Shown here in pieces: positions 1-64,000 of a stretch of DNA of 64,000 nucleotides. Positions within the stretch are counted from its first letter, which is position 1. Every line of letters begins with the position of its first letter. The DNA comes from Acidovorax carolinensis (GTDB taxonomy: Bacteria > Pseudomonadota > Gammaproteobacteria > Burkholderiales > Burkholderiaceae_C), in contig NZ_CP021361.1 of the NCBI RefSeq assembly GCF_002157145.1, positions 2,163,001 to 2,227,000 on the forward strand, in the 5' to 3' direction. Made by a program: the position numbers and the translations under genes. The notes beneath the pieces are model-generated. The model was not told where the DNA came from. It ran no database searches and saw only the letters and a list, made by a program, of their open reading frames with translations.

Positions 1-109
1 CATGGTCGGGGGGCAGGAAGACATGATCGTGGATGTGGCGCTGGACCTGCTCAAGGCCCGCGAGCATGAGCGTATTCATGCGATGCCGGTGATGAGCGAA
101 GCGGGCTGA
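1..109 (+). CDS. mhpE: 4-hydroxy-2-oxovalerate aldolase, C-terminal fragment
   Basis: Only the last 35 codons are in the window, with the stop at 107-109; the gene enters from the left edge. The tail contains MVGGQEDMIVDVALDL, which I recognise as the conserved C-terminal end of the DmpG/BphI/MhpE aldolases. These enzymes split 4-hydroxy-2-oxovalerate into pyruvate and acetaldehyde, the last step of meta-cleavage pathways. The next gene downstream on the same strand is mhpC, which fits an mhp-type aromatic acid operon. The assignment rests on a short motif plus context. The order mhpE then mhpC differs from the E. coli order. Confidence 0.7.
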   Translation, partial: MVGGQEDMIVDVALDLLKAREHERIHAMPVMSEAG

Positions 110-120
110 CATCACCAGCC

Positions 121-172
121 ATAAAGACTGCCAGCGCTTATCCATAAAGCGCTGGCAGCTATATTTTTTTTT
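121..172. repeat. Palindromic repeat element, copy 1 (terminator-like)
   Basis: A perfect 12-bp inverted repeat, CTGCCAGCGCTT (128-139) and AAGCGCTGGCAG (147-158), has a 7-nt loop and is followed by CTATA and a run of ten T residues. It is the best-preserved member of a family seen at many places in this window. It lies between mhpE and mhpC, where it could attenuate or terminate transcription inside the operon or stabilise the upstream mRNA. Confidence 0.85.
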
Positions 173-201
173 ACAGCAAAGTATCGATCCAAGGAATTCC
201 C

Positions 202-1059
202 ATGACCACCATCACCGAAGCCAGCACCAGCAAGTTCGTCCGCATCCAAGAAGGCGACCTGGACCTGCAACTGCACTACAACGACGTCGGCCAGGGGGCG
301 GAGACGGTAGTCATGCTGCATGGCTCGGGCCCTGGCGCCAGCGGCTGGGCCAACTTCAACCGCAACATTGAACCGTTCGTGAACGCGGGCTACCGCGTGA
401 TCCTGATGGACTGCCCCGGCTGGAGCAAGAGCGACCCCATCGTCAACACCGGCTCGCGCTCAGACCTGAACGCCCGCGCCTTGAAGGGCCTGCTGGATGC
501 TATCGGCCTCGACAAGGTCCATATCGTCGGTAACTCGATGGGCGCGCACAGCACCGTGGCGTTTGCGCTGGCCAACCCCGCGCGCGTGGGCAAGCTGATC
601 CTGATGGGCGGCGGCACCGGCGGCCCCAGCCAGTTTGTTCCCATGCCCACCGAGGGCATCAAGCTGATCGGCGCGCTCTACCGCGACCCGACGATTGAAA
701 ACCTCAAGCGCATGATGAATGTGTTTGTGTACGACACAAGCCACCTCACCGACGAGCTGTTCCAGGCACGCCTTGACAACATGCTGGCTCGCCGCGACCA
801 CCTGGAAAACTTCGTCAAGAGCAGCACAGCCAACCCCAAGCAGTTCCCCGACCTGGGCCACCGCCTGGGCGAAATATCAGCCCAGACGCTGGTGATCTGG
901 GGCCGCGACGACCGTTTTGTGCCCATGGACGTGGGCCTGCGCCTGATCTGGGGCATCCCCAATGCGCAGCTGCATGTGTTCAACCAGTGTGGTCACTGGG
1001 CCCAGTGGGAACACGCCGACACGTTCAACCGGCTGGTGCTGGACTTTCTCACGCACTGA
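202..1059 (+). CDS. mhpC: 2-hydroxy-6-oxonona-2,4-dienedioate hydrolase (MhpC)
   Basis: A 285-residue alpha/beta hydrolase that cleaves the C-C bond of the meta ring-fission product in 3-(3-hydroxyphenyl)propionate and cinnamate breakdown, releasing 2-hydroxypentadienoate and succinate or fumarate. Visible features are the oxyanion-hole region HGSGPGA (residues 40-46), the nucleophile elbow GNSMGA with Ser112, an acidic residue in GRDDRF (236/237) and the catalytic His in NQCGHW (265). Length and sequence track E. coli MhpC closely throughout, including LMGGGTGG and [11 protein letters not shown]. The ATG at 202 follows an AAGGA ribosome site. The preceding gene is the mhpE end, so this is probably the tail of the operon; a strong terminator follows. 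Confidence 0.95.
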
Positions 1060-1079
1060 GAGTCTGCGCGAACGCACGC

Positions 1080-1110
1080 AAAAAAGGCGGGCTAGAAGGC
1101 CCGCTTTTTT
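1080..1110. terminator. Bidirectional rho-independent terminator
   Basis: An A-run, a GC-rich stem (GGCGGGC / GCCCGC) and a T-run lie between the convergent mhpC and ygiQ genes. The symmetric A and T tracts mean it can stop transcription from both sides. Confidence 0.85.
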
Positions 1111-1128
1111 GCTGCTGCGCCAGGTTTC

Positions 1129-3516
1129 TTAGCGCGGCTTGCGCGCGGACGGCTTGGCCGCGCCGGTCACCCGCGGTGGCAGGCCGGTGTGCTGGGTCAG
1201 CAGGCGGCCTTTTTGTGGCTTGGCCGGCGTGGCGCCGGGCGCCCTGGCCGAGCCGGGCTTGGAGGGCGTGGAATTGGTGCGCCGTGCGCTCTGGTAACCG
1301 CCATCCGTCAAGGGCTGAAAGGTCGGGATCAGGTGGTGCTTGCCGTTGCCGATCAAATCGGCCCGGCCCATGGCCTTGAGCGCCTCGCGCAGCAGCGGCC
1401 AGTTGTTCGGGTCGTGGTAGCGCAAAAACGCCTTGTGCAGGCGCCGGCGCTTGTCGCCGCGCACGATGTCCACCGACTCGCTGTCGCGCGTGATCTTGCG
1501 CAGCGGGTTCTTGTTGCTGTGGTACATGGCCGTGGCGGTGGCCATGGGGCTGGGGTAGAAGGTCTGCACCTGGTCGGCGCGAAAGCCGTTCTTTTTCAGC
1601 CAGACGGCGAGGTTCATCATGTCCTCGTCGCTCGTGCCGGGGTGCGCGGCGATGAAGTACGGAATCAGAAACTGCTTCTTGCCCGCCTCTTCGCTGAACT
1701 TCTCGAACATCTGCTTGAACTTGTCATAGCTGCCGATGCCCGGTTTCATCATCTTGGTGAGCGGCCCCTGCTCGGTGTGCTCGGGTGCGATCTTGAGGTA
1801 GCCGCCCACGTGGTGCTGCACCAGCTCTTTCACGTATTCAGGGCTTTTCACGGCCAGGTCGTAGCGCAGGCCCGAGCCGATGAGGATTTTCTTGATGCCC
1901 TTGAGCGCCCGGCCACGGCGGTAGATTTTGATCAGCGGATCGTGGTTGGTGCCCAGGTTCGAGCAGATGCCCGGATACACGCAGCTCGGCTTGCGGCAGG
2001 CGGCCTCGATCTCGGGGCTCTTGCAGCCCAGGCGGTACATGTTGGCCGTGGGGCCGCCCAGGTCGCTGATGGTGCCGGTGAAGCCCTTGACCTTGTCGCG
2101 GATGTCCTCGATCTCCTGGATGATCGAATCTTCACTGCGGCTCTGGATGATGCGGCCCTCGTGCTCGGTGATCGAGCAAAAGGTGCAGCCGCCAAAGCAG
2201 CCGCGCATGATGTTGATCGAAAAACGAATCATCTCCCACGCCGGGATCTTGGTTGCGCCGTCGTGGCTGCCGTTTTCGTCGGCGTAGCTCGGGTGCGGGC
2301 TGCGGGCGTAGGGCAGATCGAACACATAGTCCATCTCGGCCGTGGTCAGCGGGATGGGGGGCGGGTTGATCCACACGTCGCGCGCCGTCACACCTTCACC
2401 ATGCGCCTGCACCAGCGCGCGGGCGTTGCCGGGGTTGGTCTCCAGGTGCAGCACGCGGTTGGCGTGGGCATACAGCACCGGGTCGCTCTTGACCTGCTCG
2501 TAGCTGGGCAGGCGGATCACGCTGCGGTCGCGCGGCGGCACCTTGAGCTTGGCCTTGAGCGCCGGGTTGGCCACGAACAGCATGGGCTGGATGGCGGGGT
2601 TGGGCTCGGCAGATTGTGGGTCTTTTTGGCCTCCAGCGCTTATTCCAACTGCGCTAGCAGCTACAGAATCAGTAGCATCGTCCTTGCTGCAACTGCTGCC
2701 TTGCGATGCTGCCTGCTCGCTGGTCGTCATATAAGGATTGACGTGGGCCTCCACGCGGCCGGGCTCGTCCACGCTGGTGGAGTCGATCTCGAACCAGCCT
2801 TTGCCGCTTGCATCGTCGGGCCGGCGCACAAAGGCCGTGCCGCGCACATCGGTGATCTGCTCGACCGGCTCGCGCGCGGCAATGCGGTGCGCCACCTCGA
2901 CCAGCGCGCGCTCGGCGTTGCCATACAGCAGCAGGTCGCACTTGGCGTCCACCACAATGGAACGGCGCACCTTGTCGCTCCAGTAGTCGTAGTGCGCAAT
3001 GCGGCGCAGGCTGCCTTCGATGCCGCCCAGCACGATGGGCACGTCCTTGTAGGCCTCGCGGCAGCGCTGGCTGTAAACGATGGCGGCGCGGTCGGGGCGC
3101 TTGCCGCCCACGTCGCCAGGGGTGTAGGCATCGTCGCTGCGGATTTTTCGGTCAGCCGTGTAGCGGTTGATCATCGAATCCATGTTCCCGGCCGTCACGC
3201 CCCAGAACAGGTTGGGCTTGCCCAGCGCCTTGAAGGGCTCGGCACTCTGCCAGTCGGGCTGGGCAATGATGCCCACGCGAAAACCCTGCGCTTCCAGCAC
3301 CCGGCCAATCACCGCCATGCCAAAGCTCGGGTGGTCCACGTAGGCGTCACCCGTCACCAGCACTATGTCGCAGCTGTCCCAACCCAGTTGCTCCATCTCG
3401 GCGCGGCTCATCGGCAAAAACGGGGCCGTGCCAAAGCGCTTGGCCCAGTACGGTCGGTAGCTGGTCAAGGGCTTTGCGGCGCGCGCAAAAAAGGAGACGT
3501 CAACGGGGGCGTTCAT
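1129..3516 (-). CDS. ygiQ: YgiQ family (UPF0313) radical SAM protein
   Basis: A 795-residue cytosolic radical SAM protein of unknown substrate. The iron-sulfur cysteines appear as [10 protein letters not shown] near residue 440, in the CxxxCxxC pattern. The N-terminal B12-binding-like part ([17 protein letters not shown]) and the C-terminal basic tail are typical of YgiQ. An extra stretch at about residues 270-310, rich in Ser, Ala and Asp, is encoded partly by an inverted copy of the palindromic repeat (2623-2670) that stays in frame and does not belong to the family core. The gene stands alone, facing mhpC across a terminator and divergent from the YigZ gene. Confidence 0.93.
2623..2670 (-). 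repeat. Palindromic repeat element, copy 2, inside ygiQ
   Basis: The sequence TTGGCCTCCAGCGCTTATTC continues to GCGCTAGCAGCTAC and matches the family consensus (AGCTGCTAGCGC, loop, AAGCGCTNGAGGCC). It lies within ygiQ and is read in frame as part of a low-complexity insertion. Confidence 0.7.
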
Positions 3517-3667
3517 GCGGGGAGGTGCGGCCGCCCATGGTCATCTTGGGGCATGGTGGGGCGCGGTCGTGGTGGGTAACCCGCGATTTTACGGCGCCAG
3601 GCCAATTTTGTCGCTTTGCCCGGCACATGTCCCTGCCAGGGCATCCCCAGGGTTAAGCTCGCGCCCC

Positions 3668-4261
3668 ATGCCCCAGACCCTGGCCGCGCCCGCCCACAGC
3701 GAAATCATCATCAAGAAAAGCCGCTTCATCGGCTGCGTGCAACCCATGGCCGACCGCGCCAGCGCCCAGGCCCATGTGGATGCGCTGTGGAAGCAGCACC
3801 CCGGCGCGGCCCACATCTGCTGGGCGCTGCTGGCGGGCGGGCAATCGGCCGCGGTGGACGACGGCGAACCCGGCGGCACCGCCGGGCGCCCCATGCTCGA
3901 TGTGCTGCGCCACCAGGACCTCGAGGGCGTGCTGGCCACCGTGGTGCGCTACTTTGGCGGCGTCAAGCTGGGTGTGGGTGGCCTGGTGCGCGCCTACACC
4001 GACTGCGTGGCCCAGGCCTTGCTCACCGCACCCAAGGTGCAACGGCAGCGCATGGCCACGCTGCAATGCCTGGTGCCCTATGCACTGGAAGGCCTGGTGC
4101 GCCGCGAGATCGAGGCAGCGGGCGCCGAACTGCTTGATGTGCAACATGGCTCGCTCGTCACCCTGCAGCTGCGCCTGCCCGAAGCCCAGGCCAGCGCTTT
4201 TATGCAGCGCGTCAACGACCATGGCCACGGCCGCGTCGGCTGGCCCGGTCCGGCGGACTGA
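3668..4261 (+). CDS. yigZ: YigZ/IMPACT family protein
   Basis: A 197-residue protein of the IMPACT (UPF0029) family, whose bacterial members have a conserved N-terminal domain and a C-terminal DUF1949 domain. The signature is clear: EIIIKKSRFIGCVQPM at the start, DDGEPGGTAGRPML at about 65-78 and VVRYFGGVKLGVGGLVRAY at about 93-111. The reading frame is open further upstream, but the family starts just before this motif, so the ATG at 3668 is chosen. The molecular role is not established; the eukaryotic relative regulates GCN2-type translational control. It lies alone between ygiQ and a c-di-GMP gene. Confidence 0.88.
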   Translation: MPQTLAAPAHSEIIIKKSRFIGCVQPMADRASAQAHVDALWKQHPGAAHICWALLAGGQSAAVDDGEPGGTAGRPMLDVLRHQDLEGVLATVVRYFGGVKLGVGGLVRAYTDCVAQALLTAPKVQRQRMATLQCLVPYALEGLVRREIEAAGAELLDVQHGSLVTLQLRLPEAQASAFMQRVNDHGHGRVGWPGPAD

Positions 4262-4362
4262 CTGCGCGGTCATTAAACACACCATTACAAACACTACACT
4301 TGCACACAGCCTTACTTCACCCCAACCGCCGCCACCCCAGGTGACAGGCACCCCACCCGCCC

Positions 4363-7268
4363 ATGCTGATACACCCCAGCCACCAGCCAGCAGCCCGCCA
4401 AGCCACCCGCTCCGTGGGCGTCCTTTTGGTGCTGCTGTTGGTGGTGATGGGGCTGCCCTCCCTGCCCGGCATGAAGGGCGTGGCGCACTACCTGCCCCTG
4501 CACATGGCGCTGGAGACGCTGGCGATCGTGGTGGCAGCGCTCACATTTGGGGTCGTCTGGAGTGCACGGCATGAGCAATTGCCACGCAACGCGCTGGTGC
4601 TGGGCTGCGCCTTCCTGGGTGTAGGTTTGCTCGATTTCAGCCACATGCTGTCTTACAGCGGCATGCCCGACTTCATCACCCCCAGCTCGCCCGAAAAGGC
4701 CATCCATTTCTGGCTCGCCGCGCGGCTGCTGAGCGCGCTGGCCTTGCTCGCGGTGGCCGGGCTGCCCTGGAGTACCAGCGCCTCGCGGACGTACGTGGTG
4801 ACGCTGGTGGCCCTGGTGGTGGTGCTGGTGGCAGCCCTGCACTCGCTGTTCTTCTTTGCACCGCATCTTGTGCCCGAAACCTTCGTGCAAGGCCAAGGGC
4901 TTACCGCATTCAAGATCGGTTTCGAATACGCGCTGATGGCTCTTTACCTGGCCGCCGCCGCACTCCTGCTGTGGCACATGGGCCGGCCACGCAGCTTCAA
5001 CGCCAGCGGCCTGTTTGCCGCAGCGTGCGTCATGGGTCTCAGCGAGTTTTTCTTCACCCGCTACACCGGCGTGACCGACATCTACAACATGACGGGCCAC
5101 TTCTACAAGGTGCTGGCCTACGCATTTTTGTACCGCGCTGTCTTTGTTGAGACGGTGCAGCAGCCCTACACCCTGCTGCGCGCCTCGCAACGGCAGCTGC
5201 AGGCCACGCTCGATGCACTGCCAGACCCGCTGCTGGAGATCGACGACGAGGGGCGCTATGTGGATGTGCGCGCTGGCCACGTCGGTAGTCTGGCGGCCCC
5301 CATTAATCAGTTGCTGGGCAAGAACCTGCAAGAAGTCCTGCCTGCCGAAAGCGCCCGCATCACTCTTGCAGCCCTGGACGAAGCGCGCCAGCAAGGCTTC
5401 TCCCGGGGCAGCGTGGTGGCCTTGCAAGTACCCGATGGCAACCGGTGGTTTGAGTTGTCGGTGGCGCGCAAAGCCCCGCAGCCGGGCCAGGACCCGACCT
5501 TCGTGGTCATCTCGCGCGACATCACCCAGCGCCTGGAAAGCGACGAGGCGATGCGCAAGCTCTCGCTGGCCGTATCCCAAAGCCCCTGCCCATCGTCATC
5601 ACCGACCTGCAGGGATGCATCGAATTTGTCAATGACGCCTTCACCCGCTCCAGCGAATACACCGCCGACGAAGTGCTGGGTAAAAACCCGCGCATCCTGC
5701 AGTCGGGCAAAACGCCCTCGGCCACCTACCAGGGCATGTGGGACCAGCTCACCCAGGGCAAGCCTTGGCAGGGTGAGTTGACCAACCGCAGCAAGAGCGG
5801 GCGCGAGTTCACCGAATCGGTGCTCATTTACCCGGTGCGCAATGCCGAGGGCGTGGTCACCAACTACCTCGCCCACAAAGAAGACATCACCGAGCGCAAA
5901 CTGGCCGCCGAGCGCATCCAGCAGCTCTCGCACCATGACCAGCTCACCGGCCTGCCCAACCGTGTCATGCTAGGCAAGCACTTTGACTATGTGATCAGCC
6001 AAACCAACGCCCTGGCCGTGCTGTGGATCGACCTCGACCGGTTCAAGGACGTGAACGACTCGCTGGGCCACAACGCGGGCGACCTGCTGCTGCTGGAAAT
6101 CTCCCAGCGCCTGCGCACCAGCCTGCAAGACAACGCCACGCTGTCGCGCCACTCGGGCGATGACTTTGTCGCCCTGCTGCCCCACACCAGCCAGGACGAA
6201 GCTGCCAAGCTCTGCACCCGTTTGCTCGACGTGCTGGCGCAGCCGGTGCAGGTGGCGGGGCAGGAAATTTTTCTGACCGCATCCATTGGCATCGCCATCT
6301 CGCCCAATGATGGCCGCGAGCTCGAGGCCCTGCTCAAAAATGCCGAAATCGCCATGTACCGCGTCAAGGACGACGGCCGCAACAGCTACCGCTTCTTCAC
6401 GCCCGAGATGCAGGTGCACTCATCGCGCGCGCTGGCCCTGAGCAACGCCCTCAAACAGGCCCTGCCGCGCAACGAACTGCACCTGGTTTACCAGCCGCAG
6501 GTGTCGCTGCACGATGGCCGCATCATCGGCGCCGAAGCCCTGCTGCGCTGGAACCACCCGCAATGGGGTGTGGTGTCGCCCGCCGAATTCATTCCGCTGG
6601 CCGAGGCCAACGGCTTCATCGTGCCCATTGGCGAATGGGTGCTGCTCACCGCGCTGCGCCAGTTGCGCGCCTGGCTCGACACCGGCCTGCCCATGATGAC
6701 CGTGGCGGTCAACCTCTCGGCGGTGCAGTTTGGCCAAGCCGGGCTGACCGACATGGTGAGCCAGCTGCTGCGCCAGACCGGCGTGCCGCCCGAAGCGCTG
6801 GAACTGGAGCTGACCGAAGCCGTGGCCATGAAGACCCCGGAAGTTGCCGCCCAGAAGATGCAGGAGTTGAGCCAGCGCGGCATCCGCCTGTCCATCGATG
6901 ACTTTGGCACCGGCTACTCGTCGCTCAGCTACCTCAAGCGCTTCAACATCAACCAGCTCAAAATCGACCAGTCGTTCGTGCGCGACATCGGCACCGACAC
7001 CGACGACCAGGCCATTGCCACCGCCATCGTCCAGATGGCCCACAGCCTGGGCATGACCACCATCGCCGAAGGCGTGGAAACCGCAGAGCAACTGGACTTT
7101 CTGCGCGCGCGCGGCTGCGACCAGGTGCAGGGCTACCACTACAGTCGCCCACTGCTGCCCGAGCATTTCGAGGCCTTCGTGCGCGCCAACCTGCAGGCAC
7201 GCAAGCAAAAGCCCACCCCATCGGCACAGGCCAATATTCGGGCCCACGCGGTCGAAACAGCTACATAA
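4363..7268 (+). pseudogene. MASE3-PAS-GGDEF-EAL membrane protein with an internal frameshift
   Basis: Two overlapping frames (4363-5781 and 5673-7268) together encode one protein of about 968 residues. The N-terminal half has seven or so hydrophobic segments with LLDFSHMLSYSGMPDF, typical of the MASE3 sensor domain, followed by two PAS domains. The GGDEF domain has SGDDF in place of GGDEF, so cyclase activity is doubtful. The EAL domain keeps its key motifs (EALLRW, IDDFGTGYSS, LKIDQSF, IAEGVET, QGYHYSRPL) and should hydrolyse c-di-GMP. One base is missing around 5583-5586, in a CCCC run; restoring it gives an unbroken PAS domain. This may be a sequencing error or a real mutation. Confidence 0.85.
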
Positions 7269-7305
7269 AATATAGCTGCAGGCGCTCTGCCAGCAAGCGG
7301 TTAAG
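7262..7305. repeat. Palindromic repeat element, copy 3 (degenerate)
   Basis: AAAATATAGCTGCAGGCGCT followed by CTGCCAGCAAGCGG resembles the family consensus. It supplies the stop codon (7266-7268) of the EAL-domain gene. Confidence 0.5.
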
Positions 7306-7506
7306 CCCAATAAAACTGGATGAGCGACTTCATTTCGATCTCTCACGCCGTCCGTTCGGGCTGAGCCGGTCGAAGCCAGGGCACGGCGCGTGCCCAACGC
7401 CCGCCTTGCAGCCCCCCACCGCCACGCGCACTGCCTGTGCGCCTACAAGCCGCCCGGCCGCTGCGCCCGCACACTGCAGCTTTCTCGGCCCCTGGGGAGA
7501 CACCGC

Positions 7507-8961
7507 ATGAGCCAACCGCTCGACACCGTCATCATCGGCGCAGGCACGGCAGGCCTGGCCGCGCTGCGCGAAGTGCGCAAGCGCACCGACCGCTACCTCA
7601 TCGTCAACGAAGGCCCCTGGGGCACCACCTGCGCGCGCGTGGGTTGCATGCCGTCCAAGGCGCTCATCGAAGCGGCCAACGCCTTTCACCGCCGCCACAC
7701 GTTCGACGCATTTGGCCTGCGCGGCGCCACGGGCCTGAGCGCCGACATTGCCGCCGTGCTGCAGCGTGTGCGCAGCCTGCGCGACCAATTTGTGGCCGGT
7801 GCCCTGCAAGCCACCGAAACGCTGGGCGCAGCCCGCATTGCAGGCAGCGCCACCGTGCTGGGCCCCAACGCGGTAGACATTGACGGCACCACCTACGCCA
7901 CGCGCAGCATCATCATCGCCACCGGTTCACGCCCCCGCGTGCCCGATGAATGGCTGGCGTTTGGCGACCGCATGCTCACCACCGACACCCTGTTTGAGCA
8001 GCCCATGCTGGGCCCGCGCATGGCCGTGATCGGCATGGGTGTGATTGGCGTGGAGATTGCGCAGGCGCTGGCCCGCCTGGGCATCGAGGTGGCTGCCTTC
8101 ACCACCAGCCCCAACCTGGCCGGCCTGAAAGACCCCGCGCTCAACGCCGAGCTGGCCGCCCTGCTCAAGCACGAAATGGTGCTGCATACCGGCGCCCCGG
8201 CCGAGCTGCGCGAAGTGGCGGGCGGCATCGAGGTACGCAGCGGCCCCAACCGCGTGGTGGTGGACCAGGTCATCGCCGCCATGGGCCGCGTGCCCAACAT
8301 CGAGCACCTGGGCCTGCAGGCACTGGGGGTGCCGCTCAACCCGCGCGGCATGCCCGCCGTCAACCCGCAAACCCAGCAGATCGGTGACCTGCCGGTTTTC
8401 CTGGCCGGCGACGCCAACGCCCATGCCCCGCTGCTGCACGAGGCCGCCGACGAAGGCCACATTGCCGGCATCAACGCCATGGCCTGCGCTCTCGCACCTG
8501 CTGCGGCGCCTGCGGTTGCGCCCACGCGCTTTCAGCGCCGCACACCGCTGACCATTGTGTTTTGCGATCCGCAGGTGGCCGTAGTGGGCCAGCGCCTGGC
8601 CGACCTGGACAGCGCCCACACCGTCACCGGCACCGTCCGTTTTGAAAACCAGGGCCGCGCCCGCGCCGCCCAGCGCAACCACGGGCGCCTGCAGGTGTAT
8701 GCCGACCGCACCACGGGTCGCCTGCAAGGCGCCGAAATGTGCGCCCCCGAAGCCGAGCACATGGCCCACCTGCTGGCCCTGGCCGTGCAACAAAAGCTCA
8801 CGGTGCATGAGCTGCTGGGCATGCCGTTCTACCACCCGGTGCTGGAGGAAGGCCTGCGCACCGCGCTGCGCGACGCGGCACGCCAGCTGGCCGATGCTGC
8901 CAATGCGCCCGAGTCCGACCTCGCCTCGTGCCCCGCCCTGGGCGTTCCGGCGCTGGAGTGA
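7507..8961 (+). CDS. Dihydrolipoyl dehydrogenase-like pyridine nucleotide-disulfide oxidoreductase
   Basis: A 484-residue flavoprotein. An FAD-binding GAGTAG motif lies near residue 11, and the redox-active disulfide CARVGC (Cys42 and Cys47) sits within GTTCARVGCMPSK. A second dinucleotide fold (GMGVIGVEIAQAL) starts near residue 180 and a second FAD motif (FLAGDANA) near 300. The C-terminal active-site region reads FYHPVLEEGL, keeping the His-Pro...Glu of class I oxidoreductases but not the full HxHPT. No 2-oxoacid dehydrogenase E1 or E2 genes are nearby, so it may be a stand-alone dihydrolipoamide or other disulfide reductase. The frame is open upstream to 7390, but ATG 7507 starts at the first beta strand. 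Confidence 0.85.
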   Translation: MSQPLDTVIIGAGTAGLAALREVRKRTDRYLIVNEGPWGTTCARVGCMPSKALIEAANAFHRRHTFDAFGLRGATGLSADIAAVLQRVRSLRDQFVAGALQATETLGAARIAGSATVLGPNAVDIDGTTYATRSIIIATGSRPRVPDEWLAFGDRMLTTDTLFEQPMLGPRMAVIGMGVIGVEIAQALARLGIEVAAFTTSPNLAGLKDPALNAELAALLKHEMVLHTGAPAELREVAGGIEVRSGPNRVVVDQVIAAMGRVPNIEHLGLQALGVPLNPRGMPAVNPQTQQIGDLPVFLAGDANAHAPLLHEAADEGHIAGINAMACALAPAAAPAVAPTRFQRRTPLTIVFCDPQVAVVGQRLADLDSAHTVTGTVRFENQGRARAAQRNHGRLQVYADRTTGRLQGAEMCAPEAEHMAHLLALAVQQKLTVHELLGMPFYHPVLEEGLRTALRDAARQLADAANAPESDLASCPALGVPALE

Positions 8962-9034
8962 CCGCAAAGGTGTAACACCCCTCCAGCGCGGCGCCCGGTT
9001 GCCGATAACAAGACAACAAATCAAGGAACCCCGC

Positions 9035-9244
9035 ATGGACGTCGGCCTCACCAACAGCATCGTCAGCACCTCCACCGCCCTGGCCAGCCGCCAGACGTCG
9101 GATGCCATCCACATCACCGTGCTGAAAAAAGCCCTGGACGTGCAGGCCAGCGCCGCAGCCACCTTGCTGCAGGCCCTGCCCCAACCCCAGCCCGCCCTGG
9201 CAACATCGGGCACGCTGGGCACCCAGGTCAACACATTCGCATAA
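9035..9244 (+). CDS. YjfB-like putative motility protein
   Basis: A 69-residue protein with the pattern of the YjfB family (small conserved proteins tagged as putative motility proteins). It has a variable start, then AIHITVLKKALDVQASAAATLLQALPQ and a C-terminal GTQVNTFA resembling the family's closing GxxVDTxA. AAGGAA lies about 7 nt before the ATG. The function is not known. It is followed by a strong terminator and stands as its own short unit after the flavoprotein gene. Confidence 0.75.
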   Translation: MDVGLTNSIVSTSTALASRQTSDAIHITVLKKALDVQASAAATLLQALPQPQPALATSGTLGTQVNTFA

Positions 9245-9296
9245 GCCAATCCACGGGCTTGTTGCACCCCCAACCTCTCCAAGGTAACCCCTCACA

Positions 9297-9323
9297 GACC
9301 GCCCACCCAGGCGGTCTTTTTTT
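9297..9323 (+). terminator. Rho-independent terminator
   Basis: The stem GACCGCC / GGCGGTC with a 6-nt loop is followed by seven T residues, downstream of the YjfB-like gene and before hipB. Confidence 0.9.
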
Positions 9324-9370
9324 GTCAGTTGGCTACTTAAAATATACATTTTTAATAAAAAGCGTATATT
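9322..9370 (+). promoter_or_regulatory. hipBA promoter with palindromic operator
   Basis: TTGTCA (9322-9327) and TACATT (9345-9350), 17 bp apart, make a plausible sigma-70 promoter. The -10 lies in a 30-bp imperfect palindrome (9341-9370) with arms AATATAC and GTATATT around an AT-rich centre, seven bases before the hipB start. This suits autorepression by the HipB-type antitoxin. It is notably AT-rich against its surroundings. Confidence 0.6.
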
Positions 9371-9377
9371 CACGATC

Positions 9378-9686
9378 ATGCACAACGACCTGATCACCAC
9401 CCTGGCCGCCGCCCGCAAGGCCCAACACATCACCCAGGCCCAGCTGGCCGAAAGCGCGGGCCTTTCGCGCATGACGGTGCAGCGCACCGAAGGCGGCGAC
9501 CTCGACCCCCGCTACTCCACCCTGGCCGAAATGGCGCGCGTGCTGGGGCTGGACATCATTGCCGTGCCCAGCAGCCTGCGGCCCATCCTGCAAACGTTCA
9601 TCCAGTCGGGCGGAAAGTTTTTGGGCCAGCCCGAGGGCGTGGATGCGCCGCCCTCAGTGGTGGACAGCCTCAGTCGCCCCGGTTGA
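9378..9686 (+). CDS. hipB: HipB-like XRE family antitoxin
   Basis: A 102-residue DNA-binding protein. Residues 5-60 form a helix-turn-helix of the XRE/Cro type (ITQAQLAESAGLSRMTVQRTEGG); the tail ending SVVDSLSRPG is probably flexible. It sits directly upstream of a hipA gene on the same strand (33 bp to the chosen hipA start), the usual antitoxin-toxin arrangement. It should bind the palindrome at 9341-9370 and neutralise the HipA kinase. Confidence 0.88.
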   Translation: MHNDLITTLAAARKAQHITQAQLAESAGLSRMTVQRTEGGDLDPRYSTLAEMARVLGLDIIAVPSSLRPILQTFIQSGGKFLGQPEGVDAPPSVVDSLSRPG

Positions 9687-9719
9687 TCCATCCCGCCCAG
9701 GATGATGATCGGCACCACC

Positions 9720-11051
9720 ATGTCCACCTCCATCCGCTACCTGCGCCTGTACCTGCACCGCCCCGCGCTGGCCAGCGGCGCGCCGGGCGGCCGCGAGGCC
9801 ATTGGCTACCTCTCGCAATATGGCGACATCCTGCGCGTGTCGTTTGACGAGGCCTACATCCGCAACCCGCAGCGCCCCACGCTGTCGCTCAGCTACCAGG
9901 GCGCCGACGAGGCCGCCACGCAGCAAATTCTGGGCTCGGTGCGCGATGCGCGGCTGGTGCGCACCGACGGGCGCTGGCCGGTGTATTTTCAGAACCTGCT
10001 GCCCGAGGGCCACAACCGCGAGCGCCTCGCGCGCGAGCGCGGCTGCAGCCCCGACGACGAGTTCGAGCTGCTGGCCGCCGCTGGCCACGACCTGATGGGC
10101 GCGCTGGAGGTAGAGCCCGTGCCCGCGCAAGACGGCATACCCGATGTAGTGCGCCACTGGCACACCACGCAGGGCCTCGATGTGCTCGAGCCCGGCTTTG
10201 TCGAATACCCCGTGGAAGACGCCGCCTCGCTGCCCGGCGTGGTCACCAAGTTCAGCGCCGTGCAGGATGGCCGCCGCTACACCGTGCACCGCCAGGGCGC
10301 GGCGGGCAGCGTGATCTTGAAGCTGCCCACCACCACCCACCCCGACCTGGTGGCCAATGAATACACCGGCTACCAGCTGTGCAAGGCGCTGGGCCTGCAC
10401 TGTGCCGATGCCCGCATCATCACCCGCGCCCAGGCCGACCTGCCCGCCACCGTGCCCTTCAACGACATCTTGGCCGTGCAGCGCTTTGACCACCTGCCCG
10501 GCGGCGCCCGCGTGCACATGGAAGAGTTCAACCAGGTGCTGGCGTACACCCCGCGCCAGAAATACGGCAAAGGCATCCAGCAAGACTGGGCCACCATGCT
10601 GCGCGTGCTCAACCGCCTGAGCAGCCAGCCCGTGCAGGACACGCGCGAGTTTCTGGCCCGCATGGTGGCCTTCATCCTCATGGGCAACACCGACGCGCAT
10701 TTAAAAAACTGGGCCCTCATCTACCCCGACGGCCGCACGCCCCAGCTCGCCCCGGTGTACGACCCGGTGTGCGTGGCCGCGTTTTTTGATGGCGTGCCCG
10801 AGGCCCAATACGCCGTCAACCGCGCCATCGACCGCACCCTGCGCGCCTTCACCTGGCACGACATGCAGGCCCTGCTCAAGTCCGCCGGCCTGCTGCGCGT
10901 GCCCAGGCACCTGGCTTTGTTACGGGATGTAGTTAGACTGGCGCAGGCCGACTGGCCGCAACTGCTGCACACCGCCCGCCCGCCATGCAGCGCACCGTGC
11001 TGCAGCGCCTGCAAGGCGGCGCCACCGCCCTGGGCCTTTGACCTTCGCTGA
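9720..11051 (+). CDS. hipA: HipA-like serine/threonine kinase toxin
   Basis: About 440 residues. The family phosphorylates glutamyl-tRNA synthetase or related targets and induces dormancy. Seen here: an N-terminal HipA domain (GYLSQYGDILRVSFDEAYI), a central ATP-binding region with VILKLP, the catalytic loop GNTDAHLKNW near residue 320 and the metal-binding LAPVYDP. ATG 9720 gives the usual N-terminus (MSTSIRYLRLYLHRP); ATG 9702 is possible. The last 26 residues (TARPPCSAPCC...) look out of frame. One missing base near 10978 would restore MQRTVLQRLQGGATALGL and a stop at 11039-11041. The kinase core is intact either way. Confidence 0.85.
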   Translation: MSTSIRYLRLYLHRPALASGAPGGREAIGYLSQYGDILRVSFDEAYIRNPQRPTLSLSYQGADEAATQQILGSVRDARLVRTDGRWPVYFQNLLPEGHNRERLARERGCSPDDEFELLAAAGHDLMGALEVEPVPAQDGIPDVVRHWHTTQGLDVLEPGFVEYPVEDAASLPGVVTKFSAVQDGRRYTVHRQGAAGSVILKLPTTTHPDLVANEYTGYQLCKALGLHCADARIITRAQADLPATVPFNDILAVQRFDHLPGGARVHMEEFNQVLAYTPRQKYGKGIQQDWATMLRVLNRLSSQPVQDTREFLARMVAFILMGNTDAHLKNWALIYPDGRTPQLAPVYDPVCVAAFFDGVPEAQYAVNRAIDRTLRAFTWHDMQALLKSAGLLRVPRHLALLRDVVRLAQADWPQLLHTARPPCSAPCCSACKAAPPPWAFDLR

Positions 11052-11061
11052 CCCCCATTGC

Positions 11062-11760
11062 ATGACTTCTACAGCCACCGCCGCCATCGACGCCACCGCC
11101 ACCCAGGCCTTCATCCAGCGCTGGCAGCACAACACCGCCAGCGAGCTGGCCACCGCGCAAAGCTTTGTGATGGACCTGTGCGCCCTGCTGGGGGTGGACA
11201 AACCCCACCCCACGCCCGAGCAAACCTACATGTTCGAGCGCCCGGTAACGTTTGCCCATGGCGACGGCAGCACCAGCGCCGGCCGCATCGACTGCTACCG
11301 GCGCGGCCACTTCGTGCTCGAGGCCAAAAAGCTCAAGGCCGGCAGCCACACCAAAGGCTTTGACGACGGCCTGCTGCGCGCCCGCAGCCAGGGCGAGGCC
11401 TACGCCCGCGCCCTGCCCGGCACCGAAGGCCGCCCGCCCTTTGTGCTGGTGGTGGACGTGGGCACCGTCATCGAGGTGTATGCCGAGTTCAGCAAAACCG
11501 GCGGCACCTACACCCCTTTCCCCGACCCGCGCAGCCACCGCCTGCAGCTCACCGACCTGGCCCGCCCCGAGGTGCAAGACCGCCTGCGCCGCATCTGGAC
11601 CGACCCCGACAGCCTGAACCCCGCCCGCATCAGCGCCCAGGTCACCCGCGACGTGGCCGCGCTGCTGGCGCGCCTCGCCAAGTCGCTCGAAACCAGCCGA
11701 CCAGCCGACCAGCCGACCAGCCGACCAGCCGACCAGAATTTTCGCAAAATACCGATCTAG
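11062..11760 (+). CDS. R-M protein piece 1: PD-(D/E)xK-type nuclease domain
   Basis: A 232-residue frame. [17 protein letters not shown] holds an Asp and an ExK motif in the spacing of a PD-(D/E)xK nuclease (about residues 74-90), as in MmeI-like enzymes. It continues through [17 protein letters not shown] to a conserved LARLAKSLE helix, then enters the tandem repeat, read as SRPADQPT, and stops at 11758-11760. Without the methyltransferase half, free nuclease activity is unlikely because cleavage in this family is coupled to target recognition. Confidence 0.75.
11693..11736 (+). repeat. 8-bp tandem repeat CCAGCCGA, 5.5 copies
   Basis: Five complete copies of CCAGCCGA (11693-11732) plus CCAG. 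The unit is not a multiple of three, so gain or loss of a unit changes the downstream frame. The nuclease part is in frame 1 and the methyltransferase part in frame 0 (start position modulo 3). Losing one unit or gaining two would join them; the present count does not. Confidence 0.9.
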
Positions 11761-11803
11761 CGCAACATAGTAAAGCGTTTATAGCTCCTGAAAAAGTAGC
11801 AAA
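11741..11803 (+). repeat. Palindromic repeat element, copy 4, inside the R-M gene
   Basis: Directly after the tandem repeat. It aligns along its length with the copy in gluQ: both begin AAAATACC, share CTAGCGC, then TAAAGCG, TAGC and a closing TAGCAA, and both are read in the same frame (LAxxxKA...AN). It therefore looks like an inserted, degenerating member of the family. Confidence 0.55.
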
Positions 11804-11828
11804 TTTTCTCACGCGCTGCCTGTTTTCC

Positions 11829-12602
11829 ATGTTTGCGGAGGACGTCGAGCTGCTGCCCAAAGGCGCCTTTCTGGGCCTGCTGCAAACCCACCGCGACGAC
11901 CCGGCCACGCTGCAGCACATGCTGCGCATTCTGTGGGCCGACATGGACCGGGGCGGCTTCAGCGCCGCGCTGGCCAAGCCCGTGCTGCACTTCAACGGCA
12001 AGCTGTTCAAGGGCGCAGGCGAAGACGGCTACAGCCTGTTGCTCACGCCCGAGCAGATCGACCTGCTGATAGCCGCCGCCAAGTCCAACTGGCGCGAGGT
12101 CGAGCCCGCCATCTTCGGCACCCTGCTGGAGCGCGCCCTCGACCCCGCCGAGCGCCACGCCCTGGGCGCGCACTACACGCCCCGCGCTTACGTAGAGCGC
12201 CTGGTGCTGCCCACCGTGATCGAGCCTCTGCGCGCCGACTGGGCCAACGCCCAGGCCGCCGCCCTGGTGCTGGCGCACGAAGCCGCCGCGCTGCAAGGCA
12301 AAGCGATGGAAGCCAAACTGGCCGAGGCCCGCGCCGAGGTGAAAAAATTCCACCACCAGCTGTGCACCACCCGCGTGCTCGACCCCGCCTGCGGCAGCGC
12401 CAACTTTTTGTACGTGACGCTGGAACACCTGAAGCGCCTGGAGGGCGAAGTCGTCAACCAGCTTGAAGCATTGGGGCACACCCAAGACCAGCTCGGCTTT
12501 GAAGGCGAAACCGTCACGCTGCAGCAACTGCGCGGCATCGAGCTGAACGAACGCGCCGCCGCCCTGGCCGAACTGGTGCTGTGGATTGGCTACCTGCAAT
12601 GA
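11829..12602 (+). CDS. R-M protein piece 2: spacer and methyltransferase motif I
   Basis: A 257-residue frame; the true open frame extends upstream into the repeat (…[19 protein letters not shown]), so ATG 11829 is internal to the ancestral protein. It contains [10 protein letters not shown] and a helical spacer ([27 protein letters not shown]), then the SAM-binding motif [12 protein letters not shown] at about residues 188-199. It ends at TGA 12600-12602, where relatives have Trp (GYLQW), indicating a TGG to TGA nonsense change. The next piece follows in the same frame. Confidence 0.75.
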
Positions 12603-12629
12603 CACATCCGCACCCGAGGCAACGCCGCC

Positions 12630-13229
12630 GTGGCCGAACCCGTGGTGCACAACTACGGCAACATCGAATGCCGCGACGCCGTGCTGGCCTGGGACGCGCA
12701 AGAACTGGCGTATGACGACGCCGGCCAGCTGCTCAGCCGCTGGGACGGCACCACGTTCAAGACCCACCCCGTGACGGGCGAGCAGGTGCCCGACGAAGCC
12801 GCGCAGGTGCCGCAGTGGCGCTATGTAGGCGCCCGGCAGGCGCAGTGGCCGCAGGCGGATTTCATTGTGGGGAACCCGCCGTTCATTGGCGCCGCCAGCA
12901 TGCGCGCTGCCCTGGGCGATGGCTATGTGCAAGCCCTGCGCGGCGCCTGGCCCGAGGTGCCCGAGAGCGCAGACTTTGTAATGTTCTGGTGGCACCACGC
13001 CGCCGCGCAAGTGGCAGCAGGTCACACGCGGCGCATGGGGCTCATCACCACCAACAGCCTGCGCCAGACCTTCAACCGCCGCGTGGTGCAGGCCGCGCTG
13101 GACAAGGGCACGCACCTGGAAATGACCGTTCCCGACCATCCGTGGGTGGATGGCGCCAACGGCGCCGCCGTGCGCATTGCCATGACCGTGCTGGCACCCG
13201 GTGCGGGCGAGGGCTGCTGTTCACCGTGA
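12630..13229 (+). CDS. R-M protein piece 3: methyltransferase catalytic region
   Basis: Same frame as piece 2, so it is separated only by the stop codon. It holds the catalytic motif IV as [14 protein letters not shown] at about residues 84-97, typical of N6-adenine methyltransferases, and [11 protein letters not shown] further on. It runs out of frame at GEGCCSP near 13212, where adding one base restores [12 protein letters not shown] and joins piece 4. Confidence 0.7.
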
Positions 13230-14611
13230 CGGACGAACAGCCCGGTGAACACGGGGAAGTGGCCGTGCAACTGGCTGAGCGCGCCGGGCTGGTTCATGCC
13301 GATTTGAGCGTGGGCGCCAATGTGGCAGCGGCCCAACCGTTGCAGGCCATGGCAGGCATTTCGTCGCCCGGCGTCAAGCTCCACGGATCTGGCTTTCTGG
13401 TCACGCCCGCAGAGGCTGCTGCTCTTGGAAGCTCCGCACTTGTTCACGACTACCGCAATGGGCGTGACCTGACCGACAAGCCGAGAGGGGTTCGCATCAT
13501 TGACGCCTTTGGTCTGGATGCAGAAACACTACGCGCTCAACACCCAGCGATATACCAATGGCTACTGGAGCGGGTGAAACCAGAGCGCGACCAAAACAAC
13601 CGGGCCACTTATCGCGACAACTGGTGGATTTTTGGAGAACCACGCAGAGAACTGCGCCCCGCATTGGCCGGCCTGCCCCGCTACATCGCCACCGTCGAAA
13701 CCTCCAAGCACCGCACCTTCCAGTTCCTCGATGCCAGCATCCTGCCGGACAACATGCTGATTGCCATCGCCGTGAACGATGCGCTGGCGCTGGGCGTTCT
13801 GTCGAGCCAGTTGCACACAGAATGGGCGCTGGCAACCGGCGGCACGCTGGAAGATCGCCCGCGCTACAACAAATCCCGCTGCTTCGAAACCTTCCCCTTC
13901 CCCGACGAAGACACCGGCCTGACCCCGCAGCTCCGCGAGCGCATCGCGCAGCTCGCCGAGCAGATCGACGCTCACCGCAAGCGCGTGCTGGCGCCCGAAG
14001 CGGGCCACACCGGCCTCACGCTCACCGGCATCTACAACGTGCTGGCCGCCCTGCGCGAAGGCCGGGCACTCACCGCCAAAGAGAAAACCCAGCACGCCCA
14101 GGGCCTGGTGGGCGTGCTGCGCGAGCTGCACGACGAGCTGGACGCCGCGGTGCTGGCCGCCTACGGCTTGCCCGCCACGGCCAGCACCGACGACATCCTG
14201 GCCCACCTGGTGCAGCTCAACACCCAGCGTGCGCAGGAGGAAGCCCAGGGCCGCGTGCGCTGGCTGCGGCCTGACTTTCAAAATCCGCAAAATTCAGTGC
14301 AAAAACAGGAGCTGCTGCCGCAGGAAGAACAAGCGCCAGAGGCTGATTTGGACAGTGAAAAATCGCTATCAAAACCAGAGCAAACCAAACCCCAGCAGCT
14401 CCCCTGGCCCCCCACCCTGCCCGAGCAAGTGCGCGCCGTGGCTGATGCGCTGGCCGCCAGCCCGATACCGCTCACATTGAACGCCATCGAGCAGCGCTTC
14501 AAGGGCCGTGGCCCCTGGAAGAAGGGCCTGCCCACCCTGCTGCAAACGCTGGAAGCCCTGGGCCGCGCGCAGGCGGTGGCCACCGGGGGCGAAGTGGCGT
14601 GGCGGGGGTGA
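13212..14611 (+). CDS. R-M protein piece 4: target recognition and C-terminal domain
   Basis: The remaining part of the R-M protein in the third frame, from about [15 protein letters not shown] to the stop at 14609-14611. It includes [51 protein letters not shown] and [17 protein letters not shown], patterns seen in the target-recognition half of MmeI-like enzymes. The C-terminus ([22 protein letters not shown]) is present a second time, decayed, at 17049-17180. An AT-rich insert at 14299-14350 resembles the palindromic repeat. Confidence 0.7.
14299..14350 (+). repeat. Palindromic repeat element, copy 5, inside the R-M gene
   Basis: AAAACAGGAGCTGCTGCCGC, then AAGCGCCAGAGGCTGATTT, fits the family consensus (AGCTGCTAGCGC, loop, AAGCGCTAGAGGC). 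It is read in frame as part of a Gln/Glu-rich linker before the C-terminal domain. Confidence 0.5.
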
Positions 14612-14630
14612 TGCGCCGCGCTGCGCCGCG

Positions 14631-14655
14631 TGTCGCCATCCGAGGCATGGCGACA
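14631..14655. other. Hairpin after the R-M gene
   Basis: TGTCGCCAT and ATGGCGACA form a perfect 9-bp stem with a 7-nt loop, 20 bp after the R-M stop. No T-run follows, so termination is uncertain. The rest of the 294-bp gap to the SDR gene (14612-14905) shows nothing else I can name. Confidence 0.5.
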
Positions 14656-14905
14656 CCAAAAGGCAAAGGGCCAAGCACACATTAGCTATATGGATGGAAC
14701 GGTGAAGTCGAATTTTGCAAACTACCGGCACAATCGTCCTGCTGGTAATATAAATACAGGCCTGCGGAACAACCCACCGGCCCACTGAACCCCGCCTTTT
14801 GAAGACTCTCTGCAGCTCCGATGAAAGGCATTGACTGTCGGCCCCGCAGTTTTGCGTAATGGCGGTCTGTTCAGCCTCTTCAATTCAACCCAGGAGAGTT
14901 TCATC

Positions 14906-15667
14906 ATGACCCAACGCGTACTTATCACCGCCGGCGCCGGCGGCATCGGCCTGGCCATTGCCAAGGCCTTCGTGGCCAACGGCGCGCGCGTGCACATTGC
15001 CGACGTGAATGCCGAGGCGGTGCAGCAAATTACCCAAAGCAACCCCGGCATTACCGGCAGCGTGGGCGACATCAGCAAGGCCGCCGACCTGGACACCCTG
15101 TTCAACGATGTGCAGGCCCAGCTGGGCGGGCTGGATGTGCTGGTCAACAACGCGGGCATTGCCGGCGCCACCGCACCCGTGGCCGATTACCCCATGGACA
15201 CCTGGAATGCGGTGGTGGGCATCAACCTGACGGGTACCTTCATGGTGACGCAGCGGGCCATTCCGTTGCTCAAGGCATCGGGCGCGGGCTCTATCCTGGT
15301 GATGTCTTCGCTGGCCGGGCGCTTTGGCTATGCCAACCGGGTGGCGTATTCCACCACCAAGTGGGGCCTGGTGGGCTTTACCAAAACCTTGTCGCTATAG
15401 CTGGGGCCGCTGGGCATCACCGCCAACAGCATTCACCCCGGCGCCGTGGACGGGCCGCGCATTCAATCGGTTTTTGAGGGGCGGGCCAAGGTGTCGGGCC
15501 GCACGGTGCAGGAAGAAACCGATCTGGCGCTGGCCAACCAGTCGGTCAAGAAGTTCATCAACCCGGCGGACATTGCCGCGCTGGCGGTGTTTCTGGCAGG
15601 CCCCCACGCCCGCACGATTTCGGGCCAGATGTTCCCGATTGATGGGGACTCGAAGGCAGCGAGCTGA
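14906..15667 (+). pseudogene. Short-chain dehydrogenase/reductase with an in-frame TAG
   Basis: A 253-codon SDR gene preceded by AGGAGA. It has the Rossmann motif AGAGGIGLA (residues 9-17), NNAGIAG near 83, the Ser of VMSSLAG and the catalytic YSTTK near 150. Codon 165 (15398-15400) is TAG where SDRs normally read an acidic residue (expected KTLSLELGPLGI), so GAG to TAG is the simplest explanation. The frame downstream is intact (ITANSIHPGAVDGPRI to DGDSKAAS). The truncated product would keep the catalytic residues but lose the C-terminal third. It is two bases from the MFS gene, which suggests co-transcription. Confidence 0.85.
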
Positions 15668-15669
15668 TC

Positions 15670-16968
15670 ATGGCGGCCACCCCCAACACCCCGTCCGCCT
15701 CGGTGGGCGCGGCAACAAAAAGTGCCGCGGGCGCAGCGGCCACGCCGCCCCGTGGGCTGTGGCAGGGCCGCGCAGCCATTTTGATCGGGCTGGTGCTGCT
15801 GGGCATTGGCCTGCGCCATGCGGTCACGGGCCTGTCGCCGTTGCTTTCCGACGTGCGCGAAGCGCTGGGCATGGGCACGGCGGGCGCCACGCTGATCGGC
15901 ATGCTGCCCACGCTGTGCTTTGGCGCGGCGGGGTTTCTGGCCCCGGTCGTCGTGCGCAAGATCGGCGCCGAGCAGACCGCGCTGCTGGCCGTGGCCCTGG
16001 CCGCCGCGGGCACGCTGGCGCGCCCCTTTGTCGGCAGCGCGCCGGTCTTCATCGCACTGAGCGTGGTGGCCCTGGTGGGCATGGGCATGGGCAACGTGGT
16101 GGGCGCGCCGCTGGTCAAAAAGTATTTTCCTGACCGGCAGGCCAGCATGGTGACGGTGTTCGCGCTGCTGATGCAGGCGGGTGCCACGCTGCCCGCCATG
16201 ACGGCCATCCCGGTGGCCAACGCCTTGGGCTGGCAGGCCTCGCTGGCGTCATGGGGGGTGTTGTCGCTGGTGGCGGTGGTGCCGTGGGCCATTCAGCTGT
16301 TGAAAATGCGCAGCGCCCAGCCCGGCGCAGCGCAGGCGGGGGCCGCCGCCGCCGCGCCCGCCACGCAAAAACTGGGGCTGGCCCAGCTCGTGACCAGCCC
16401 GGTGGCGCTGGGCACGGCGCTGTTTTACGCCATGGCGTCGCTCAACATCTACGCCATGCTGGCCTGGCTGCCCACCATCTTGCAGCAGCACCTGGGGCTG
16501 GACCGCAATGCCGTGGGCGTGGCGTTCTCGGTTTACACCTTCATGACGCTGCCCATGGCTTTTGTCACGCCGCTGATCGCCAACAAGCTCAAAAACCCCA
16601 TGCCCCTGGCCGCCTTGCTGGCAGCAGCAGGGCCGCTGGGCTACCTGGGCATGATCTTTGGCGTGGGGCCGGCCTGGCTGATGACGCTGGTGGCGGGCCT
16701 GGCGGGCGGTGCGTTTCCGCTGGCCATTGCCATGTTCAACCTGCGCACCCGCACCACCATGGGTTCGGCGTCCATCGCCGGTTTTGCCATGGGCATTGGC
16801 TACCTGGCGGGCACGCTGGGGCCGTTGCTGGGCGGCTGGCTGTATGCCGTGTCGGGCAGCTGGACAACGCCGCTGTGGGTGTATGTGGCCACCGTGGTGC
16901 CCATGGCCATCGGCGGCATGATGATGGCCCGGCCAGGGCGCTATCTGGAAGACAAGTTCGGCGGGTAA
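15670..16968 (+). CDS. MFS transporter, CynX/NimT-like
   Basis: A 432-residue inner membrane carrier with about twelve hydrophobic segments. The opening LGIGLRHAVTGLSPLLSDVREALGM and the loop VVRKIGAEQTAL are in the style of the CynX/NimT (cyanate and 2-nitroimidazole) branch of the major facilitator superfamily. The substrate cannot be told from sequence. It follows the SDR gene by 2 bp, so oxidation and transport of one compound is a reasonable inference. Decayed R-M sequence follows 80 bp later. Confidence 0.85.
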   Translation: MAATPNTPSASVGAATKSAAGAAATPPRGLWQGRAAILIGLVLLGIGLRHAVTGLSPLLSDVREALGMGTAGATLIGMLPTLCFGAAGFLAPVVVRKIGAEQTALLAVALAAAGTLARPFVGSAPVFIALSVVALVGMGMGNVVGAPLVKKYFPDRQASMVTVFALLMQAGATLPAMTAIPVANALGWQASLASWGVLSLVAVVPWAIQLLKMRSAQPGAAQAGAAAAAPATQKLGLAQLVTSPVALGTALFYAMASLNIYAMLAWLPTILQQHLGLDRNAVGVAFSVYTFMTLPMAFVTPLIANKLKNPMPLAALLAAAGPLGYLGMIFGVGPAWLMTLVAGLAGGAFPLAIAMFNLRTRTTMGSASIAGFAMGIGYLAGTLGPLLGGWLYAVSGSWTTPLWVYVATVVPMAIGGMMMARPGRYLEDKFGG

Positions 16969-17048
16969 ACGCCTGGCTTGAACCGCCGCAAAGCACCCTG
17001 CGCACCGCTGTGGCCCCGGCCGCAGGGTGCGCAGTGCACGTTGGGCCC

Positions 17049-17180
17049 CATCGAACCGCACGTCAAAGGCCCGGGCCCCTGGAAATAAATGCCTGCCCAT
17101 GCTGCGGCAAACGCTGGAGGCCCTGGGCCGCGCGCAGGGCGTGGCCACCGGGGGCGAAGTGGCGTGGCGAGGGTAATGCG
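17049..17180 (+). pseudogene. Decayed second copy of the R-M gene 3' end
   Basis: This segment aligns base for base with 14485-14615, the last 126 bases of the R-M gene plus a few downstream. The second half (AAACGCTGGAGGCCCTGGGC onwards to GAAGTGGCGTGGCGAGGG) is nearly identical. An extra base and a TAA near the start break the frame. It marks the far side of the SDR-MFS pair as a direct repeat about 2.56 kb from the first copy. Confidence 0.85.
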
Positions 17181-17191
17181 ATTGCTCTTGG

Positions 17192-17238
17192 TTTGATAGC
17201 TGTTAGCGCTCATCCACAAAGCGCTGGCGGCTATTTTT
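17192..17238. repeat. Palindromic repeat element, copy 6
   Basis: TTTGATAGCTGTTAGCGCTC, loop, AAAGCGCTGGCGGCTATTTTT. It lies in the gap before the GGDEF gene, directly after the R-M remnant. The rest of the gap (17239-17446) shows no gene. Confidence 0.75.
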
Positions 17239-17446
17239 GGTGATATTCGACATGCCAGCGTGCAACGCCGGCCGCCCCGAGCCCGTTAACGGGCTGCACC
17301 CAAAGCGCGCGCCGGCTTCGGCCAGCGCAGCCCGAACGGCTGTGGCTTTACCCGAACGGTGAGATGCGCGGGGCCCAGGGAGCCATAGGCCCTTGATCCA
17401 TCCGGCGAATATGTAACAACCTCAGACCTCATTGTTACGATGCGCC

Positions 17447-18520
17447 ATGGAATCAAAACCCACGACCCCTGCTGATGCAGCCCAGATCCAGGCGGCCCTG
17501 ACCGACCCAAGGCGCCTGGCTGCGGTGCGTGACACCGGCTTGCTGGACACCCCGCCTGAAGAGGTTTTTGACCGGCTGACCCGCCTGGCGGCCAAGCTCA
17601 CGGGGGCGCCCGTCACCTTTGTGTCGCTGCTGGACGCAGACCGCGATTTCTACAAAAGCGCTTATGGCCTGGGCACCACCCGCCAATTGAGCGGGCGCAC
17701 GTTTTGCCACTATCCACTGGTGTCGGGGCAGGCGCTGATCCTGGAAGACGTCACGCAACTGCCCGTTTTTCGGGATGTGCCCACGGTGAAGTCGCTGGGA
17801 ATCAGGGCCTATGCCGGCATTCCGCTGCGCACTGAAAGCGGCGAAGTGCTGGGCAGCTTTTGCGCCGTGGATTTCAAGCCCAAACAGTGGACCGAGCAGG
17901 ACGTGGAGATCATCTCCGAGCTGGCGCACTCTGCCATGCGCGAAATCAGACTGCGCATGGCGTTGAAGGACGCCAGCGCGCTCAACCAGCAGTTGCAGGC
18001 GCAGATTCAAAAAGTCGATGCGCTGAACCGGGCACTCAGCGAAATGGCCACCACCGACGCGCTGACCGGCGTGGCCAACCGGCGTGCCTTTGACCACAGC
18101 CTTCAGCTGGAGCTGGCCATTGTGGAGCGCAGGGGCACGCCGCTGAGCCTGCTGATGCTGGACGTTGATCACTTCAAACGCATCAACGACACCTACGGCC
18201 ACGAAGCCGGAGACAAAGTGCTGGTGGCCATCGCCCAGTTGCTGGGCGGCTGCGCCAGGGTGATCGACGTGGTGGCGCGGGTTGGGGGCGAAGAGTTCGC
18301 GGTGATCCTTCCCAACACCGACGCCGGGGGCGCCCACGAAGTTGCCGAACGCATGCGCAGCGCCGTGGCCCGGTCGAACTGGCTGGGGCAGCCCACCACG
18401 GTCAGCATTGGCGCCGCCACGCTGCACGACAAGGAAGATGCCGCCAGCCTGTATGCCCGGGCCGATGCAGCGCTGTACGCCGCAAAAACAGCGGGACGCG
18501 ACCGCGTGGCGATGGCGTAG
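17447..18520 (+). CDS. GAF-GGDEF diguanylate cyclase
   Basis: A 357-residue soluble protein that should make c-di-GMP from two GTP. Residues about 20-165 form a GAF-type sensor domain (VTFVSLLDADRDFYKS, GRTFCHYPLV, AYAGIPLRTESGEVLGSFC). A short coiled linker leads to the cyclase domain with TDALTGVANRRAF, the active-site GGEEF near residue 280 and an RxxD inhibitory site (RVID) five residues before it, so product feedback is expected. ATG 17447 is chosen; an upstream ATG at 17432 is in frame. It is monocistronic as far as can be seen. Confidence 0.9.
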   Translation: MESKPTTPADAAQIQAALTDPRRLAAVRDTGLLDTPPEEVFDRLTRLAAKLTGAPVTFVSLLDADRDFYKSAYGLGTTRQLSGRTFCHYPLVSGQALILEDVTQLPVFRDVPTVKSLGIRAYAGIPLRTESGEVLGSFCAVDFKPKQWTEQDVEIISELAHSAMREIRLRMALKDASALNQQLQAQIQKVDALNRALSEMATTDALTGVANRRAFDHSLQLELAIVERRGTPLSLLMLDVDHFKRINDTYGHEAGDKVLVAIAQLLGGCARVIDVVARVGGEEFAVILPNTDAGGAHEVAERMRSAVARSNWLGQPTTVSIGAATLHDKEDAASLYARADAALYAAKTAGRDRVAMA

Positions 18521-18572
18521 GGGCGCTTGCGCTGGGGCGGCAAACAGCCCCGCAGCTCACGGAGCGTTCACT

Positions 18573-19361
18573 TCAAAAAATATAGCTGCCAGCGCTTATC
18601 CGATAAGCGTTTACGCCTTGTTTCACCCCTAACCCGGCGCCAAACCCCGCATTACCCCACCGGCGCCCCGAACAGCGCCCCACACCTGCCGTGATGGCCA
18701 TGGCCAGCGCGCCCCAGAAGGTGACGCGCCAGGCGCCCACCAGCACGCCCGCGCCGCCCGTGCGCGCGGCCACGCCGCCCAGCAGGGCCAGAAACACCAG
18801 CGCGGTGCCGGCCACCCAATACAGCAAGCTGCTGGCGGGCGCCACGGCGGCCACCACCAGCGGCAAGGCGGCGCCGGCGGCAAAGGCGGCGGCCGAGGTA
18901 AGCGCGGCCTGCACGGGGCGGGCCGTCATGGCGCTGGAGATTTCGAGCTCGTCGCGCGCATGGGCGCCCAGCGCGTCGTGTTCCATCAGCTGCCTGGCGA
19001 CCTGCTGCGCCAGCGCGGCGTCCAGCCCCCGGCGCTCGTAGATGCTGGCCAGCTCGCGCACCTCGGCGGCGGGGTCGGTGGCCAGCTCGCCGCGCTCGCG
19101 GTCGAGGTCGGCTTTTTCGGTGTCGGCCTGCGAGTGCACCGACACATATTCGCCCGCCGCCATCGACATGGCCCCGGCCACCAGCCCGGCCACCGCCGTC
19201 ATCAAAATGGTGGACTGGCTGGCCTGCGCCGCCGCCACGCCCACCACCAGGCTGGCGGTGGACACGATGCCGTCGTTGGCCCCCAGCACGGCGGCGCGCA
19301 GCCAGCCAATGCGGTCGGTGCGGTGGCGTTCAGGGTGAAGGCGGCGTGTGGCAGAGCTCAT
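18573..19361 (-). CDS. VIT1/CCC1 family (VIT) transporter, C-terminus shifted
   Basis: A membrane protein of the VIT family, whose members move Fe2+ or Mn2+. The hallmark N-terminus ERHRTDRIGWLRAAVLGANDGIVSTASL is present, followed by GAMSMAAGEYVSVHSQADTEKADLDRER with its metal-binding acidic/His stretch, then three more hydrophobic segments. The end is odd: after AMAITAGVG the frame continues 30-odd residues into the intergenic repeat. A single extra G near 18672 would give GALFGAPVG and a stop at 18652-18654, the normal family end. ATG 19361 (MSSATRRLHPERHR) is chosen; an in-frame ATG at 19409 also exists. Confidence 0.85.
   Translation of the reverse strand: MSSATRRLHPERHRTDRIGWLRAAVLGANDGIVSTASLVVGVAAAQASQSTILMTAVAGLVAGAMSMAAGEYVSVHSQADTEKADLDRERGELATDPAAEVRELASIYERRGLDAALAQQVARQLMEHDALGAHARDELEISSAMTARPVQAALTSAAAFAAGAALPLVVAAVAPASSLLYWVAGTALVFLALLGGVAARTGGAGVLVGAWRVTFWGALAMAITAGVGRCSGRRWGNAGFGAGLGVKQGVNAYRISAGSYIF
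18575..18617. repeat. Palindromic repeat element, copy 7
   Basis: AAAAAATATAGCTGCCAGCG, CTTATCCGATAAGCGTTTACGCC: the left arm is perfect, the right arm degenerate. It lies between the convergent GGDEF and VIT genes. Confidence 0.7.
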
Positions 19362-19658
19362 GGGGCGTGTCTTTGTGGAAATGGTGAAGGCTTGCAGGGT
19401 ATGGGGCAATCGGGTGGGGAGTCAACCGAGCGAGGCGTTATCGACCCGGCTCTTGGCAGTCGGCAATACCGTTCGGGCCCTGCTGGTCGAAGTCCTGCGC
19501 CATTTTCAGGGCGAACGGTCAGCGACCAGATCAACAGGAGAGGCCCGCATTCGGAACAACCCCTCCTTGCCCATCCCAATCGGTAGGTTCTGCGGCATAA
19601 ATAACATCCGGCTACATGCATATAAACTGACTGCTTCACCCACAACCCAGGACCCCAA

Positions 19659-19817
19659 ATGAGAACCCTCATAGCAATGTTTATCCTTGCAGCCGCTACA
19701 ACGGGCTGCGCCGTATACACACCATCCGGTGCCGTAGTGGTTGACCCATCGGGGCCACACGATTCGGGCAAAGGCAAGTTTTGCCCTCCTGGCCAGGCGA
19801 AGAAGGGCAATTGTTAA
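19659..19817 (+). CDS. Small Cys-rich lipoprotein ending CPPGQAKKGNC
   Basis: A 52-residue product. MRTLIAMFILAAATTGC is a lipoprotein signal with the acylated Cys at residue 17. The mature part is short and Gly/Pro-rich and ends CPPGQAKKGNC. I have seen this ending on small proteobacterial envelope proteins of unknown function. The gene is preceded by an AT-rich stretch (CATATAAACTGAC) that may hold its promoter. A hairpin (ATCCGCA / TGCGGAT, 19842-19859) follows the stop. No partner genes are obvious. Confidence 0.65.
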   Translation: MRTLIAMFILAAATTGCAVYTPSGAVVVDPSGPHDSGKGKFCPPGQAKKGNC

Positions 19818-20095
19818 GAAGGGCCCGCATCACCGTCGCGCATCCGCAGTAGTGCGGATCGGGATGGGCCGCAAGGCGTCTTTCTGCTGCCAATGGCGGG
19901 GCTATTGGCAAGAATAGCAACACGGCAGATCGCCCGAGGGCGCGCTGCCGCCGACCGCAGGGAGTGATGCAGTTCATCCTTCAGGGTTGCATTTGGAAAT
20001 GCGAACGCGCACCATGGCTGCTCTGACGGCCCCCAGCCTCGAGCCGAGCTGGCTGGTGGGGCCGCCTGCTACGGCTCGGCATGGTGGAGGCTCTC

Positions 20096-20481
20096 ATGAT
20101 CCGCATGGTGCTGGGGCTGGGTCTTGCGTTGCTGGTGCCCTGCGCAGGGGCGCAGGACGCTGTAGCGACCGATGGCGACAAATACAAGGTGGTGCTGGAA
20201 AACCCCTGCGTGCGCGTGCTCGACTACCGCGACCAGCCGGGCGAGAGGACGCACCAGCATCACCACCCCGCCTTTGTGCTGTATGCGCTGGGCCCTTTGA
20301 GCGCACGCTGACGCTGCCCGATGGCAAGGTGCTCAGGCGCAGCTTCAAGGCGGGCGATGTGATGTGGTCGGACGCACAGACGCACATTGGCGAAAACATT
20401 GGCACCACGCCCACCCATGTGCTGATCGTGGAGCTGAAAGGCGCACCGGCTGCCGACAGCGGGGCGTGCGCCGCGCGGTAG
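20096..20481 (+). pseudogene. Exported cupin-domain protein with a frameshift
   Basis: The first frame (from ATG 20096, or 20081) gives a signal peptide (MVLGLGLALLVPCAGA) and the start of a cupin fold with VVLENPCVRVLDYRDQPGERTHQHHHPAF, whose His cluster would bind metal. The frame then closes at 20309-20311. Adding one base near 20294 (GGCCCTTT) continues it as FERTLTLPDGKVLRRSFKAGDVMWSDAQTH to a stop at 20479-20481, a complete cupin of about 128 residues. Function unknown; periplasmic location inferred. Frameshift or sequencing error cannot be told apart here. Confidence 0.7.
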
Positions 20482-20500
20482 CTGGCATCGCAATTCACTA

Positions 20501-20550
20501 CATTATTAATAGCTGGTTGCGCTTTATGGACGGGCGCTACAGGCGCTAAA
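20501..20550. repeat. Palindromic repeat element, copy 8 (degenerate)
   Basis: ATTAATAGCTGGTTGCGCTT, TATGGACGGGCGCTACAGGCGC resembles the family. It lies between the convergent cupin and sorbosone dehydrogenase-like genes. Confidence 0.45.
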
Positions 20551-20585
20551 GACCCGATTCCTATCGCATTGCCCCAGTGCCGCGC

Positions 20586-21974
20586 TCACGGTGCCGGGGC
20601 ACGGGTCACCCGCCACACCGCGTTGCCCACATCGTCGGCCACCAGTAGTGCGCCGCGCGGGTCGACAGCCACGCCCACGGGGCGGCCCCAGGCCTTGCCG
20701 TCAGGGCTGACAAAGCCGGTGAGCACATCAATCGGCAAACCCACCGGCTGGCCGTTGGCAAACGGCACAAACACCACCTTGTAGCCGCTGCGGGGTTTAC
20801 GGTTCCACGAGCCGTGCTCGCCCACAAAGGCGCCGCTGGCCAGTGTGGGCAACAACGCCGGGCCGGTGGCAAACGCCAGGCCCAGCGGGGCGACATGCGA
20901 GCCCAGCGCGTAGTCGGGCGCAATGGCCTTGGCCACCAGGTCGGGCCGGGGCGGCTGCACGCGCGGGTCCACGTTCTGGCCGTAGTAGCTGTAGGGCCAG
21001 CCGTAAAAAGCGCCGTCTTTCACCGAGGTGAGGTAGTCGGGCACCAGGTCGTTGCCGAGTTCGTCGCGCTCGTTCACCACCGTCCACAGCGCGCTGGTGT
21101 CGGGTTGCCAGCCCAGGCCGTTGGGGTTGCGCAGGCCCGAGGCAAACACGCGGTGGGCGCCGGTGAGGCGGTCTACTTCCCAGATGGCGGCGCGGCCGGC
21201 TTCGGCGGCCATGCCGTTTTCGCCAATGTTGCTGTTGGAACCCACGGTGACATAAAGCTTGCTGCCGTCGGGGCTGGCAATGAGGTTCTTGGTCCAGTGG
21301 TGGTTGATGGGGGCTGCGGGCAGGTCGAGCAGCTTGGTGCCGGGGCTGGTGATGGCGGTCTGGCCGCTTTGGTAGTCAAAGCGCAGCACCGCATCGGTGT
21401 TGGCCACATACAGGGCGTTGCCGACCAGCGCCATGCCAAACGGCGAGTGCAGGTTCTGCAAAAAGGTGGTGCGGGTTTCAGCGATGCCGTCGCCATCGGC
21501 ATCGCGCAGCAGGGTGATGCGGTTGGCCGAGGGCACTGCCGCACCGGCGCGCTTCATCACCAGGCCGGTGATCCAGCCTTTGATGCCCCCGGCGCTGGCT
21601 GGCTTGGCAGGCGCGTTGCTCTCGGCCACGAGCACGTCGCCATTGGGCAGCACCAGCACCCAGCGCGGGTGGTCAAGCCCCGTGGCCAGCGCCGTCACGC
21701 GCAGGCCGTTCATGGGCGTGGGCTGGGTGCCGGCGGGCCAGCCCACCGCTGGCGCAATGAGCACGGTGGGAACGGTGGAATGCACGGGTGGCGGCAGCGT
21801 GGGCGTTGGGCCCATGCCCGCCTCGGGCGGCAGGGGGGCGGGCTCGGCGCAGGCGCCCAGGGCGGTGATGGCCACCACGGCCAGCAGCTTGCCCAGCCGC
21901 CACTGGCCAAGGCCCTGGCCACGGTGCTGCGTGCCACCGGAGCGGTGCGTTGCGTGACGGTGAGAATTCAGCAT
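20586..21974 (-). CDS. Sorbosone dehydrogenase-like PQQ-type beta-propeller lipoprotein
   Basis: A 462-residue exported protein. The start [13 protein letters not shown] leads into a lipobox (ITALGAC), so it is probably membrane-anchored in the periplasm. The rest is a glucose/sorbosone dehydrogenase-type six-bladed propeller: [88 protein letters not shown] and [22 protein letters not shown]. Members use PQQ and calcium, but no PQQ genes are nearby. The frame is open to 22109; ATG 21974 is chosen because a lipoprotein signal follows. Confidence 0.85.
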
Positions 21975-22205
21975 GGCGGGCCTTGAGGCGCAGCGCATGG
22001 GCTGCATCGCATGGCAGTGTGGCCTGCGGCGGGCGCACCGGCATGTCAGCCTGCGGCGCAAACCGCTGTCAGCATTTTCACCCTGGCATGCCCCGGCACG
22101 GGTAACCACCGCTGCGCGGCGTGGCGGGGTTGGCCACCATGCAGCCAGCGGTGCGGTCCGATAACATGTACGCGTTGGGTTTCACCCTTTCGCAGGAGGT
22201 TGCGC

Positions 22206-22490
22206 ATGGCAAAGATTCTGGTGGCAGCGCTGGCAAGCAAGGCCGACGCAAGCGTGTTTGAAGTGCCTTTTGAGACCCAGGCAGACCTGTGCTGGTATGA
22301 ACTGCCATTCCGCCAGCAGGCCGAGGGTGACGCGCAGTGGTGCTTTGTGGATTACGAGGCCGATGCCACGTTCAAGATCTTCCGCGTGAAATACGCCACC
22401 CAGGCCGACATCAAGACCTTCAAGGTCAAATACCCCGAGCAGGCGGGCTGGCGCAACAAGTCGCACCGGCTGCGCGGGCAAATCGGCTGA
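22206..22490 (+). CDS. DUF6150 family protein (septoil-knot-like repeats)
   Basis: A 94-residue protein made of short repeats of the type FxVxYxxQAD: FEVPFETQADLCWYELPFRQQAEG, CFVDYEADATFKIFRVKYATQADIKTFKVKYPEQAGW. This matches DUF6150, a small repeat fold of unknown function. AGGAGG lies 6-7 nt before the ATG, a strong ribosome site. No signal peptide. It is divergent from the sorbosone dehydrogenase-like gene and convergent with the FAH gene. Confidence 0.8.
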   Translation: MAKILVAALASKADASVFEVPFETQADLCWYELPFRQQAEGDAQWCFVDYEADATFKIFRVKYATQADIKTFKVKYPEQAGWRNKSHRLRGQIG

Positions 22491-22595
22491 GGGGCTGGTG
22501 GCCTGTGCGCCAGCCTGATGGCGATGGCCTTGCCGGCTGAGGCCGCCCGGCGCCAGGGCCAGCGGCCTCTTTCACCCCGATGCGGGCCCCTGCCC

Positions 22596-23441
22596 TCAGC
22601 CGCCCACGCAGGTCTGGGTTTGCTCGCCCAGCCCGGTGGCGCCCAGCCGCATCACGTCGCCGGGCTTGAGGAACCAGGGCGCGGGCTTCTGGCCCAGGCC
22701 CACACCGGCGGGAGTGCCCGTCAGCACGATGTCGCCGGGCTCCAGTGTCATGAACTGGCTGATGTAGGACACCACGGTGGGCACGCCAAAGATGAAGTTG
22801 CGCGTGTTGCCGTTTTGCACGCGCTGGCCGTTGACCTCCAGCCACAGGTCGATGGCGTGCGGGTCGGGCACCTCGTCGGCCGTCACCAGCCAGGGGCCGA
22901 TGGGGGCGAAGGTGTCGTAGCTCTTGCCCTTGTCCCACTGGCCGCCGCGCTCGGTCTGCCAGGCGCGCTCGGATACGTCGTTGGCCAGCACGTAGCCCGC
23001 CACATGCTGCAGCGCGGCGCCTTCGCTGACGTGGCTGGCCCGGGTGCCGATGACGATGCCCAACTCAACCTCCCAGTCGGTCTTGCGCGCGCCGGGCGGA
23101 ATGCGCACCGCGTCATTCGGGCCGCTCAGGGCGGTAATGGCTTTCATGAACAGCACGGGCTCGGCGGGCGCCTGCATGCCAGCTTCGAGCGCGTGGTCGG
23201 CATAGTTCAGCCCCACGCAGACGATCTTGCCCACACCCGCCACCGGGCACGCCAGGCGCGGCGCACCCGCCACGGCGGGCAGGCGGCTGGTGTCGAGCGC
23301 CGCCAGGGCCGACAAGGTGCGCGGGCCAAGCTGGGCAGGGCCCAGTTCAGGCAACAGCATCGACAGATCGCGCAGCACGCCTTGGGCATCCAGCACGCCG
23401 GGGCGCTCGGCGCCGGGTTGACCATAACGAACCAGTTTCAT
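22596..23441 (-). CDS. Fumarylacetoacetate hydrolase family protein
   Basis: A 281-residue FAH-superfamily enzyme. The catalytic core starts at VGKIVCVGLNYADHALEAG (about 70-88) and has the metal ligands in WEVELGIVIGT with Glu residues, then VAGYVLANDVSERAWQ, GKSYDTFAPIGPW and GDIVLTGTPAGVG. Relatives hydrolyse acylpyruvates or act as ureidoglycolate lyase or sugar-acid hydrolases; the substrate is not clear here. It stands alone. Convergent DUF6150 lies downstream and divergent chrA-like genes upstream. Confidence 0.88.
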   Translation of the reverse strand: MKLVRYGQPGAERPGVLDAQGVLRDLSMLLPELGPAQLGPRTLSALAALDTSRLPAVAGAPRLACPVAGVGKIVCVGLNYADHALEAGMQAPAEPVLFMKAITALSGPNDAVRIPPGARKTDWEVELGIVIGTRASHVSEGAALQHVAGYVLANDVSERAWQTERGGQWDKGKSYDTFAPIGPWLVTADEVPDPHAIDLWLEVNGQRVQNGNTRNFIFGVPTVVSYISQFMTLEPGDIVLTGTPAGVGLGQKPAPWFLKPGDVMRLGATGLGEQTQTCVGG

Positions 23442-23686
23442 GGGTGTGTCCTTGTATGTCTGCGTTGCCGAATCGTCGCAGGTGGTCGGCGGCGCGGCAG
23501 CTTCCTATCCTAGTCCAGCGGCACCGCGCCGGTGCCGGTGATCTGCTGCTGCGCACGCGCGCCACCCATCAGCAATCATGATGCCCCTGTCGCCGTTCGC
23601 GATGCCGGGGCCAGGGGGGCTGCCTGCCTGGCGGCTTACGATGGAGCGCCACGCCCCTGGCCTGCCCAAGCCTCCGGTAAACTCCT

Positions 23687-23710
23687 GTTTTCATAGCTGC
23701 CAGCGCTGAT
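23687..23710. repeat. Palindromic repeat element, half copy
   Basis: TTTTCATAGCTGCCAGCGCT is the left arm only, 38 bp before the chrA-like start. Confidence 0.5.
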
Positions 23711-23747
23711 GATTATTGCGCCAAAGGCCTATTTCACCCTATTCATC

Positions 23748-24338
23748 ATGTCCGCGCCCTCGCCCTCCCCTGATGCAACCGAAGCGCGGCCGCAGCCGCG
23801 CAACCCGGCCGACCTGTTCTGGTCGTTCACCTGGCTGGCGCTGCAGGGCTTTGGCGGCGTGCTGGCGGTGGTGCAGCGCGAGCTGGTGGAAAAAAAGCGC
23901 TGGATGACGAACGAGGAGTTCGTCGAAGACTGGGCCGTGGCCCAGATCATGCCGGGGCCCAACGTGGTCAATCTCTCGGTGATGATCGGCGACCGCCATT
24001 TCGGTCTGCGCGGCGCCATCGCGGCGCTGGCGGGCATGCTCACCTTTCCGCTGCTGGTGGTGCTGGCGCTGGCGCTGGTGTATGCGCAATTTGCCAGCCA
24101 CCCGGCCGTGGCGGGCGCATTGCGCGGCATGGGCGCCGTGGCCGCCGGGCTGATTGCGGGCACGGGCTTCAAGCTGGCGGCGGCGCTGCGCAATCACCCG
24201 CTGGGCCCCTGGCTGTGCACCGCGCTGGTCGCCCTCACCTTTGCCGGCATGGCCCTGCTGCGCTGGCCGCTGGCCTGGGTGCTGCCCGTGCTGGGCGGCG
24301 TGGCCTGCGTCCTGACCTGGAGAAGGATTGCGCCATGA
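23748..24338 (+). CDS. chrA: Chromate transporter half-protein, ChrA N-type domain
   Basis: A 196-residue membrane protein with one CHR domain: FWSFTWLALQGFGGVLAVVQRELVEKKRWMTNEEFVEDWAVAQIMPGPNVVNLSVMIG and about six hydrophobic segments. Short-chain CHR proteins work as pairs of oppositely oriented halves, and the second half follows with a 4-bp overlap. The family exports chromate, though some members carry sulfate or other anions. The ATG at 23748 gives the usual N-terminus. Confidence 0.9.
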   Translation: MSAPSPSPDATEARPQPRNPADLFWSFTWLALQGFGGVLAVVQRELVEKKRWMTNEEFVEDWAVAQIMPGPNVVNLSVMIGDRHFGLRGAIAALAGMLTFPLLVVLALALVYAQFASHPAVAGALRGMGAVAAGLIAGTGFKLAAALRNHPLGPWLCTALVALTFAGMALLRWPLAWVLPVLGGVACVLTWRRIAP

Positions 24339-24928
24339 CCCACGCCATTGCGCTGCAGCCGCTGGACTGGCTGAACCTCTTTCTCTACTTCATCTCGATC
24401 TCGCTGCTGGCCGTGGGCGGCGCCATTGCCACCGCGCCCGACATGCACCGCTTTCTGGTGGAGCGCCAGGGCTGGCTGACCGATTTCCAGTTCAATGCCT
24501 CCATTGCCATCGCGCAGGCGGCGCCGGGGCCCAATGTGCTGTTCATTGCGTTGCTGGGCTGGAACGTGGGCATCAACACCGGCGGCGCCGGTCCGGCAGC
24601 CTGGGCCAGCGGCGCTTTGGGCATGGCGCTCAGCATGGTCGGCATCATGCTGCCCAGCACCACGCTGACCTGGCTGGCCACGCGCTGGGGTCACCGCAAC
24701 CGCGAACGGCGCAGCGTGCGCGCCTTCAAGCAGGGCATGGCGCCGGTGGTGATCGGGCTGCTTTTGGCCACCGCCTGGCTGCTGAGCGGTGCCCATGGCA
24801 ACCCGGCCACCGACTGGCCGCTGTGGCTGCTCACGCTGGTGTGCACGCTGCTGGTGTGGCGCACCCGGCTGCACCTGCTGTGGCTGCTGGGCGCCGGGGC
24901 GCTGCTGGGGGCGCTGGGGCTGGTGTAG
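24335..24928 (+). CDS. chrA: Chromate transporter half-protein, ChrA C-type domain
   Basis: A 197-residue partner of the preceding gene, starting at the overlapping ATGA. It has FISISLLAVGGAIATAPDMHRFLVERQGWLTDFQFNASIAIAQAAPGPNVLF, the CHR-domain signature with the conserved APGPN, and several membrane helices ending LLGALGLV. The overlap implies translational coupling and a 1:1 pair. No chrB-like regulator is in the window. Confidence 0.9.
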   Translation: MTHAIALQPLDWLNLFLYFISISLLAVGGAIATAPDMHRFLVERQGWLTDFQFNASIAIAQAAPGPNVLFIALLGWNVGINTGGAGPAAWASGALGMALSMVGIMLPSTTLTWLATRWGHRNRERRSVRAFKQGMAPVVIGLLLATAWLLSGAHGNPATDWPLWLLTLVCTLLVWRTRLHLLWLLGAGALLGALGLV

Positions 24929-24945
24929 CGGCGGGCGCAAGCCGC

Positions 24946-26111
24946 TCAGCTCAGGCGCCGACCGTTTTCTGCATAGATGGCCAGATAGATCGAATCCGAA
25001 CCCACATACGGGCCCTTGCTGCCAAAGCCGATATGGAAATCGCCCACCGACAGCGAGTGGATGCCGGCCAGCCCGCGCGCAGGCGCTCACGCGTGAGGTC
25101 CTTGCCCGCTTTGCGCAGGCCTTCGATCATGACCTGGGCATTGAGCCAGCCTTCCAGGCTGCTGCCGCTGGTCAGATAGGTGGGGTTGGCGCCCACGGCC
25201 TTCATCGTGGCCTGAAATCTGCGCACCACCACTGACTTTTGCGAGGTGGCATCGGGAAACACCTGCGCCAGCGCCAGCCCGCGGGTGGCGGCGGCCAGCT
25301 TGGGCAGTTCGGAAGGGATCACCGACACCGACAGCCCCGCCAACGGCACCCCTTGCGCTCTGGCACGAAACGCCAGCACGAAGGCCGTGTTGGCCTTGCC
25401 AGTGGTCGCCAGCAGCACGGCCCCGGGGCGCTCGGCCGCCACCCTGTCGGCCAGCGCGGCAGCGTTGTTGCCGTCCACCGCCAGGGCGAACTGCCCGGCG
25501 CGCTCGACCTTGGCGCTGTCCAGAGCCTGTGCCATGTCCCTGAGCACTTCTTTTCCAAAGGGGTTGTCCAGATACACCACGGCAATGCGCTTGAGGCCCA
25601 TCTGCACCACCTGCTTGACCAGGCGAATGCTTTCGTCGCGGTAGCTTGGGCGCACAAAGAACACATGGCGTTGCTCGGCGCTGCGCAGCGAAGGCGCTCC
25701 GGTGACGGGCCCCACGGTGGGAATGCCCTTGCTTTCTATCAGCGGCAGGATGGCCGCCGTGTTGGCCGTGCCAAGCGGCGAGATGAGGGCAAAGACGGTT
25801 TGCGCCTCGACCATCTCGGTGATGTTCTGCAGGGTGCGACTGGCCACATAGCCATCGTCCTTGGCGTCCATGCGGATCTCGCGGCCATGCACGCCGCCCG
25901 CGTGGTTCAGTTCGGCAAACGCCGCTTTCATGCCGGCCACATGTTCAATGCCTGCCTGGCCCAGCGGGCCGGAAAGCGCAATCGAGCAGCCCAGGTTCAC
26001 GTAACGGGCCGTCATCCACTCTTCGGATGCCCGTGCAACCGGGGCCCATGCGGGCAGCCCCGCAGTGGCACAGGCCCGCGTGGCGCGCAGCAGAAATTGA
26101 CGACGACTCAT
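24946..26111 (-). CDS. Leu/Ile/Val-type ABC transporter substrate-binding protein, 3' frameshift
   Basis: About 388 residues after repair. Twin-Arg-like N-terminus (MSRRQFLLRATRACATAG) with an export signal ending near ARASEE, then a Peripla_BP_6 fold: LGCSIALSGPLGQAGIEHVAGMKAAFAELNHAGGVHGREIRM and RIAVVYLDNPFGKEVLRDM. The present frame ends in a nonsense tail after LTRERLRAG. One missing base near 25080 would continue as LAGIHSLSVGDFHIGFGSKGPYVG and stop at 24946-24948, the normal family ending. No permease or ATPase genes are adjacent, so it is an orphan receptor and its ligand is unknown. Confidence 0.8.
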
Positions 26112-26242
26112 GGTGTAACTACGCCCGAAACAGTGGAACAGCGGCGCAGGCTAAAGACGCCCCCGGCAACGCACGGTCCATTGTGCGACAAGGTTGCAGC
26201 AACACGACGGCCGAGGCAACGATGCGCGCATTTTGAGAAGGC

Positions 26243-26992
26243 TCAAGGAGGCGCCAGCAAGGCGGGCAACACGCTGGCGGCCGTGCCACACAGCAGCGCA
26301 TGGGCCACATCGTCGAGCGCGCTTGCGGCCGGGTTGATGATGGCCACGCGCGCACCGGCCTCGCGCGCCAGCCTGGCCAGCCCCGCCGCCGGGTACACGG
26401 CGCCCGCCGTGCCTACCACCAGCATCAGGTCGCAGGCGCGGGCGGCCTTTTGGGCGGCCTCCAGCGTGTCATACGGGAGTGCCTCGCCAAACCACACCAC
26501 GCCCGGCCGCACCATATTGCCGCAGCGGTCGCAGTACGGCGGGTGGTCGGCCACGGCGTGGTCGATGTGGCAGCAGTTGCGCGGGGTGTCGAGCCAGCGC
26601 TCGGCAAATATGTCGCCATGCAGGCACAGCACGCCGGTGCTGCCCGCGCGCTGGTGCAGGCCATCGACGTTCTGGGTGATCAGTGTGAGGCGCCCGGGTT
26701 GCTGCTGCTGAAACTGCGCCAGCGCCACATGGGCCGCATTGGGCTGCACGCCGGCCAGCAGATCGCGCCGGTGCTGGTACCAGTCCCACACGCGCCGGGG
26801 GTGGGCGCGAAAGCCTTCCTCGGTCGCCATGTCTTCGGGGCGGAACTGCGCCCAGTAGCCGGTTTGCGCCCCGCGAAAAGTGGGCACACCCGACTCGGCG
26901 CTGACGCCCGCACCGGTAAGCACGGCAATGTGGCCTGCGCCCTGCAGCCATTGCCGCACCTCGCCAGCATCTGCAGGAAAAACGTTGTTCAT
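26243..26992 (-). CDS. Sir2-family NAD-dependent protein deacylase
   Basis: A 249-residue sirtuin that removes acyl groups from lysines using NAD. The NAD pocket GAGVSAESGVPTFRG (about 27-41), TQNVDGLHQRAG and the catalytic His in LHGDIF are present, with YCDRCG and upstream Cys residues for a zinc site, and VVGTAGAVYPAAGL. The WYQHRR segment supplies the Tyr-x-x-Arg pair of class III sirtuins (CobB, SIRT5), so desuccinylase activity is possible. It lies on the same strand as the tetR gene, 171 bp downstream of it. Confidence 0.9.
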   Translation of the reverse strand: MNNVFPADAGEVRQWLQGAGHIAVLTGAGVSAESGVPTFRGAQTGYWAQFRPEDMATEEGFRAHPRRVWDWYQHRRDLLAGVQPNAAHVALAQFQQQQPGRLTLITQNVDGLHQRAGSTGVLCLHGDIFAERWLDTPRNCCHIDHAVADHPPYCDRCGNMVRPGVVWFGEALPYDTLEAAQKAARACDLMLVVGTAGAVYPAAGLARLAREAGARVAIINPAASALDDVAHALLCGTAASVLPALLAPP

Positions 26993-27163
26993 GCGCGCAG
27001 ATTATCAAGCCGGCGCGGGCCGCGACGAGGGACTCCAGTCGCGTCGGAGGGTGGCATGCCCGGGCCCACCCCTAACCCATTCTTCCACCCACCGCCGGCC
27101 GTGGCTGACGGCTGCAACGCTGCTGCGCAGCCGGATGTTTTTTCTGTCGTTGCCTGGACGCGC

Positions 27164-27859
27164 TCAGCCCGCCAGCCCCTGCTCCACCATTGCCACGGTG
27201 CGCTGGGCCATGGCTTCGGCCTGCGCGGCGCTCAGCGAGCGCAGCGGGCCGTCGAGCGCCAGCATGGCCAGGCCGTGCACGGCCGACCAGGCCAGGAACT
27301 CGGCGCCCGGGCGCTGTGCCGCGCCAAGTGCGCCGGCAGCCACCATGTCGTCGAGGGTGCCGCACAGGATCTCGAACGGGTCGCGCCCGCTGTCGCCACG
27401 AAAGTCGTCGCGGCTTTCGTTGGCCACGTCAAAGGGCTGGGCCACGAACGCGGTGCGGAACAGCCCCGACTCGGCCAGCGCGAAGCGCACGTAGCCCGTG
27501 CCGACGGCCTTGAAAGCGGCGCGCGCCCGCGCCACCGGGGCGCTCAGGTGGCGCGTGGCGCTGTCAATCTCGGCCTCCATGGCGCGCGCCATCAAGCCCA
27601 GTGCGGCGCCGCGGACGGCGTCGAGCAGGGCCGCGTGGCCGGCGAAGTGGCGGTAGGCGGCGTTGGGCACCACGCCGGCGCGGCGTGTGGCCTCTCGCAA
27701 TACCAGCGCCGACGGCCCACCCTCACGCACCAGCGCGATGCCTGCATCGAGCAGCGCGCGGCGCAGGTCGCCATGGCGGTAGGTGGGCCGCCGCGCGGTC
27801 TGGCCTGCGGACGCGGCAGGGGTGGAGGGAGTGTGAGGAACGGAAAGCGAAGCGCTCAA
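27164..27859 (-). CDS. TetR/AcrR family transcriptional regulator
   Basis: A 231-residue repressor-type regulator. The N-terminal helix-turn-helix RHGDLRRALLDAGIALVREGGPSALVLREATRRAGVVPNAAYRHFAGHAALLDAV spans about residues 28-84; the C-terminal ligand domain with DPFEILCGTLDDMVAAGAL and AWSAVHGLAMLALDGPL is of the WHG type. It starts at a TTG (27857-27859) behind an AGGGA. The gene is divergent from the VOC/SRPBCC operon at 27974, and two related palindromes lie between them, so it probably represses that operon and itself. Confidence 0.88.
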   Translation of the reverse strand: MSASLSVPHTPSTPAASAGQTARRPTYRHGDLRRALLDAGIALVREGGPSALVLREATRRAGVVPNAAYRHFAGHAALLDAVRGAALGLMARAMEAEIDSATRHLSAPVARARAAFKAVGTGYVRFALAESGLFRTAFVAQPFDVANESRDDFRGDSGRDPFEILCGTLDDMVAAGALGAAQRPGAEFLAWSAVHGLAMLALDGPLRSLSAAQAEAMAQRTVAMVEQGLAG

Positions 27860-27891
27860 GACGGCATCCCTGTTCTGCGAAGGGTTAAATG

Positions 27892-27936
27892 TGGACGCTG
27901 TCCATTTTACGGAGGAATAAAGTGGACGTCGTACAC
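27892..27936. promoter_or_regulatory. Two palindromic operators between tetR and the VOC operon
   Basis: TGGACGCTGTCCA (27892-27904) is a perfect 5-3-5 palindrome. GTGGACGTCGTACAC (27922-27936) is an imperfect version of the same motif. Their centres are 31 bp apart, about three helical turns, on one face of the DNA. They fit a TetR-type dimer binding twice. Confidence 0.65.
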
Positions 27937-27973
27937 ATATTGCTCCATTGATCGTTTAATACAGGAGACTTGC

Positions 27974-28336
27974 ATGGATTCCAACAGCTATATCGACGGC
28001 TTCCTCTGCGCCGTGCCGACTGCGCGGCGCGACGAATACCGCCAGCACGCCAGTGAAGCGGCGCGCATCTTCCGCAAGCACGGCGCGCTGGCGCTCATCG
28101 AGTGCTGGGGCGACGATGTGCCCGAGGGCAAGCTGACCTCGATGCCGATGGCCGTCAAATGCCAGCCCGACGAAACCGTCGTCTTCGCGTGGGCCGTGTG
28201 GCCGTCCAAAGCGGTGCGCGACGACGGCATGCAGGCGATCGACAACGACCCCGACACACACCGGCAAATGCAGCAGATGCCGTTCGACGGCAAGCGCGTG
28301 ATCTACGGCGGCTTCACGCTGCTGGTCGACGGCTGA
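27974..28336 (+). CDS. DUF1428 family protein
   Basis: A 120-residue ferredoxin-like-fold protein of the DUF1428 family: YIDGFLCAVPTARRDEYRQHASEAARIFRKHGALALIECWGDDVPEGKLTSMPMAVKCQPDETVVFAWAVWPSKAVRD and the closing DGKRVIYGGFTLLVDG are diagnostic. The biochemical role is unknown. It is the first gene of a six-gene operon, with AGGAGA 9 nt before the ATG, and faces tetR. Confidence 0.9.
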   Translation: MDSNSYIDGFLCAVPTARRDEYRQHASEAARIFRKHGALALIECWGDDVPEGKLTSMPMAVKCQPDETVVFAWAVWPSKAVRDDGMQAIDNDPDTHRQMQQMPFDGKRVIYGGFTLLVDG

Positions 28337-28376
28337 GACAGCCCGCCACATCCGCACGGTTGCACGGAGACCCACC

Positions 28377-28862
28377 ATGACACCACCCAAGAACACCATC
28401 TGCCTCTGGTACGACAACGACGCTGAAGAAGCAGCGCGGTTCTACGCCAGCACGTTTCCCGATTCGGCCGTCGGCGCCATCCACCGCGCGCCCGGCGACT
28501 ATCCCGCAGGCAAGGCGGGTGATGTGCTGGTCGTCGAGTTCACGGTGCTGGGCTTGCCCTGCATGGGACTCAACGGTGGGCCTGGGGTCAAGCACAGCGA
28601 GGCGTTCTCGTTCCAGGTCGCCACCGCCGATCAGGCCGAGACTGACCGCTACTGGAACGCCATCGTCGGACACGGCGGCCAGGAAGTCGAATGCGGCTGG
28701 TGCAGGGACAAATGGGGCATCTCGTGGCAGATCACGCCCATCGCGCTGACGCAGGCCTTCACTGGCGCCGACCGGGCAGCCGCCAAGCGCGCCTTCGACG
28801 CCATGATGACCATGAAGAAGATCGACATCGCTGCCATCGAGGCTGCGGTGGCGGGCCGCTGA
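28377..28862 (+). CDS. VOC family protein (PhnB/3-demethylubiquinone methyltransferase-like)
   Basis: A 161-residue protein of the glyoxalase/VOC superfamily, PhnB-like branch (PF06983 type). It opens with NTICLWYDNDAEEAARFYASTFPDS and continues with GGPGVKHSEAFSFQVATADQAETDRYW and WGISWQITP. VOC proteins bind a metal or small electrophile between paired beta-alpha-beta modules; the activity of this branch is not established. Second gene of the operon, 40 bp after DUF1428. Confidence 0.88.
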   Translation: MTPPKNTICLWYDNDAEEAARFYASTFPDSAVGAIHRAPGDYPAGKAGDVLVVEFTVLGLPCMGLNGGPGVKHSEAFSFQVATADQAETDRYWNAIVGHGGQEVECGWCRDKWGISWQITPIALTQAFTGADRAAAKRAFDAMMTMKKIDIAAIEAAVAGR

Positions 28863-28899
28863 CCTGCCGTACCCCACCCCTGTTCAAACCGGAGGCACC

Positions 28900-29337
28900 A
28901 TGCAATTCACCCCCTACCTCAACTTCGACGGCAACTGCCGCGAGGCCTTTGCCTTCTACAAGGATCTGTTCAAGGGCACCGTGGTGCACCAGAGCACCTT
29001 CGGCGAGATCCCGCCAGACCCGCAGAATCCGCCGATCCCGCCCGATGCGAAAGACCGCCTGATGCATGTGCACCTGCAGGTCGGCGAGCAGGCGCTGATG
29101 GGCTCTGACACGCTACCCGGCGCCGGCGACGCATGCGCTGGCGGCTATGCCAAACCGCAAGGCCTGTGGGTGTCGATCCAGGCGGACGATGTCGCCGAAG
29201 GCCGGCGGGTTTTTGACGCCCTGGCGCAAGGCGGCCAGGTGACCATGCCGTTCGACAAGACCTTCTGGTCGGCCGGGTTCGGCATGGTGACCGACCGCTT
29301 CGGCACGCCGTGGATGATCAACGTGGGTGCCGCCTGA
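28900..29337 (+). CDS. VOC family protein (PhnB-like)
   Basis: A 145-residue PhnB-like VOC protein: FTPYLNFDGNCREAFAFYKDLFKG, then DRLMHVHLQVGEQALMGSDTLPG, SIQADDVAEGRRVFDALAQGG and WSAGFGMVTDRFGTPWMINV. It is a distant paralogue of the preceding gene rather than a recent duplicate. Third gene of the operon; 37 bp from its neighbour, with GGAGG before the ATG. Confidence 0.9.
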   Translation: MQFTPYLNFDGNCREAFAFYKDLFKGTVVHQSTFGEIPPDPQNPPIPPDAKDRLMHVHLQVGEQALMGSDTLPGAGDACAGGYAKPQGLWVSIQADDVAEGRRVFDALAQGGQVTMPFDKTFWSAGFGMVTDRFGTPWMINVGAA

Positions 29338-29350
29338 GGGAAAGCCGATC

Positions 29351-29797
29351 ATGCCCACTGGAACCGTCCGCCTGCACCGCGTGCTGCGCACCACACCCGA
29401 CAAGGTATACCGCGCCTTCACCCACGGCGCGGCCTTGGCCAAATGGCTGCCGCCCTACGGCTTCGTCTGCCACGTCCATCAGTTCGATGGCCAGGTCGGC
29501 GGCAGCTTCAAGATGTCGTTCGAGAACTTCTCGAGCGGCCACAGCCATTCGTTCGGCGGCGAATACTTGCAGATGGTGCCAGGCGAACTGGCGGAGTACA
29601 CCGACCGCTTCGACGACCCCCATCTGTCCGGCCAGATGCAGGTGACCGTGAAGCTGCGCGCCGTTTCGTGCGGCACCGAGGTCCACATTGAGCAAGCCGG
29701 AATCCCCGAGGTGATTTCGGTCGAGATGTGCTACCTGGGCTGGCAGGAATCGCTGCAGCAGCTGGCCGCGCTGGTCGAGCCGGACATTCCGGGCTGA
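29351..29797 (+). CDS. SRPBCC (AHSA1-type) family protein
   Basis: A 148-residue START-like domain protein: TVRLHRVLRTTPDKVYRAFTHGAALAKWLPPYGFVCHVHQFDGQVGGSFKMSFENF and LGWQESLQQLAALVEP. The fold makes a deep hydrophobic pocket for a small ligand; the ligand is unknown. ATG 29351 is preferred to the in-frame GTG at 29327, which overlaps the upstream stop. Fourth gene, 13 bp after the VOC gene, so probably translationally linked. Confidence 0.88.
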   Translation: MPTGTVRLHRVLRTTPDKVYRAFTHGAALAKWLPPYGFVCHVHQFDGQVGGSFKMSFENFSSGHSHSFGGEYLQMVPGELAEYTDRFDDPHLSGQMQVTVKLRAVSCGTEVHIEQAGIPEVISVEMCYLGWQESLQQLAALVEPDIPG

Positions 29798-29866
29798 TGG
29801 TTGCCGCACACCAGACCGAGGCTGCATGCCCGACACAAATCAGGCGCCTAAACCGAGGACAAGACG

Positions 29867-30964
29867 ATGACAAGTGTTCGCGTGGAAAGCTTCACCATCT
29901 CGCTCGACGGATATGGAGCGGGTCCGGACCAAAGCCTTGATGATCCGCTCGGCATCGGTGGGACGGAACTGCAGCAGTGGCTACTGCCGACCCGCACGCT
30001 CCAGCGCACGCTGTTCGGCCAGAACGGCGGCACCACGGGGGTTGACGATGATTTCGCCGCGCGCGGCTTTCAGAACGTCGGCGCCTGGATTCTGGGGCGC
30101 AACATGTTCGCCCCCTTCCGCGGCGACTGGCAGGCCAAGTCCTGGAAAGGCTGGTGGGGAGACGATCCGCCGTACCACGTCCCGGTCTTCATCCTGACCC
30201 ACCATGCCCGGCCGCCGATCGAGATGGAAGGCGGCACAAGCTTCCACTTCGTTACTGGCGGCATCCATGAAACGCTCGACCGTGCACGCGATGCCGCTGG
30301 CGGCAAGGACGTGCGGATCGGCGGCGGGACCAACACCATCCGGCAGTACCTGCGTGAAGGCCTTGTCGACGAACTGCACATCGCCATCGCGCCGGTCCTG
30401 CTCGGCCGGGGAGAGCCGCTGTTCCAGGGGCTCGACCTGCGGGCGCTGGGCTACGAAAGCGTTGAGTTCGTAGCGTCGGCCAAAGCCACGCATGTCGTCC
30501 TGCGGCGCCACGCTCACCCGGCGCCCGAGCAGGCGTCGCCGAAAGGCATGGCAATGAAGATCACCATCGAAACCAGTGTCCACGCACCCATCGACCGCGT
30601 ATGGGCCGCCTGGAATGACCCGAACGCCATCGAGCAGTGGAACGCCGCCTCACCCGACTGGCACACACCGCGCGCCAGCGTCGATCTGCGCGAAGGTGGC
30701 AAGTTCTGCACACGAATGGAGGCGCGGGACGGCAGCGTCGGCTTCGACTTCGAGGGCACGTACACCCGTATCGCTCCGCAGCGCCTGATCGAATACACCC
30801 TGAGCGACGGGCGCAAGGTGCGTGTCGAGTTCGCTCCAGTGGCAAATGGCATCACGGTGCGTGAGACCTTCGACGCCGAGGACAGCCACAGCGCCGAACA
30901 GCAGCGCCAGGGCTGGCAGGCCATCCTGGACAACTTCGCACGGTACGTCGAGCGCCGCGCGTGA
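29867..30964 (+). CDS. RibD/DHFR-like domain fused to an SRPBCC domain
   Basis: A 365-residue fusion. Residues 1-215 are a RibD C-terminal/dihydrofolate reductase-like domain: VESFTISLDGYGAGPDQSLDDPLG, VGAWILGRNMFAPFRGDW, VRIGGGTNTIRQYLREGLVDELHIAIAPVLLGRGEPLF. Residues about 230-365 are a complete AHSA1-type SRPBCC domain: MKITIETSVHAPIDRVWAAWNDPNAIEQWNAASPDWHTPRASVDLREGG to YVERRA. The join reads PAPEQASPKGMAMKIT, where MAMKIT looks like an old start codon, so the fusion may come from loss of a stop between two genes. Fifth gene of the operon. Substrate unknown; reductase activity is inferred from the fold. Confidence 0.85.
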   Translation: MTSVRVESFTISLDGYGAGPDQSLDDPLGIGGTELQQWLLPTRTLQRTLFGQNGGTTGVDDDFAARGFQNVGAWILGRNMFAPFRGDWQAKSWKGWWGDDPPYHVPVFILTHHARPPIEMEGGTSFHFVTGGIHETLDRARDAAGGKDVRIGGGTNTIRQYLREGLVDELHIAIAPVLLGRGEPLFQGLDLRALGYESVEFVASAKATHVVLRRHAHPAPEQASPKGMAMKITIETSVHAPIDRVWAAWNDPNAIEQWNAASPDWHTPRASVDLREGGKFCTRMEARDGSVGFDFEGTYTRIAPQRLIEYTLSDGRKVRVEFAPVANGITVRETFDAEDSHSAEQQRQGWQAILDNFARYVERRA

Positions 30965-30993
30965 TTCACCCTCAGCAACGCAAGGAGTAACCC

Positions 30994-31380
30994 ATGAAAC
31001 CCAATCCCGTCGTCTGGTTCGAGATCCATGTGCAGGACATAGCCCGCGCGCGCAAGTTCTACGAAGCGGTGTTCCAGTGCCAGCTGGAGACGCTGAAATC
31101 ACCCGCGGGTGAAGCCAACGGCATGCAGATGCTGTCCTTCCCTGGCGACATGACCACCACGGGCGCCAGCGGCGCGCTGGTCGAGATGGAGGGCGTGCCC
31201 TCTGGTGGCGGCGGCACGCTGGTCTACTTTGCCTGCGAGGATTGCGCTGTCGAACAAGGCCGCGTCGACAAGGCCGGCGGCAAAGTGTTCAAGCCCAAGT
31301 TTTCGATCGGCGAATACGGCCACTGCGCCCTCGTGACCGACACCGAGGGCAACATGATCGGCCTACATTCGATGAAATGA
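30994..31380 (+). CDS. VOC family protein (glyoxalase-like)
   Basis: A 128-residue VOC protein of the common bleomycin-resistance/glyoxalase type: PVVWFEIHVQDIARARKFYEAVFQCQLETL, GGGGTLVYFACEDCAVEQGRVDKAGGKVFKPKFSIGEYGHCALVTDTEGNMIGLHSMK. AAGGAG lies 8 nt before the ATG. Last gene of the operon; rlmB converges 20 bp downstream. Confidence 0.9.
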   Translation: MKPNPVVWFEIHVQDIARARKFYEAVFQCQLETLKSPAGEANGMQMLSFPGDMTTTGASGALVEMEGVPSGGGGTLVYFACEDCAVEQGRVDKAGGKVFKPKFSIGEYGHCALVTDTEGNMIGLHSMK

Positions 31381-31399
31381 CGCAGGCCGTGCGGGCTTT

Positions 31400-32149
31400 C
31401 TAGCCGCCCCGCTGCCGCAGCGCTTCATACAGGCACACGCCGCTGGCCACGGAAACGTTGAGGCTCTCCACCGCGCCCTTCATGGGGATGCTGACGAGCT
31501 CGTCGCAAGTCTTGCGCGTGAGCTGGCGCATGCCGTCGCCTTCGGCACCCAGCACCAGGGCCACGGGGCCTTTCAGGTCCACCTGGTAAATGGTCTTGGG
31601 CGCATCGTCGCTGGTGCCGATGCACCAGATGTTGCGCTCCTTGAGTTCGTTCAGGGTGCGAGAGAGGTTGGTGACCATGAAGTACGGCATGGTCTCGGCC
31701 GCGCCGCTGGCCACCTTGGCCACGGTGGCGTTGATGCCCACGGCATGGTCTTTGGGGGCGATGACCGCATGGGCACCGGCGCCATCGGCCACGCGCAGGC
31801 AGGCGCCCAGGTTGTGCGGGTCGGTCACGCCGTCGAGCACCAGCAGCAGGGGCTGCTCGATGCCGGCGGCTTCGAGGTTTTCGAGCAGCTCATCGAGCGA
31901 GGTGACCTGCGCCACGGGCTCTACCCGCGCGGCCACGCCCTGATGGCCGTGGCTGCCGGCCAGCTTGGCGATGCGCACGCTGTCAGCCTCGATCAGGCGG
32001 GCACCGGCCTCGCGGGCGCGGTCGAGAAACTGGCGCATGCGCGCATCGCGCCGCGTGGCTTCGTAGTAAATCTCGATAATGGATTTCGGCGCGGTCTTCA
32101 GACGCACGCCCACGGCGTGAAAGCCGAAGAGAACTTTGGGGCTGGACAT
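31400..32149 (-). CDS. rlmB: 23S rRNA (guanosine-2251-2'-O)-methyltransferase RlmB
   Basis: A 249-residue SpoU-type (SPOUT) methyltransferase. The N-terminal substrate-binding domain begins [19 protein letters not shown]; the catalytic knot carries the three SpoU motifs: [54 protein letters not shown] and [20 protein letters not shown]. It methylates the 2'-OH of G2251 in the 23S peptidyl-transferase loop. The frame is open to 32212; ATG 32149 matches the family start. Divergent from sstT; the 292-bp gap between them has no further gene. Confidence 0.95.
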
Positions 32150-32441
32150 GGGGAGATTATCCGGGCATTGCCCGATCCCACGGAATGGTGCCCATGTGGC
32201 CAGCGGGCGCATCAGCGCCCCGGGGTAGAAAGCCCCTGCGAAAAGGGCTTGCCCTCAAGCGCCTAAAATCGCGCACTTCCATTTCTCGATCTGCCAGACG
32301 GCGCGGCTTTGTTGCGCCGTTGTTGGCGTGCCAGTGTGGCTTTGCGGGCCTGGCTTTTGCCAGCCCATTCGATGGAGGCCAGCAGCAGTTTTGGGCATTT
32401 TTTGCCGCCCCCTTTGGCCTGTTTTACCTTTTTTCAACACC

Positions 32442-33665
32442 ATGATTCTTAACCCGCTTCGCTGGATACAGCGCACAAGCCTGGTCACGCAGATCGTGAT
32501 TGCCATGTTTGCCGGCATCGCGCTGGCCGTGTTCTTTCCGGCCGCCACACCCAAGGTGGCCATTTTGGGAACGCTGTTCATTTCTGCCCTCAAGGCCGTG
32601 GCGCCCGTGCTGGTGTTCATTTTGGTGATTGCCGCCATCAGCAACCACAAGCCCGGCGAAGCCACCCACATGCGCCCGGTGCTCTTTTTGTACCTGGTGG
32701 GCACGCTGGCGGCGTCTGTCGTGGGCGTCACGGCCAGCCTGTGGTTTCCGTCCACCCTGGTGCTGCAAGCGCCGGCGAATGCGGCCAATGGCCCGACGAA
32801 CATTCAGGATGTGCTGCTGACGCTTCTGATGAACGTGGTGGACAACCCCGTGCGCGCCCTGATGAATGCCAACTACATCGGCATCCTGGCCTGGGCGCTG
32901 GGCTTTGGCATGGCCATGCGCCACGCCAGTGCGGGCACGCGCCATGTCATGCACGATCTGTCGGCCGGCATCACCGTCATCATCCAGGTGGTGATCCGCT
33001 TTGCGCCGCTGGGCATTTTCGGCCTGGTGGCCGGCACATTTGCCGAAGCTGGCGCGCAGGCGCTGTGGGGCTATGCGCACCTGCTGGCCGTGTTGCTCGG
33101 CTGCATGGTGTTTGTGGCGCTGGTGGTCAATCCGCTGATCGTGTTTCTGGCGCTGCGCACCAACCCCTATCCACTGGTGTTCACCTGCCTGCGGGAAAGC
33201 GGCGTGACGGCGTTCTTCACGCGCAGCTCGGCGGCCAATATCCCCATCAACCTGGCGCTGGCCAAACGCCTGAACCTGAACGAAGACACCTACAGCATCG
33301 CCATTCCGCTGGGCGCAACCATCAACATGGCCGGCGCGGCCATCACCATCAGCGTGCTCTCGCTGGCGGCAGCGCACACCCTGGGCATTGCAGTGGACAT
33401 GCCGACCGCCTTGCTGCTGTGCGTGGTGGCGGCCGTATGCGCGTGCGGCGCCTCGGGCGTGGCCGGGGGCTCGCTGCTGCTGATTCCACTGGCGTGCAGC
33501 CTGTTTGGCATCAGCAACGATGTGGCCATGCAGGTGGTGGCCATCGGTTTCATCATCGGCATCCTGCAGGATTCGGCCGAGACGGCACTCAATTCATCCA
33601 CCGATGTGCTGTTCACGGCCGTGGCCTGCCGCTGGGCAGAGCCCGGGCGCCGTTTGGCGCGCTGA
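32442..33665 (+). CDS. sstT: Serine/threonine:sodium symporter SstT
   Basis: A 407-residue inner membrane protein of the dicarboxylate/amino acid:cation symporter family. [28 protein letters not shown] and the hairpin/TM7 motif [47 protein letters not shown] are the SstT signature, with [23 protein letters not shown] in the second hairpin. It takes up Ser and Thr with Na+. The frame is open upstream to 32328, but ATG 32442 is where the family starts. It converges with ybbA. Confidence 0.93.
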
Positions 33666-33692
33666 ACACGATTTCGCTCAACGCCGGAGCGG

Positions 33693-34385
33693 TCAGGAGC
33701 TGACCCTGCCGGCCTCGATGCTGATGACGCGCTCGCAGCGCTGGGCAATGCCCCGATCGTGCGTGACCAGTACCAGCGTGGTGCCCTGCTCGCGGTTGAG
33801 GTCAAACATCAGCTGCATGATGGTTTCGCCGGTGGCGAAGTCGAGGCTGCCGGTGGGCTCGTCGGCCAGCAGCACGGCGGGCTGCATCACAAAAGCGCGC
33901 GCCAGCGCCACGCGCTGCTGCTCGCCGCCACTGAGCACCTTGGGGTAATGCCGCAGACGCTGGCCCAGCCCCACATGCTTGAGCATCTCGGTGGCGGCCT
34001 TGCGGGCATCGCTGCGGTCGGCCAGTTCAAGGGGCAGCATGACGTTTTCGAGCGCCGTGAGGTTGCCCATCAACTGAAAGCTCTGGAACACGAAGCCCAC
34101 CTTTTGCGCACGCAGCGCGGCGCGGCCGTCTTCGTTCAGCGCAAACAGATCCTGCCCATCGAGCCGCACGGTGCCGCGCGTGGGCGTATCGAGGCCTGCA
34201 ATGATCGACAGCAAGGTGCTTTTGCCCGAGCCAGACGCGCCCACAATGGCCACGGTTTCCCCTGGCGCCAGGCGGAAATCGATATCACGCAGAATGTCCA
34301 GCGTGCCGGTGGAATCTGTCACCGACTTGAAAACATGCTCCACCGCAATAATGGGCGTGGCTGGCGCAGGGGTAGGTTCGGACAT
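33693..34385 (-). CDS. ybbA: ABC transporter ATP-binding protein, YbbA/LolD-like
   Basis: A 230-residue ATPase of the MacB/LolD type. Walker A GASGSGKST (about 49-57), Q-loop FVFQSFQLM, signature LSGGEQQRVALARAF, Walker B VLLADEPTGSLD and the H-loop THD. It is divergent from the tesA-like gene with 27 bp between starts, as for ybbA and tesA in E. coli. In E. coli ybbA is followed by the large permease gene ybbP, but here sstT comes next on the other strand, so the permease partner is missing locally. Confidence 0.9.
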   Translation of the reverse strand: MSEPTPAPATPIIAVEHVFKSVTDSTGTLDILRDIDFRLAPGETVAIVGASGSGKSTLLSIIAGLDTPTRGTVRLDGQDLFALNEDGRAALRAQKVGFVFQSFQLMGNLTALENVMLPLELADRSDARKAATEMLKHVGLGQRLRHYPKVLSGGEQQRVALARAFVMQPAVLLADEPTGSLDFATGETIMQLMFDLNREQGTTLVLVTHDRGIAQRCERVISIEAGRVSS

Positions 34386-34412
34386 GAAAGGTTTCTTATT
34401 TTGATTTGCGAT

Positions 34413-35081
34413 GTGCATCGACGCCACTTTATCCTGACCGCCGCTGCCGGTGCGCTGGTGGGGCTTTGCGCCCCGACGGCCATGGCCCAGCAGGCCGGCA
34501 AGGCACAGGCAGCCACAACGCGGCCACAGGTCATCCTGGTGCTGGGCGACTCGCTCAGCGCCGAATATGGACTGGCGCGCGGAACCGGCTGGGTGGCCTT
34601 GCTGGAAAAGCGCCTGGCGCAGGAAAAGATCGCGGCCACCGTGGTGAATGCCAGCGTGAGCGGAGAAACCACATCGGGAGGGCGTTCGCGCCTGGCGGCG
34701 CTGCTGGTGCAACACCGGCCCAACCAGGTGGTGATCGAACTGGGTGGTAATGACGCGCTGCGCGGTCTGCCGCTGAAAAATACCGAAGAAAACCTGTCGT
34801 GGATGGTGCAGACGGCACAGAAATCGGGTGCCAAGGTGCTGCTGGTGGGAATGCAGGTTCCCCCCAATTACGGCACCGACTATGCCAACCGCTTTGCGGC
34901 CACCTTTTCGGCGGTAGCCAAGGCCCATAAGGCAGGCGTGGTGCCGTTTTTCCTCAAGGGTGTGGCCGATGGGCCTGACCCGACCCGCCTGTTCCAGCCG
35001 GACCGCATCCACCCGCGCGCCGAGGCGCATCCGCAGATGCTGGCCAATGTGTGGCCGGAACTCCAGAAGCTCTTGCGCTAA
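34413..35081 (+). CDS. tesA: Arylesterase/lysophospholipase, TesA-like SGNH hydrolase
   Basis: A 222-residue periplasmic esterase. A signal peptide (HRRHFILTAAAGALVGLCAPTAMA, cut before QQA) is followed by the SGNH blocks: GDSLS near residue 50 (nucleophile Ser), a Gly in VSGETTSGG, ELGGNDALRG with Asn, and PDRIHPRAEAH with the Asp/His. E. coli TesA is a thioesterase, protease and lysophospholipase. GTG 34413 is chosen; TTG 34401 in frame is better spaced from the AAAGG at 34387-34391, so the start is uncertain. Divergent from ybbA. Confidence 0.9.
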   Translation: MHRRHFILTAAAGALVGLCAPTAMAQQAGKAQAATTRPQVILVLGDSLSAEYGLARGTGWVALLEKRLAQEKIAATVVNASVSGETTSGGRSRLAALLVQHRPNQVVIELGGNDALRGLPLKNTEENLSWMVQTAQKSGAKVLLVGMQVPPNYGTDYANRFAATFSAVAKAHKAGVVPFFLKGVADGPDPTRLFQPDRIHPRAEAHPQMLANVWPELQKLLR

Positions 35082-35096
35082 GAGCCCTGGTCACAA

Positions 35097-35285
35097 TCAA
35101 CCGCCGGAAGATTCCGAGGGCTCGGCCGGTGCGGGCGACGCAAACGCGGCAGGACCATCGGCGGGCTGATCATCTTGCGGCTCGTCAGGCCTGCGGTGGG
35201 TTTTGGCTTTGAGCTTCTCTTCCTTTTTTTTCTTTTTGGCGAGTTCGCGCTGGCGCTTTTCGTATCCGTAGTTGGGTGTTGCCAA
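35097..35285 (-). CDS. Small Lys-rich hypothetical protein
   Basis: A 62-residue protein: MATPNYGYEKRQRELAKKKKKEEKLKAK at the start, then a Pro/Ala/Ser-rich acidic tail. The N-terminal half is a basic helix; the tail is likely disordered. Proteins with the NYxxEKRQRELxKKKKKEEK start occur in Burkholderiales, but no function is known to me. It lies between the convergent tesA gene and the DUF2189 gene. Confidence 0.65.
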   Translation of the reverse strand: MATPNYGYEKRQRELAKKKKKEEKLKAKTHRRPDEPQDDQPADGPAAFASPAPAEPSESSGG

Positions 35286-35340
35286 GGTATTTGCTTCCTA
35301 AAGTAGTGGCCCACTGTAACAGCTTGCCCTCTGGGCACGC

Positions 35341-36138
35341 TCAAACTGGCAAGCGCTGCGCAGGGGATACCGCAGCGCGGTAGGCGTGCCAGCTGGCATG
35401 GCCGAGCACCGGGCCAGCCAGCAGCAGGCCTGCGCCCCAGAACCACAGCGATGCCCCCACGATGAGGGTGATCAACAGGCCCCACAGCAGCATGACGGCG
35501 GTGTTCTCCAGCACCACCCGCATGCTGGTGATGCCGGCCGTGAGCGCATCGGTGTCGCGGTCCAGGATCATGGGAATGGAGACCACCGAAGTGGAGAAAA
35601 CCAGCGCCGCAAAAGCGCCCCCCACTGCCAGGTAAACACCGACAAAGCCCCAGTTCTGCGGGTTGAAGATGGCCGCCATCACCCCTGTGGTCGAGGGCAT
35701 CCCGGTGTTGAAGAACACGGCAAACACCACCAGTGACGCCCTGCCCCACAGCAACTCCAGCACCACCAGCACGAGCACCAGCATGCCCATGCTGCCCATG
35801 TGCGTGTCCCAGCAGGTGATGGATTGCCCCAGATCGGGCGCCTGACCCGCCTCACGGCGCCGGCTGGTGTCATACAGGCCCATCGCCAGAAACGGCCCCA
35901 CCAGCAGGCAGCCGCTGGCCAGCGACATGGTGTATTCGGGCCGGGTGCGAAACACCCAACCCAGCACCAGTGCCATGCCCCAGAAACAGGCGCCATAAAA
36001 CAGTGCAATGCCCGGTGCGGCCACCACATCCTGCATGCCCTTGCGCAGCCAGCGAAAGGGATCGGCAAAACGCAGGGAGTTCAGCGTGATCGCGGCGGCG
36101 GTGGCGGTCGGCAGTTGGGTGACAGGAGGTGCGGACAT
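35341..36138 (-). CDS. DUF2189 family membrane protein
   Basis: A 265-residue integral membrane protein with about six hydrophobic segments. PFRWLRKGMQDVVAAPGIALFYGACFWGMALVLGWVF, GPFLAMGLYDTSRRREAGQAPDL and VVSIPMILDRDTDALTAGITSMRVVLENTAVMLLWGLLI are typical of DUF2189, a proteobacterial family of unknown role. ATG 36138 is chosen over an upstream in-frame start because the upstream extension is not membrane-like. Monocistronic by spacing. Confidence 0.88.
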   Translation of the reverse strand: MSAPPVTQLPTATAAAITLNSLRFADPFRWLRKGMQDVVAAPGIALFYGACFWGMALVLGWVFRTRPEYTMSLASGCLLVGPFLAMGLYDTSRRREAGQAPDLGQSITCWDTHMGSMGMLVLVLVVLELLWGRASLVVFAVFFNTGMPSTTGVMAAIFNPQNWGFVGVYLAVGGAFAALVFSTSVVSIPMILDRDTDALTAGITSMRVVLENTAVMLLWGLLITLIVGASLWFWGAGLLLAGPVLGHASWHAYRAAVSPAQRLPV

Positions 36139-36302
36139 AAAGGCAAGGGCATAAGTGGGCAAAAAAGGTGGTCGAGGCGGGCATGTGCAACGCCCCTTGC
36201 CACCAAGCCACACCCTAAGCCACCTGCCTGTTGCGCGCCACTGAGGAAACTACCACCCCCGCCGTGGCTGACGCCGTGACGCCGCGCCCTCAGATCGCCC
36301 AC

Positions 36303-37541
36303 TCAGATCGCGCCAAAAGCCCTGCCCATGGCCTGCTGCAAATCCCGGCGAAGGTCTTCCACCTCTTCCAGCCCCACGGAAAAGCGCACCAGCGTGCCCG
36401 GCTGCAGGTGCGGCGCAGGCCGGCTGCGCATGGACGCGAGCTGGTAGGGAACCACCAGGCTCATGGGGCCGCCCCAGCTGTAGCCGAGCTTGAACAGGCG
36501 CAAGCCATCACAGAACGCATCGACCTGCTGCTGGCTGTAACGCGCGTCGATCATCACGCTGAAGAGGCCGGCCGCAGCGCCATCCCCGCCGTTTGCAGCA
36601 CCGCACAGGGCCTGCCAGTGGGCGTGGCCCGGGGCGCCCGGCAGTGCCGGGTGCAGCACCTGCGCCACGGCGGGCTGCTCCTGCATCCACAGGGCCAGCC
36701 TGCGTGCCGCCACGTCGTGCGCGCGATACCGCAAGCCGATGCTGGGCAAGGCGCGCAGCACGGCTTCGGCATCGTTGGCGGCAATGCCCAGGCCCAGCCG
36801 CATGTGTGTGAGCTTGACTTTCATGTGCAGGGCCAGGTCGCGCGTGATGACACTGCCCATCAGCACATCGCCGCCGCCACTGGGGTACTTGGTGAGTGCA
36901 TGGATCGAAATGTCCACCGCCAGGCTGCCGCTGCCGTCTCCGGCGAGATCAAACGCTGCAAACGCCAGACCGGCGCCCCAGGTGTTGTCGAGCGCCGAGG
37001 TCACCCCCCGGGCACGGCAGATGCGCACCTGTTCACACAGGTCGGGGAACTCCATGGTGACCGACCCTGGGGCCTCCAGCCACACCAGTCGCGTTGCCGG
37101 TGAGATGCGCGCGGCCAGATCGGCTGGGTCCAGCGGGTCATACAGCACATGGCGTATACCAAAGCGGGCCAGCTCACCGTTGGCAAGATCTTTGTTGGGG
37201 CCATAGGCGTTGTCGGGAATCAGCACCTCATCGCCGGGCTGGAGCAGGGCCAGCGCCACATTGGCGATCGCCGCCAGGCCACTGGGAACCAGCACGCATT
37301 GCAGCCCGCCCTCCAGCGCACACAGGCGCTCTTCCAGAATGAAGGTGGTGGGTGTGCCGTGCAGCCCGTAGGTGTAGCCGCTCTTGTCTTTCCATTCGCG
37401 CGAACGCATCGCGGCGACATTGGGAAAAATGACCGTGGAGGCCTTGAACACGCCAGGCTGCGGCGCAACAAAACCATCGGGAGGGGTGTAGGGGTGGTGG
37501 ACGATACGGGTTGCAGGCCCGAAAGTGGTGTCTTCAGTCAT
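36303..37541 (-). CDS. metC: Cystathionine beta-lyase-like PLP enzyme
   Basis: A 412-residue Cys/Met metabolism PLP enzyme (fold type I). TRIVHHPYTPPDGFVAPQPGVFKASTVIFPNVAAMRSREW, YTYGLHGTPTTFILEERLCALEGGLQCVLVPSGLAAIANVALALLQPGDEVLIPDNAYGP and the Schiff-base lysine in SIHALTKYPSGGGDVLMG (about residue 220) are clear. The sequence is closest in style to proteobacterial MetC, which splits cystathionine to homocysteine, ammonia and pyruvate. ATG 37541 (MTEDTTFGPATR) is chosen. A hairpin at 37614-37646 lies upstream, belonging to the BON gene. Confidence 0.9.
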   Translation of the reverse strand: MTEDTTFGPATRIVHHPYTPPDGFVAPQPGVFKASTVIFPNVAAMRSREWKDKSGYTYGLHGTPTTFILEERLCALEGGLQCVLVPSGLAAIANVALALLQPGDEVLIPDNAYGPNKDLANGELARFGIRHVLYDPLDPADLAARISPATRLVWLEAPGSVTMEFPDLCEQVRICRARGVTSALDNTWGAGLAFAAFDLAGDGSGSLAVDISIHALTKYPSGGGDVLMGSVITRDLALHMKVKLTHMRLGLGIAANDAEAVLRALPSIGLRYRAHDVAARRLALWMQEQPAVAQVLHPALPGAPGHAHWQALCGAANGGDGAAAGLFSVMIDARYSQQQVDAFCDGLRLFKLGYSWGGPMSLVVPYQLASMRSRPAPHLQPGTLVRFSVGLEEVEDLRRDLQQAMGRAFGAI

Positions 37542-37613
37542 GCATGGCATGGTAGCGCGCCACATGGCAAGCGCCCATGCCGCCGCCGGCTCCACCGAGC
37601 CGTCCAACCAAGA

Positions 37614-37646
37614 GGCTCCTCCGCCCTCACAGAAAAAGGAGGAGCC
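37614..37646 (-). terminator. Possible terminator of the BON-domain gene
   Basis: GGCTCCTCC and GGAGGAGCC form a 9-bp stem with a 15-nt loop just after the BON gene stop. No long T-run follows, so the strength is uncertain. Confidence 0.5.
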
Positions 37647-37652
37647 CGAGGG

Positions 37653-38147
37653 TCAGCCTGCGACCTTGAGGTTATTGCTCACCGACATCACGCCCTTCAC
37701 ACCTTTGGCAATGGTTTCAGCGCGTTCGCGGGCGCTGGCGTTGGGCGCGGGGCCACTGAGCGTCACGGCACCAGCACGGGTGTCCACATCGATCTTGAAC
37801 GCGCTCAGGTCGGGGTCCTTGGCCAAGCCAGCCGACACCTGCGCCGTGATGGTGGCGTCGTCCACCGCGCCCATGGCGGCAGTGCCCATTTCCTGGGCGC
37901 CCGACTGCACCTTGGCTGCGCCTTCTTCGACCTTGGTTTCCGCGTTCTTGAGGGCTTCCTCTGCCTTCACCTTGGCATCTGCCGCGGCCTGTTCGGTTTG
38001 TTGCACCGCGGAATCGAGCTTCTGACCGACGGTGGGTTGGGGCTGTTCCTGCTTGTTGCAGGCCGTCAGACCGAACGCCAAGGCAGTGACCCCCAGAATG
38101 GTCCAGATGCGTTGCGAGGCAGCAGGCGAAAAATGACCGATATTCAT
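37653..38147 (-). CDS. BON-domain lipoprotein
   Basis: A 164-residue envelope protein. The signal ends in a lipobox (LAFGLTAC, Cys about residue 30). A helical Ala/Glu/Lys-rich stretch (QTEQAAADAKVKAEEALKNAETKVEEGAAK) is followed by one BON domain: DDATITAQVSAGLAKDPDLSAFKIDVDTRAGAVTLSGPAPNASARERAETIAKGVKGVMSVSNNL. BON domains bind phospholipid membranes and occur in osmotic or envelope-stress proteins such as OsmY. AAGGAG precedes the ATG. It is divergent from the SulP gene. Confidence 0.88.
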   Translation of the reverse strand: MNIGHFSPAASQRIWTILGVTALAFGLTACNKQEQPQPTVGQKLDSAVQQTEQAAADAKVKAEEALKNAETKVEEGAAKVQSGAQEMGTAAMGAVDDATITAQVSAGLAKDPDLSAFKIDVDTRAGAVTLSGPAPNASARERAETIAKGVKGVMSVSNNLKVAG

Positions 38148-38332
38148 GTGTTGGCTCCTTCCAGATAAAGATGGTGTGAATGTCGGCTGTCACGTTGGCC
38201 GCCGGGGTCGGACGGCGCCGAATGGGCTGTAGGACAACATCGCCACCCGGCCCAATCCCTCTCGGTGCATGAATGCCGTGCACGACGAGCCATAGAGCCG
38301 ATACGCCTTGCGCAAAGGCGACAATCGAAGCG

Positions 38333-40057
38333 ATGTCACTGCACACCTTGTCCCGCTGGTTTCCGTTTCTGGCCTGGCCGCGCCCTGACCGTGCCTTGCT
38401 CAAGGGGGAGTTCTGGGCCGGAATGACGGTTGGCCTGATGCTGGTGCCGCAGGGCGTGGCCTACGCCGCGCTGGCGGGCATGCCGCTGGTGACCGGCATC
38501 TACGCATCGCTGGTGCCAGCGCTGGTGGCGGTGCTGTTCAGTGCCTCCACGCGCCTGGGCGTGGGCCCCACGGCCCTCACCAGCCTGCTGATTGGCGCAT
38601 CGCTGTCGGGACTGGCCGAGCCCGGCAGCGCGCAGTGGGTGGCCATGGCGGCCTGGATGGCCATGCTGTCGGGCCTGGTGCAGCTGGTGATGGGCCTCGC
38701 ACGATTTGGCTGGCTGCTCAATCTGGTGACCTCGCCAGTACTCAGCGGCTTCACCCAGGCGGCGGCGCTGCTGATCCTTTCGTCCCAGCTGGGGGCGCTG
38801 GCCGGGCTGCGCTCCGATATGGGTGCCTTGTGGACGACGCCCTCGCTGGGCCATTTCGACCTGACCGCGGCGGCCTTCGGGCTGGGCAGCCTGGTGTTAC
38901 TGATGCTGGCGCGCCGCCTGCGGCCGGGCTTTCCGGCCGCCATCGTGGTGCTGGGTGTGGCGGGGGTCATCAGCTGGGCCGTGGGCTATGCCGAGGCGGA
39001 CGGCGCGGTGGTGGGCGCCTTGCCTGCCGGCCTGCCCAGCCTTTACTGGCCTGGCGCCCTGCCCTGGCCCAGCTTTGCAGCACTGGTGATGCCGGTGCTG
39101 GTGGTCACGCTGGTGAGCTTTCTCGAAACCGCTTCCAGCGCCAAGGTGGACAGCCAGCGCTCGGGAGAACGCTGGAACGAAAACCAGGACCTGATCGGCC
39201 AGGGGCTGGCCAAAATCAGCAGCGGCCTGTGCGGCAGCTTTGCCACCAGCGCATCGTTCTCGCGCTCGGCCATCAACCTGTATGCCGGCGCCCGCAGCGG
39301 CTGGGCCACCGTGTTTGCCATCGGCCTGGTGCTGGTGGTGCTGCTGTGGCTGACGCCGGCGCTCTACCATGTGCCGCAGTCGGTGCTGGCCGCCGTGGTG
39401 GTGACGGCCGTCACCAGCCTGATCAAACCAGATAGCTTCGTGCGGCTGTGGCGCATTTCCCGCGTCGAGGCGGTCATCTCCGGCATCACCTTTGGCCTGA
39501 CGCTGGCCACGGCCCCCCGCATGTACTGGGGCGTGCTGGTGGGCCTGCTGATGAACCTGAGCCATTTCCTCTACCAGCGCCTGCACCCACGCATCATCGA
39601 GGTGGGCATGCACCCCGACGGCACCCTGCGCGACCGGCACCTCTGGCAGTTGCCGGCACTGGCGCCCCATGTGCTGGCCCTGCGCATGGATGCCGAACTT
39701 GATTTTGCTTCCGCCAGCGCGCTGGAACGCCGGGTAATGGACCACTTGAGCGCACACCCCGATGTGGTGCATGTCTGCCTGCTGGCCCAGCCCATCAACC
39801 GCATCGACGTGACCGGTGTGGAAACCTTCGCCCAGCTGGTGGCCACCCTGCGCGCCCGCGCAGGCACGCTGCACCTGAGCGGGCTCAAGCTGCCCGTGGA
39901 ACAGGTGCTGCGCCGCGCCGGGGTGCTGGAACCCGGCGCGGGGCTGGCCATGTACCGCACCGATGCCGAGGCTTTGCGGGCGCTGCAGCAACTGCCTGTC
40001 ACGGCAGAAAACGCCCATGGCGCGGCCTCTGGCGGCCAAAAAGAGCGGGTCGGCTGA
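38333..40057 (+). CDS. SulP family anion transporter with STAS domain
   Basis: A 574-residue protein. An N-terminal transport domain with 10-14 hydrophobic segments carries the SulP signature (GMTVGLMLVPQGVAYAALAGMPLVTGIYASLVPALVAVLFSAS). It is followed by the conserved LVSFLETASSAK and GLCGSFATSASFSRSAINL region, and by a cytoplasmic STAS domain from about residue 445 (VLALRMDAELDFASASALERRV, RIDVTGVETFAQLVATLRAR). SulP proteins carry sulfate, bicarbonate or dicarboxylates; no sulfate-assimilation or carbonic anhydrase gene is adjacent to decide. The GGDEF gene follows 34 bp later. Confidence 0.9.
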   Translation: MSLHTLSRWFPFLAWPRPDRALLKGEFWAGMTVGLMLVPQGVAYAALAGMPLVTGIYASLVPALVAVLFSASTRLGVGPTALTSLLIGASLSGLAEPGSAQWVAMAAWMAMLSGLVQLVMGLARFGWLLNLVTSPVLSGFTQAAALLILSSQLGALAGLRSDMGALWTTPSLGHFDLTAAAFGLGSLVLLMLARRLRPGFPAAIVVLGVAGVISWAVGYAEADGAVVGALPAGLPSLYWPGALPWPSFAALVMPVLVVTLVSFLETASSAKVDSQRSGERWNENQDLIGQGLAKISSGLCGSFATSASFSRSAINLYAGARSGWATVFAIGLVLVVLLWLTPALYHVPQSVLAAVVVTAVTSLIKPDSFVRLWRISRVEAVISGITFGLTLATAPRMYWGVLVGLLMNLSHFLYQRLHPRIIEVGMHPDGTLRDRHLWQLPALAPHVLALRMDAELDFASASALERRVMDHLSAHPDVVHVCLLAQPINRIDVTGVETFAQLVATLRARAGTLHLSGLKLPVEQVLRRAGVLEPGAGLAMYRTDAEALRALQQLPVTAENAHGAASGGQKERVG

Positions 40058-40091
40058 TACACTCGCAGGCTCTTTCTGGCTCTCCCATTCC

Positions 40092-40856
40092 GTGTCTGAT
40101 TCGGCCTCCCACCTCGTAGACCTGCGCGACCTGCGCCTGGACACTGCGCACGCTCTGGTAGCCCAGGCCAGCGGGAGCGAGGCCGCCCTGCGCCGCGAGC
40201 AGCCGTCGCGTTACCTGCAAAACCTGATCGACGGGCTGTGCGAGCTGTCGCTGAAAGACCCCCTCACCGGGCTGGCAAATCGCCGCCATTTTCGGGCGGT
40301 GCTGGAGCGCGAGATCGACCGGGTGACGCGCTCGGGCGAGGCCGCATTGCTGCTGATGCTGGACATCGACCATTTCAAGCAGATCAACGACACCCACGGG
40401 CATCTGGCCGGCGACGTGGTGCTGCAGTCGGTGGCGCGCACGCTGAGCGCCTGCGTGCGCCCCATGGACACGCTGGCACGTTACGGTGGCGAAGAATTTG
40501 CCGTGGTGCTGCCCGCCTGCCAGGCAGGCTTTGGCAAGGTGGTGGCCGAGCGCATTCGCCGTGCGGTGGCCAACACGCCGGTGCGCATTTCGCCCTCGGT
40601 CGAGGTCAACGTCACGCTCAGCATTGGTGGCGCCTTCGCCATGCAATGGATTCGCTCCACCACCCTGCTCTGGACAGACCGGGCAGACCAGCAGTTGTAC
40701 AACGCAAAATCCATGGGCCGCAATCGTGTGAGCATCGAGGAGCAACCCGACAGCACGGTCAGTGCCGAAGAAAAAAGCCTGTTGTTCGGCCCGCTCTACA
40801 CACCGTCGGGCTGGGGCGATCTGCCCCCGCTGGACCCTGCAGGCAGCGTCAACTGA
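40092..40856 (+). CDS. GGDEF diguanylate cyclase
   Basis: A 254-residue soluble cyclase. A short N-terminal segment without a recognised sensor domain is followed by DPLTGLANRRHFRAVLEREIDRV, DIDHFKQINDTHGHLAGD and the active-site GGEEF near residue 136. An RxxD inhibitory site (RPMD) lies five residues before GGEEF. The GTG at 40092 is the likely start; the open frame upstream overlaps the SulP gene. The FlhG-like ATPase gene follows after 10 bp, suggesting linked control of polarity or motility and c-di-GMP. Confidence 0.88.
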   Translation: MSDSASHLVDLRDLRLDTAHALVAQASGSEAALRREQPSRYLQNLIDGLCELSLKDPLTGLANRRHFRAVLEREIDRVTRSGEAALLLMLDIDHFKQINDTHGHLAGDVVLQSVARTLSACVRPMDTLARYGGEEFAVVLPACQAGFGKVVAERIRRAVANTPVRISPSVEVNVTLSIGGAFAMQWIRSTTLLWTDRADQQLYNAKSMGRNRVSIEEQPDSTVSAEEKSLLFGPLYTPSGWGDLPPLDPAGSVN

Positions 40857-40866
40857 AAGTAACGAG

Positions 40867-41724
40867 ATGAGCGACGCGCTGTCCCCCCCCTTCAACAACC
40901 CGGCCGCCACCCCCGTGCCGCCCGCAACGCCATTTGCAGCGGCAGGCGCCGGTGCGCGCATCATTGCCGTCACCAGCGGTAAAGGCGGTGTGGGCAAGAC
41001 TTTTGTCTCTGCCAATCTGGCCGCCGCCCTGACCCGACGAGGCCAGCGTGTGCTGGTGCTCGATGCCGACCTGGGTCTGGCCAACCTCGACGTGGTGCTC
41101 AACCTGCACCCCAAGGTCACGCTGCACGACGTGTTCACCGGCAAGTCGCCCCTGCAGGACGCCATCATCCAGGCGCCCGGCGGCTTCTCGGTGCTGCTGG
41201 CGGGCTCGGGCATGGTCGAGTACTCGCGCCTGACCCCCGAGGTGCGCAACCAGTTCCTCAACGTGATCCAGGAGATCACGCCCAACTACGATGTGGTGCT
41301 GCTGGATACCGGCGCCGGCATCTCCGATGTGGTGCTGTTTTCCGTCTCGCTGGCATCCGAAGTGCTGATCGTGGCCACGCCCGAGCCCACCTCGCTCACC
41401 GATGCCTACGCAGCCATCAAGGTGCTGGCCATGCAGCAAAAACGCCAGCATGTGCGCATGGTCATCAACCAGGCCGCCAGGCCGGGCGATGGCCGCGCCA
41501 TCACCAGCCAGTTGCAGCAGGTGCTGGACCGCTTTGTCAGCACCGAGTCGGGCCGCTCCATGCGCCTGATTCACATGGGCGACATACCGGCCGACCCCGC
41601 AGTGCGCGATGCCGTCATGCGCCGCCAGCTGCTGCTGCTGCAAACGCCGGGCTGCGCCGCGTCACTGGCCATTGCCCAGCTGGCCAACAAGATCGAGTCC
41701 ACGCTGCTGGTGCCCACCGCCTGA
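40867..41724 (+). CDS. MinD/ParA-type ATPase, FlhG (FleN)-like
   Basis: A 285-residue P-loop ATPase. After a Pro-rich leader, the deviant Walker [10 protein letters not shown] (about 37-45) is followed by [31 protein letters not shown] and [47 protein letters not shown]. The DLGLANLD stretch and the [13 protein letters not shown] block are typical of FlhG/YlxH proteins, which set flagellar number and place. No flagellar genes are within the window, so it might be a paralogue with another cargo. It follows the GGDEF gene by 10 bp. Confidence 0.85.
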
Positions 41725-41789
41725 AAGCAGCGGCACCGGCGCAGCGCTGTCCTGCCTGCTGGCCGGCGCGTCGTCCTGAGAGATCCGCC

Positions 41790-42560
41790 GTGAACAACCA
41801 TGTCCTGAACATCTCCTGCTACAAATTCGTGCCATTGCCCGATGCAGAGGCATTGCGCAAGCTGCTGCACGAGCGGGCCACCGCCGCCGCGCTCAAAGGC
41901 ACCATCTTGCTGGCCCACGAAGGCATCAACATGTTCCTGGCGGGCCCGGCCGCGGCGGTGCACGGCTTTGTCGATGCCCTGCGCACCGACCCGCGCTTTA
42001 CCGACCTGGCTCCCAAGGAGAGCTGGTCAGACACCGTGCCGTTTCGCAAGATGCTGGTCAAGGTCAAGCGCGAGATCATCCGCATGGACCACCCCGCCAT
42101 CCAGCCCGCTTCAGGCCGGGCACCCGCCGTCACGCCCGCCACCCTGCACCGCTGGCTAACCCAAGGCCATGACGACGCAGGCCGCCCCGTGGTGACGCTG
42201 GACACGCGCAATGCCTTCGAGGTGGATGAAGGCACGTTCGACAACGCCATCGACTGGCGCATCGACAAGTTCACCGAGTTCCCCCCGGCCCTGCAGGCAC
42301 ACAAGGCCGAGCTGGCGGACAAGACGGTGGTGAGCTTTTGCACGGGCGGCATCCGCTGCGAAAAAGCCGCCATCCTGATGCGCGAGGAAGGCCTCACGCA
42401 TGTCTACCAGCTCGAAGGTGGCATCCTGAAATATTTCGAGGAAACGGATGGCGCGCATTACCACGGCGGTTGCTTCGTGTTTGACGAGCGCCGCACGCTG
42501 GCCGCCGACCTGTCAGCCGGCAGCCTGCGCAACGCCCCTGATGACGCTATTGATAAGTGA
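41790..42560 (+). CDS. trhO: tRNA uridine(34) hydroxylase TrhO (rhodanese-like, YceA)
   Basis: A 256-residue protein. The N-terminal TrhO domain ([45 protein letters not shown]) precedes a rhodanese domain with the active-site loop [14 protein letters not shown] near residue 184 and [14 protein letters not shown]. TrhO makes 5-hydroxyuridine at tRNA position 34 using O2. It follows the ATPase gene by 65 bp. The stop codon (42558-42560) is provided by a palindromic repeat, so the last few residues (DDAIDK) derive from the element. Confidence 0.93.
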
Positions 42561-42600
42561 GCTACTAGCGCTTGCTACACAAGCGCTAGAGGCATATTTA
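42546..42600. repeat. Palindromic repeat element, copy 9
   Basis: GCTACTAGCGCTTGCTACAC, AAGCGCTAGAGGCATATTT. The arms CTAGCGCTT and AAGCGCTAG pair perfectly (9 bp) around the loop GCTACAC. It overlaps the 3' end of trhO and could end transcription between convergent trhO and the pirin operon. Confidence 0.8.
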
Positions 42601-42626
42601 CCTGGAAACCTGCGTTCAGCCTCGCA

Positions 42627-43514
42627 TCACGGTTTGAACCGGTGCGCGGGCAAGGGAATCCGCTCGGAGTCTCCGGGCACCTGGCCCATCTGATCGGCCT
42701 CCCAGTCATGGGCGGCCTGCACGATGCGCTCCTTGCTGCTGGAGACAAAGTTCCACCACATGTGGCGGGGCGCATCCAGCGGCGCACCGCCAATCACCAT
42801 CAGCCGCGCGCCCGTGGCGCCCGCCTGCAGGCGGGCCGGCGCGGCGGGCGGCAACACGGCCATGGTGTGCCCGGCCAGCGGCTGGCCATCGAGCTGCACG
42901 GCGGCATCCACCGCGTACACCGCCATTTCCTGCGCCAGGGCGGGCAACTCCAGCACGCCGCCCGCTGGCAACTGCACATCCAGGTACAGCGTGGGCGACA
43001 TCGTGGCCACCGGCGAGGTCACGCCAAACGCCGAGCCGATCAGCACCCGCACCGCGGCGTCACCGACCACCAACTGCCCGATGGCGCTGGCCGGTGTGTG
43101 CGTGAACGAGGGCGGGCAGTCTTCCTGCCCCAGCGGCAGTGCGGCCCACAGCTGGATGCCGTGGTTGACATAACTTTGGCTGGCCAGCGTGGGCGGGCGT
43201 CGCTCGGAATGCACGATGCCGCTCCCGGCGGTCATCCAGTTGATGGCGCCGGGCTCGATCTGCTGCACGCTCCCGAGGCTGTCGCGGTGCAGGATGGCGC
43301 CCGAAAACAGGTAGGTGACCGTGGCCAGACCGATGTGCGGATGCGGCCGCACGTCGTATTCGTTGGCTGGCTGCACGGTGACGGGGCCGAAATGGTCAAA
43401 AAACAGGAACGGCCCCACCGATCTCTGCTGCAGGGCAGGCAGCAGCCGGCGCACCGTGAAGCCGCCACCCAGGTCCTTGAAATGGCCGGTGAGCAGCAGC
43501 GGGGCGTTGCTCAT
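42627..43514 (-). CDS. Pirin family protein
   Basis: A 295-residue bicupin. The metal-binding N-terminal cupin has FLFFDHFGPVTVQPANEYDVRPHPHIGLATVTYLFSGAILHRDSLGSVQQIEPGAINWMTAGSGIVHSERRP, with the conserved His and Glu ligands, and a C-terminal pirin domain reads ARLMVIGGAPLDAPRHMWWNFVSSSKERIVQAAHDW. Pirins bind Fe and some oxidise quercetin-like flavonols. The ATG at 43514 overlaps the osmC stop (ATGA), so the two are coupled. It is the distal gene of the operon that starts near 45758. Confidence 0.92.
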   Translation of the reverse strand: MSNAPLLLTGHFKDLGGGFTVRRLLPALQQRSVGPFLFFDHFGPVTVQPANEYDVRPHPHIGLATVTYLFSGAILHRDSLGSVQQIEPGAINWMTAGSGIVHSERRPPTLASQSYVNHGIQLWAALPLGQEDCPPSFTHTPASAIGQLVVGDAAVRVLIGSAFGVTSPVATMSPTLYLDVQLPAGGVLELPALAQEMAVYAVDAAVQLDGQPLAGHTMAVLPPAAPARLQAGATGARLMVIGGAPLDAPRHMWWNFVSSSKERIVQAAHDWEADQMGQVPGDSERIPLPAHRFKP

Positions 43515-43918
43515 GCCATGCGCTCCACGGTGGTGGTGATTTCGGTGGTGACGGCCGTCATGAGCTTGTGCACCGGGCATTTGTGGGCCACGGCCTGCAG
43601 TTCCTGCAGCTGCTCATCGCTGAGCTCGCCGCTGATCTGCATGCGGGCCGCGAGGCGGTAGGTGCCGGCGCGCTCATCCGATGCATCGCGCTCGATCACC
43701 GTGCGCACGTCGCTCACCGGGATGCCCTTGCGGCGCGCATACCAGAGCACGGTGAGGGCCTTGCACGAGCCCAGCGCCGCGTCGTACAGGTCGTGCGGAT
43801 TGGGGCCGGTGTCGTCCCCGCCCTCTGCGGCTGTGCCATCCACCACGAGCGTATGGCTGCGGATGGTCAGCGTCTGCGCCATGGGGGCGGATGTGATGCG
43901 ATTGAGTTCAATAGCCAT
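43511..43918 (-). CDS. OsmC family protein
   Basis: A 135-residue OsmC/Ohr-type protein: AQTLTIRSHTLVVDGTAAEGGDDTGPNPHDLYDAALGSCKALTVLWYARRKGIPVSDVRTVIERD and AVAHKCPVHKLM. It has the paired cysteines (GSCKALT near 58 and HKCPVHK near 118) used to reduce organic hydroperoxides. GGAG precedes ATG 43918. It lies between the flavodoxin and pirin genes in the redox operon. Confidence 0.9.
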   Translation of the reverse strand: MAIELNRITSAPMAQTLTIRSHTLVVDGTAAEGGDDTGPNPHDLYDAALGSCKALTVLWYARRKGIPVSDVRTVIERDASDERAGTYRLAARMQISGELSDEQLQELQAVAHKCPVHKLMTAVTTEITTTVERMA

Positions 43919-43945
43919 CGGAAACTCCAAAGTGGGTTCGATCCA

Positions 43946-44500
43946 TCATGCGCCCAGGCGTGCCGCAACCGCTGCCACGCGCTGGCCCAAGAGCCGGCCG
44001 GTTTCCAGGTCACCCGCAAACATCTCGGCTGCAGAGGCATCGGAGGGCGACTGCGCCATGGCACCGCTGAACGCGCCCAGCCAGTTCACATCGCTGCGCG
44101 TGGCCGCCTTCGCATTGGAAGGCAGCGTGCCCGCGCCCACCCACAGCCCGCCGTGCTGCATGGCCAGGTGGAACAGATAGTCCAGCGTGATCTGCTTGTC
44201 GCCATTGGGGCTGGCGCTGTTGGTGAAACCCGCAAAGAGCTTGTCTTTCCAGGCCTGATTGAACCAGGGCTTGGACGAGGCATCCGCAAACTTCTTGAAC
44301 TGCCAGCTGGGGCCCGCCATGTAAGTGGGCGAACCCAGGATGATGGCCTTGGCGGCCAGCAGGGTATCCCAGCCGCCTTCGGGCAGGTTGCCGTCGGCAT
44401 CAATCGCGATCAGCTGGGCGTCGGCACCATCGGCCACGGCCTGGGCCAGGCGCTGGGTGTGGCCGTAGCCAGAGTGATAAACCACTGCAATCAAAGACAT
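43946..44500 (-). CDS. Flavodoxin/NAD(P)H:quinone oxidoreductase-like FMN protein
   Basis: A 184-residue flavodoxin-fold protein: LIAVVYHSGYGHTQRLAQAVADGADAQLIAID holds the FMN phosphate loop (HSGYGHTQRLA), then AIILGSPTYMAGPSWQFKKFADASSKPWFNQAWKDKLFAGFTNSASPNGDKQITLDYLF, as in WrbA/flavodoxin-family reductases. A likely role is two-electron reduction of quinones or electrophiles. It shares the operon with DoxX, OsmC and two pirins; the frame is open upstream but ATG 44500 starts at the first beta strand. Confidence 0.87.
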   Translation of the reverse strand: MSLIAVVYHSGYGHTQRLAQAVADGADAQLIAIDADGNLPEGGWDTLLAAKAIILGSPTYMAGPSWQFKKFADASSKPWFNQAWKDKLFAGFTNSASPNGDKQITLDYLFHLAMQHGGLWVGAGTLPSNAKAATRSDVNWLGAFSGAMAQSPSDASAAEMFAGDLETGRLLGQRVAAVAARLGA

Positions 44501-44600
44501 GAAGGGGGCTTTCTGCGCAAGGGGTAGACAAAAACCAAATACAAAAATCCACTCGCCGCCCTCCATGACGGCAGGGCGGCGAGTGCAAACGCGCAGGGTC

Positions 44601-45014
44601 TCAGCGGGCGGCGCGCTGGCCGTCAACGCTCCAGGCGCCAGCGCCAAAGGCCGTCAGCGCCAGCAAGCCACCGACCACTGCGATGTTCTTGAAGAACAGC
44701 AGCTGCTGAACCATTTGCGCATCGGCCGGCACCGACCAGTAGGCGTGAAAGAAGAAGCTGGCCACCAGCGTGAAGAAGGCCAGCACCAGCGCGGCAAAGC
44801 GCGTGCCAAAACCGACGATCAGCGCCAGGCTGCCCACTATTTCGACCACAGCGGCAACGGCCGCCGCAACGGTGGGCATGGGCAAACCCACCGAAGAGAT
44901 ATAGCCCACCGTGCCAGCAAAGCCGGTGAGCTTGGCAATGCCTGCGGGAAGAAACAGCGCGGCGAACAGCAGGCGCGATGCGAGGGCCAGTGGGTTTTGC
45001 AAAGAGGAAAGCAT
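44601..45014 (-). CDS. DoxX family membrane protein
   Basis: A 137-residue protein with four hydrophobic segments: LASRLLFAALFLPAGIAKLTGFAGTVGYISSVGLPMPTVAAAVAAVVEIVGSLALIVGFGTRFAALVLAFFTLVASFFFHAYWS. This is the DoxX/DoxD-like pattern, a family linked to redox stress membranes. GGAG precedes the ATG. It follows the second pirin gene in the operon by 42 bp. Confidence 0.88.
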   Translation of the reverse strand: MLSSLQNPLALASRLLFAALFLPAGIAKLTGFAGTVGYISSVGLPMPTVAAAVAAVVEIVGSLALIVGFGTRFAALVLAFFTLVASFFFHAYWSVPADAQMVQQLLFFKNIAVVGGLLALTAFGAGAWSVDGQRAAR

Positions 45015-45056
45015 GGTGAACTCCTAAAAAATAAACGACAGGGAAACAAAAAAATC

Positions 45057-45758
45057 TCAAGCGGCCAAATCAAACACCAGCACCTCGGCGTCCTGGCCAT
45101 CGGCCAGTGCCAATGATGACTCGTTTTCAAGCAACGCGGCGTCACCAGCGGCCAGTGGCTGGCCATTGACACGCACCGCACCGCGCACCAGGTGCACATA
45201 GGTCTTGCGCGCCGGGTTCAGGGTCTGGGTGACGGCCTCCTGGCCATCGAACAGGCCGGCATACAGCGCGGCATCGGCATGCACCGTGACCGAGCCCTGC
45301 GCCCCATCGGGAGACGCCACCAGCCGCAGCGCACCGCGTTTTTCGGCGGCGGTGAAGGTCTTTTGCTCGTAGCTGGGCGCAATGCCCTGCTGGTCGGGCA
45401 GGATCCATATCTGCAGGAAATGCGTGGTCTGGCCTGCCGCGTGGTTGAACTCGCTGTGCGTCACACCGGTGCCTGCACTCATGCGCTGGACATCGCCGGG
45501 TGGAATGCCCTTCACGTTGCCCATGCTGTCCTTGTGGGCCAACTCGCCCGACAGCACATAGCTGATGATTTCCATGTCGCGGTGGCTGTGGGTGCCAAAG
45601 CCGGTGCCGGGCGCGATGCGGTCCTCATTGATGACACGCAGGTTGCCAAATCCCATATGGCGCGGATCGTAGTAACCCGCAAACGAAAAGCTGTGGAAAG
45701 AATTGAGCCAGCCATGGTCGGCGTGGCCCCGGTCTTGCGATTTACGAACAGTCAGCAT
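45057..45758 (-). CDS. Pirin family protein (YhhW-like quercetin 2,3-dioxygenase type)
   Basis: A 233-residue bicupin: HGWLNSFHSFSFAGYYDPRHMGFGNLRVINEDRIAPGTGFGTHSHRDMEIISYVLSGELAHKDSMGNVKGIPPGDVQRMSAGTGVTHSEFN shows the complete metal site (HSHRDME...HSE). This subgroup includes E. coli YhhW, which has quercetinase activity in vitro. AGGAG precedes ATG 45758. It is the first gene of the operon and is divergent from the LysR gene, which carries an operator near its own start. Confidence 0.92.
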   Translation of the reverse strand: MLTVRKSQDRGHADHGWLNSFHSFSFAGYYDPRHMGFGNLRVINEDRIAPGTGFGTHSHRDMEIISYVLSGELAHKDSMGNVKGIPPGDVQRMSAGTGVTHSEFNHAAGQTTHFLQIWILPDQQGIAPSYEQKTFTAAEKRGALRLVASPDGAQGSVTVHADAALYAGLFDGQEAVTQTLNPARKTYVHLVRGAVRVNGQPLAAGDAALLENESSLALADGQDAEVLVFDLAA

Positions 45759-45831
45759 GTTGATTGCTCCTTTCAAGACTCCACTGTATTGGGCGGGGCG
45801 CTATCGCAGGGCCTGCAGGATTGTCGGAATC

Positions 45832-45848
45832 GTTCAAAATATCTGAAC
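45832..45848. promoter_or_regulatory. LysR-type operator (T-N11-A dyad)
   Basis: GTTCAAAATATCTGAAC is a perfect inverted repeat GTTCA-N7-TGAAC containing the T-N11-A core of LysR-type sites. It lies 15 bp before the lysR start and 74 bp upstream of the divergent pirin start, a normal place for self-repression and activation of the neighbour. Confidence 0.7.
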
Positions 45849-45863
45849 TAACCTGCGCGCACC

Positions 45864-46802
45864 ATGCACCACCCCTACGACGTTCTCACCCCGGACAGCC
45901 TCGCCATGCTACAGGTGATCTCGGAAACCGGCAGCTTTGCGGCGGCGGCCCGGCAACTGGGCCTGGTGCCCAGCGCGCTGACCTACCGGGTTCGCCAGAT
46001 CGAAGATGCGCTGGACGTGCTGCTGTTTGACCGCACGGCCCGCCAGGCGCGCCCCACCGAAGCCGGCGCCGAGCTGCTGCGCGAAGGCGCACGGCTGCTG
46101 CGCGAGATCGACGCCGTGGCCAACCGCGTGCGCCGCGTGGCCACGGGCTGGGAACCCCAGCTCACGATTGCCGTCGATGGCGTGGTCTCGCCCCACACCA
46201 TGCTGGAGCTGGTCGAAGCGTTTTACGCCATGGCCCCGCCCACCCACCTGAAGCTGCGCGACGGCATCCTGACCGGCACCCTGGAGGCGCTGACCTCGGG
46301 ACACGCCGACCTGGCCATCGGTGTCTCGGTCGAGGGCTCGAACGTGGCCGGACTGCAGCAGAGCCTGCTCGGCGAGATGCTGTTCATCTATGTGGTGGCG
46401 CCCCACCACCCGCTGGCATCGGTGCCGGAACCCCTCACCGACGCCACCTTGCTGCAGCACCGCGCGGTGGCCGTGGCCGACTCCGCGCAACGCGGCGGCG
46501 CCACCATGGGCCTGCTGGGCGGGCAGGACGTGCTGACGGTGGACACCATGCAGGCCAAGGTGCAGGCGCAATTGCGCGGCCTGGGCGGAGGCTTTCTGCC
46601 CGAGCCCATGGTGCGCCCCTACCTGGAAGCCGGCCATTTGGTGGCACGCCGCGTGGCCCGCCCCGAGCGCAACATGCGCATGCACTATGCATGGGGTGGC
46701 CCCGGCTTCACGGCGGCGGGGCGCGCCCTGCAATGGTGGCTGAACCAGCTGCAAAGCCCGGCCACGCGCCGCGCCCTGCTGGAAAACCACCATCATTTCT
46801 GA
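45864..46802 (+). CDS. LysR family transcriptional regulator
   Basis: A 312-residue regulator. The winged helix-turn-helix (LAMLQVISETGSFAAAARQLGLVPSALTYRVRQIEDALDVLLFDRTARQARPTEAGAELLREG) covers about residues 12-75; the C-terminal effector domain follows (LTIAVDGVVSPHTMLELVEAFY). It is divergent from the pirin-DoxX-flavodoxin-OsmC-pirin operon, and a LysR dyad lies between, so it very likely controls that operon. The inducer is unknown; electrophile or quinone stress is a guess from the operon content. Confidence 0.92.
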   Translation: MHHPYDVLTPDSLAMLQVISETGSFAAAARQLGLVPSALTYRVRQIEDALDVLLFDRTARQARPTEAGAELLREGARLLREIDAVANRVRRVATGWEPQLTIAVDGVVSPHTMLELVEAFYAMAPPTHLKLRDGILTGTLEALTSGHADLAIGVSVEGSNVAGLQQSLLGEMLFIYVVAPHHPLASVPEPLTDATLLQHRAVAVADSAQRGGATMGLLGGQDVLTVDTMQAKVQAQLRGLGGGFLPEPMVRPYLEAGHLVARRVARPERNMRMHYAWGGPGFTAAGRALQWWLNQLQSPATRRALLENHHHF

Positions 46803-46877
46803 TGCCCGCCCCCGCGCCACGCGTGTAGAGTGGCCCTTGTCAGATTTCTTCTGCCGACCGTCTCCGAAAGGCCTTCC

Positions 46878-48019
46878 ATGAAAAAACCCGTTTCCCGCCC
46901 CGCCAAACGGCCCCGACGCCCCGGCTCCCCTGCAGCAGCCCCTGCCAAACGCCAGCCTGGCACAGCGGCAAAGACCGCCAAAACGCCACGCCATTTCGCC
47001 ATCATTGGCGCGGCATGGCCGGCGTGGTTTGCGCGCGCACGCTGGTGCAGGCAGGCCACCAGGTCACTGTCTTTGAAAAATCGTCCAGGGCCGGTGGGCG
47101 CACCACCACCATCGACTCCCCGTTCGGCAGCTTTGACGCCGGTGCGCAATATTTCACCGTGCGGGACCCGCGTTTTGCACAAGCCATAGACACCGTGCCC
47201 GGCGTGTGCCGGCCCTGGAGCGCCAACGCCGTGCGCGTGCTCGATGCTGCAGGCCGCGTGGCGGCCGCGGGCCTGCCCACCCGCGAACCCCACTGGGTGG
47301 CCAGCCCGGGCATGAGCGCCCTCGTCACCACCTGGGCGGCCCCGCTGCTGCAGGCCGGCCAACTCATCACCGACACCCGCGTGAGCAGCATCGAGCGCGA
47401 CCCGCTCGATGGCGCCCACTGGCAGGTGCGCACCGAAGGCGCGGGCGGCACGCAGCATGTGTATGCCGGCTTTGATGCCGTGCTGCTGGCCCAGCCCGCC
47501 ACGCCGGCCCAGGCGCTGCTGGCGGTTTCCGCGCTGGAAACCCCGCTGAGCACCGCCATGGCGCGCGTGACCACCGCCCCCTGCTGGACGCTGATGCTCG
47601 CCTACCCGCAAGCCGTGCGCCCGGGCCTGACCACCCTCGGCCCCCAATGGAACGCAGCCCGCAGCACCCACCACCGCATTTCGTGGCTGGCACGCGAGTC
47701 GTCCAAACCCGGCCGCACCACCGTCGAACGCTGGACGGTGCAAGCCAGTCCGGCCTGGTCGGCAGAGCACCTGGAAGACGACGCCGAGCGCGTGCAGTCC
47801 AAGCTGCTCAAGGCGTTTTCCGAAGTCACCGGCATTCGGGCCGAACCCACCCATGCCGATACGCGCCGCTGGCGCTATGCGCAAACCACGCAGCCCATGG
47901 GCCAGAGCCACCTGTGGGACGCCAGCATGGCCCTGGGCGCCTGCGGCGACTGGTGCCTGGGCCACCGCCTGGAAGACGCTTTTGTGTCCGGTCTGGAGCT
48001 GGCACTCGCCGTGGCATGA
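46878..48019 (+). pseudogene. FAD-dependent amine oxidase/renalase-like protein with an early frameshift
   Basis: After a basic leader (MKKPVSRPAKRPRRPGS...), the frame reads HFAIIGA and then shifts. One missing G near 47012 would give IIGAGMAGVVCARTLVQAGHQVTVFEKSSRAGGRTTTIDSPFGSFDAGAQYFTVRDPRF, a standard FAD-binding Rossmann start. The rest (47015-48019) is intact through [39 protein letters not shown], the C-terminal FAD contact. The family oxidises NAD(P)H isomers or amines; the substrate is unknown. The stop overlaps the gluQ start. Sequencing error is as likely as a true lesion. Confidence 0.8.
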
Positions 48020-49014
48020 CGGGCGGTGAAGGGGCCCGCCGGGCGGTTACCACGTACCAGGGCCGCTTTGCCCCCTCGCCCACCGGTCCGCTGCATGCGG
48101 GCTCGCTGGTGGCGGCGCTGTCCAGTTGGCTGGATGCGCGGGCCTGGAACGAGGGGCGCGGCGGACGCTGGCTGGTGCGCATCGAAGATGTGGACACACC
48201 ACGTTGCGTGCGCGGCGCTGCCGAACTCATCTTGCAGCAGCTGGCCACCTGCGGGCTGCTGCCCGACGCACCGCCGGTATGGCAATCCGAGCGCGGCGCG
48301 CTGTACCAGCAGGCGCTGGACCAGCTCATCGCACAGGGCCATACCTACCCCTGTGCCTGTTCCCGCAAGGACATCGAAGACGCCCATGCGGCGCAAGGCC
48401 ATGACCGCGCACGCCACGCCACCTTGCCCTACCCCGGCACCTGCCGCCATGGCCTGCGTGGCCGGCCCGCGCGATCGTGGCGGTTCAACACCACGGAATT
48501 CAAGCCAAAATACCCTCTAGCGCCTATGGATAAAGCGCAAGCAGCTACATTTTCAATAGCAAACGGTACGGTGCGCTGGGCGGACCGTCGCCTCGGCCCC
48601 CAGGCGCAGCATGTGGCCAGCGCTGTGGGCGACTTCGTGTTGCGCCGCGCAGACGGACTGTGGGCCTACCAGCTGGCCGTGGTGGTGGACGACGCGGCCC
48701 AGCAGATCACCCATGTGGTGCGCGGCGAAGACCTGGCCGACAACACGCCGCGCCAGATCCTGCTGCAGCAGGCGCTGGGGGTGGCAACACCGAGCTACCT
48801 GCACACCCCGCTGGTCTGCGGCGCCAATGGGGAAAAACTCTCCAAGCAAAACGGCGCCGCGGCGCTCGACCTTGATGATCCCCTGCAGGCCCTGGGCAAC
48901 GCGGCCCGGACGCTCGGCCTTCCGCCCCTGGACCCTTCGCACAAAAATTCGCTACCGGACGCATTGGGGATGTGGGTCAATGCCTGGGCGCGAACCTACA
49001 ATGGGCCATCGTGA
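48016..49014 (+). CDS. gluQ: Glutamyl-Q tRNA(Asp) synthetase
   Basis: A 332-residue truncated GluRS paralogue that attaches glutamate to queuosine 34 of tRNA-Asp. It has the HIGH-like [16 protein letters not shown] (about 19-34), RIEDVDTPR, a Cys pair and downstream Cys in YPCACSRKD and GTCRHG for zinc, [22 protein letters not shown] and the KMSKS-like KLSKQNG. The ATG overlaps the stop of the FAD gene. About 20 residues ([19 protein letters not shown], near 165-183) are encoded by a palindromic repeat inserted in frame before [10 protein letters not shown]; family members lack this stretch. Its codons are AT-rich compared with the rest. Confidence 0.92.
48506..48560 (+). repeat. Palindromic repeat element, copy 10, inserted in gluQ
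   Basis: AAAATACCCTCTAGCGCCTA, TGGATAAAGCGCAAGCAGCTAC, then ATTTTCAATAGC. The inverse orientation matches the intergenic copies (GTAGCTGCTTGCGCTTTATC). The reading frame is kept. Confidence 0.75.
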
Positions 49015-49778
49015 CCGAACTGATCATTTCTCCAGACTCCGCGCGCCCTGCAGCCGCTTCAGCCGCTGCCGCCCCTGCCCCCGACGGCACACCGCCCCCC
49101 GGCGTGGCCTACCCCAAGACCATCAAGAGCTTTGTGCGCCGCGCCGGCCGCACCACCACCGGCCAGGCCAAAGCCTTCGAGGAGCTGGGCCCCCGCTTTG
49201 TGCTGCCCTACACCGCGGCCCCGCTTAATGCCGATGCGGCCTTCGGCCGCAACGCACCGCTGGTGCTCGAAATCGGGTTTGGCATGGGCGAGGCCACGGC
49301 CCACATCGCCAAGGTGCGCCCCGACGACAATTTTCTGTGCTGCGAAGTACACGAACCCGGTGTTGGCGCCCTGCTCAAGCGCATTGGCGAGCACGGCCTG
49401 ACCAACATTCGCATCCTGCAGCATGATGCCGTCGAGGTGATCGACAACATGCTGCCGCCCGCCTGCCTGGACGGCATCCACATCTTCTTCCCAGACCCGT
49501 GGCACAAGAAGAAGCACAACAAGCGCCGCCTGATCCAGTCCCCCCTTGTTGCCAAGCTGGCCGCGCGCCTCAAGCCCGGTGGCTACCTGCACTGCGCCAC
49601 CGACTGGCAACCCTATGCCGAGCAGATGCTCCAGGTGCTGGGCGCAGAGCCCTTGCTTGCCAACACCGCCGAAGGCTTTGCACCGCAACCCGATTACCGC
49701 CCCCTGACCAAGTTCGAGAACCGTGGCCTGCGACTGGGGCATGGCGTCTGGGACGTGGTCTTCGTGCGCCGCAGCTGA
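49011..49778 (+). CDS. trmB: tRNA (guanine(46)-N7)-methyltransferase TrmB
   Basis: A 255-residue class I SAM methyltransferase. An Ala/Pro-rich leader is followed by [33 protein letters not shown], the SAM motif [13 protein letters not shown] (about 83-95), [12 protein letters not shown] and the substrate motif [17 protein letters not shown]. It makes m7G46 in the variable loop of several tRNAs. The GTG start at 49011 overlaps the gluQ stop (GTGA), so the two tRNA modification genes are coupled. The open frame continues upstream inside gluQ. Confidence 0.94.
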
Positions 49779-49813
49779 GTGCCCGAAAACGCAAGCGCAG
49801 CCCCCCCCTGTTC

Positions 49814-50866
49814 ATGAAGCCCATCCTGCAAAACCTGGTCGAAATGACCGGCCACCGAGACCACTTGCGCCTGGAAGTGTCGGTGCTGTCAACGCTGCAA
49901 CAGCTCAACAGCACCACCGAAGTGCGGGCTCTCGAAGTGTTCACCGATGGCGGCACCACCCATGTGCGCCCACGCACCTGGCTGCAGAATGGCGAACTGG
50001 TTTCCACCGACTCGGAAGCCGCCAGCGACCCGCACCGCGAACCCCTGCACAACTACCCGGCCCTGTGCCAGTGCATCGAGAAACGCGAGATCCGCGCAAC
50101 GGCCAGCGTGCAAAAAAGTCGCTATACGCTGTGGTTGCCCGTGTGGATGCACGACAAGGTCAGCACCTGTCTGGAGATCACGCAGTCGCGGCCCTTTTCT
50201 GCGCACAAGCTCGATGTGATCCAGGGGATCTTTCACGTCTACCAGAACTACCAGAGCCTGCTGGACTACAGCGAGCGCGACGCACTCACGGGGCTGCTCA
50301 ATCGCAAGACCTTTGACGAGCAGTTTTCCCGCAACCCCACCGCCAGCCTGGCCCGCCGTATGAGCCCGGCCGCAGCGGGCGTGCCGGACGGCGACGAAGC
50401 GTCCTGCGGCGAACCCGCTGTCGAGCAATGGCTGGCCGTGGTGGACGTGGACCATTTCAAGCAAGTCAACGACCGCTTCGGCCACCTGTATGGCGACGAG
50501 GTGCTGATCCTGATTGCCAACATCCTGCGCAGCTCCTTTCGCAGCCACGACCGCATCTTCCGCTTCGGGGGCGAAGAGTTTGTGGTGCTGCTGCGCTCCA
50601 CGAACCTGGCCACGGCGCACAAGGTGTTCAACCGCTTTCGCCTCGCCGTGCAGGAATACCATTTCCCCCAGGTGGGACAGGTGACCGTGAGCATGGGTTT
50701 TGTCAGCACATCCAGGGGCTCGCCGGTGGAAATCCTGGGGCAGGCCGACCAGGCGCTCTACCACGCCAAGGAAAACGGGCGCAACCAGGTCTGTTTCTAC
50801 GACGATCTGGTGGCCAGCGGCCATCTGGCAGCCAAGGTGGCCAACGACAGCGTCGAGCTGTTCTGA
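49814..50866 (+). CDS. GGDEF diguanylate cyclase with an N-terminal sensor-like domain
   Basis: A 350-residue protein. Residues 1-150 form a conserved GAF-like domain without close naming (LRLEVSVLSTLQQLNSTTEVRALEVFTDGG, RYTLWLPVWMHDKVSTCLEI). The cyclase domain has RDALTGLLNRKTFDEQF, an insertion of about 30 residues (GVPDGDEASCGEP), DVDHFKQVNDRFGHLYGDEV and GGEEF near residue 257, with an RxxD site (RSHD) five residues before. It should be active and feedback-inhibited. It converges tail to tail (3 bp) with the HD-GYP gene, an enzyme of the opposite activity. Confidence 0.9.
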   Translation: MKPILQNLVEMTGHRDHLRLEVSVLSTLQQLNSTTEVRALEVFTDGGTTHVRPRTWLQNGELVSTDSEAASDPHREPLHNYPALCQCIEKREIRATASVQKSRYTLWLPVWMHDKVSTCLEITQSRPFSAHKLDVIQGIFHVYQNYQSLLDYSERDALTGLLNRKTFDEQFSRNPTASLARRMSPAAAGVPDGDEASCGEPAVEQWLAVVDVDHFKQVNDRFGHLYGDEVLILIANILRSSFRSHDRIFRFGGEEFVVLLRSTNLATAHKVFNRFRLAVQEYHFPQVGQVTVSMGFVSTSRGSPVEILGQADQALYHAKENGRNQVCFYDDLVASGHLAAKVANDSVELF

Positions 50867-50869
50867 GGC

Positions 50870-53324
50870 TCAGTCCTGCAGCGCCAGCGCGGGAGCTGGC
50901 TTCAGATCTGCCAGGCGCTCAATGGCATCCAGATCGACCGCATCATGCTGGGCCAACGGCAAGAATTGCTCGGCATAGTCTCGCCAGACGCCGCCATGCA
51001 GAAAAACGCGGAACACCTGCGAATCGATGTGCTGGTTACGCACCATGCCGGCCATGATTGCCAATGACTCTGAAAGCGTCTTGGGTAGCTTGTAAGGCCT
51101 GTCGGAGGCGGTCAGTGCCTCAAAGATATCCGCCAGTGTCATCACCCGGTCCGCCAGCGTGAGCTCATCGCCCTTGAGGCGCCGCGGATAGCCCGTTCCA
51201 TCGAGCTTTTCATGGTGCGAACCCGCAATGGCTGGCACGCGCGCCAGATGCGGCGGAAATGGCAGGCTGTTGAGCATGATGATGGTCTGCACAATGTGGT
51301 CGTTGATCTTGAAACGGTCTTCTGCCGTGAGCGTGCCGCGTCGCACCGAGAGGTTGTGCAACTCGCCCAGGTGAATCTCCTGCGGGGGCAGTACCATGTC
51401 AAAGCCCCATTGATTGGCCGGGTTGCCCACCTCCACCGGCGGGCGTTGCCCTCCCCAGGGCACGACGTGCTCCGGCCGGTCGGCGAGCAGGCATTCGGTG
51501 GCCGGCAGGTTGCGCGGCGGCACTCCCGCAAGCCGCTCGCGTTCAGCCTGCGACAGGCCGATACGGTCGTCAAAATGCCGTTGCCACTGGGTCTGGCCAA
51601 TGGCCTGCAGGCGCTGCACATCGGAATCAGCCATGGCTTCGCCTCCAACGTTGCTGCCAGCCACGAAGGCAAAATCTTCCTGCAGCTGAGCGCGCTTGCG
51701 CACGAGTTCGGTCTGCAGCCTTGCCGGGTCGCCGCCATCCTCCCGCTGCTGCCAATAGTCCAGTTCAGCATCCCGCCACAACACCTCAAAGCGCATGCGC
51801 ACTTCATGGATCCGGTTGTAGATGGTCTCGAGCTTGGTGGCCTTGTCGATGATGTGCTCGGGGCTGGTGACCTTGCCAACGTCATGCAGCCATGCTCCCA
51901 GGCGAAACTCATACATCTCGGCATCGGTCATGGAAACCTCGGCAAAAGGCCCTTCCCGAGTGTCGCAAATGCGCTGCATCAAGGCCTCGGCCAACTGGGG
52001 CACCCGCTCGCAGTGGCCGCCGGTGTAGGGGCTCTTGGCGTCGATCGTATGGGCCAGCACCAGGATGACCGCATCAAACAGCTTGCGCTGCCCCTCGATG
52101 AGGTTGCGCGTTTCAATGGCCACCGACAAGGTGCCCGAAAGTTTCTCCACAAAAGCGCGAAAGTTGCCACCATCGCGGCGCTGGTCCTGCACAAAGCGCA
52201 GCACCAACAGCCCCAGTGGCTGGCCGCCCCGCGTGTGCAGCTGGGCACGCAGCACCTGCTGCGCAGGCATGTCCGGTTCGTCCAGTGCCGCTTCTTCGTC
52301 CTCCGCCTGGCGATCCGCGTAGTTAATGAAATGCGCCATTCCCAGCTGGTCCGGATAGCGCGGTTGGTCCTGCGGATCCTCGCAATGGCGGGCTGTGCGC
52401 ACCAGGTTTGCGTGTTTGGCATCCACCAGATAGACGGCGCCGCTGCGACAACTGGTCGCCTGCACCAGCTGGTAGAGCACGCTTGACAGCATCACATCCA
52501 GGCGCGACTCGGCACTGATGTGGTGGGAAATGTGCAAAAAATCCTGGATGGTGTCGGACATGCGGTCCATCACAAGCCCCAGCTCGCGCACCTCGCGCAC
52601 CTGGGAATCCGGGCGCGGCGGGCGCCGGAAATCAAAACGCGCCAGTGCATGGGCCTGGGCTGTCAGGCCACTGATGCTGCGTCCCACGCGCCGCCCGGCG
52701 ATCCACCCCAAGGGCAGAAGCGCTGCAAGCAGCCCCAGGGCAATCCACACCTGCCGGCGCAAGTCCCGATTGAGGTCCTTGAGCAGTTCCGCCGTGGGAA
52801 TGCTCATCAGCAACTGCAAGTCATTCCAGCGCATGGATGGAAGCGGCTGCACCTGGCCCAGCCATTCTTCGCCCTGTGCCTCAAAGCGGCGCGACTCGCC
52901 GTTTCGCACATGCAGCGGCTGCAGCGCCATCAGGCTGGGCACGCCCAACTCGCTCAGAGGTCGCGTGTGGGTCACTTCGCCATCGAGCTGCAGCACGCGG
53001 GACATGTCAGGATAGGCAAGCAGGCGGAAATCCTTGTCCACAACCGCAATCTCGGTGCGCGGCATGAGGCGCAATTGACCGATCTCCCTGCCCAGATCGG
53101 TCAGTGCCACATCCAGACCCAGCACGGCACGGCCCTCTTCACTGGGTTGGCTCAACGTGACGCCCAACTCCTGCGTGGTGAAAAACACATAAGGTGCCGT
53201 AAGTATCTGCGCGCTGGTTTGCCGCGCCTCTGCATACCAAGGACGTGTGCGCGGGTCATAGCTGTATTCTGGGCGAATCGACGTGGCCAGCAGCTGCAGC
53301 TGCGCATCGTAAAAACTCCATCGC
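50870..53324 (-). pseudogene. HD-GYP phosphodiesterase, C-terminal part, cut off by an IS21 element
   Basis: About 815 residues remaining. In gene order: the end of a Cache-type sensor (YSYDPRTRPWYAEARQTSAQILTAPYVFFTTQELGVTLSQP), a transmembrane segment (VWIALGLLAALLPLGWIAG), a HAMP-like linker, a GAF-like region, then an HD-GYP domain with HTIDAKSPYTGGHCERV, GAWLHDVGKVTSPEHIIDKATKLE and HHEKLDGTGYPRRLKGDELTLADRVMTLADIFEALTASDRPYK. A long insert separates the HD and GYP parts. The 5' part lies beyond the IS at 55994-56544; joining them at the duplicated GCGATGGAG restores one frame (EGRWSFYDAQ). No function is expected from this piece without a start and membrane anchor. Confidence 0.9.
53316..53324. 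repeat. Target site duplication, left copy
   Basis: CTCCATCGC is repeated exactly at 55994-56002, bracketing the IS element. The pair gives a 9-bp duplication (8 bp if the IS end is shifted by one base). Confidence 0.85.
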
Positions 53325-53520
53325 TGTCGGCGCCGATCCAAATCTGAGCCACCGTGCCGACTGAATATTGAGCCAGGGGTGGAAGCCGACGTTTCAAGGG
53401 TCGGCTGTGGATAAGTGTAGGTGCTATCCTGGTTTGCTGATCTCCTTGCTGATGTGTTGAAGGCGCTGGGCAAGCCGCGAAGGGCGTAGCCCGTAGCGGC
53501 TTGCCCTGCGCGGTGCCTGC

Positions 53521-54342
53521 TCAGAATGGGTCGGGCTCAGCCTGCGTTGAGGCACTCTTTCGGTCCTGTTCCCGGGCCTTGATCCGCTTCTTCGCAGCGG
53601 CCGTGCTGCGGCTGAACCGGATCGACTCGTTGCCCGTCTCCACGATGTGGCAGTGGTGCGTGAGACGGTCCAGCAGCGCGGTGGTCATCTTCGCGTCGCC
53701 GAACACGCTGGACCATTCGGCGAAGTCCAGGTTGGTCGTGATCATCACGCTGGTGTGTTCGTACAGCTTGCTCAGCAGGTGGAACAGCAGCGCCCCGCCG
53801 GCCTGGCTGAACGGCAGATAACCCAGCTCGTCCAGGATGATCAGGTCCATGCGCAGCAAGCTGGTGGCGATGCGACCGGCCTTGCCCTGCGCCTTCTCCT
53901 GCTCCAGTGCGTTAACCAGATCGACCGTGGAGTAGAACCGCACCCGCTTGCCATGGCGGGTGATGCCCGAGACGCCGATGGCAGTGGCCAGATGGGTCTT
54001 GCCCGTGCCCGGGCCGCCCACCAGCACCACGTTGTGCGCCTCGTCGGTAAAGGCAGTGCCGGCCAGCGTGGTGACGAGCTTTCGGTCCACCGGCGAGACC
54101 GAGAAGTCAAAGCCCGCCATGTCCCGGTGCACCGGGAACTTCGCCGCGTGCATCTGGTGGCTGATCGAGCGCATCGCCCGGTCCGTGCCCTCGGCCTGCA
54201 GCAGGTGCTCGATCAGCCAGCGCGAGGTCTCGATGCCCAGGCCGCCGCCATCGCCACCGCCTTGCTCGACCAGATCAGCCCAGGCACCGGCCATGCCGTG
54301 CAGGCGCAGCGCCTTGAGTTCGACCAGCACATCAGTCTTCAT
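53521..54342 (-). CDS. istB: IS21 helper ATPase IstB
   Basis: A 273-residue AAA+ protein that aids target choice and strand transfer. N-terminal [21 protein letters not shown], Walker [16 protein letters not shown] (about 101-115), Walker [18 protein letters not shown], then [50 protein letters not shown] lies before ATG 54342. Its start overlaps the istA end by 11 bases, the usual coupled arrangement. Confidence 0.95.
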
Positions 54343-55876
54343 GGCGGGCTCCTTCGGTGGTGGCGCCCACGGCACTGTCCGCGGTGTCGGCCCGAAGGCT
54401 GTCGTAGCGGGCCGTGTTTGCCAGCGGTGGCGTTGTCACCTTCAGCCGTGTGGCCGCCGTGGGAGGTGCCGGCTGCGCGTTGAGCCGGCTCAGCACGTTG
54501 ACCACATGCTCCACGCTCACCTTGCCTGGCGCACCGCTCTCCAGCGCCAGCTCGATGGCCACCAGCACCGCGTCCAGACCGGCGCCAAGCACAATCGCCA
54601 GCACTTGCGCCATCACCCGGTCGCCTCCCGGGTTACGCAATAGCCCGCGGCGCAGCCGCTGCAGTGGCTCGGGCATGTCCGCAAAGGGCGCTCCGTTTCT
54701 CAGCGCCCCGGGCTTTCTCTGCAGCAGCGGGATGTAGTGCTGCCAGTCGTACCGGGTCTCGCCCGCGTTGCTCAGACGTTCGTGGCGGGCGATGACCTCA
54801 TCATCGGCCACGATGACCACGCGGCCCGGGTACAGCCGCGTGCTCACCATCTGGCCCACGCGTTCGCACGGCACCGAATACCGGTTGCGCGCCACAGACA
54901 CCAGGCAGGTGCTGGAAACCCGCGCGGGTTTCTCGACGTAGCCGTCGAAGGGCAGCGGCATGGGCATGAGGTGCGCCCGCTCGTGTTCGAGCATCTCCGA
55001 CACGCTGAACTGCTTGTGCTCGGGGTGGCGTACCTCGTCCCACAACGCGCGGCAGCGCTGGCCCAGCCAGGCGTTGAGTTCGGTGAAGCTGCCGAACTTG
55101 ATCTGCGCCGCGTCGATCCAGATGCGTCGGCGGCTGTCCTGCACGTTCTTCTCCACCACCCCTTTCTCCCAGCCGCTGGCCACGTTGCAGAAGTCCGGGT
55201 CATAGAGGTAGTGCGCGCACATGGTGGCAAAGCGCTCGTTGACGATGCGTCCCTTGCCCTTCTTGACCTTGTCTACAGCGGTCTTCATGTTGTCGTAGAT
55301 GCCCCGGCGTGCCACGCCGCCCAGCGCGGCGAACGATCGGGTGTGGGCATCGAACAGCATCTCGTGACCCTGGCTGGGGTACGCCACCAGCCAGAAGGCC
55401 CGCGAAGCACACAGCTTCATATGCGAGACCTGCACCCGGTAGTAGATGCCGCCGATCACCATGCCTTCCTCGCTCCAGTCGAACTGGAAAGCCTCTCCCA
55501 GCTCGAAGGCCAGCGGCACGAAGGCATTGACGGCCGCCCCCTGACCCTCGCTCTGGCGCCACGCCCGGATGAAGTCGGTCACCCGCGTGTAACCCCCTTC
55601 GTAGCCCGCTTGCCTGATCTCGGCGTACAGCGCCTTGGCCGTGCGCCGCTCGTGTTTGGGCCGCCGTGCATCGGCCTTCAAGGCCAGCATGAGCGCGTCA
55701 TGAAACGCCGTCAGTTTGTTGGGCTGTTCGCTGCGGCGGTACCTCGGTGGGCCGTCCACCTCGCCGTGCAGCCACTTCGCCACCGTGTTGCGCGATAGCC
55801 CTGTCATGCGCGATATCTCGCGCTCCGATTTGTTCTTGCGGGCATACAAATGCCGGATCCTGCCAATCATGTCCAT
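54332..55876 (-). CDS. istA: IS21 transposase IstA
   Basis: A 514-residue DDE transposase. An N-terminal helix-turn-helix ([36 protein letters not shown]) is followed by the integrase core: first Asp in FQFDWSEEG (near 130), second in [19 protein letters not shown], Glu in [17 protein letters not shown]-terminal DNA-binding part follows ([43 protein letters not shown]). ATG 55876 follows AAGGAG with an 8-nt gap. No frameshift is seen. Confidence 0.95.
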
Positions 55877-55993
55877 GGTGATCACTCCTTGTCCTCTGCT
55901 GCACAAAAAAGCAGCAGATTAAGTTGTTCACCTGGCTCAGTTTTGGGTCGGCACTACCCTCAAAAGTGGCTCAGTTTTCGGTCGGCGCCAACA

Positions 55994-56002
55994 CTCCATC
56001 GC
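55994..56002. repeat. Target site duplication, right copy
   Basis: CTCCATCGC, identical to 53316-53324 and directly abutting the right end of the IS. Confidence 0.85.
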
Positions 56003-56544
56003 CCCTCCAGGGGCGCACCGCCCTGCTCTTGTGCCCGCGACTGCAAAAGAAATGCGGCGTTCTGCGGCGCACCCAGCTTCTCGCGCAAGTCCGCGTGGCG
56101 CAGCGGCCGTACAAGCAGAAACTGCCCGTCGGGGTAGCCCACGTACACGGCCGACAACAGCTGGTTCTGATTGAGCAAACGAGTCAGAACCGGCAGGCGA
56201 CGCAGACGCGCGGCAAGATTGGGTGCCGTGGTGACAGGGTCGAACGCCAGCAGCCTCAAGGTGGCGTCGGCCGGATCCACGATACGATGCACCCGCTCGC
56301 TGATGATTTGGCTGATGCGCTGTGCGCTCTCACTGGAGGCTGTCGTGATGGCCTGGCGGGCACTGGCGCTGAGCTGGTATGCCATCAGCGCCGTCAGCAG
56401 CAGCATGGCCAGCACCACCACCGAGGCACTCAGCACCTCAAAGCGGACGGTGATGCGCCTCCACCAAGGCTGCTGCGCTCCCACTCCGGCGCGGAGCGCC
56501 TGGTGACGGTTGGAATCGGAACCCGGGGCGCGTTGTGAATCCAT
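55994..56544 (-). pseudogene. HD-GYP phosphodiesterase, N-terminal part, cut off by the IS21 element
   Basis: About 180 residues of the original protein: a Pro/Arg-rich cytoplasmic start, a membrane helix (FEVLSASVVVLAMLLLTALMAYQLSASARQ) and the first part of a periplasmic Cache-type sensor (AITTASSESAQRISQIISERVHRIVDPADATLRLLAF, LSAVYVGYPDGQFLLVRPL). It ends at EGRWS where the IS starts; the current frame then reads a few IS codons and stops at 55960. The start (56544, MDSQRAPGSD) is 72 bp downstream of the alaS end, on the same strand. Confidence 0.88.
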
Positions 56545-56616
56545 GCACCCGATAGTAAGTGCAAACGGTTACAAGTCACCCCGTTGGCGTGGATCAGCGG
56601 GCGCCGCCGCTGGCCA

Positions 56617-59238
<2,622 letters not shown>

Positions 59239-59371
59239 GGGCTTTTTCTTCACGAACGGAGGTGCTGCGGCAGGCCTGCGCTGCTCCAGGCAGGCGGACG
59301 GGGGATTTTAGGGGGTTTCACCCGCCACCCGCCCCCGCCCTGATGCCCGGCCCTCAACCCGAATCCCGCCG

Positions 59372-59659
59372 TCAGCCCTGCTTGGTGGTCATTTCCAGTT
59401 TCACGATGCGGCCGTCCACCGGGTGATGGACGATCTCGACGCGATTGCCGTCCTTGTCCCAGCCGTGCATCTTGTAGCAGCTTGCTTTGGTGACGGCGAA
59501 GCGCTCGATCGAGTAGCCCGCGTCCACCAGCTTTTGCAGCATTTGCGCCTGGGTGAGCCGGGTGTCGGTGCGGGTCGCCGTGCACGATGGGGAATCGGCA
59601 AAGGCGGATGTGCCCAGCAGCAGTGCAGCGGCTGCGGCGCAAAGGGTATGGGTCTTCAT
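59372..59659 (-). CDS. Exported PepSY-domain protein
   Basis: A 95-residue periplasmic protein. Signal peptide KTHTLCAAAAALLLGTSAFA cut before DSPSC, then a PepSY-like fold: LTQAQMLQKLVDAGYSIERFAVTKASCYKMHGWDKDGNRVEIVHHPVDGRIVKLEM. Two cysteines (near 26 and 61) may pair. AGGAG lies 6 nt before the ATG. Such single-domain proteins often inhibit proteases or sense envelope state; no target is evident. Divergent from gabD. Confidence 0.88.
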   Translation of the reverse strand: MKTHTLCAAAAALLLGTSAFADSPSCTATRTDTRLTQAQMLQKLVDAGYSIERFAVTKASCYKMHGWDKDGNRVEIVHHPVDGRIVKLEMTTKQG

Positions 59660-59810
59660 GATGATCTCCTGTTGGCATGCCGGATTGGCATGGGGACCAT
59701 TGTGGAAACGCCCCCTGAAGATCGGCTGAACAGCCCCTGCAAAGAAGCGGCGCTGCGCTCAGGTTCGTCAGGTGCTACGCTTGGGTTTTACCCGCCCACA
59801 CGAGACAAGC

Positions 59811-61301
59811 ATGGACACCAAAACCTCCCCCCTCGCTCAGCTCAACGACCCCAGCCTCCTCAAGACCGATGGCCTGATCAACGGCCAGTGGGTGGCGGGC
59901 AGCAGCCGCTTTGACGTGCACGACCCTGCCACGGGGCAAAAGCTGGCCGATGTGGCCAACCTGGGCCCGCAGGACGCCGAGGCCGCCATCGCCGCCGCCA
60001 ACGCCGCCTGGCCAGCCTGGAAAACCAAAACCGCCAAGGAGCGCAGCATCATCCTGCGCAAGTGGCACGACCTGCTCATGGCCAACCAGGACGACCTGGG
60101 CCGCATCATGACGGCCGAGCAGGGCAAGCCTTTCCCCGAGGCCAAGGGCGAAGTGGCTTATGGCGCAAGCTTTGTGGAATGGTTTGCCGAGGAAGCCAAA
60201 CGCATCAACGGCGAGACCCTGCCGCAGTTCGACAACAGCCGCCGCCTGCTGGTCCTGAAGCAACCCATCGGCGTGTGCGCGGCCATCACGCCCTGGAACT
60301 TTCCGCTGGCCATGATCACGCGCAAGGTGGCGCCTGCGCTGGCCGCTGGCTGCCCGGTGGTCATCAAGCCGGCCGAACTCACACCGCTCACCGCCCTGGC
60401 GGTGGCTGAACTGGCCCAGCGTGCGGGCATCCCGGCGGGCGTGCTCAATATCCTGAGTGCCGATGCCGCCAATTCGATCGCCATCGGCAAGGTGCTGTGC
60501 GCCAGCGACGTGGTGCGCCACATCAGCTTCACGGGCAGCACCGAGGTGGGCCGCATCCTGATGGCGCAGTCGGCTCCCACGGTCAAGAAAATGTCGCTGG
60601 AGCTGGGCGGCAACGCGCCCTTCATCGTGTTCGACGACGCCGACATCGACAGCGCCGTGGAAGGCGCCTTTGCCAGCAAGTACCGCAACGCCGGCCAGAC
60701 CTGTGTTTGCACCAACCGCTTTTACGTGCAGGAAGGCGTGTACGACGAGTTCGTGACCAAGTTCGCTGCCAGGGTTTTGACGGCCAAGGTGGGCAACGGC
60801 TTTGAAGCCGGCGTGAACCAGGGCCCGCTGATCGAGGAAGCCGCACTCGTGAAAGTGCAGCGCCATGTCGATGACGCCATTGCCAAGGGCGGCCAGGTGG
60901 TGGCAGGCGGCAAGCGCCTGTCCAGCCTGGGCTCGGGCCAGTTCTTCGAGCCCACGGTGGTGGCGGGTGCCACCGCCGACATGCTGTGCGCGCGCGAAGA
61001 AACCTTTGGTCCCTTTGCGCCTGTCTTTTCTTTCAAGACCGAGCAGGAAGCCATCGATGCGGCCAATGCCACCGAGTTCGGCCTGGCCAGCTATTTCTAC
61101 AGCCGCGACGTGGGCCGCATCTTCCGCGTGAGCGAAGCGCTGGAGTACGGCATGGTGGGCATCAACGTGGGCATCCTGGCCACCGAGCATGTGCCCTTTG
61201 GTGGCGTCAAGCAATCCGGCCTGGGCCGCGAAGGCTCGCACTACGGCATCGACGACTATGTGGAAATCAAGTACCTGTGCCTGGGGGATATCCAGAAGTG
61301 A
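59811..61301 (+). CDS. gabD: Succinate-semialdehyde dehydrogenase
   Basis: A 496-residue aldehyde dehydrogenase of the GabD type. TDGLINGQWVAGSSRFDVHDPATGQKLADVANLG at the start, PWNFPLAMITRKVAPALAAGCPVVIKPAELTPLTA, the general base Glu in LELGGNAPFIVFDDADID, the nucleophile Cys in RNAGQTCVCTNRF and EETFGPFAPVFSF. It oxidises succinate semialdehyde with NAD(P)+ in GABA or hydroxybutyrate breakdown. ATG 59811 is chosen. No gabT or gabP is adjacent; a LuxR-type gene converges 39 bp downstream. Confidence 0.93.
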   Translation: MDTKTSPLAQLNDPSLLKTDGLINGQWVAGSSRFDVHDPATGQKLADVANLGPQDAEAAIAAANAAWPAWKTKTAKERSIILRKWHDLLMANQDDLGRIMTAEQGKPFPEAKGEVAYGASFVEWFAEEAKRINGETLPQFDNSRRLLVLKQPIGVCAAITPWNFPLAMITRKVAPALAAGCPVVIKPAELTPLTALAVAELAQRAGIPAGVLNILSADAANSIAIGKVLCASDVVRHISFTGSTEVGRILMAQSAPTVKKMSLELGGNAPFIVFDDADIDSAVEGAFASKYRNAGQTCVCTNRFYVQEGVYDEFVTKFAARVLTAKVGNGFEAGVNQGPLIEEAALVKVQRHVDDAIAKGGQVVAGGKRLSSLGSGQFFEPTVVAGATADMLCAREETFGPFAPVFSFKTEQEAIDAANATEFGLASYFYSRDVGRIFRVSEALEYGMVGINVGILATEHVPFGGVKQSGLGREGSHYGIDDYVEIKYLCLGDIQK

Positions 61302-61340
61302 AGCCTGTGTCAGCACGATAACGCGGCCAGCTGCCGCGCG

Positions 61341-62144
61341 TCATGCCGCAGTCACCGCGCGGGGTTCCCGCAAGGCCAGGAACCGCATCACTGCCGCCGT
61401 GCGGGTTTCCACGCCAAGCTTCACGTAGATGTGCTCCAGGTGTTTTTGCACCGTGCGCGGGCTGATGGACAGCAGCGCGGCAATGTCTGCATCGGTCTTG
61501 CCACATGCCAACCATTGCAGCACGTCGCGCTCGCGCGTTGTCAGTTCGCTGGGCGCGGGGTCAGGCAACAGGAACACTGGCGGCGGCGCAGGTGCACCAC
61601 CTGCCACTTGCACCGCTGCCCGGCAGGCATGGCCATACAGAAATACCAGGTGGGGTCGCAACAGTTCGAGCCGCTCGCGATCGCGCTCAGAAAAATCAAA
61701 CCGGTGCCGGTGCAGCACAAAGCCCACGAGCGAGTCTCCACCTTGGCACAGCGGCACGGCAATGGCGTGCTCCAGACCGATGCGCCGGCAACAGTCGGCA
61801 TACGGCGCACTGCACTGAAAGTCCACGCGGCTGACGGCATCGGACATGCGTTGCGTGAAACGCCCACCATTCAATGCATAAAGGCGCACGAGCGGGTGTT
61901 CAAAAAAATGCCGGTCGAAGCACACGCTCTCCTCCGCCCCCATGCAGTCACTGGGCAGACCCACCACCTGGCAACGGCTGGTTCGCAAGTCACAGACTGA
62001 CAGTGTCGTGAGTTCGGAGGCTACGTAGCGGTTCAGCGCAACGACCGCAGCGCGCGCGAAACCTTCAACATCGTCGGACTGCGCCTCGATGAACGCCAGA
62101 AGCTGCAGGGCGGCGGCGTAGGCATTGCGGGTGAGATGGTTCAT
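61341..62144 (-). CDS. LuxR-type transcriptional regulator with a GAF-like N-terminus
   Basis: A 267-residue regulator. The C-terminal HTH is clear: SELTTRERDVLQWLACGKTDADIAALLSISPRTVQKHLEHIYVKLGVETRTAAVMRFLAL (about 200-258). The N-terminal part resembles a GAF-type sensor (HFFEHPLVRLYALNGGRFTQRMSDAV, YADCCRRIGLEHAIAVPLCQGGDSLVGFVLHRHRFDFSERDRERLELLRPHL), with several Cys/His residues, not an acyl-homoserine-lactone domain or a receiver. The signal is unknown. ATG 62144 is chosen. Convergent with gabD. Confidence 0.88.
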   Translation of the reverse strand: MNHLTRNAYAAALQLLAFIEAQSDDVEGFARAAVVALNRYVASELTTLSVCDLRTSRCQVVGLPSDCMGAEESVCFDRHFFEHPLVRLYALNGGRFTQRMSDAVSRVDFQCSAPYADCCRRIGLEHAIAVPLCQGGDSLVGFVLHRHRFDFSERDRERLELLRPHLVFLYGHACRAAVQVAGGAPAPPPVFLLPDPAPSELTTRERDVLQWLACGKTDADIAALLSISPRTVQKHLEHIYVKLGVETRTAAVMRFLALREPRAVTAA

Positions 62145-62536
62145 CACGCGGCGTTCTCAATGGTGCATACGCATTGCTACGTATTGGCGCCCTGCCCCGT
62201 TTGGTTGGACCATTCCGTTGCGGGTGTTCAGAGCCAGCCAGTATAGGCACTGCCCCGCACCAGCGCCAGTGGAGCAAAGGAGCAAAGCACGGCCATCAAT
62301 GCCAACAACCGATTGAATGACAACCCCAACCCCGTCGGGCGTGTGATCTATTGCGCCTTCACCCTCATCTGCACCCCCGCCTCAAGGGAGCAGGAAGCAG
62401 GCTTGTAACTGGGCGCGAGGACTGGTGAGGCGCGTCTGCGCAAGGTTGTCACCGAAGGTGGCTTCTCCCAGTGCCGGCGCGCCGCACAAACGCCCTTCAA
62501 TCTGGTTTACGAGGCACATCCCTGAAAGGAAACACC
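62145..62536. other. Intergenic region between luxR-type gene and DUF1059 gene
   Basis: 392 bp between divergent genes. I find no convincing coding frame, RNA gene or repeat. It must hold the promoters for both neighbours, but no clear -35/-10 pair or strong operator palindrome stands out. Confidence 0.5.
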
Positions 62537-62755
62537 ATGTCACGCCAATACATCGATTGCCGCGAATTTCCCAGCACCATGCATTGCAGCGTCGCCATCA
62601 GCGCCGACACGCCCAAGGAGTTGCTGGAGGCAGCCGTTCAACATGCCACAACGGTGCACGGCCACCAAGATTCGCCCGAACTGCGCCAGCAACTGACCCA
62701 GATGTTCAAGCCCGGCACGCCACCCGTGACCTTGCCGAGCACCAAGGCGGCCTGA
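62537..62755 (+). CDS. DUF1059 family protein
   Basis: A 72-residue cytosolic protein: RQYIDCREFPSTMHCSVAISADTPKELLEAAVQHATTVHGHQDSPELRQQLTQMFKP fits DUF1059, short proteins with conserved Cys residues (here 8 and 17) and a helical AAVQHATTVHGH motif. The role is unknown. AAAGGAAA precedes the ATG. It sits alone between the LuxR-type gene and tRNA-Gly. Confidence 0.85.
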   Translation: MSRQYIDCREFPSTMHCSVAISADTPKELLEAAVQHATTVHGHQDSPELRQQLTQMFKPGTPPVTLPSTKAA

Positions 62756-62912
62756 CGTCCTTGCCGGCCTGCACGCTGCGATGGCCTGAAAAACACGCTG
62801 CGCCAGTGCAACCAGTGCATTCACCCTGCAGGCCACACCTCGACCGCAAACCGGTCAAGGTGTTTTCCAAGCGGTGGGATGCCCCGTTCCGATTTCGACC
62901 CTGTCAGGTCCC

Positions 62913-62918
62913 TATAAT
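62913..62918 (+). promoter_or_regulatory. -10 box of the tRNA-Gly promoter
   Basis: A perfect TATAAT ten bases before the mature tRNA 5' end. No good -35 hexamer is seen at 16-18 bp, so the match is to the -10 only. Confidence 0.6.
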
Positions 62919-62928
62919 CGCGCCTGCT

Positions 62929-63002
62929 GCGGGTGTAGTTCAATGGTAGAACGGCAGCTTCCCAAGCTTCATACGAGGGTTCGATTCCCTTCACCCGCTC
63001 CA
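62929..63002 (+). tRNA. tRNA-Gly (anticodon CCC)
   Basis: A 74-nt gene with encoded CCA. Acceptor GCGGGTG pairs with CACCCGC; the D-arm is TTCAATGGTAGAAC, the anticodon loop TTCCCAA and the T-loop arm GAGGGTTCGATTCCCTT. The loop gives anticodon CCC, reading GGG. The anticodon stem (GCAGC / GCTTC) has one C-T mismatch where a G is expected on the 3' side. It is a single-gene unit. Confidence 0.93.
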
Positions 63003-63104
63003 TTTTTCATAGCATAAAACGCACGCATCAATGGCGCTACAAGCCTTTTCGATGCTTTTACAGGTATCGACGCCTGGCGCACCTCCCTCCCGTTTCTTTC
63101 GCTG

Positions 63105-64000
63105 TCAGCCTAATGGCAGCAGCGTACGTTCGCTCTCGAAGTGGCGCACTACACCCGTCAGCGGATCGACAAACTCCAGCGACCGCGCCAGCAGCTGCAG
63201 CGGCCGCGAGTAGTCGCCCTCGGGCGGGTCGTTGACGACCGGGTAGAACGGGTCATTGCGCAGCGGCAAGCCCAGCGCGGCCATGTGCACCCGCAACTGG
63301 TGGCGCTTGCCGGTGATGGGCGACAGGCGGTAGCGCGCCCAGCCGCTCGCCACCTCCAGCACCTGCATATGGGTGTGGCTGTTGGGCTCGCCGGGCACTT
63401 CATGCATGCGAAAGAACTGCGGGCTTTCTTCCATGCGGCTGAAGTGGTCGCGCGGGAAGGCCACATCCGCGCGCCAGGGCGCAATGGCGTCGTAGTGCTT
63501 GGTGATCTGGCGATCCCGGAACAAGGCCTGGTACACGCCGCGCGTGCTCTGCTGGACGGAGAGCAGCACCAGCCCGGCCGTGTCGCGGTCGATGCGGTGC
63601 AGCGGCGACAACTCGGGCAGCCCGAGCTGGCGCTTGAGCCGCACCAGCAGTGTGTTGTGCAGGTAACGGCCGGAAGGCGTCACAGGCATGAAGTGCGGCT
63701 TGTCGGCCACCACAAGGTGCTCGTCCTGGTACAGCACCGTCTCACAGAACGGCAGCACCGGCTCTGCGGGCAGGCTGCGGTAGTAGTACAGGCGCAGGCC
63801 GCCTTCAAACGGCCGCTCGGGCACCACAGGCTGGCCGCGCTCGTCCACCACCTCGCCCGCATGCATGCGCTGGCACCATTGCGCGCGCGTCACCACGGGC
63901 AAGCGCTGCACCAGAAAGTCCAGCATGCTGCCCTGGCCGCGTGTGGGCAGCACCACGCAACTGGGGCTCACGCCGTCGCGCACGGGCAGAACGTGGGGAT
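63105..64000 (-). CDS. RluA-family pseudouridine synthase, 5' end outside the window
   Basis: At least 297 residues; the frame is still open at the right edge (…PHVLPVRDGVSPS), so the true start lies beyond 64000. The catalytic motif HRIDRDTAGLVLLS with its Asp and the preceding VADKPHFMPVTPSGRYLHNTLLVRLKRQLGLPELSPL are diagnostic, as is SPITGKRHQLRVHMAALGLPLRNDPFYP. It isomerises uridine in rRNA or tRNA; the exact site cannot be told from this sequence. Confidence 0.92.
   Translation of the reverse strand, partial: PHVLPVRDGVSPSCVVLPTRGQGSMLDFLVQRLPVVTRAQWCQRMHAGEVVDERGQPVVPERPFEGGLRLYYYRSLPAEPVLPFCETVLYQDEHLVVADKPHFMPVTPSGRYLHNTLLVRLKRQLGLPELSPLHRIDRDTAGLVLLSVQQSTRGVYQALFRDRQITKHYDAIAPWRADVAFPRDHFSRMEESPQFFRMHEVPGEPNSHTHMQVLEVASGWARYRLSPITGKRHQLRVHMAALGLPLRNDPFYPVVNDPPEGDYSRPLQLLARSLEFVDPLTGVVRHFESERTLLPLG

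Follow-up and report, generated by a model that had tools for sequence, protein, structure and literature searches.

The stretch of DNA analysed here, 64 kb of Acidovorax carolinensis (the window), very probably carries an MmeI-like Type IIL restriction-modification gene subject to phase variation, which on the evidence of its sequence now stands in the OFF register. An 8-bp tandem array at the point where the nuclease joins the helical spacer leaves these two parts of the enzyme in different reading frames. Comparison with related genes gives good support to a wider reading, in which this joint would be a recurrent site of phase variation in the gene family. The phase-variation interpretation that was originally proposed for the window is thereby supported at the level of the family by differences in array length, by the tie between the array and the frame, and by a natural ON/OFF pair. 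The gene has the following features.

11062..11760, plus strand: nuclease module as now framed, Pfam MmeI_N (84.6 bits, cut-off 27), 232 codons from ATG 11062 to TAG 11758-11760
11281..11331, plus strand: PD-(D/E)XK-type motif GRID...EAKK, whose catalytic-type residues D, E and K have their codons at 11290, 11320 and 11326, respectively
11692..11736, plus strand: 8-bp tandem array CCAGCCGA, 5.6 perfect copies (TRF)
11737..11801, plus strand: AT-rich remainder of the tether, its 3' end resembling an interspersed repeat
11829..12602, plus strand: helical spacer and methyltransferase part 1, in a frame other than that of the nuclease (MmeI_hel 34.5 bits, MmeI_Mtase 65 bits), ending with TGA 12600-12602
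12381-12407, plus strand: methyltransferase motif DPACGSANF, read from the sequence
12600..12602, plus strand: TGA where, in comparison with relatives, genome G026 has W (GYLQWHIRTRG) and genome G024 a sense codon
12630..13229, plus strand: methyltransferase part 2 (MmeI_Mtase 38.7 bits), with the NPPF motif at 12873-12884
13205..13215, plus strand: single-base frame break (at about 13210) in comparison with the syntenic G024
13220..14611, plus strand: target-recognition domain and C-terminal part (MmeI_TRD 43.2 bits)
14306..14351, minus strand: interspersed element in inverted orientation, which the C-terminal part reads in frame (E 2e-4, 76% over 46 nt; best E of the reversed control 0.11)

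MmeI_N, MmeI_hel, MmeI_Mtase and MmeI_TRD all score above their Pfam cut-offs and follow one another in this order; in the window copy they are spread over separate frames. The order of nuclease, helical spacer, methyltransferase, target-recognition domain (TRD) and C-terminal part is also that of MmeI (PMC4833311; PDB 5hr4), and the N-terminal half of a relative, L136, matches PDB 5hr4 with an E-value of 6.5e-20, its residues 257-404 falling on MmeI 186-336. The four domains in order, together with this match, mark the gene as MmeI-like Type IIL rather than generic Type IIG. The type IIG label of the original prediction is refined here to MmeI-like Type IIL. Both the PD-(D/E)XK residues of the nuclease and the N6-adenine methyltransferase motifs, NPPF included, are present, and the first two motifs are conserved in an alignment of 27 rows, in which the D and E columns of PD-(D/E)XK reach at least 90% and the K is invariant. 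The motif goes by this name in PMC4833311 as well.

The array follows directly on the nuclease and directly precedes the helical spacer, in the first fifth of the gene. It is a genuine and perfect 8-bp repeat, as predicted with a count of 5.5 units: TRF reports it as the sole array at 11692-11736 (period 8, 5.6 copies, match 100%, score 90), and the remaining 12 TRF rows of the window have no more than 2.9 copies each. The exact lag-8 run at the array is 37 nt long, the runner-up among runs at lags 4 to 12 in the window is 13 nt, and 60 windows simulated from its dinucleotide frequencies gave no exact run longer than 14 nt. The length of the array is far beyond chance. The predicted interval, 11693-11803, contains the array; what it covers beyond the array is the AT-rich stretch. 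Among 398 other sampled genomes of the family, three hold a 20-mer of the CCAGCCGA array, by eye outside the MmeI-like gene, and the 16-mer CCAGCCGACCAGCCGA has no second occurrence in the 4.12-Mb genome of the window.

The repeat is stop-free in all three reading frames, with a peptide cycle of PADQPTSR, and it is a simple sequence repeat (SSR) in the coding frame whose unit is not a multiple of 3. As 8 is 2 modulo 3, the register in which the gene is read is set by the copy number, and the frame arithmetic put forward originally is correct. The nuclease and the methyltransferase do lie in different frames across the array, the nuclease frame ending at its TAG and the methyltransferase frame being open upstream as far as 11364. 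With 5.6 copies the array is short, which we counted against switching.

We then compared the array with the frame in relatives of the gene. The sample consisted of 123 methyltransferase loci including the window, of which four lacked a nuclease within reach (L013, L018, and L010 with L092, another record of it) and 20 were duplicates, leaving 99 distinct copies; one of the searches contributed the best 80 of 317 matches, the weaker methyltransferase matches L094-L112 were left out and three matches had no locus. The L010 and L092 records break off inside a AGTCCAGC array of at least 11.9 copies. The nuclease and the methyltransferase are in frame without stops in 94 of the 99 copies and in frame with a stop in two (L062 and L141). 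The three remaining copies, which are out of frame, are the window copy, L091 in G026, a complete Acidovorax genome, and L016 in an Ottowia MAG. These three, and they only, bear the CCAGCCGA array at the nuclease/spacer joint. Other clear non-triplet arrays are found in two in-frame copies, L012 (GACGG x4.4) and L136 (CAGAA x16). Hence, three of the five copies with a non-triplet array are out of frame versus none of the other 94 (Fisher p 6e-5), a ratio that would be three of seven if the weak repeats of L005 (4-bp x2.75) and L036 (5-bp x2.8), not counted as arrays, were included.

A repeat number fixed across strains had been named as an outcome that would speak against switching. It is not what we found, as the copy number at this orthologous position is 5.6 in the window, 3.6 in G026 and 2.4 in L016. 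Copy number varies among relatives and sets the frame, as in SSR phase variation. Apart from the frame change at its array, the G026 copy is intact, with a frame of 983 codons. A scan of whole genes (102 copies), with an array cut-off that was set by hand and barely admitted L016, located non-triplet arrays at the joint of six genes (15.1 kb; binomial 7e-8). The same scan showed one such array in or before the nuclease (53.7 kb) and none in the 252 kb of methyltransferase and TRD.

Natural pairs of alleles also speak for switching. P0044 is an OFF protein of 235 aa, and L012, from Acidovorax sp. MR-S7, is an ON gene; 195 of their 196 aligned nuclease residues agree. The last 18 residues of P0044, KLYIKYGANAIPASARSS, and the stop that follows them are encoded letter for letter by the L012 DNA right after the array, in a frame that differs from that of the methyltransferase. 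With a shared nuclease and with KLYIKYGANAIPASARSS encoded off-frame in L012, P0044 and L012 must have arrays of unequal length, which put what follows into different frames. Taking the array length of P0044 from the protein, the difference would amount to two 5-bp units. A natural ON/OFF pair of near-identical genes, in line with the phase-variation reading, thus exists for the sister unit GACGG. In a second pair, L016 and P0016, all 93 residues that precede the array are identical, as is the entire tail; the two differ by 16 residues, equal to six 8-bp units. Array length therefore changes within a lineage.

Truncated proteins with periodic tails at the same joint also turned up in a search with the nuclease module, which covered proteins of 128-406 aa and the best 120 of 595 matches and is not informative on how common the OFF form is. 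Of 240 scored homologues, 22 could not be placed, 57 lacked a recognisable spacer and 161 had one. Twelve of the 57 were periodic, and all 12 could be explained by one DNA unit of 5, 7, 8 or 10 bp. Periodicity was seen in four of the 161 proteins with a spacer, two of them full-length and of non-triplet kind, P0172 (CAGAA) and P0202 (7 bp). When the repeat peptides were shuffled, such a unit was possible in 0-4 of 500 cases where the period was 7, 8 or 10; the two peptides of period 5 allowed it in 25 and 42 of 500. Truncation is likely to be real for P0001, P0003, P0006, P0008, P0024 and P0040, which come from contigs of at least 18 kb, unless they lie at a contig end. It is borne out for P0016 and P0044, the stop being present in the DNA of relatives. 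P0013, P0015, P0017 and P0018 are on contigs of 1.8-4.6 kb and their ends may be contig ends. Among named isolates, the OFF form is seen for instance in Acidovorax sp. 69 (P0003) and in Acidovorax sp. JHL-9, where P0001 is accompanied by a methyltransferase entry of its own, P0261, from a contig of equal length. Databases hold such pairs as separate 'nuclease' and 'methyltransferase' entries, which in JHL-9 are probably one gene in the OFF register.

The peptide of CCAGCCGA itself occurs in five of 269 proteins (P0001, P0003, P0007, P0016 and P0073). All CCAGCCGA alleles of known register are OFF, namely those of the window, G026 (which is P0003), P0001, L016 and P0016; neither a full-length protein with the peptide nor an ON allele of this unit was found among the 269, taken from lists of the best 120 matches. 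P0007 and P0073 agree in 143 of the 154 residues that precede the array and continue beyond it in different frames. Their contigs are 1.1 and 0.8 kb long, and one of the two could represent the ON register, cut by the contig end.

The following mechanism would account for these findings. Slipped-strand mispairing would change the length of the array, and the length would determine whether the nuclease is joined to the rest of the enzyme (ON) or stopped early (OFF). In the OFF register cutting and marking would be lost together, because the methyltransferase frame has, from the nuclease stop to 11900, a single ATG (11829) and no GTG or TTG, this ATG has no Shine-Dalgarno-like sequence before it, and a start there would cut into the spacer. 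We considered a methyltransferase-only product of the OFF form and disfavoured it on the same grounds. Presumably, some cells of a population would then restrict phage and plasmid DNA, and methylomes would be mixed. The nuclease of MmeI (residues 1-155) is unseen in the crystal and is called 'flexibly tethered' to the spacer (PMC4833311). If the tether is flexible in this family as well, nearly any joint peptide would be tolerated when the gene is ON, and this is probably why the joint recurs as a contingency site. In an AlphaFold model of L136 (mean pLDDT 75.3) the longest stretch under pLDDT 50, residues 210-249, comprises the array peptide and its neighbour, although the 27-row alignment has few rows at the tether, which lowers confidence there as well.

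The window copy has further lesions, and these bear on whether it can still switch. Both the TGA at 12600 and the shift placed originally near 13212 (about 13210 in our comparison) are present in the given sequence. The TGA is a substitution and not an indel. The reference for the shift, G024, is syntenic with the window over about 51 of the 64 kb, in eight blocks of 91-95% identity; nothing in this syntenic stretch of G024 aligns with 24927-31403, some 6.5 kb in which AHSA1, DUF1428, RibD_C and periplasmic binding protein domains are encoded. Single-base frame breaks relative to G024 also occur at 5583, in a GGDEF/EAL/MASE3 gene, and at 47012, in an amine-oxidase gene, and are probable base-calling errors of the assembly. 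A possible HipA C-terminal frameshift upstream of the gene was dropped, as there is no indel relative to G024 at that place.

These isolated 1-nt breaks in conserved genes justify the caveat of the original prediction about a missing base, and they raise the question of whether the out-of-frame state is itself an assembly artefact, with a wrong unit count or a base missing near the array. We regard this as very unlikely, since two independent sources, the complete genome G026 and the MAG that holds L016, show the CCAGCCGA array out of frame as well, and isolate JHL-9 has the split form. On the other hand, the occurrence of such breaks in ordinary genes of the window means that the 13210 break is probably of the same class and may be a base-calling error. 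Because of the TGA, the window copy may be dead whatever the length of its array. It is quite possible, if somewhat doubtful, that the gene is decaying into a pseudogene in this strain, with the array change as one of several inactivations and no switching left, even though the family switches. Two further lesions in one gene, one of them a substitution, speak for decay; against it, the 13210 break resembles the other single-base breaks of the assembly, and conservation is otherwise good, with 257 aa at 99% to G024. In its present OFF state the window gene may still be switchable or may have lost this ability.

Several repeat-switched enzymes are known with which the candidate can be compared. 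Cj0031c of Campylobacter jejuni, a Type IIG enzyme, has a polyG tract at position 2573 of 3732 bp, and both of its activities are predicted to be lost together (PMC4889913). The likeness lies in a one-chain enzyme turned ON or OFF by a repeat in the coding frame; the difference, in multi-base units (8 bp, and 5 and 7 bp in relatives) at the nuclease/spacer joint instead of polyG. JHP1272 / HP1353-HP1354 of Helicobacter pylori, tentatively assigned to Type IIL by its authors, resembles the window gene as a Type IIL-like enzyme in which a repeat shifts the frame between ON and OFF; the alignment of its recognition domain shows two homopolymers, and one of these switches specificity (PMC3936762). 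No second switch of this kind is seen in the window gene. M.Btr188III of Bibersteinia trehalosi, too, has a multi-base array in its coding region, a pentanucleotide with 27 copies in frame and 17 out of frame, but belongs to another methyltransferase system and carries the array N-terminally (PMC4996451). For MmeI itself the accessible text mentions no array (PMC4833311), whereas here the tether varies in length.

The difference from published repeat-switched Type IIG and IIL enzymes lies in the site (the nuclease tether), in multi-base units that vary from one relative to another, and in hosts that belong to the Comamonadaceae; we found no report of an array in an MmeI-like enzyme of this family among the literature titles listed. 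To our knowledge, phase-variable restriction is known mainly from host-adapted pathogens. The present reading, if true, would place repeat-switched restriction in environmental, free-living betaproteobacteria.

The tether contains more than arrays. The tether sequence of an array-free relative, L008, matches the genome of the window at no fewer than 40 places (best E 7e-11; 40 out of 85 candidates were scored); a pattern for the element gave one match, versus the 40 scored by the DNA search. Against the window alone it gave six matches under E 0.01 and its reversal none. One of the regions matched is the end of the window tether, 11782-11801 (19/20, E 8e-4), of which only the last 20 nt are recognisable. 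AT-rich copies of the element, about 50-66 bp long, lie in the window at 42559-42607, 48499-48546, 2629-2677, 14306-14351 and 131-160. Stop-free frames of at least 600 nt span 18 of the 30 copies that were fetched, a weak indication in a GC-rich genome, and some copies may be read in frame inside proteins. Comparable elements, the Rickettsia palindromic elements, are read in frame inside proteins. By eye, the array abuts an AT-rich element-like stretch in all six array-bearing DNA copies, and other dispersed repeats are in frame in the tethers of L007, P0051, P0169, P0254, P0257 and P0269, with peptides such as PHPxPLPEGEG, IPAQAGIQ and PEPVEG, which we take to be of dispersed-repeat origin. 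These observations suggest, tentatively, that the joint tolerates insertions and that arrays originate there.

Tolerance could, however, explain the content of the linker by itself. The array would then be a neutral length polymorphism and the OFF alleles mutational load, with no selected switch. Apart from the unrelated interspersed repeats in frame in the linker, this agrees with the proportion of six non-triplet to two triplet arrays (9-bp, in L019 and L060), counted with the array cut-off of the whole-gene scan, which is about what unit length alone predicts. We consider it unlikely, as a steady need for an intact protein should remove non-triplet arrays, and the joint keeps them while the methyltransferase and TRD are free of them. 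Furthermore, the units differ (5, 7 and 8 bp), and presence of the array changes at least 11 times by parsimony on a 56-row tree, in which 25 of 53 inner branches have under 80% support, the family may recombine and P0256, with its array after an off-frame stretch, is included.

With a chance that we put just short of even, the tether is a contingency hot spot of a Comamonadaceae Type IIL lineage, in which an AT-rich element settled in frame and arrays of unrelated 5, 7 and 8 bp units arose repeatedly on its upstream side. Each array would then act as an ON/OFF switch without cost in the ON state, since the tether would accept any peptide. A switch rebuilt from different repeats at one joint would, if true, point to selection for switching and not to one lucky repeat. 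Also of note is the tether of L060 (315 nt, just before position 5001), which by eye contains three successive element-like copies in addition to a 9-bp array, CAAGCACAG x4.6.
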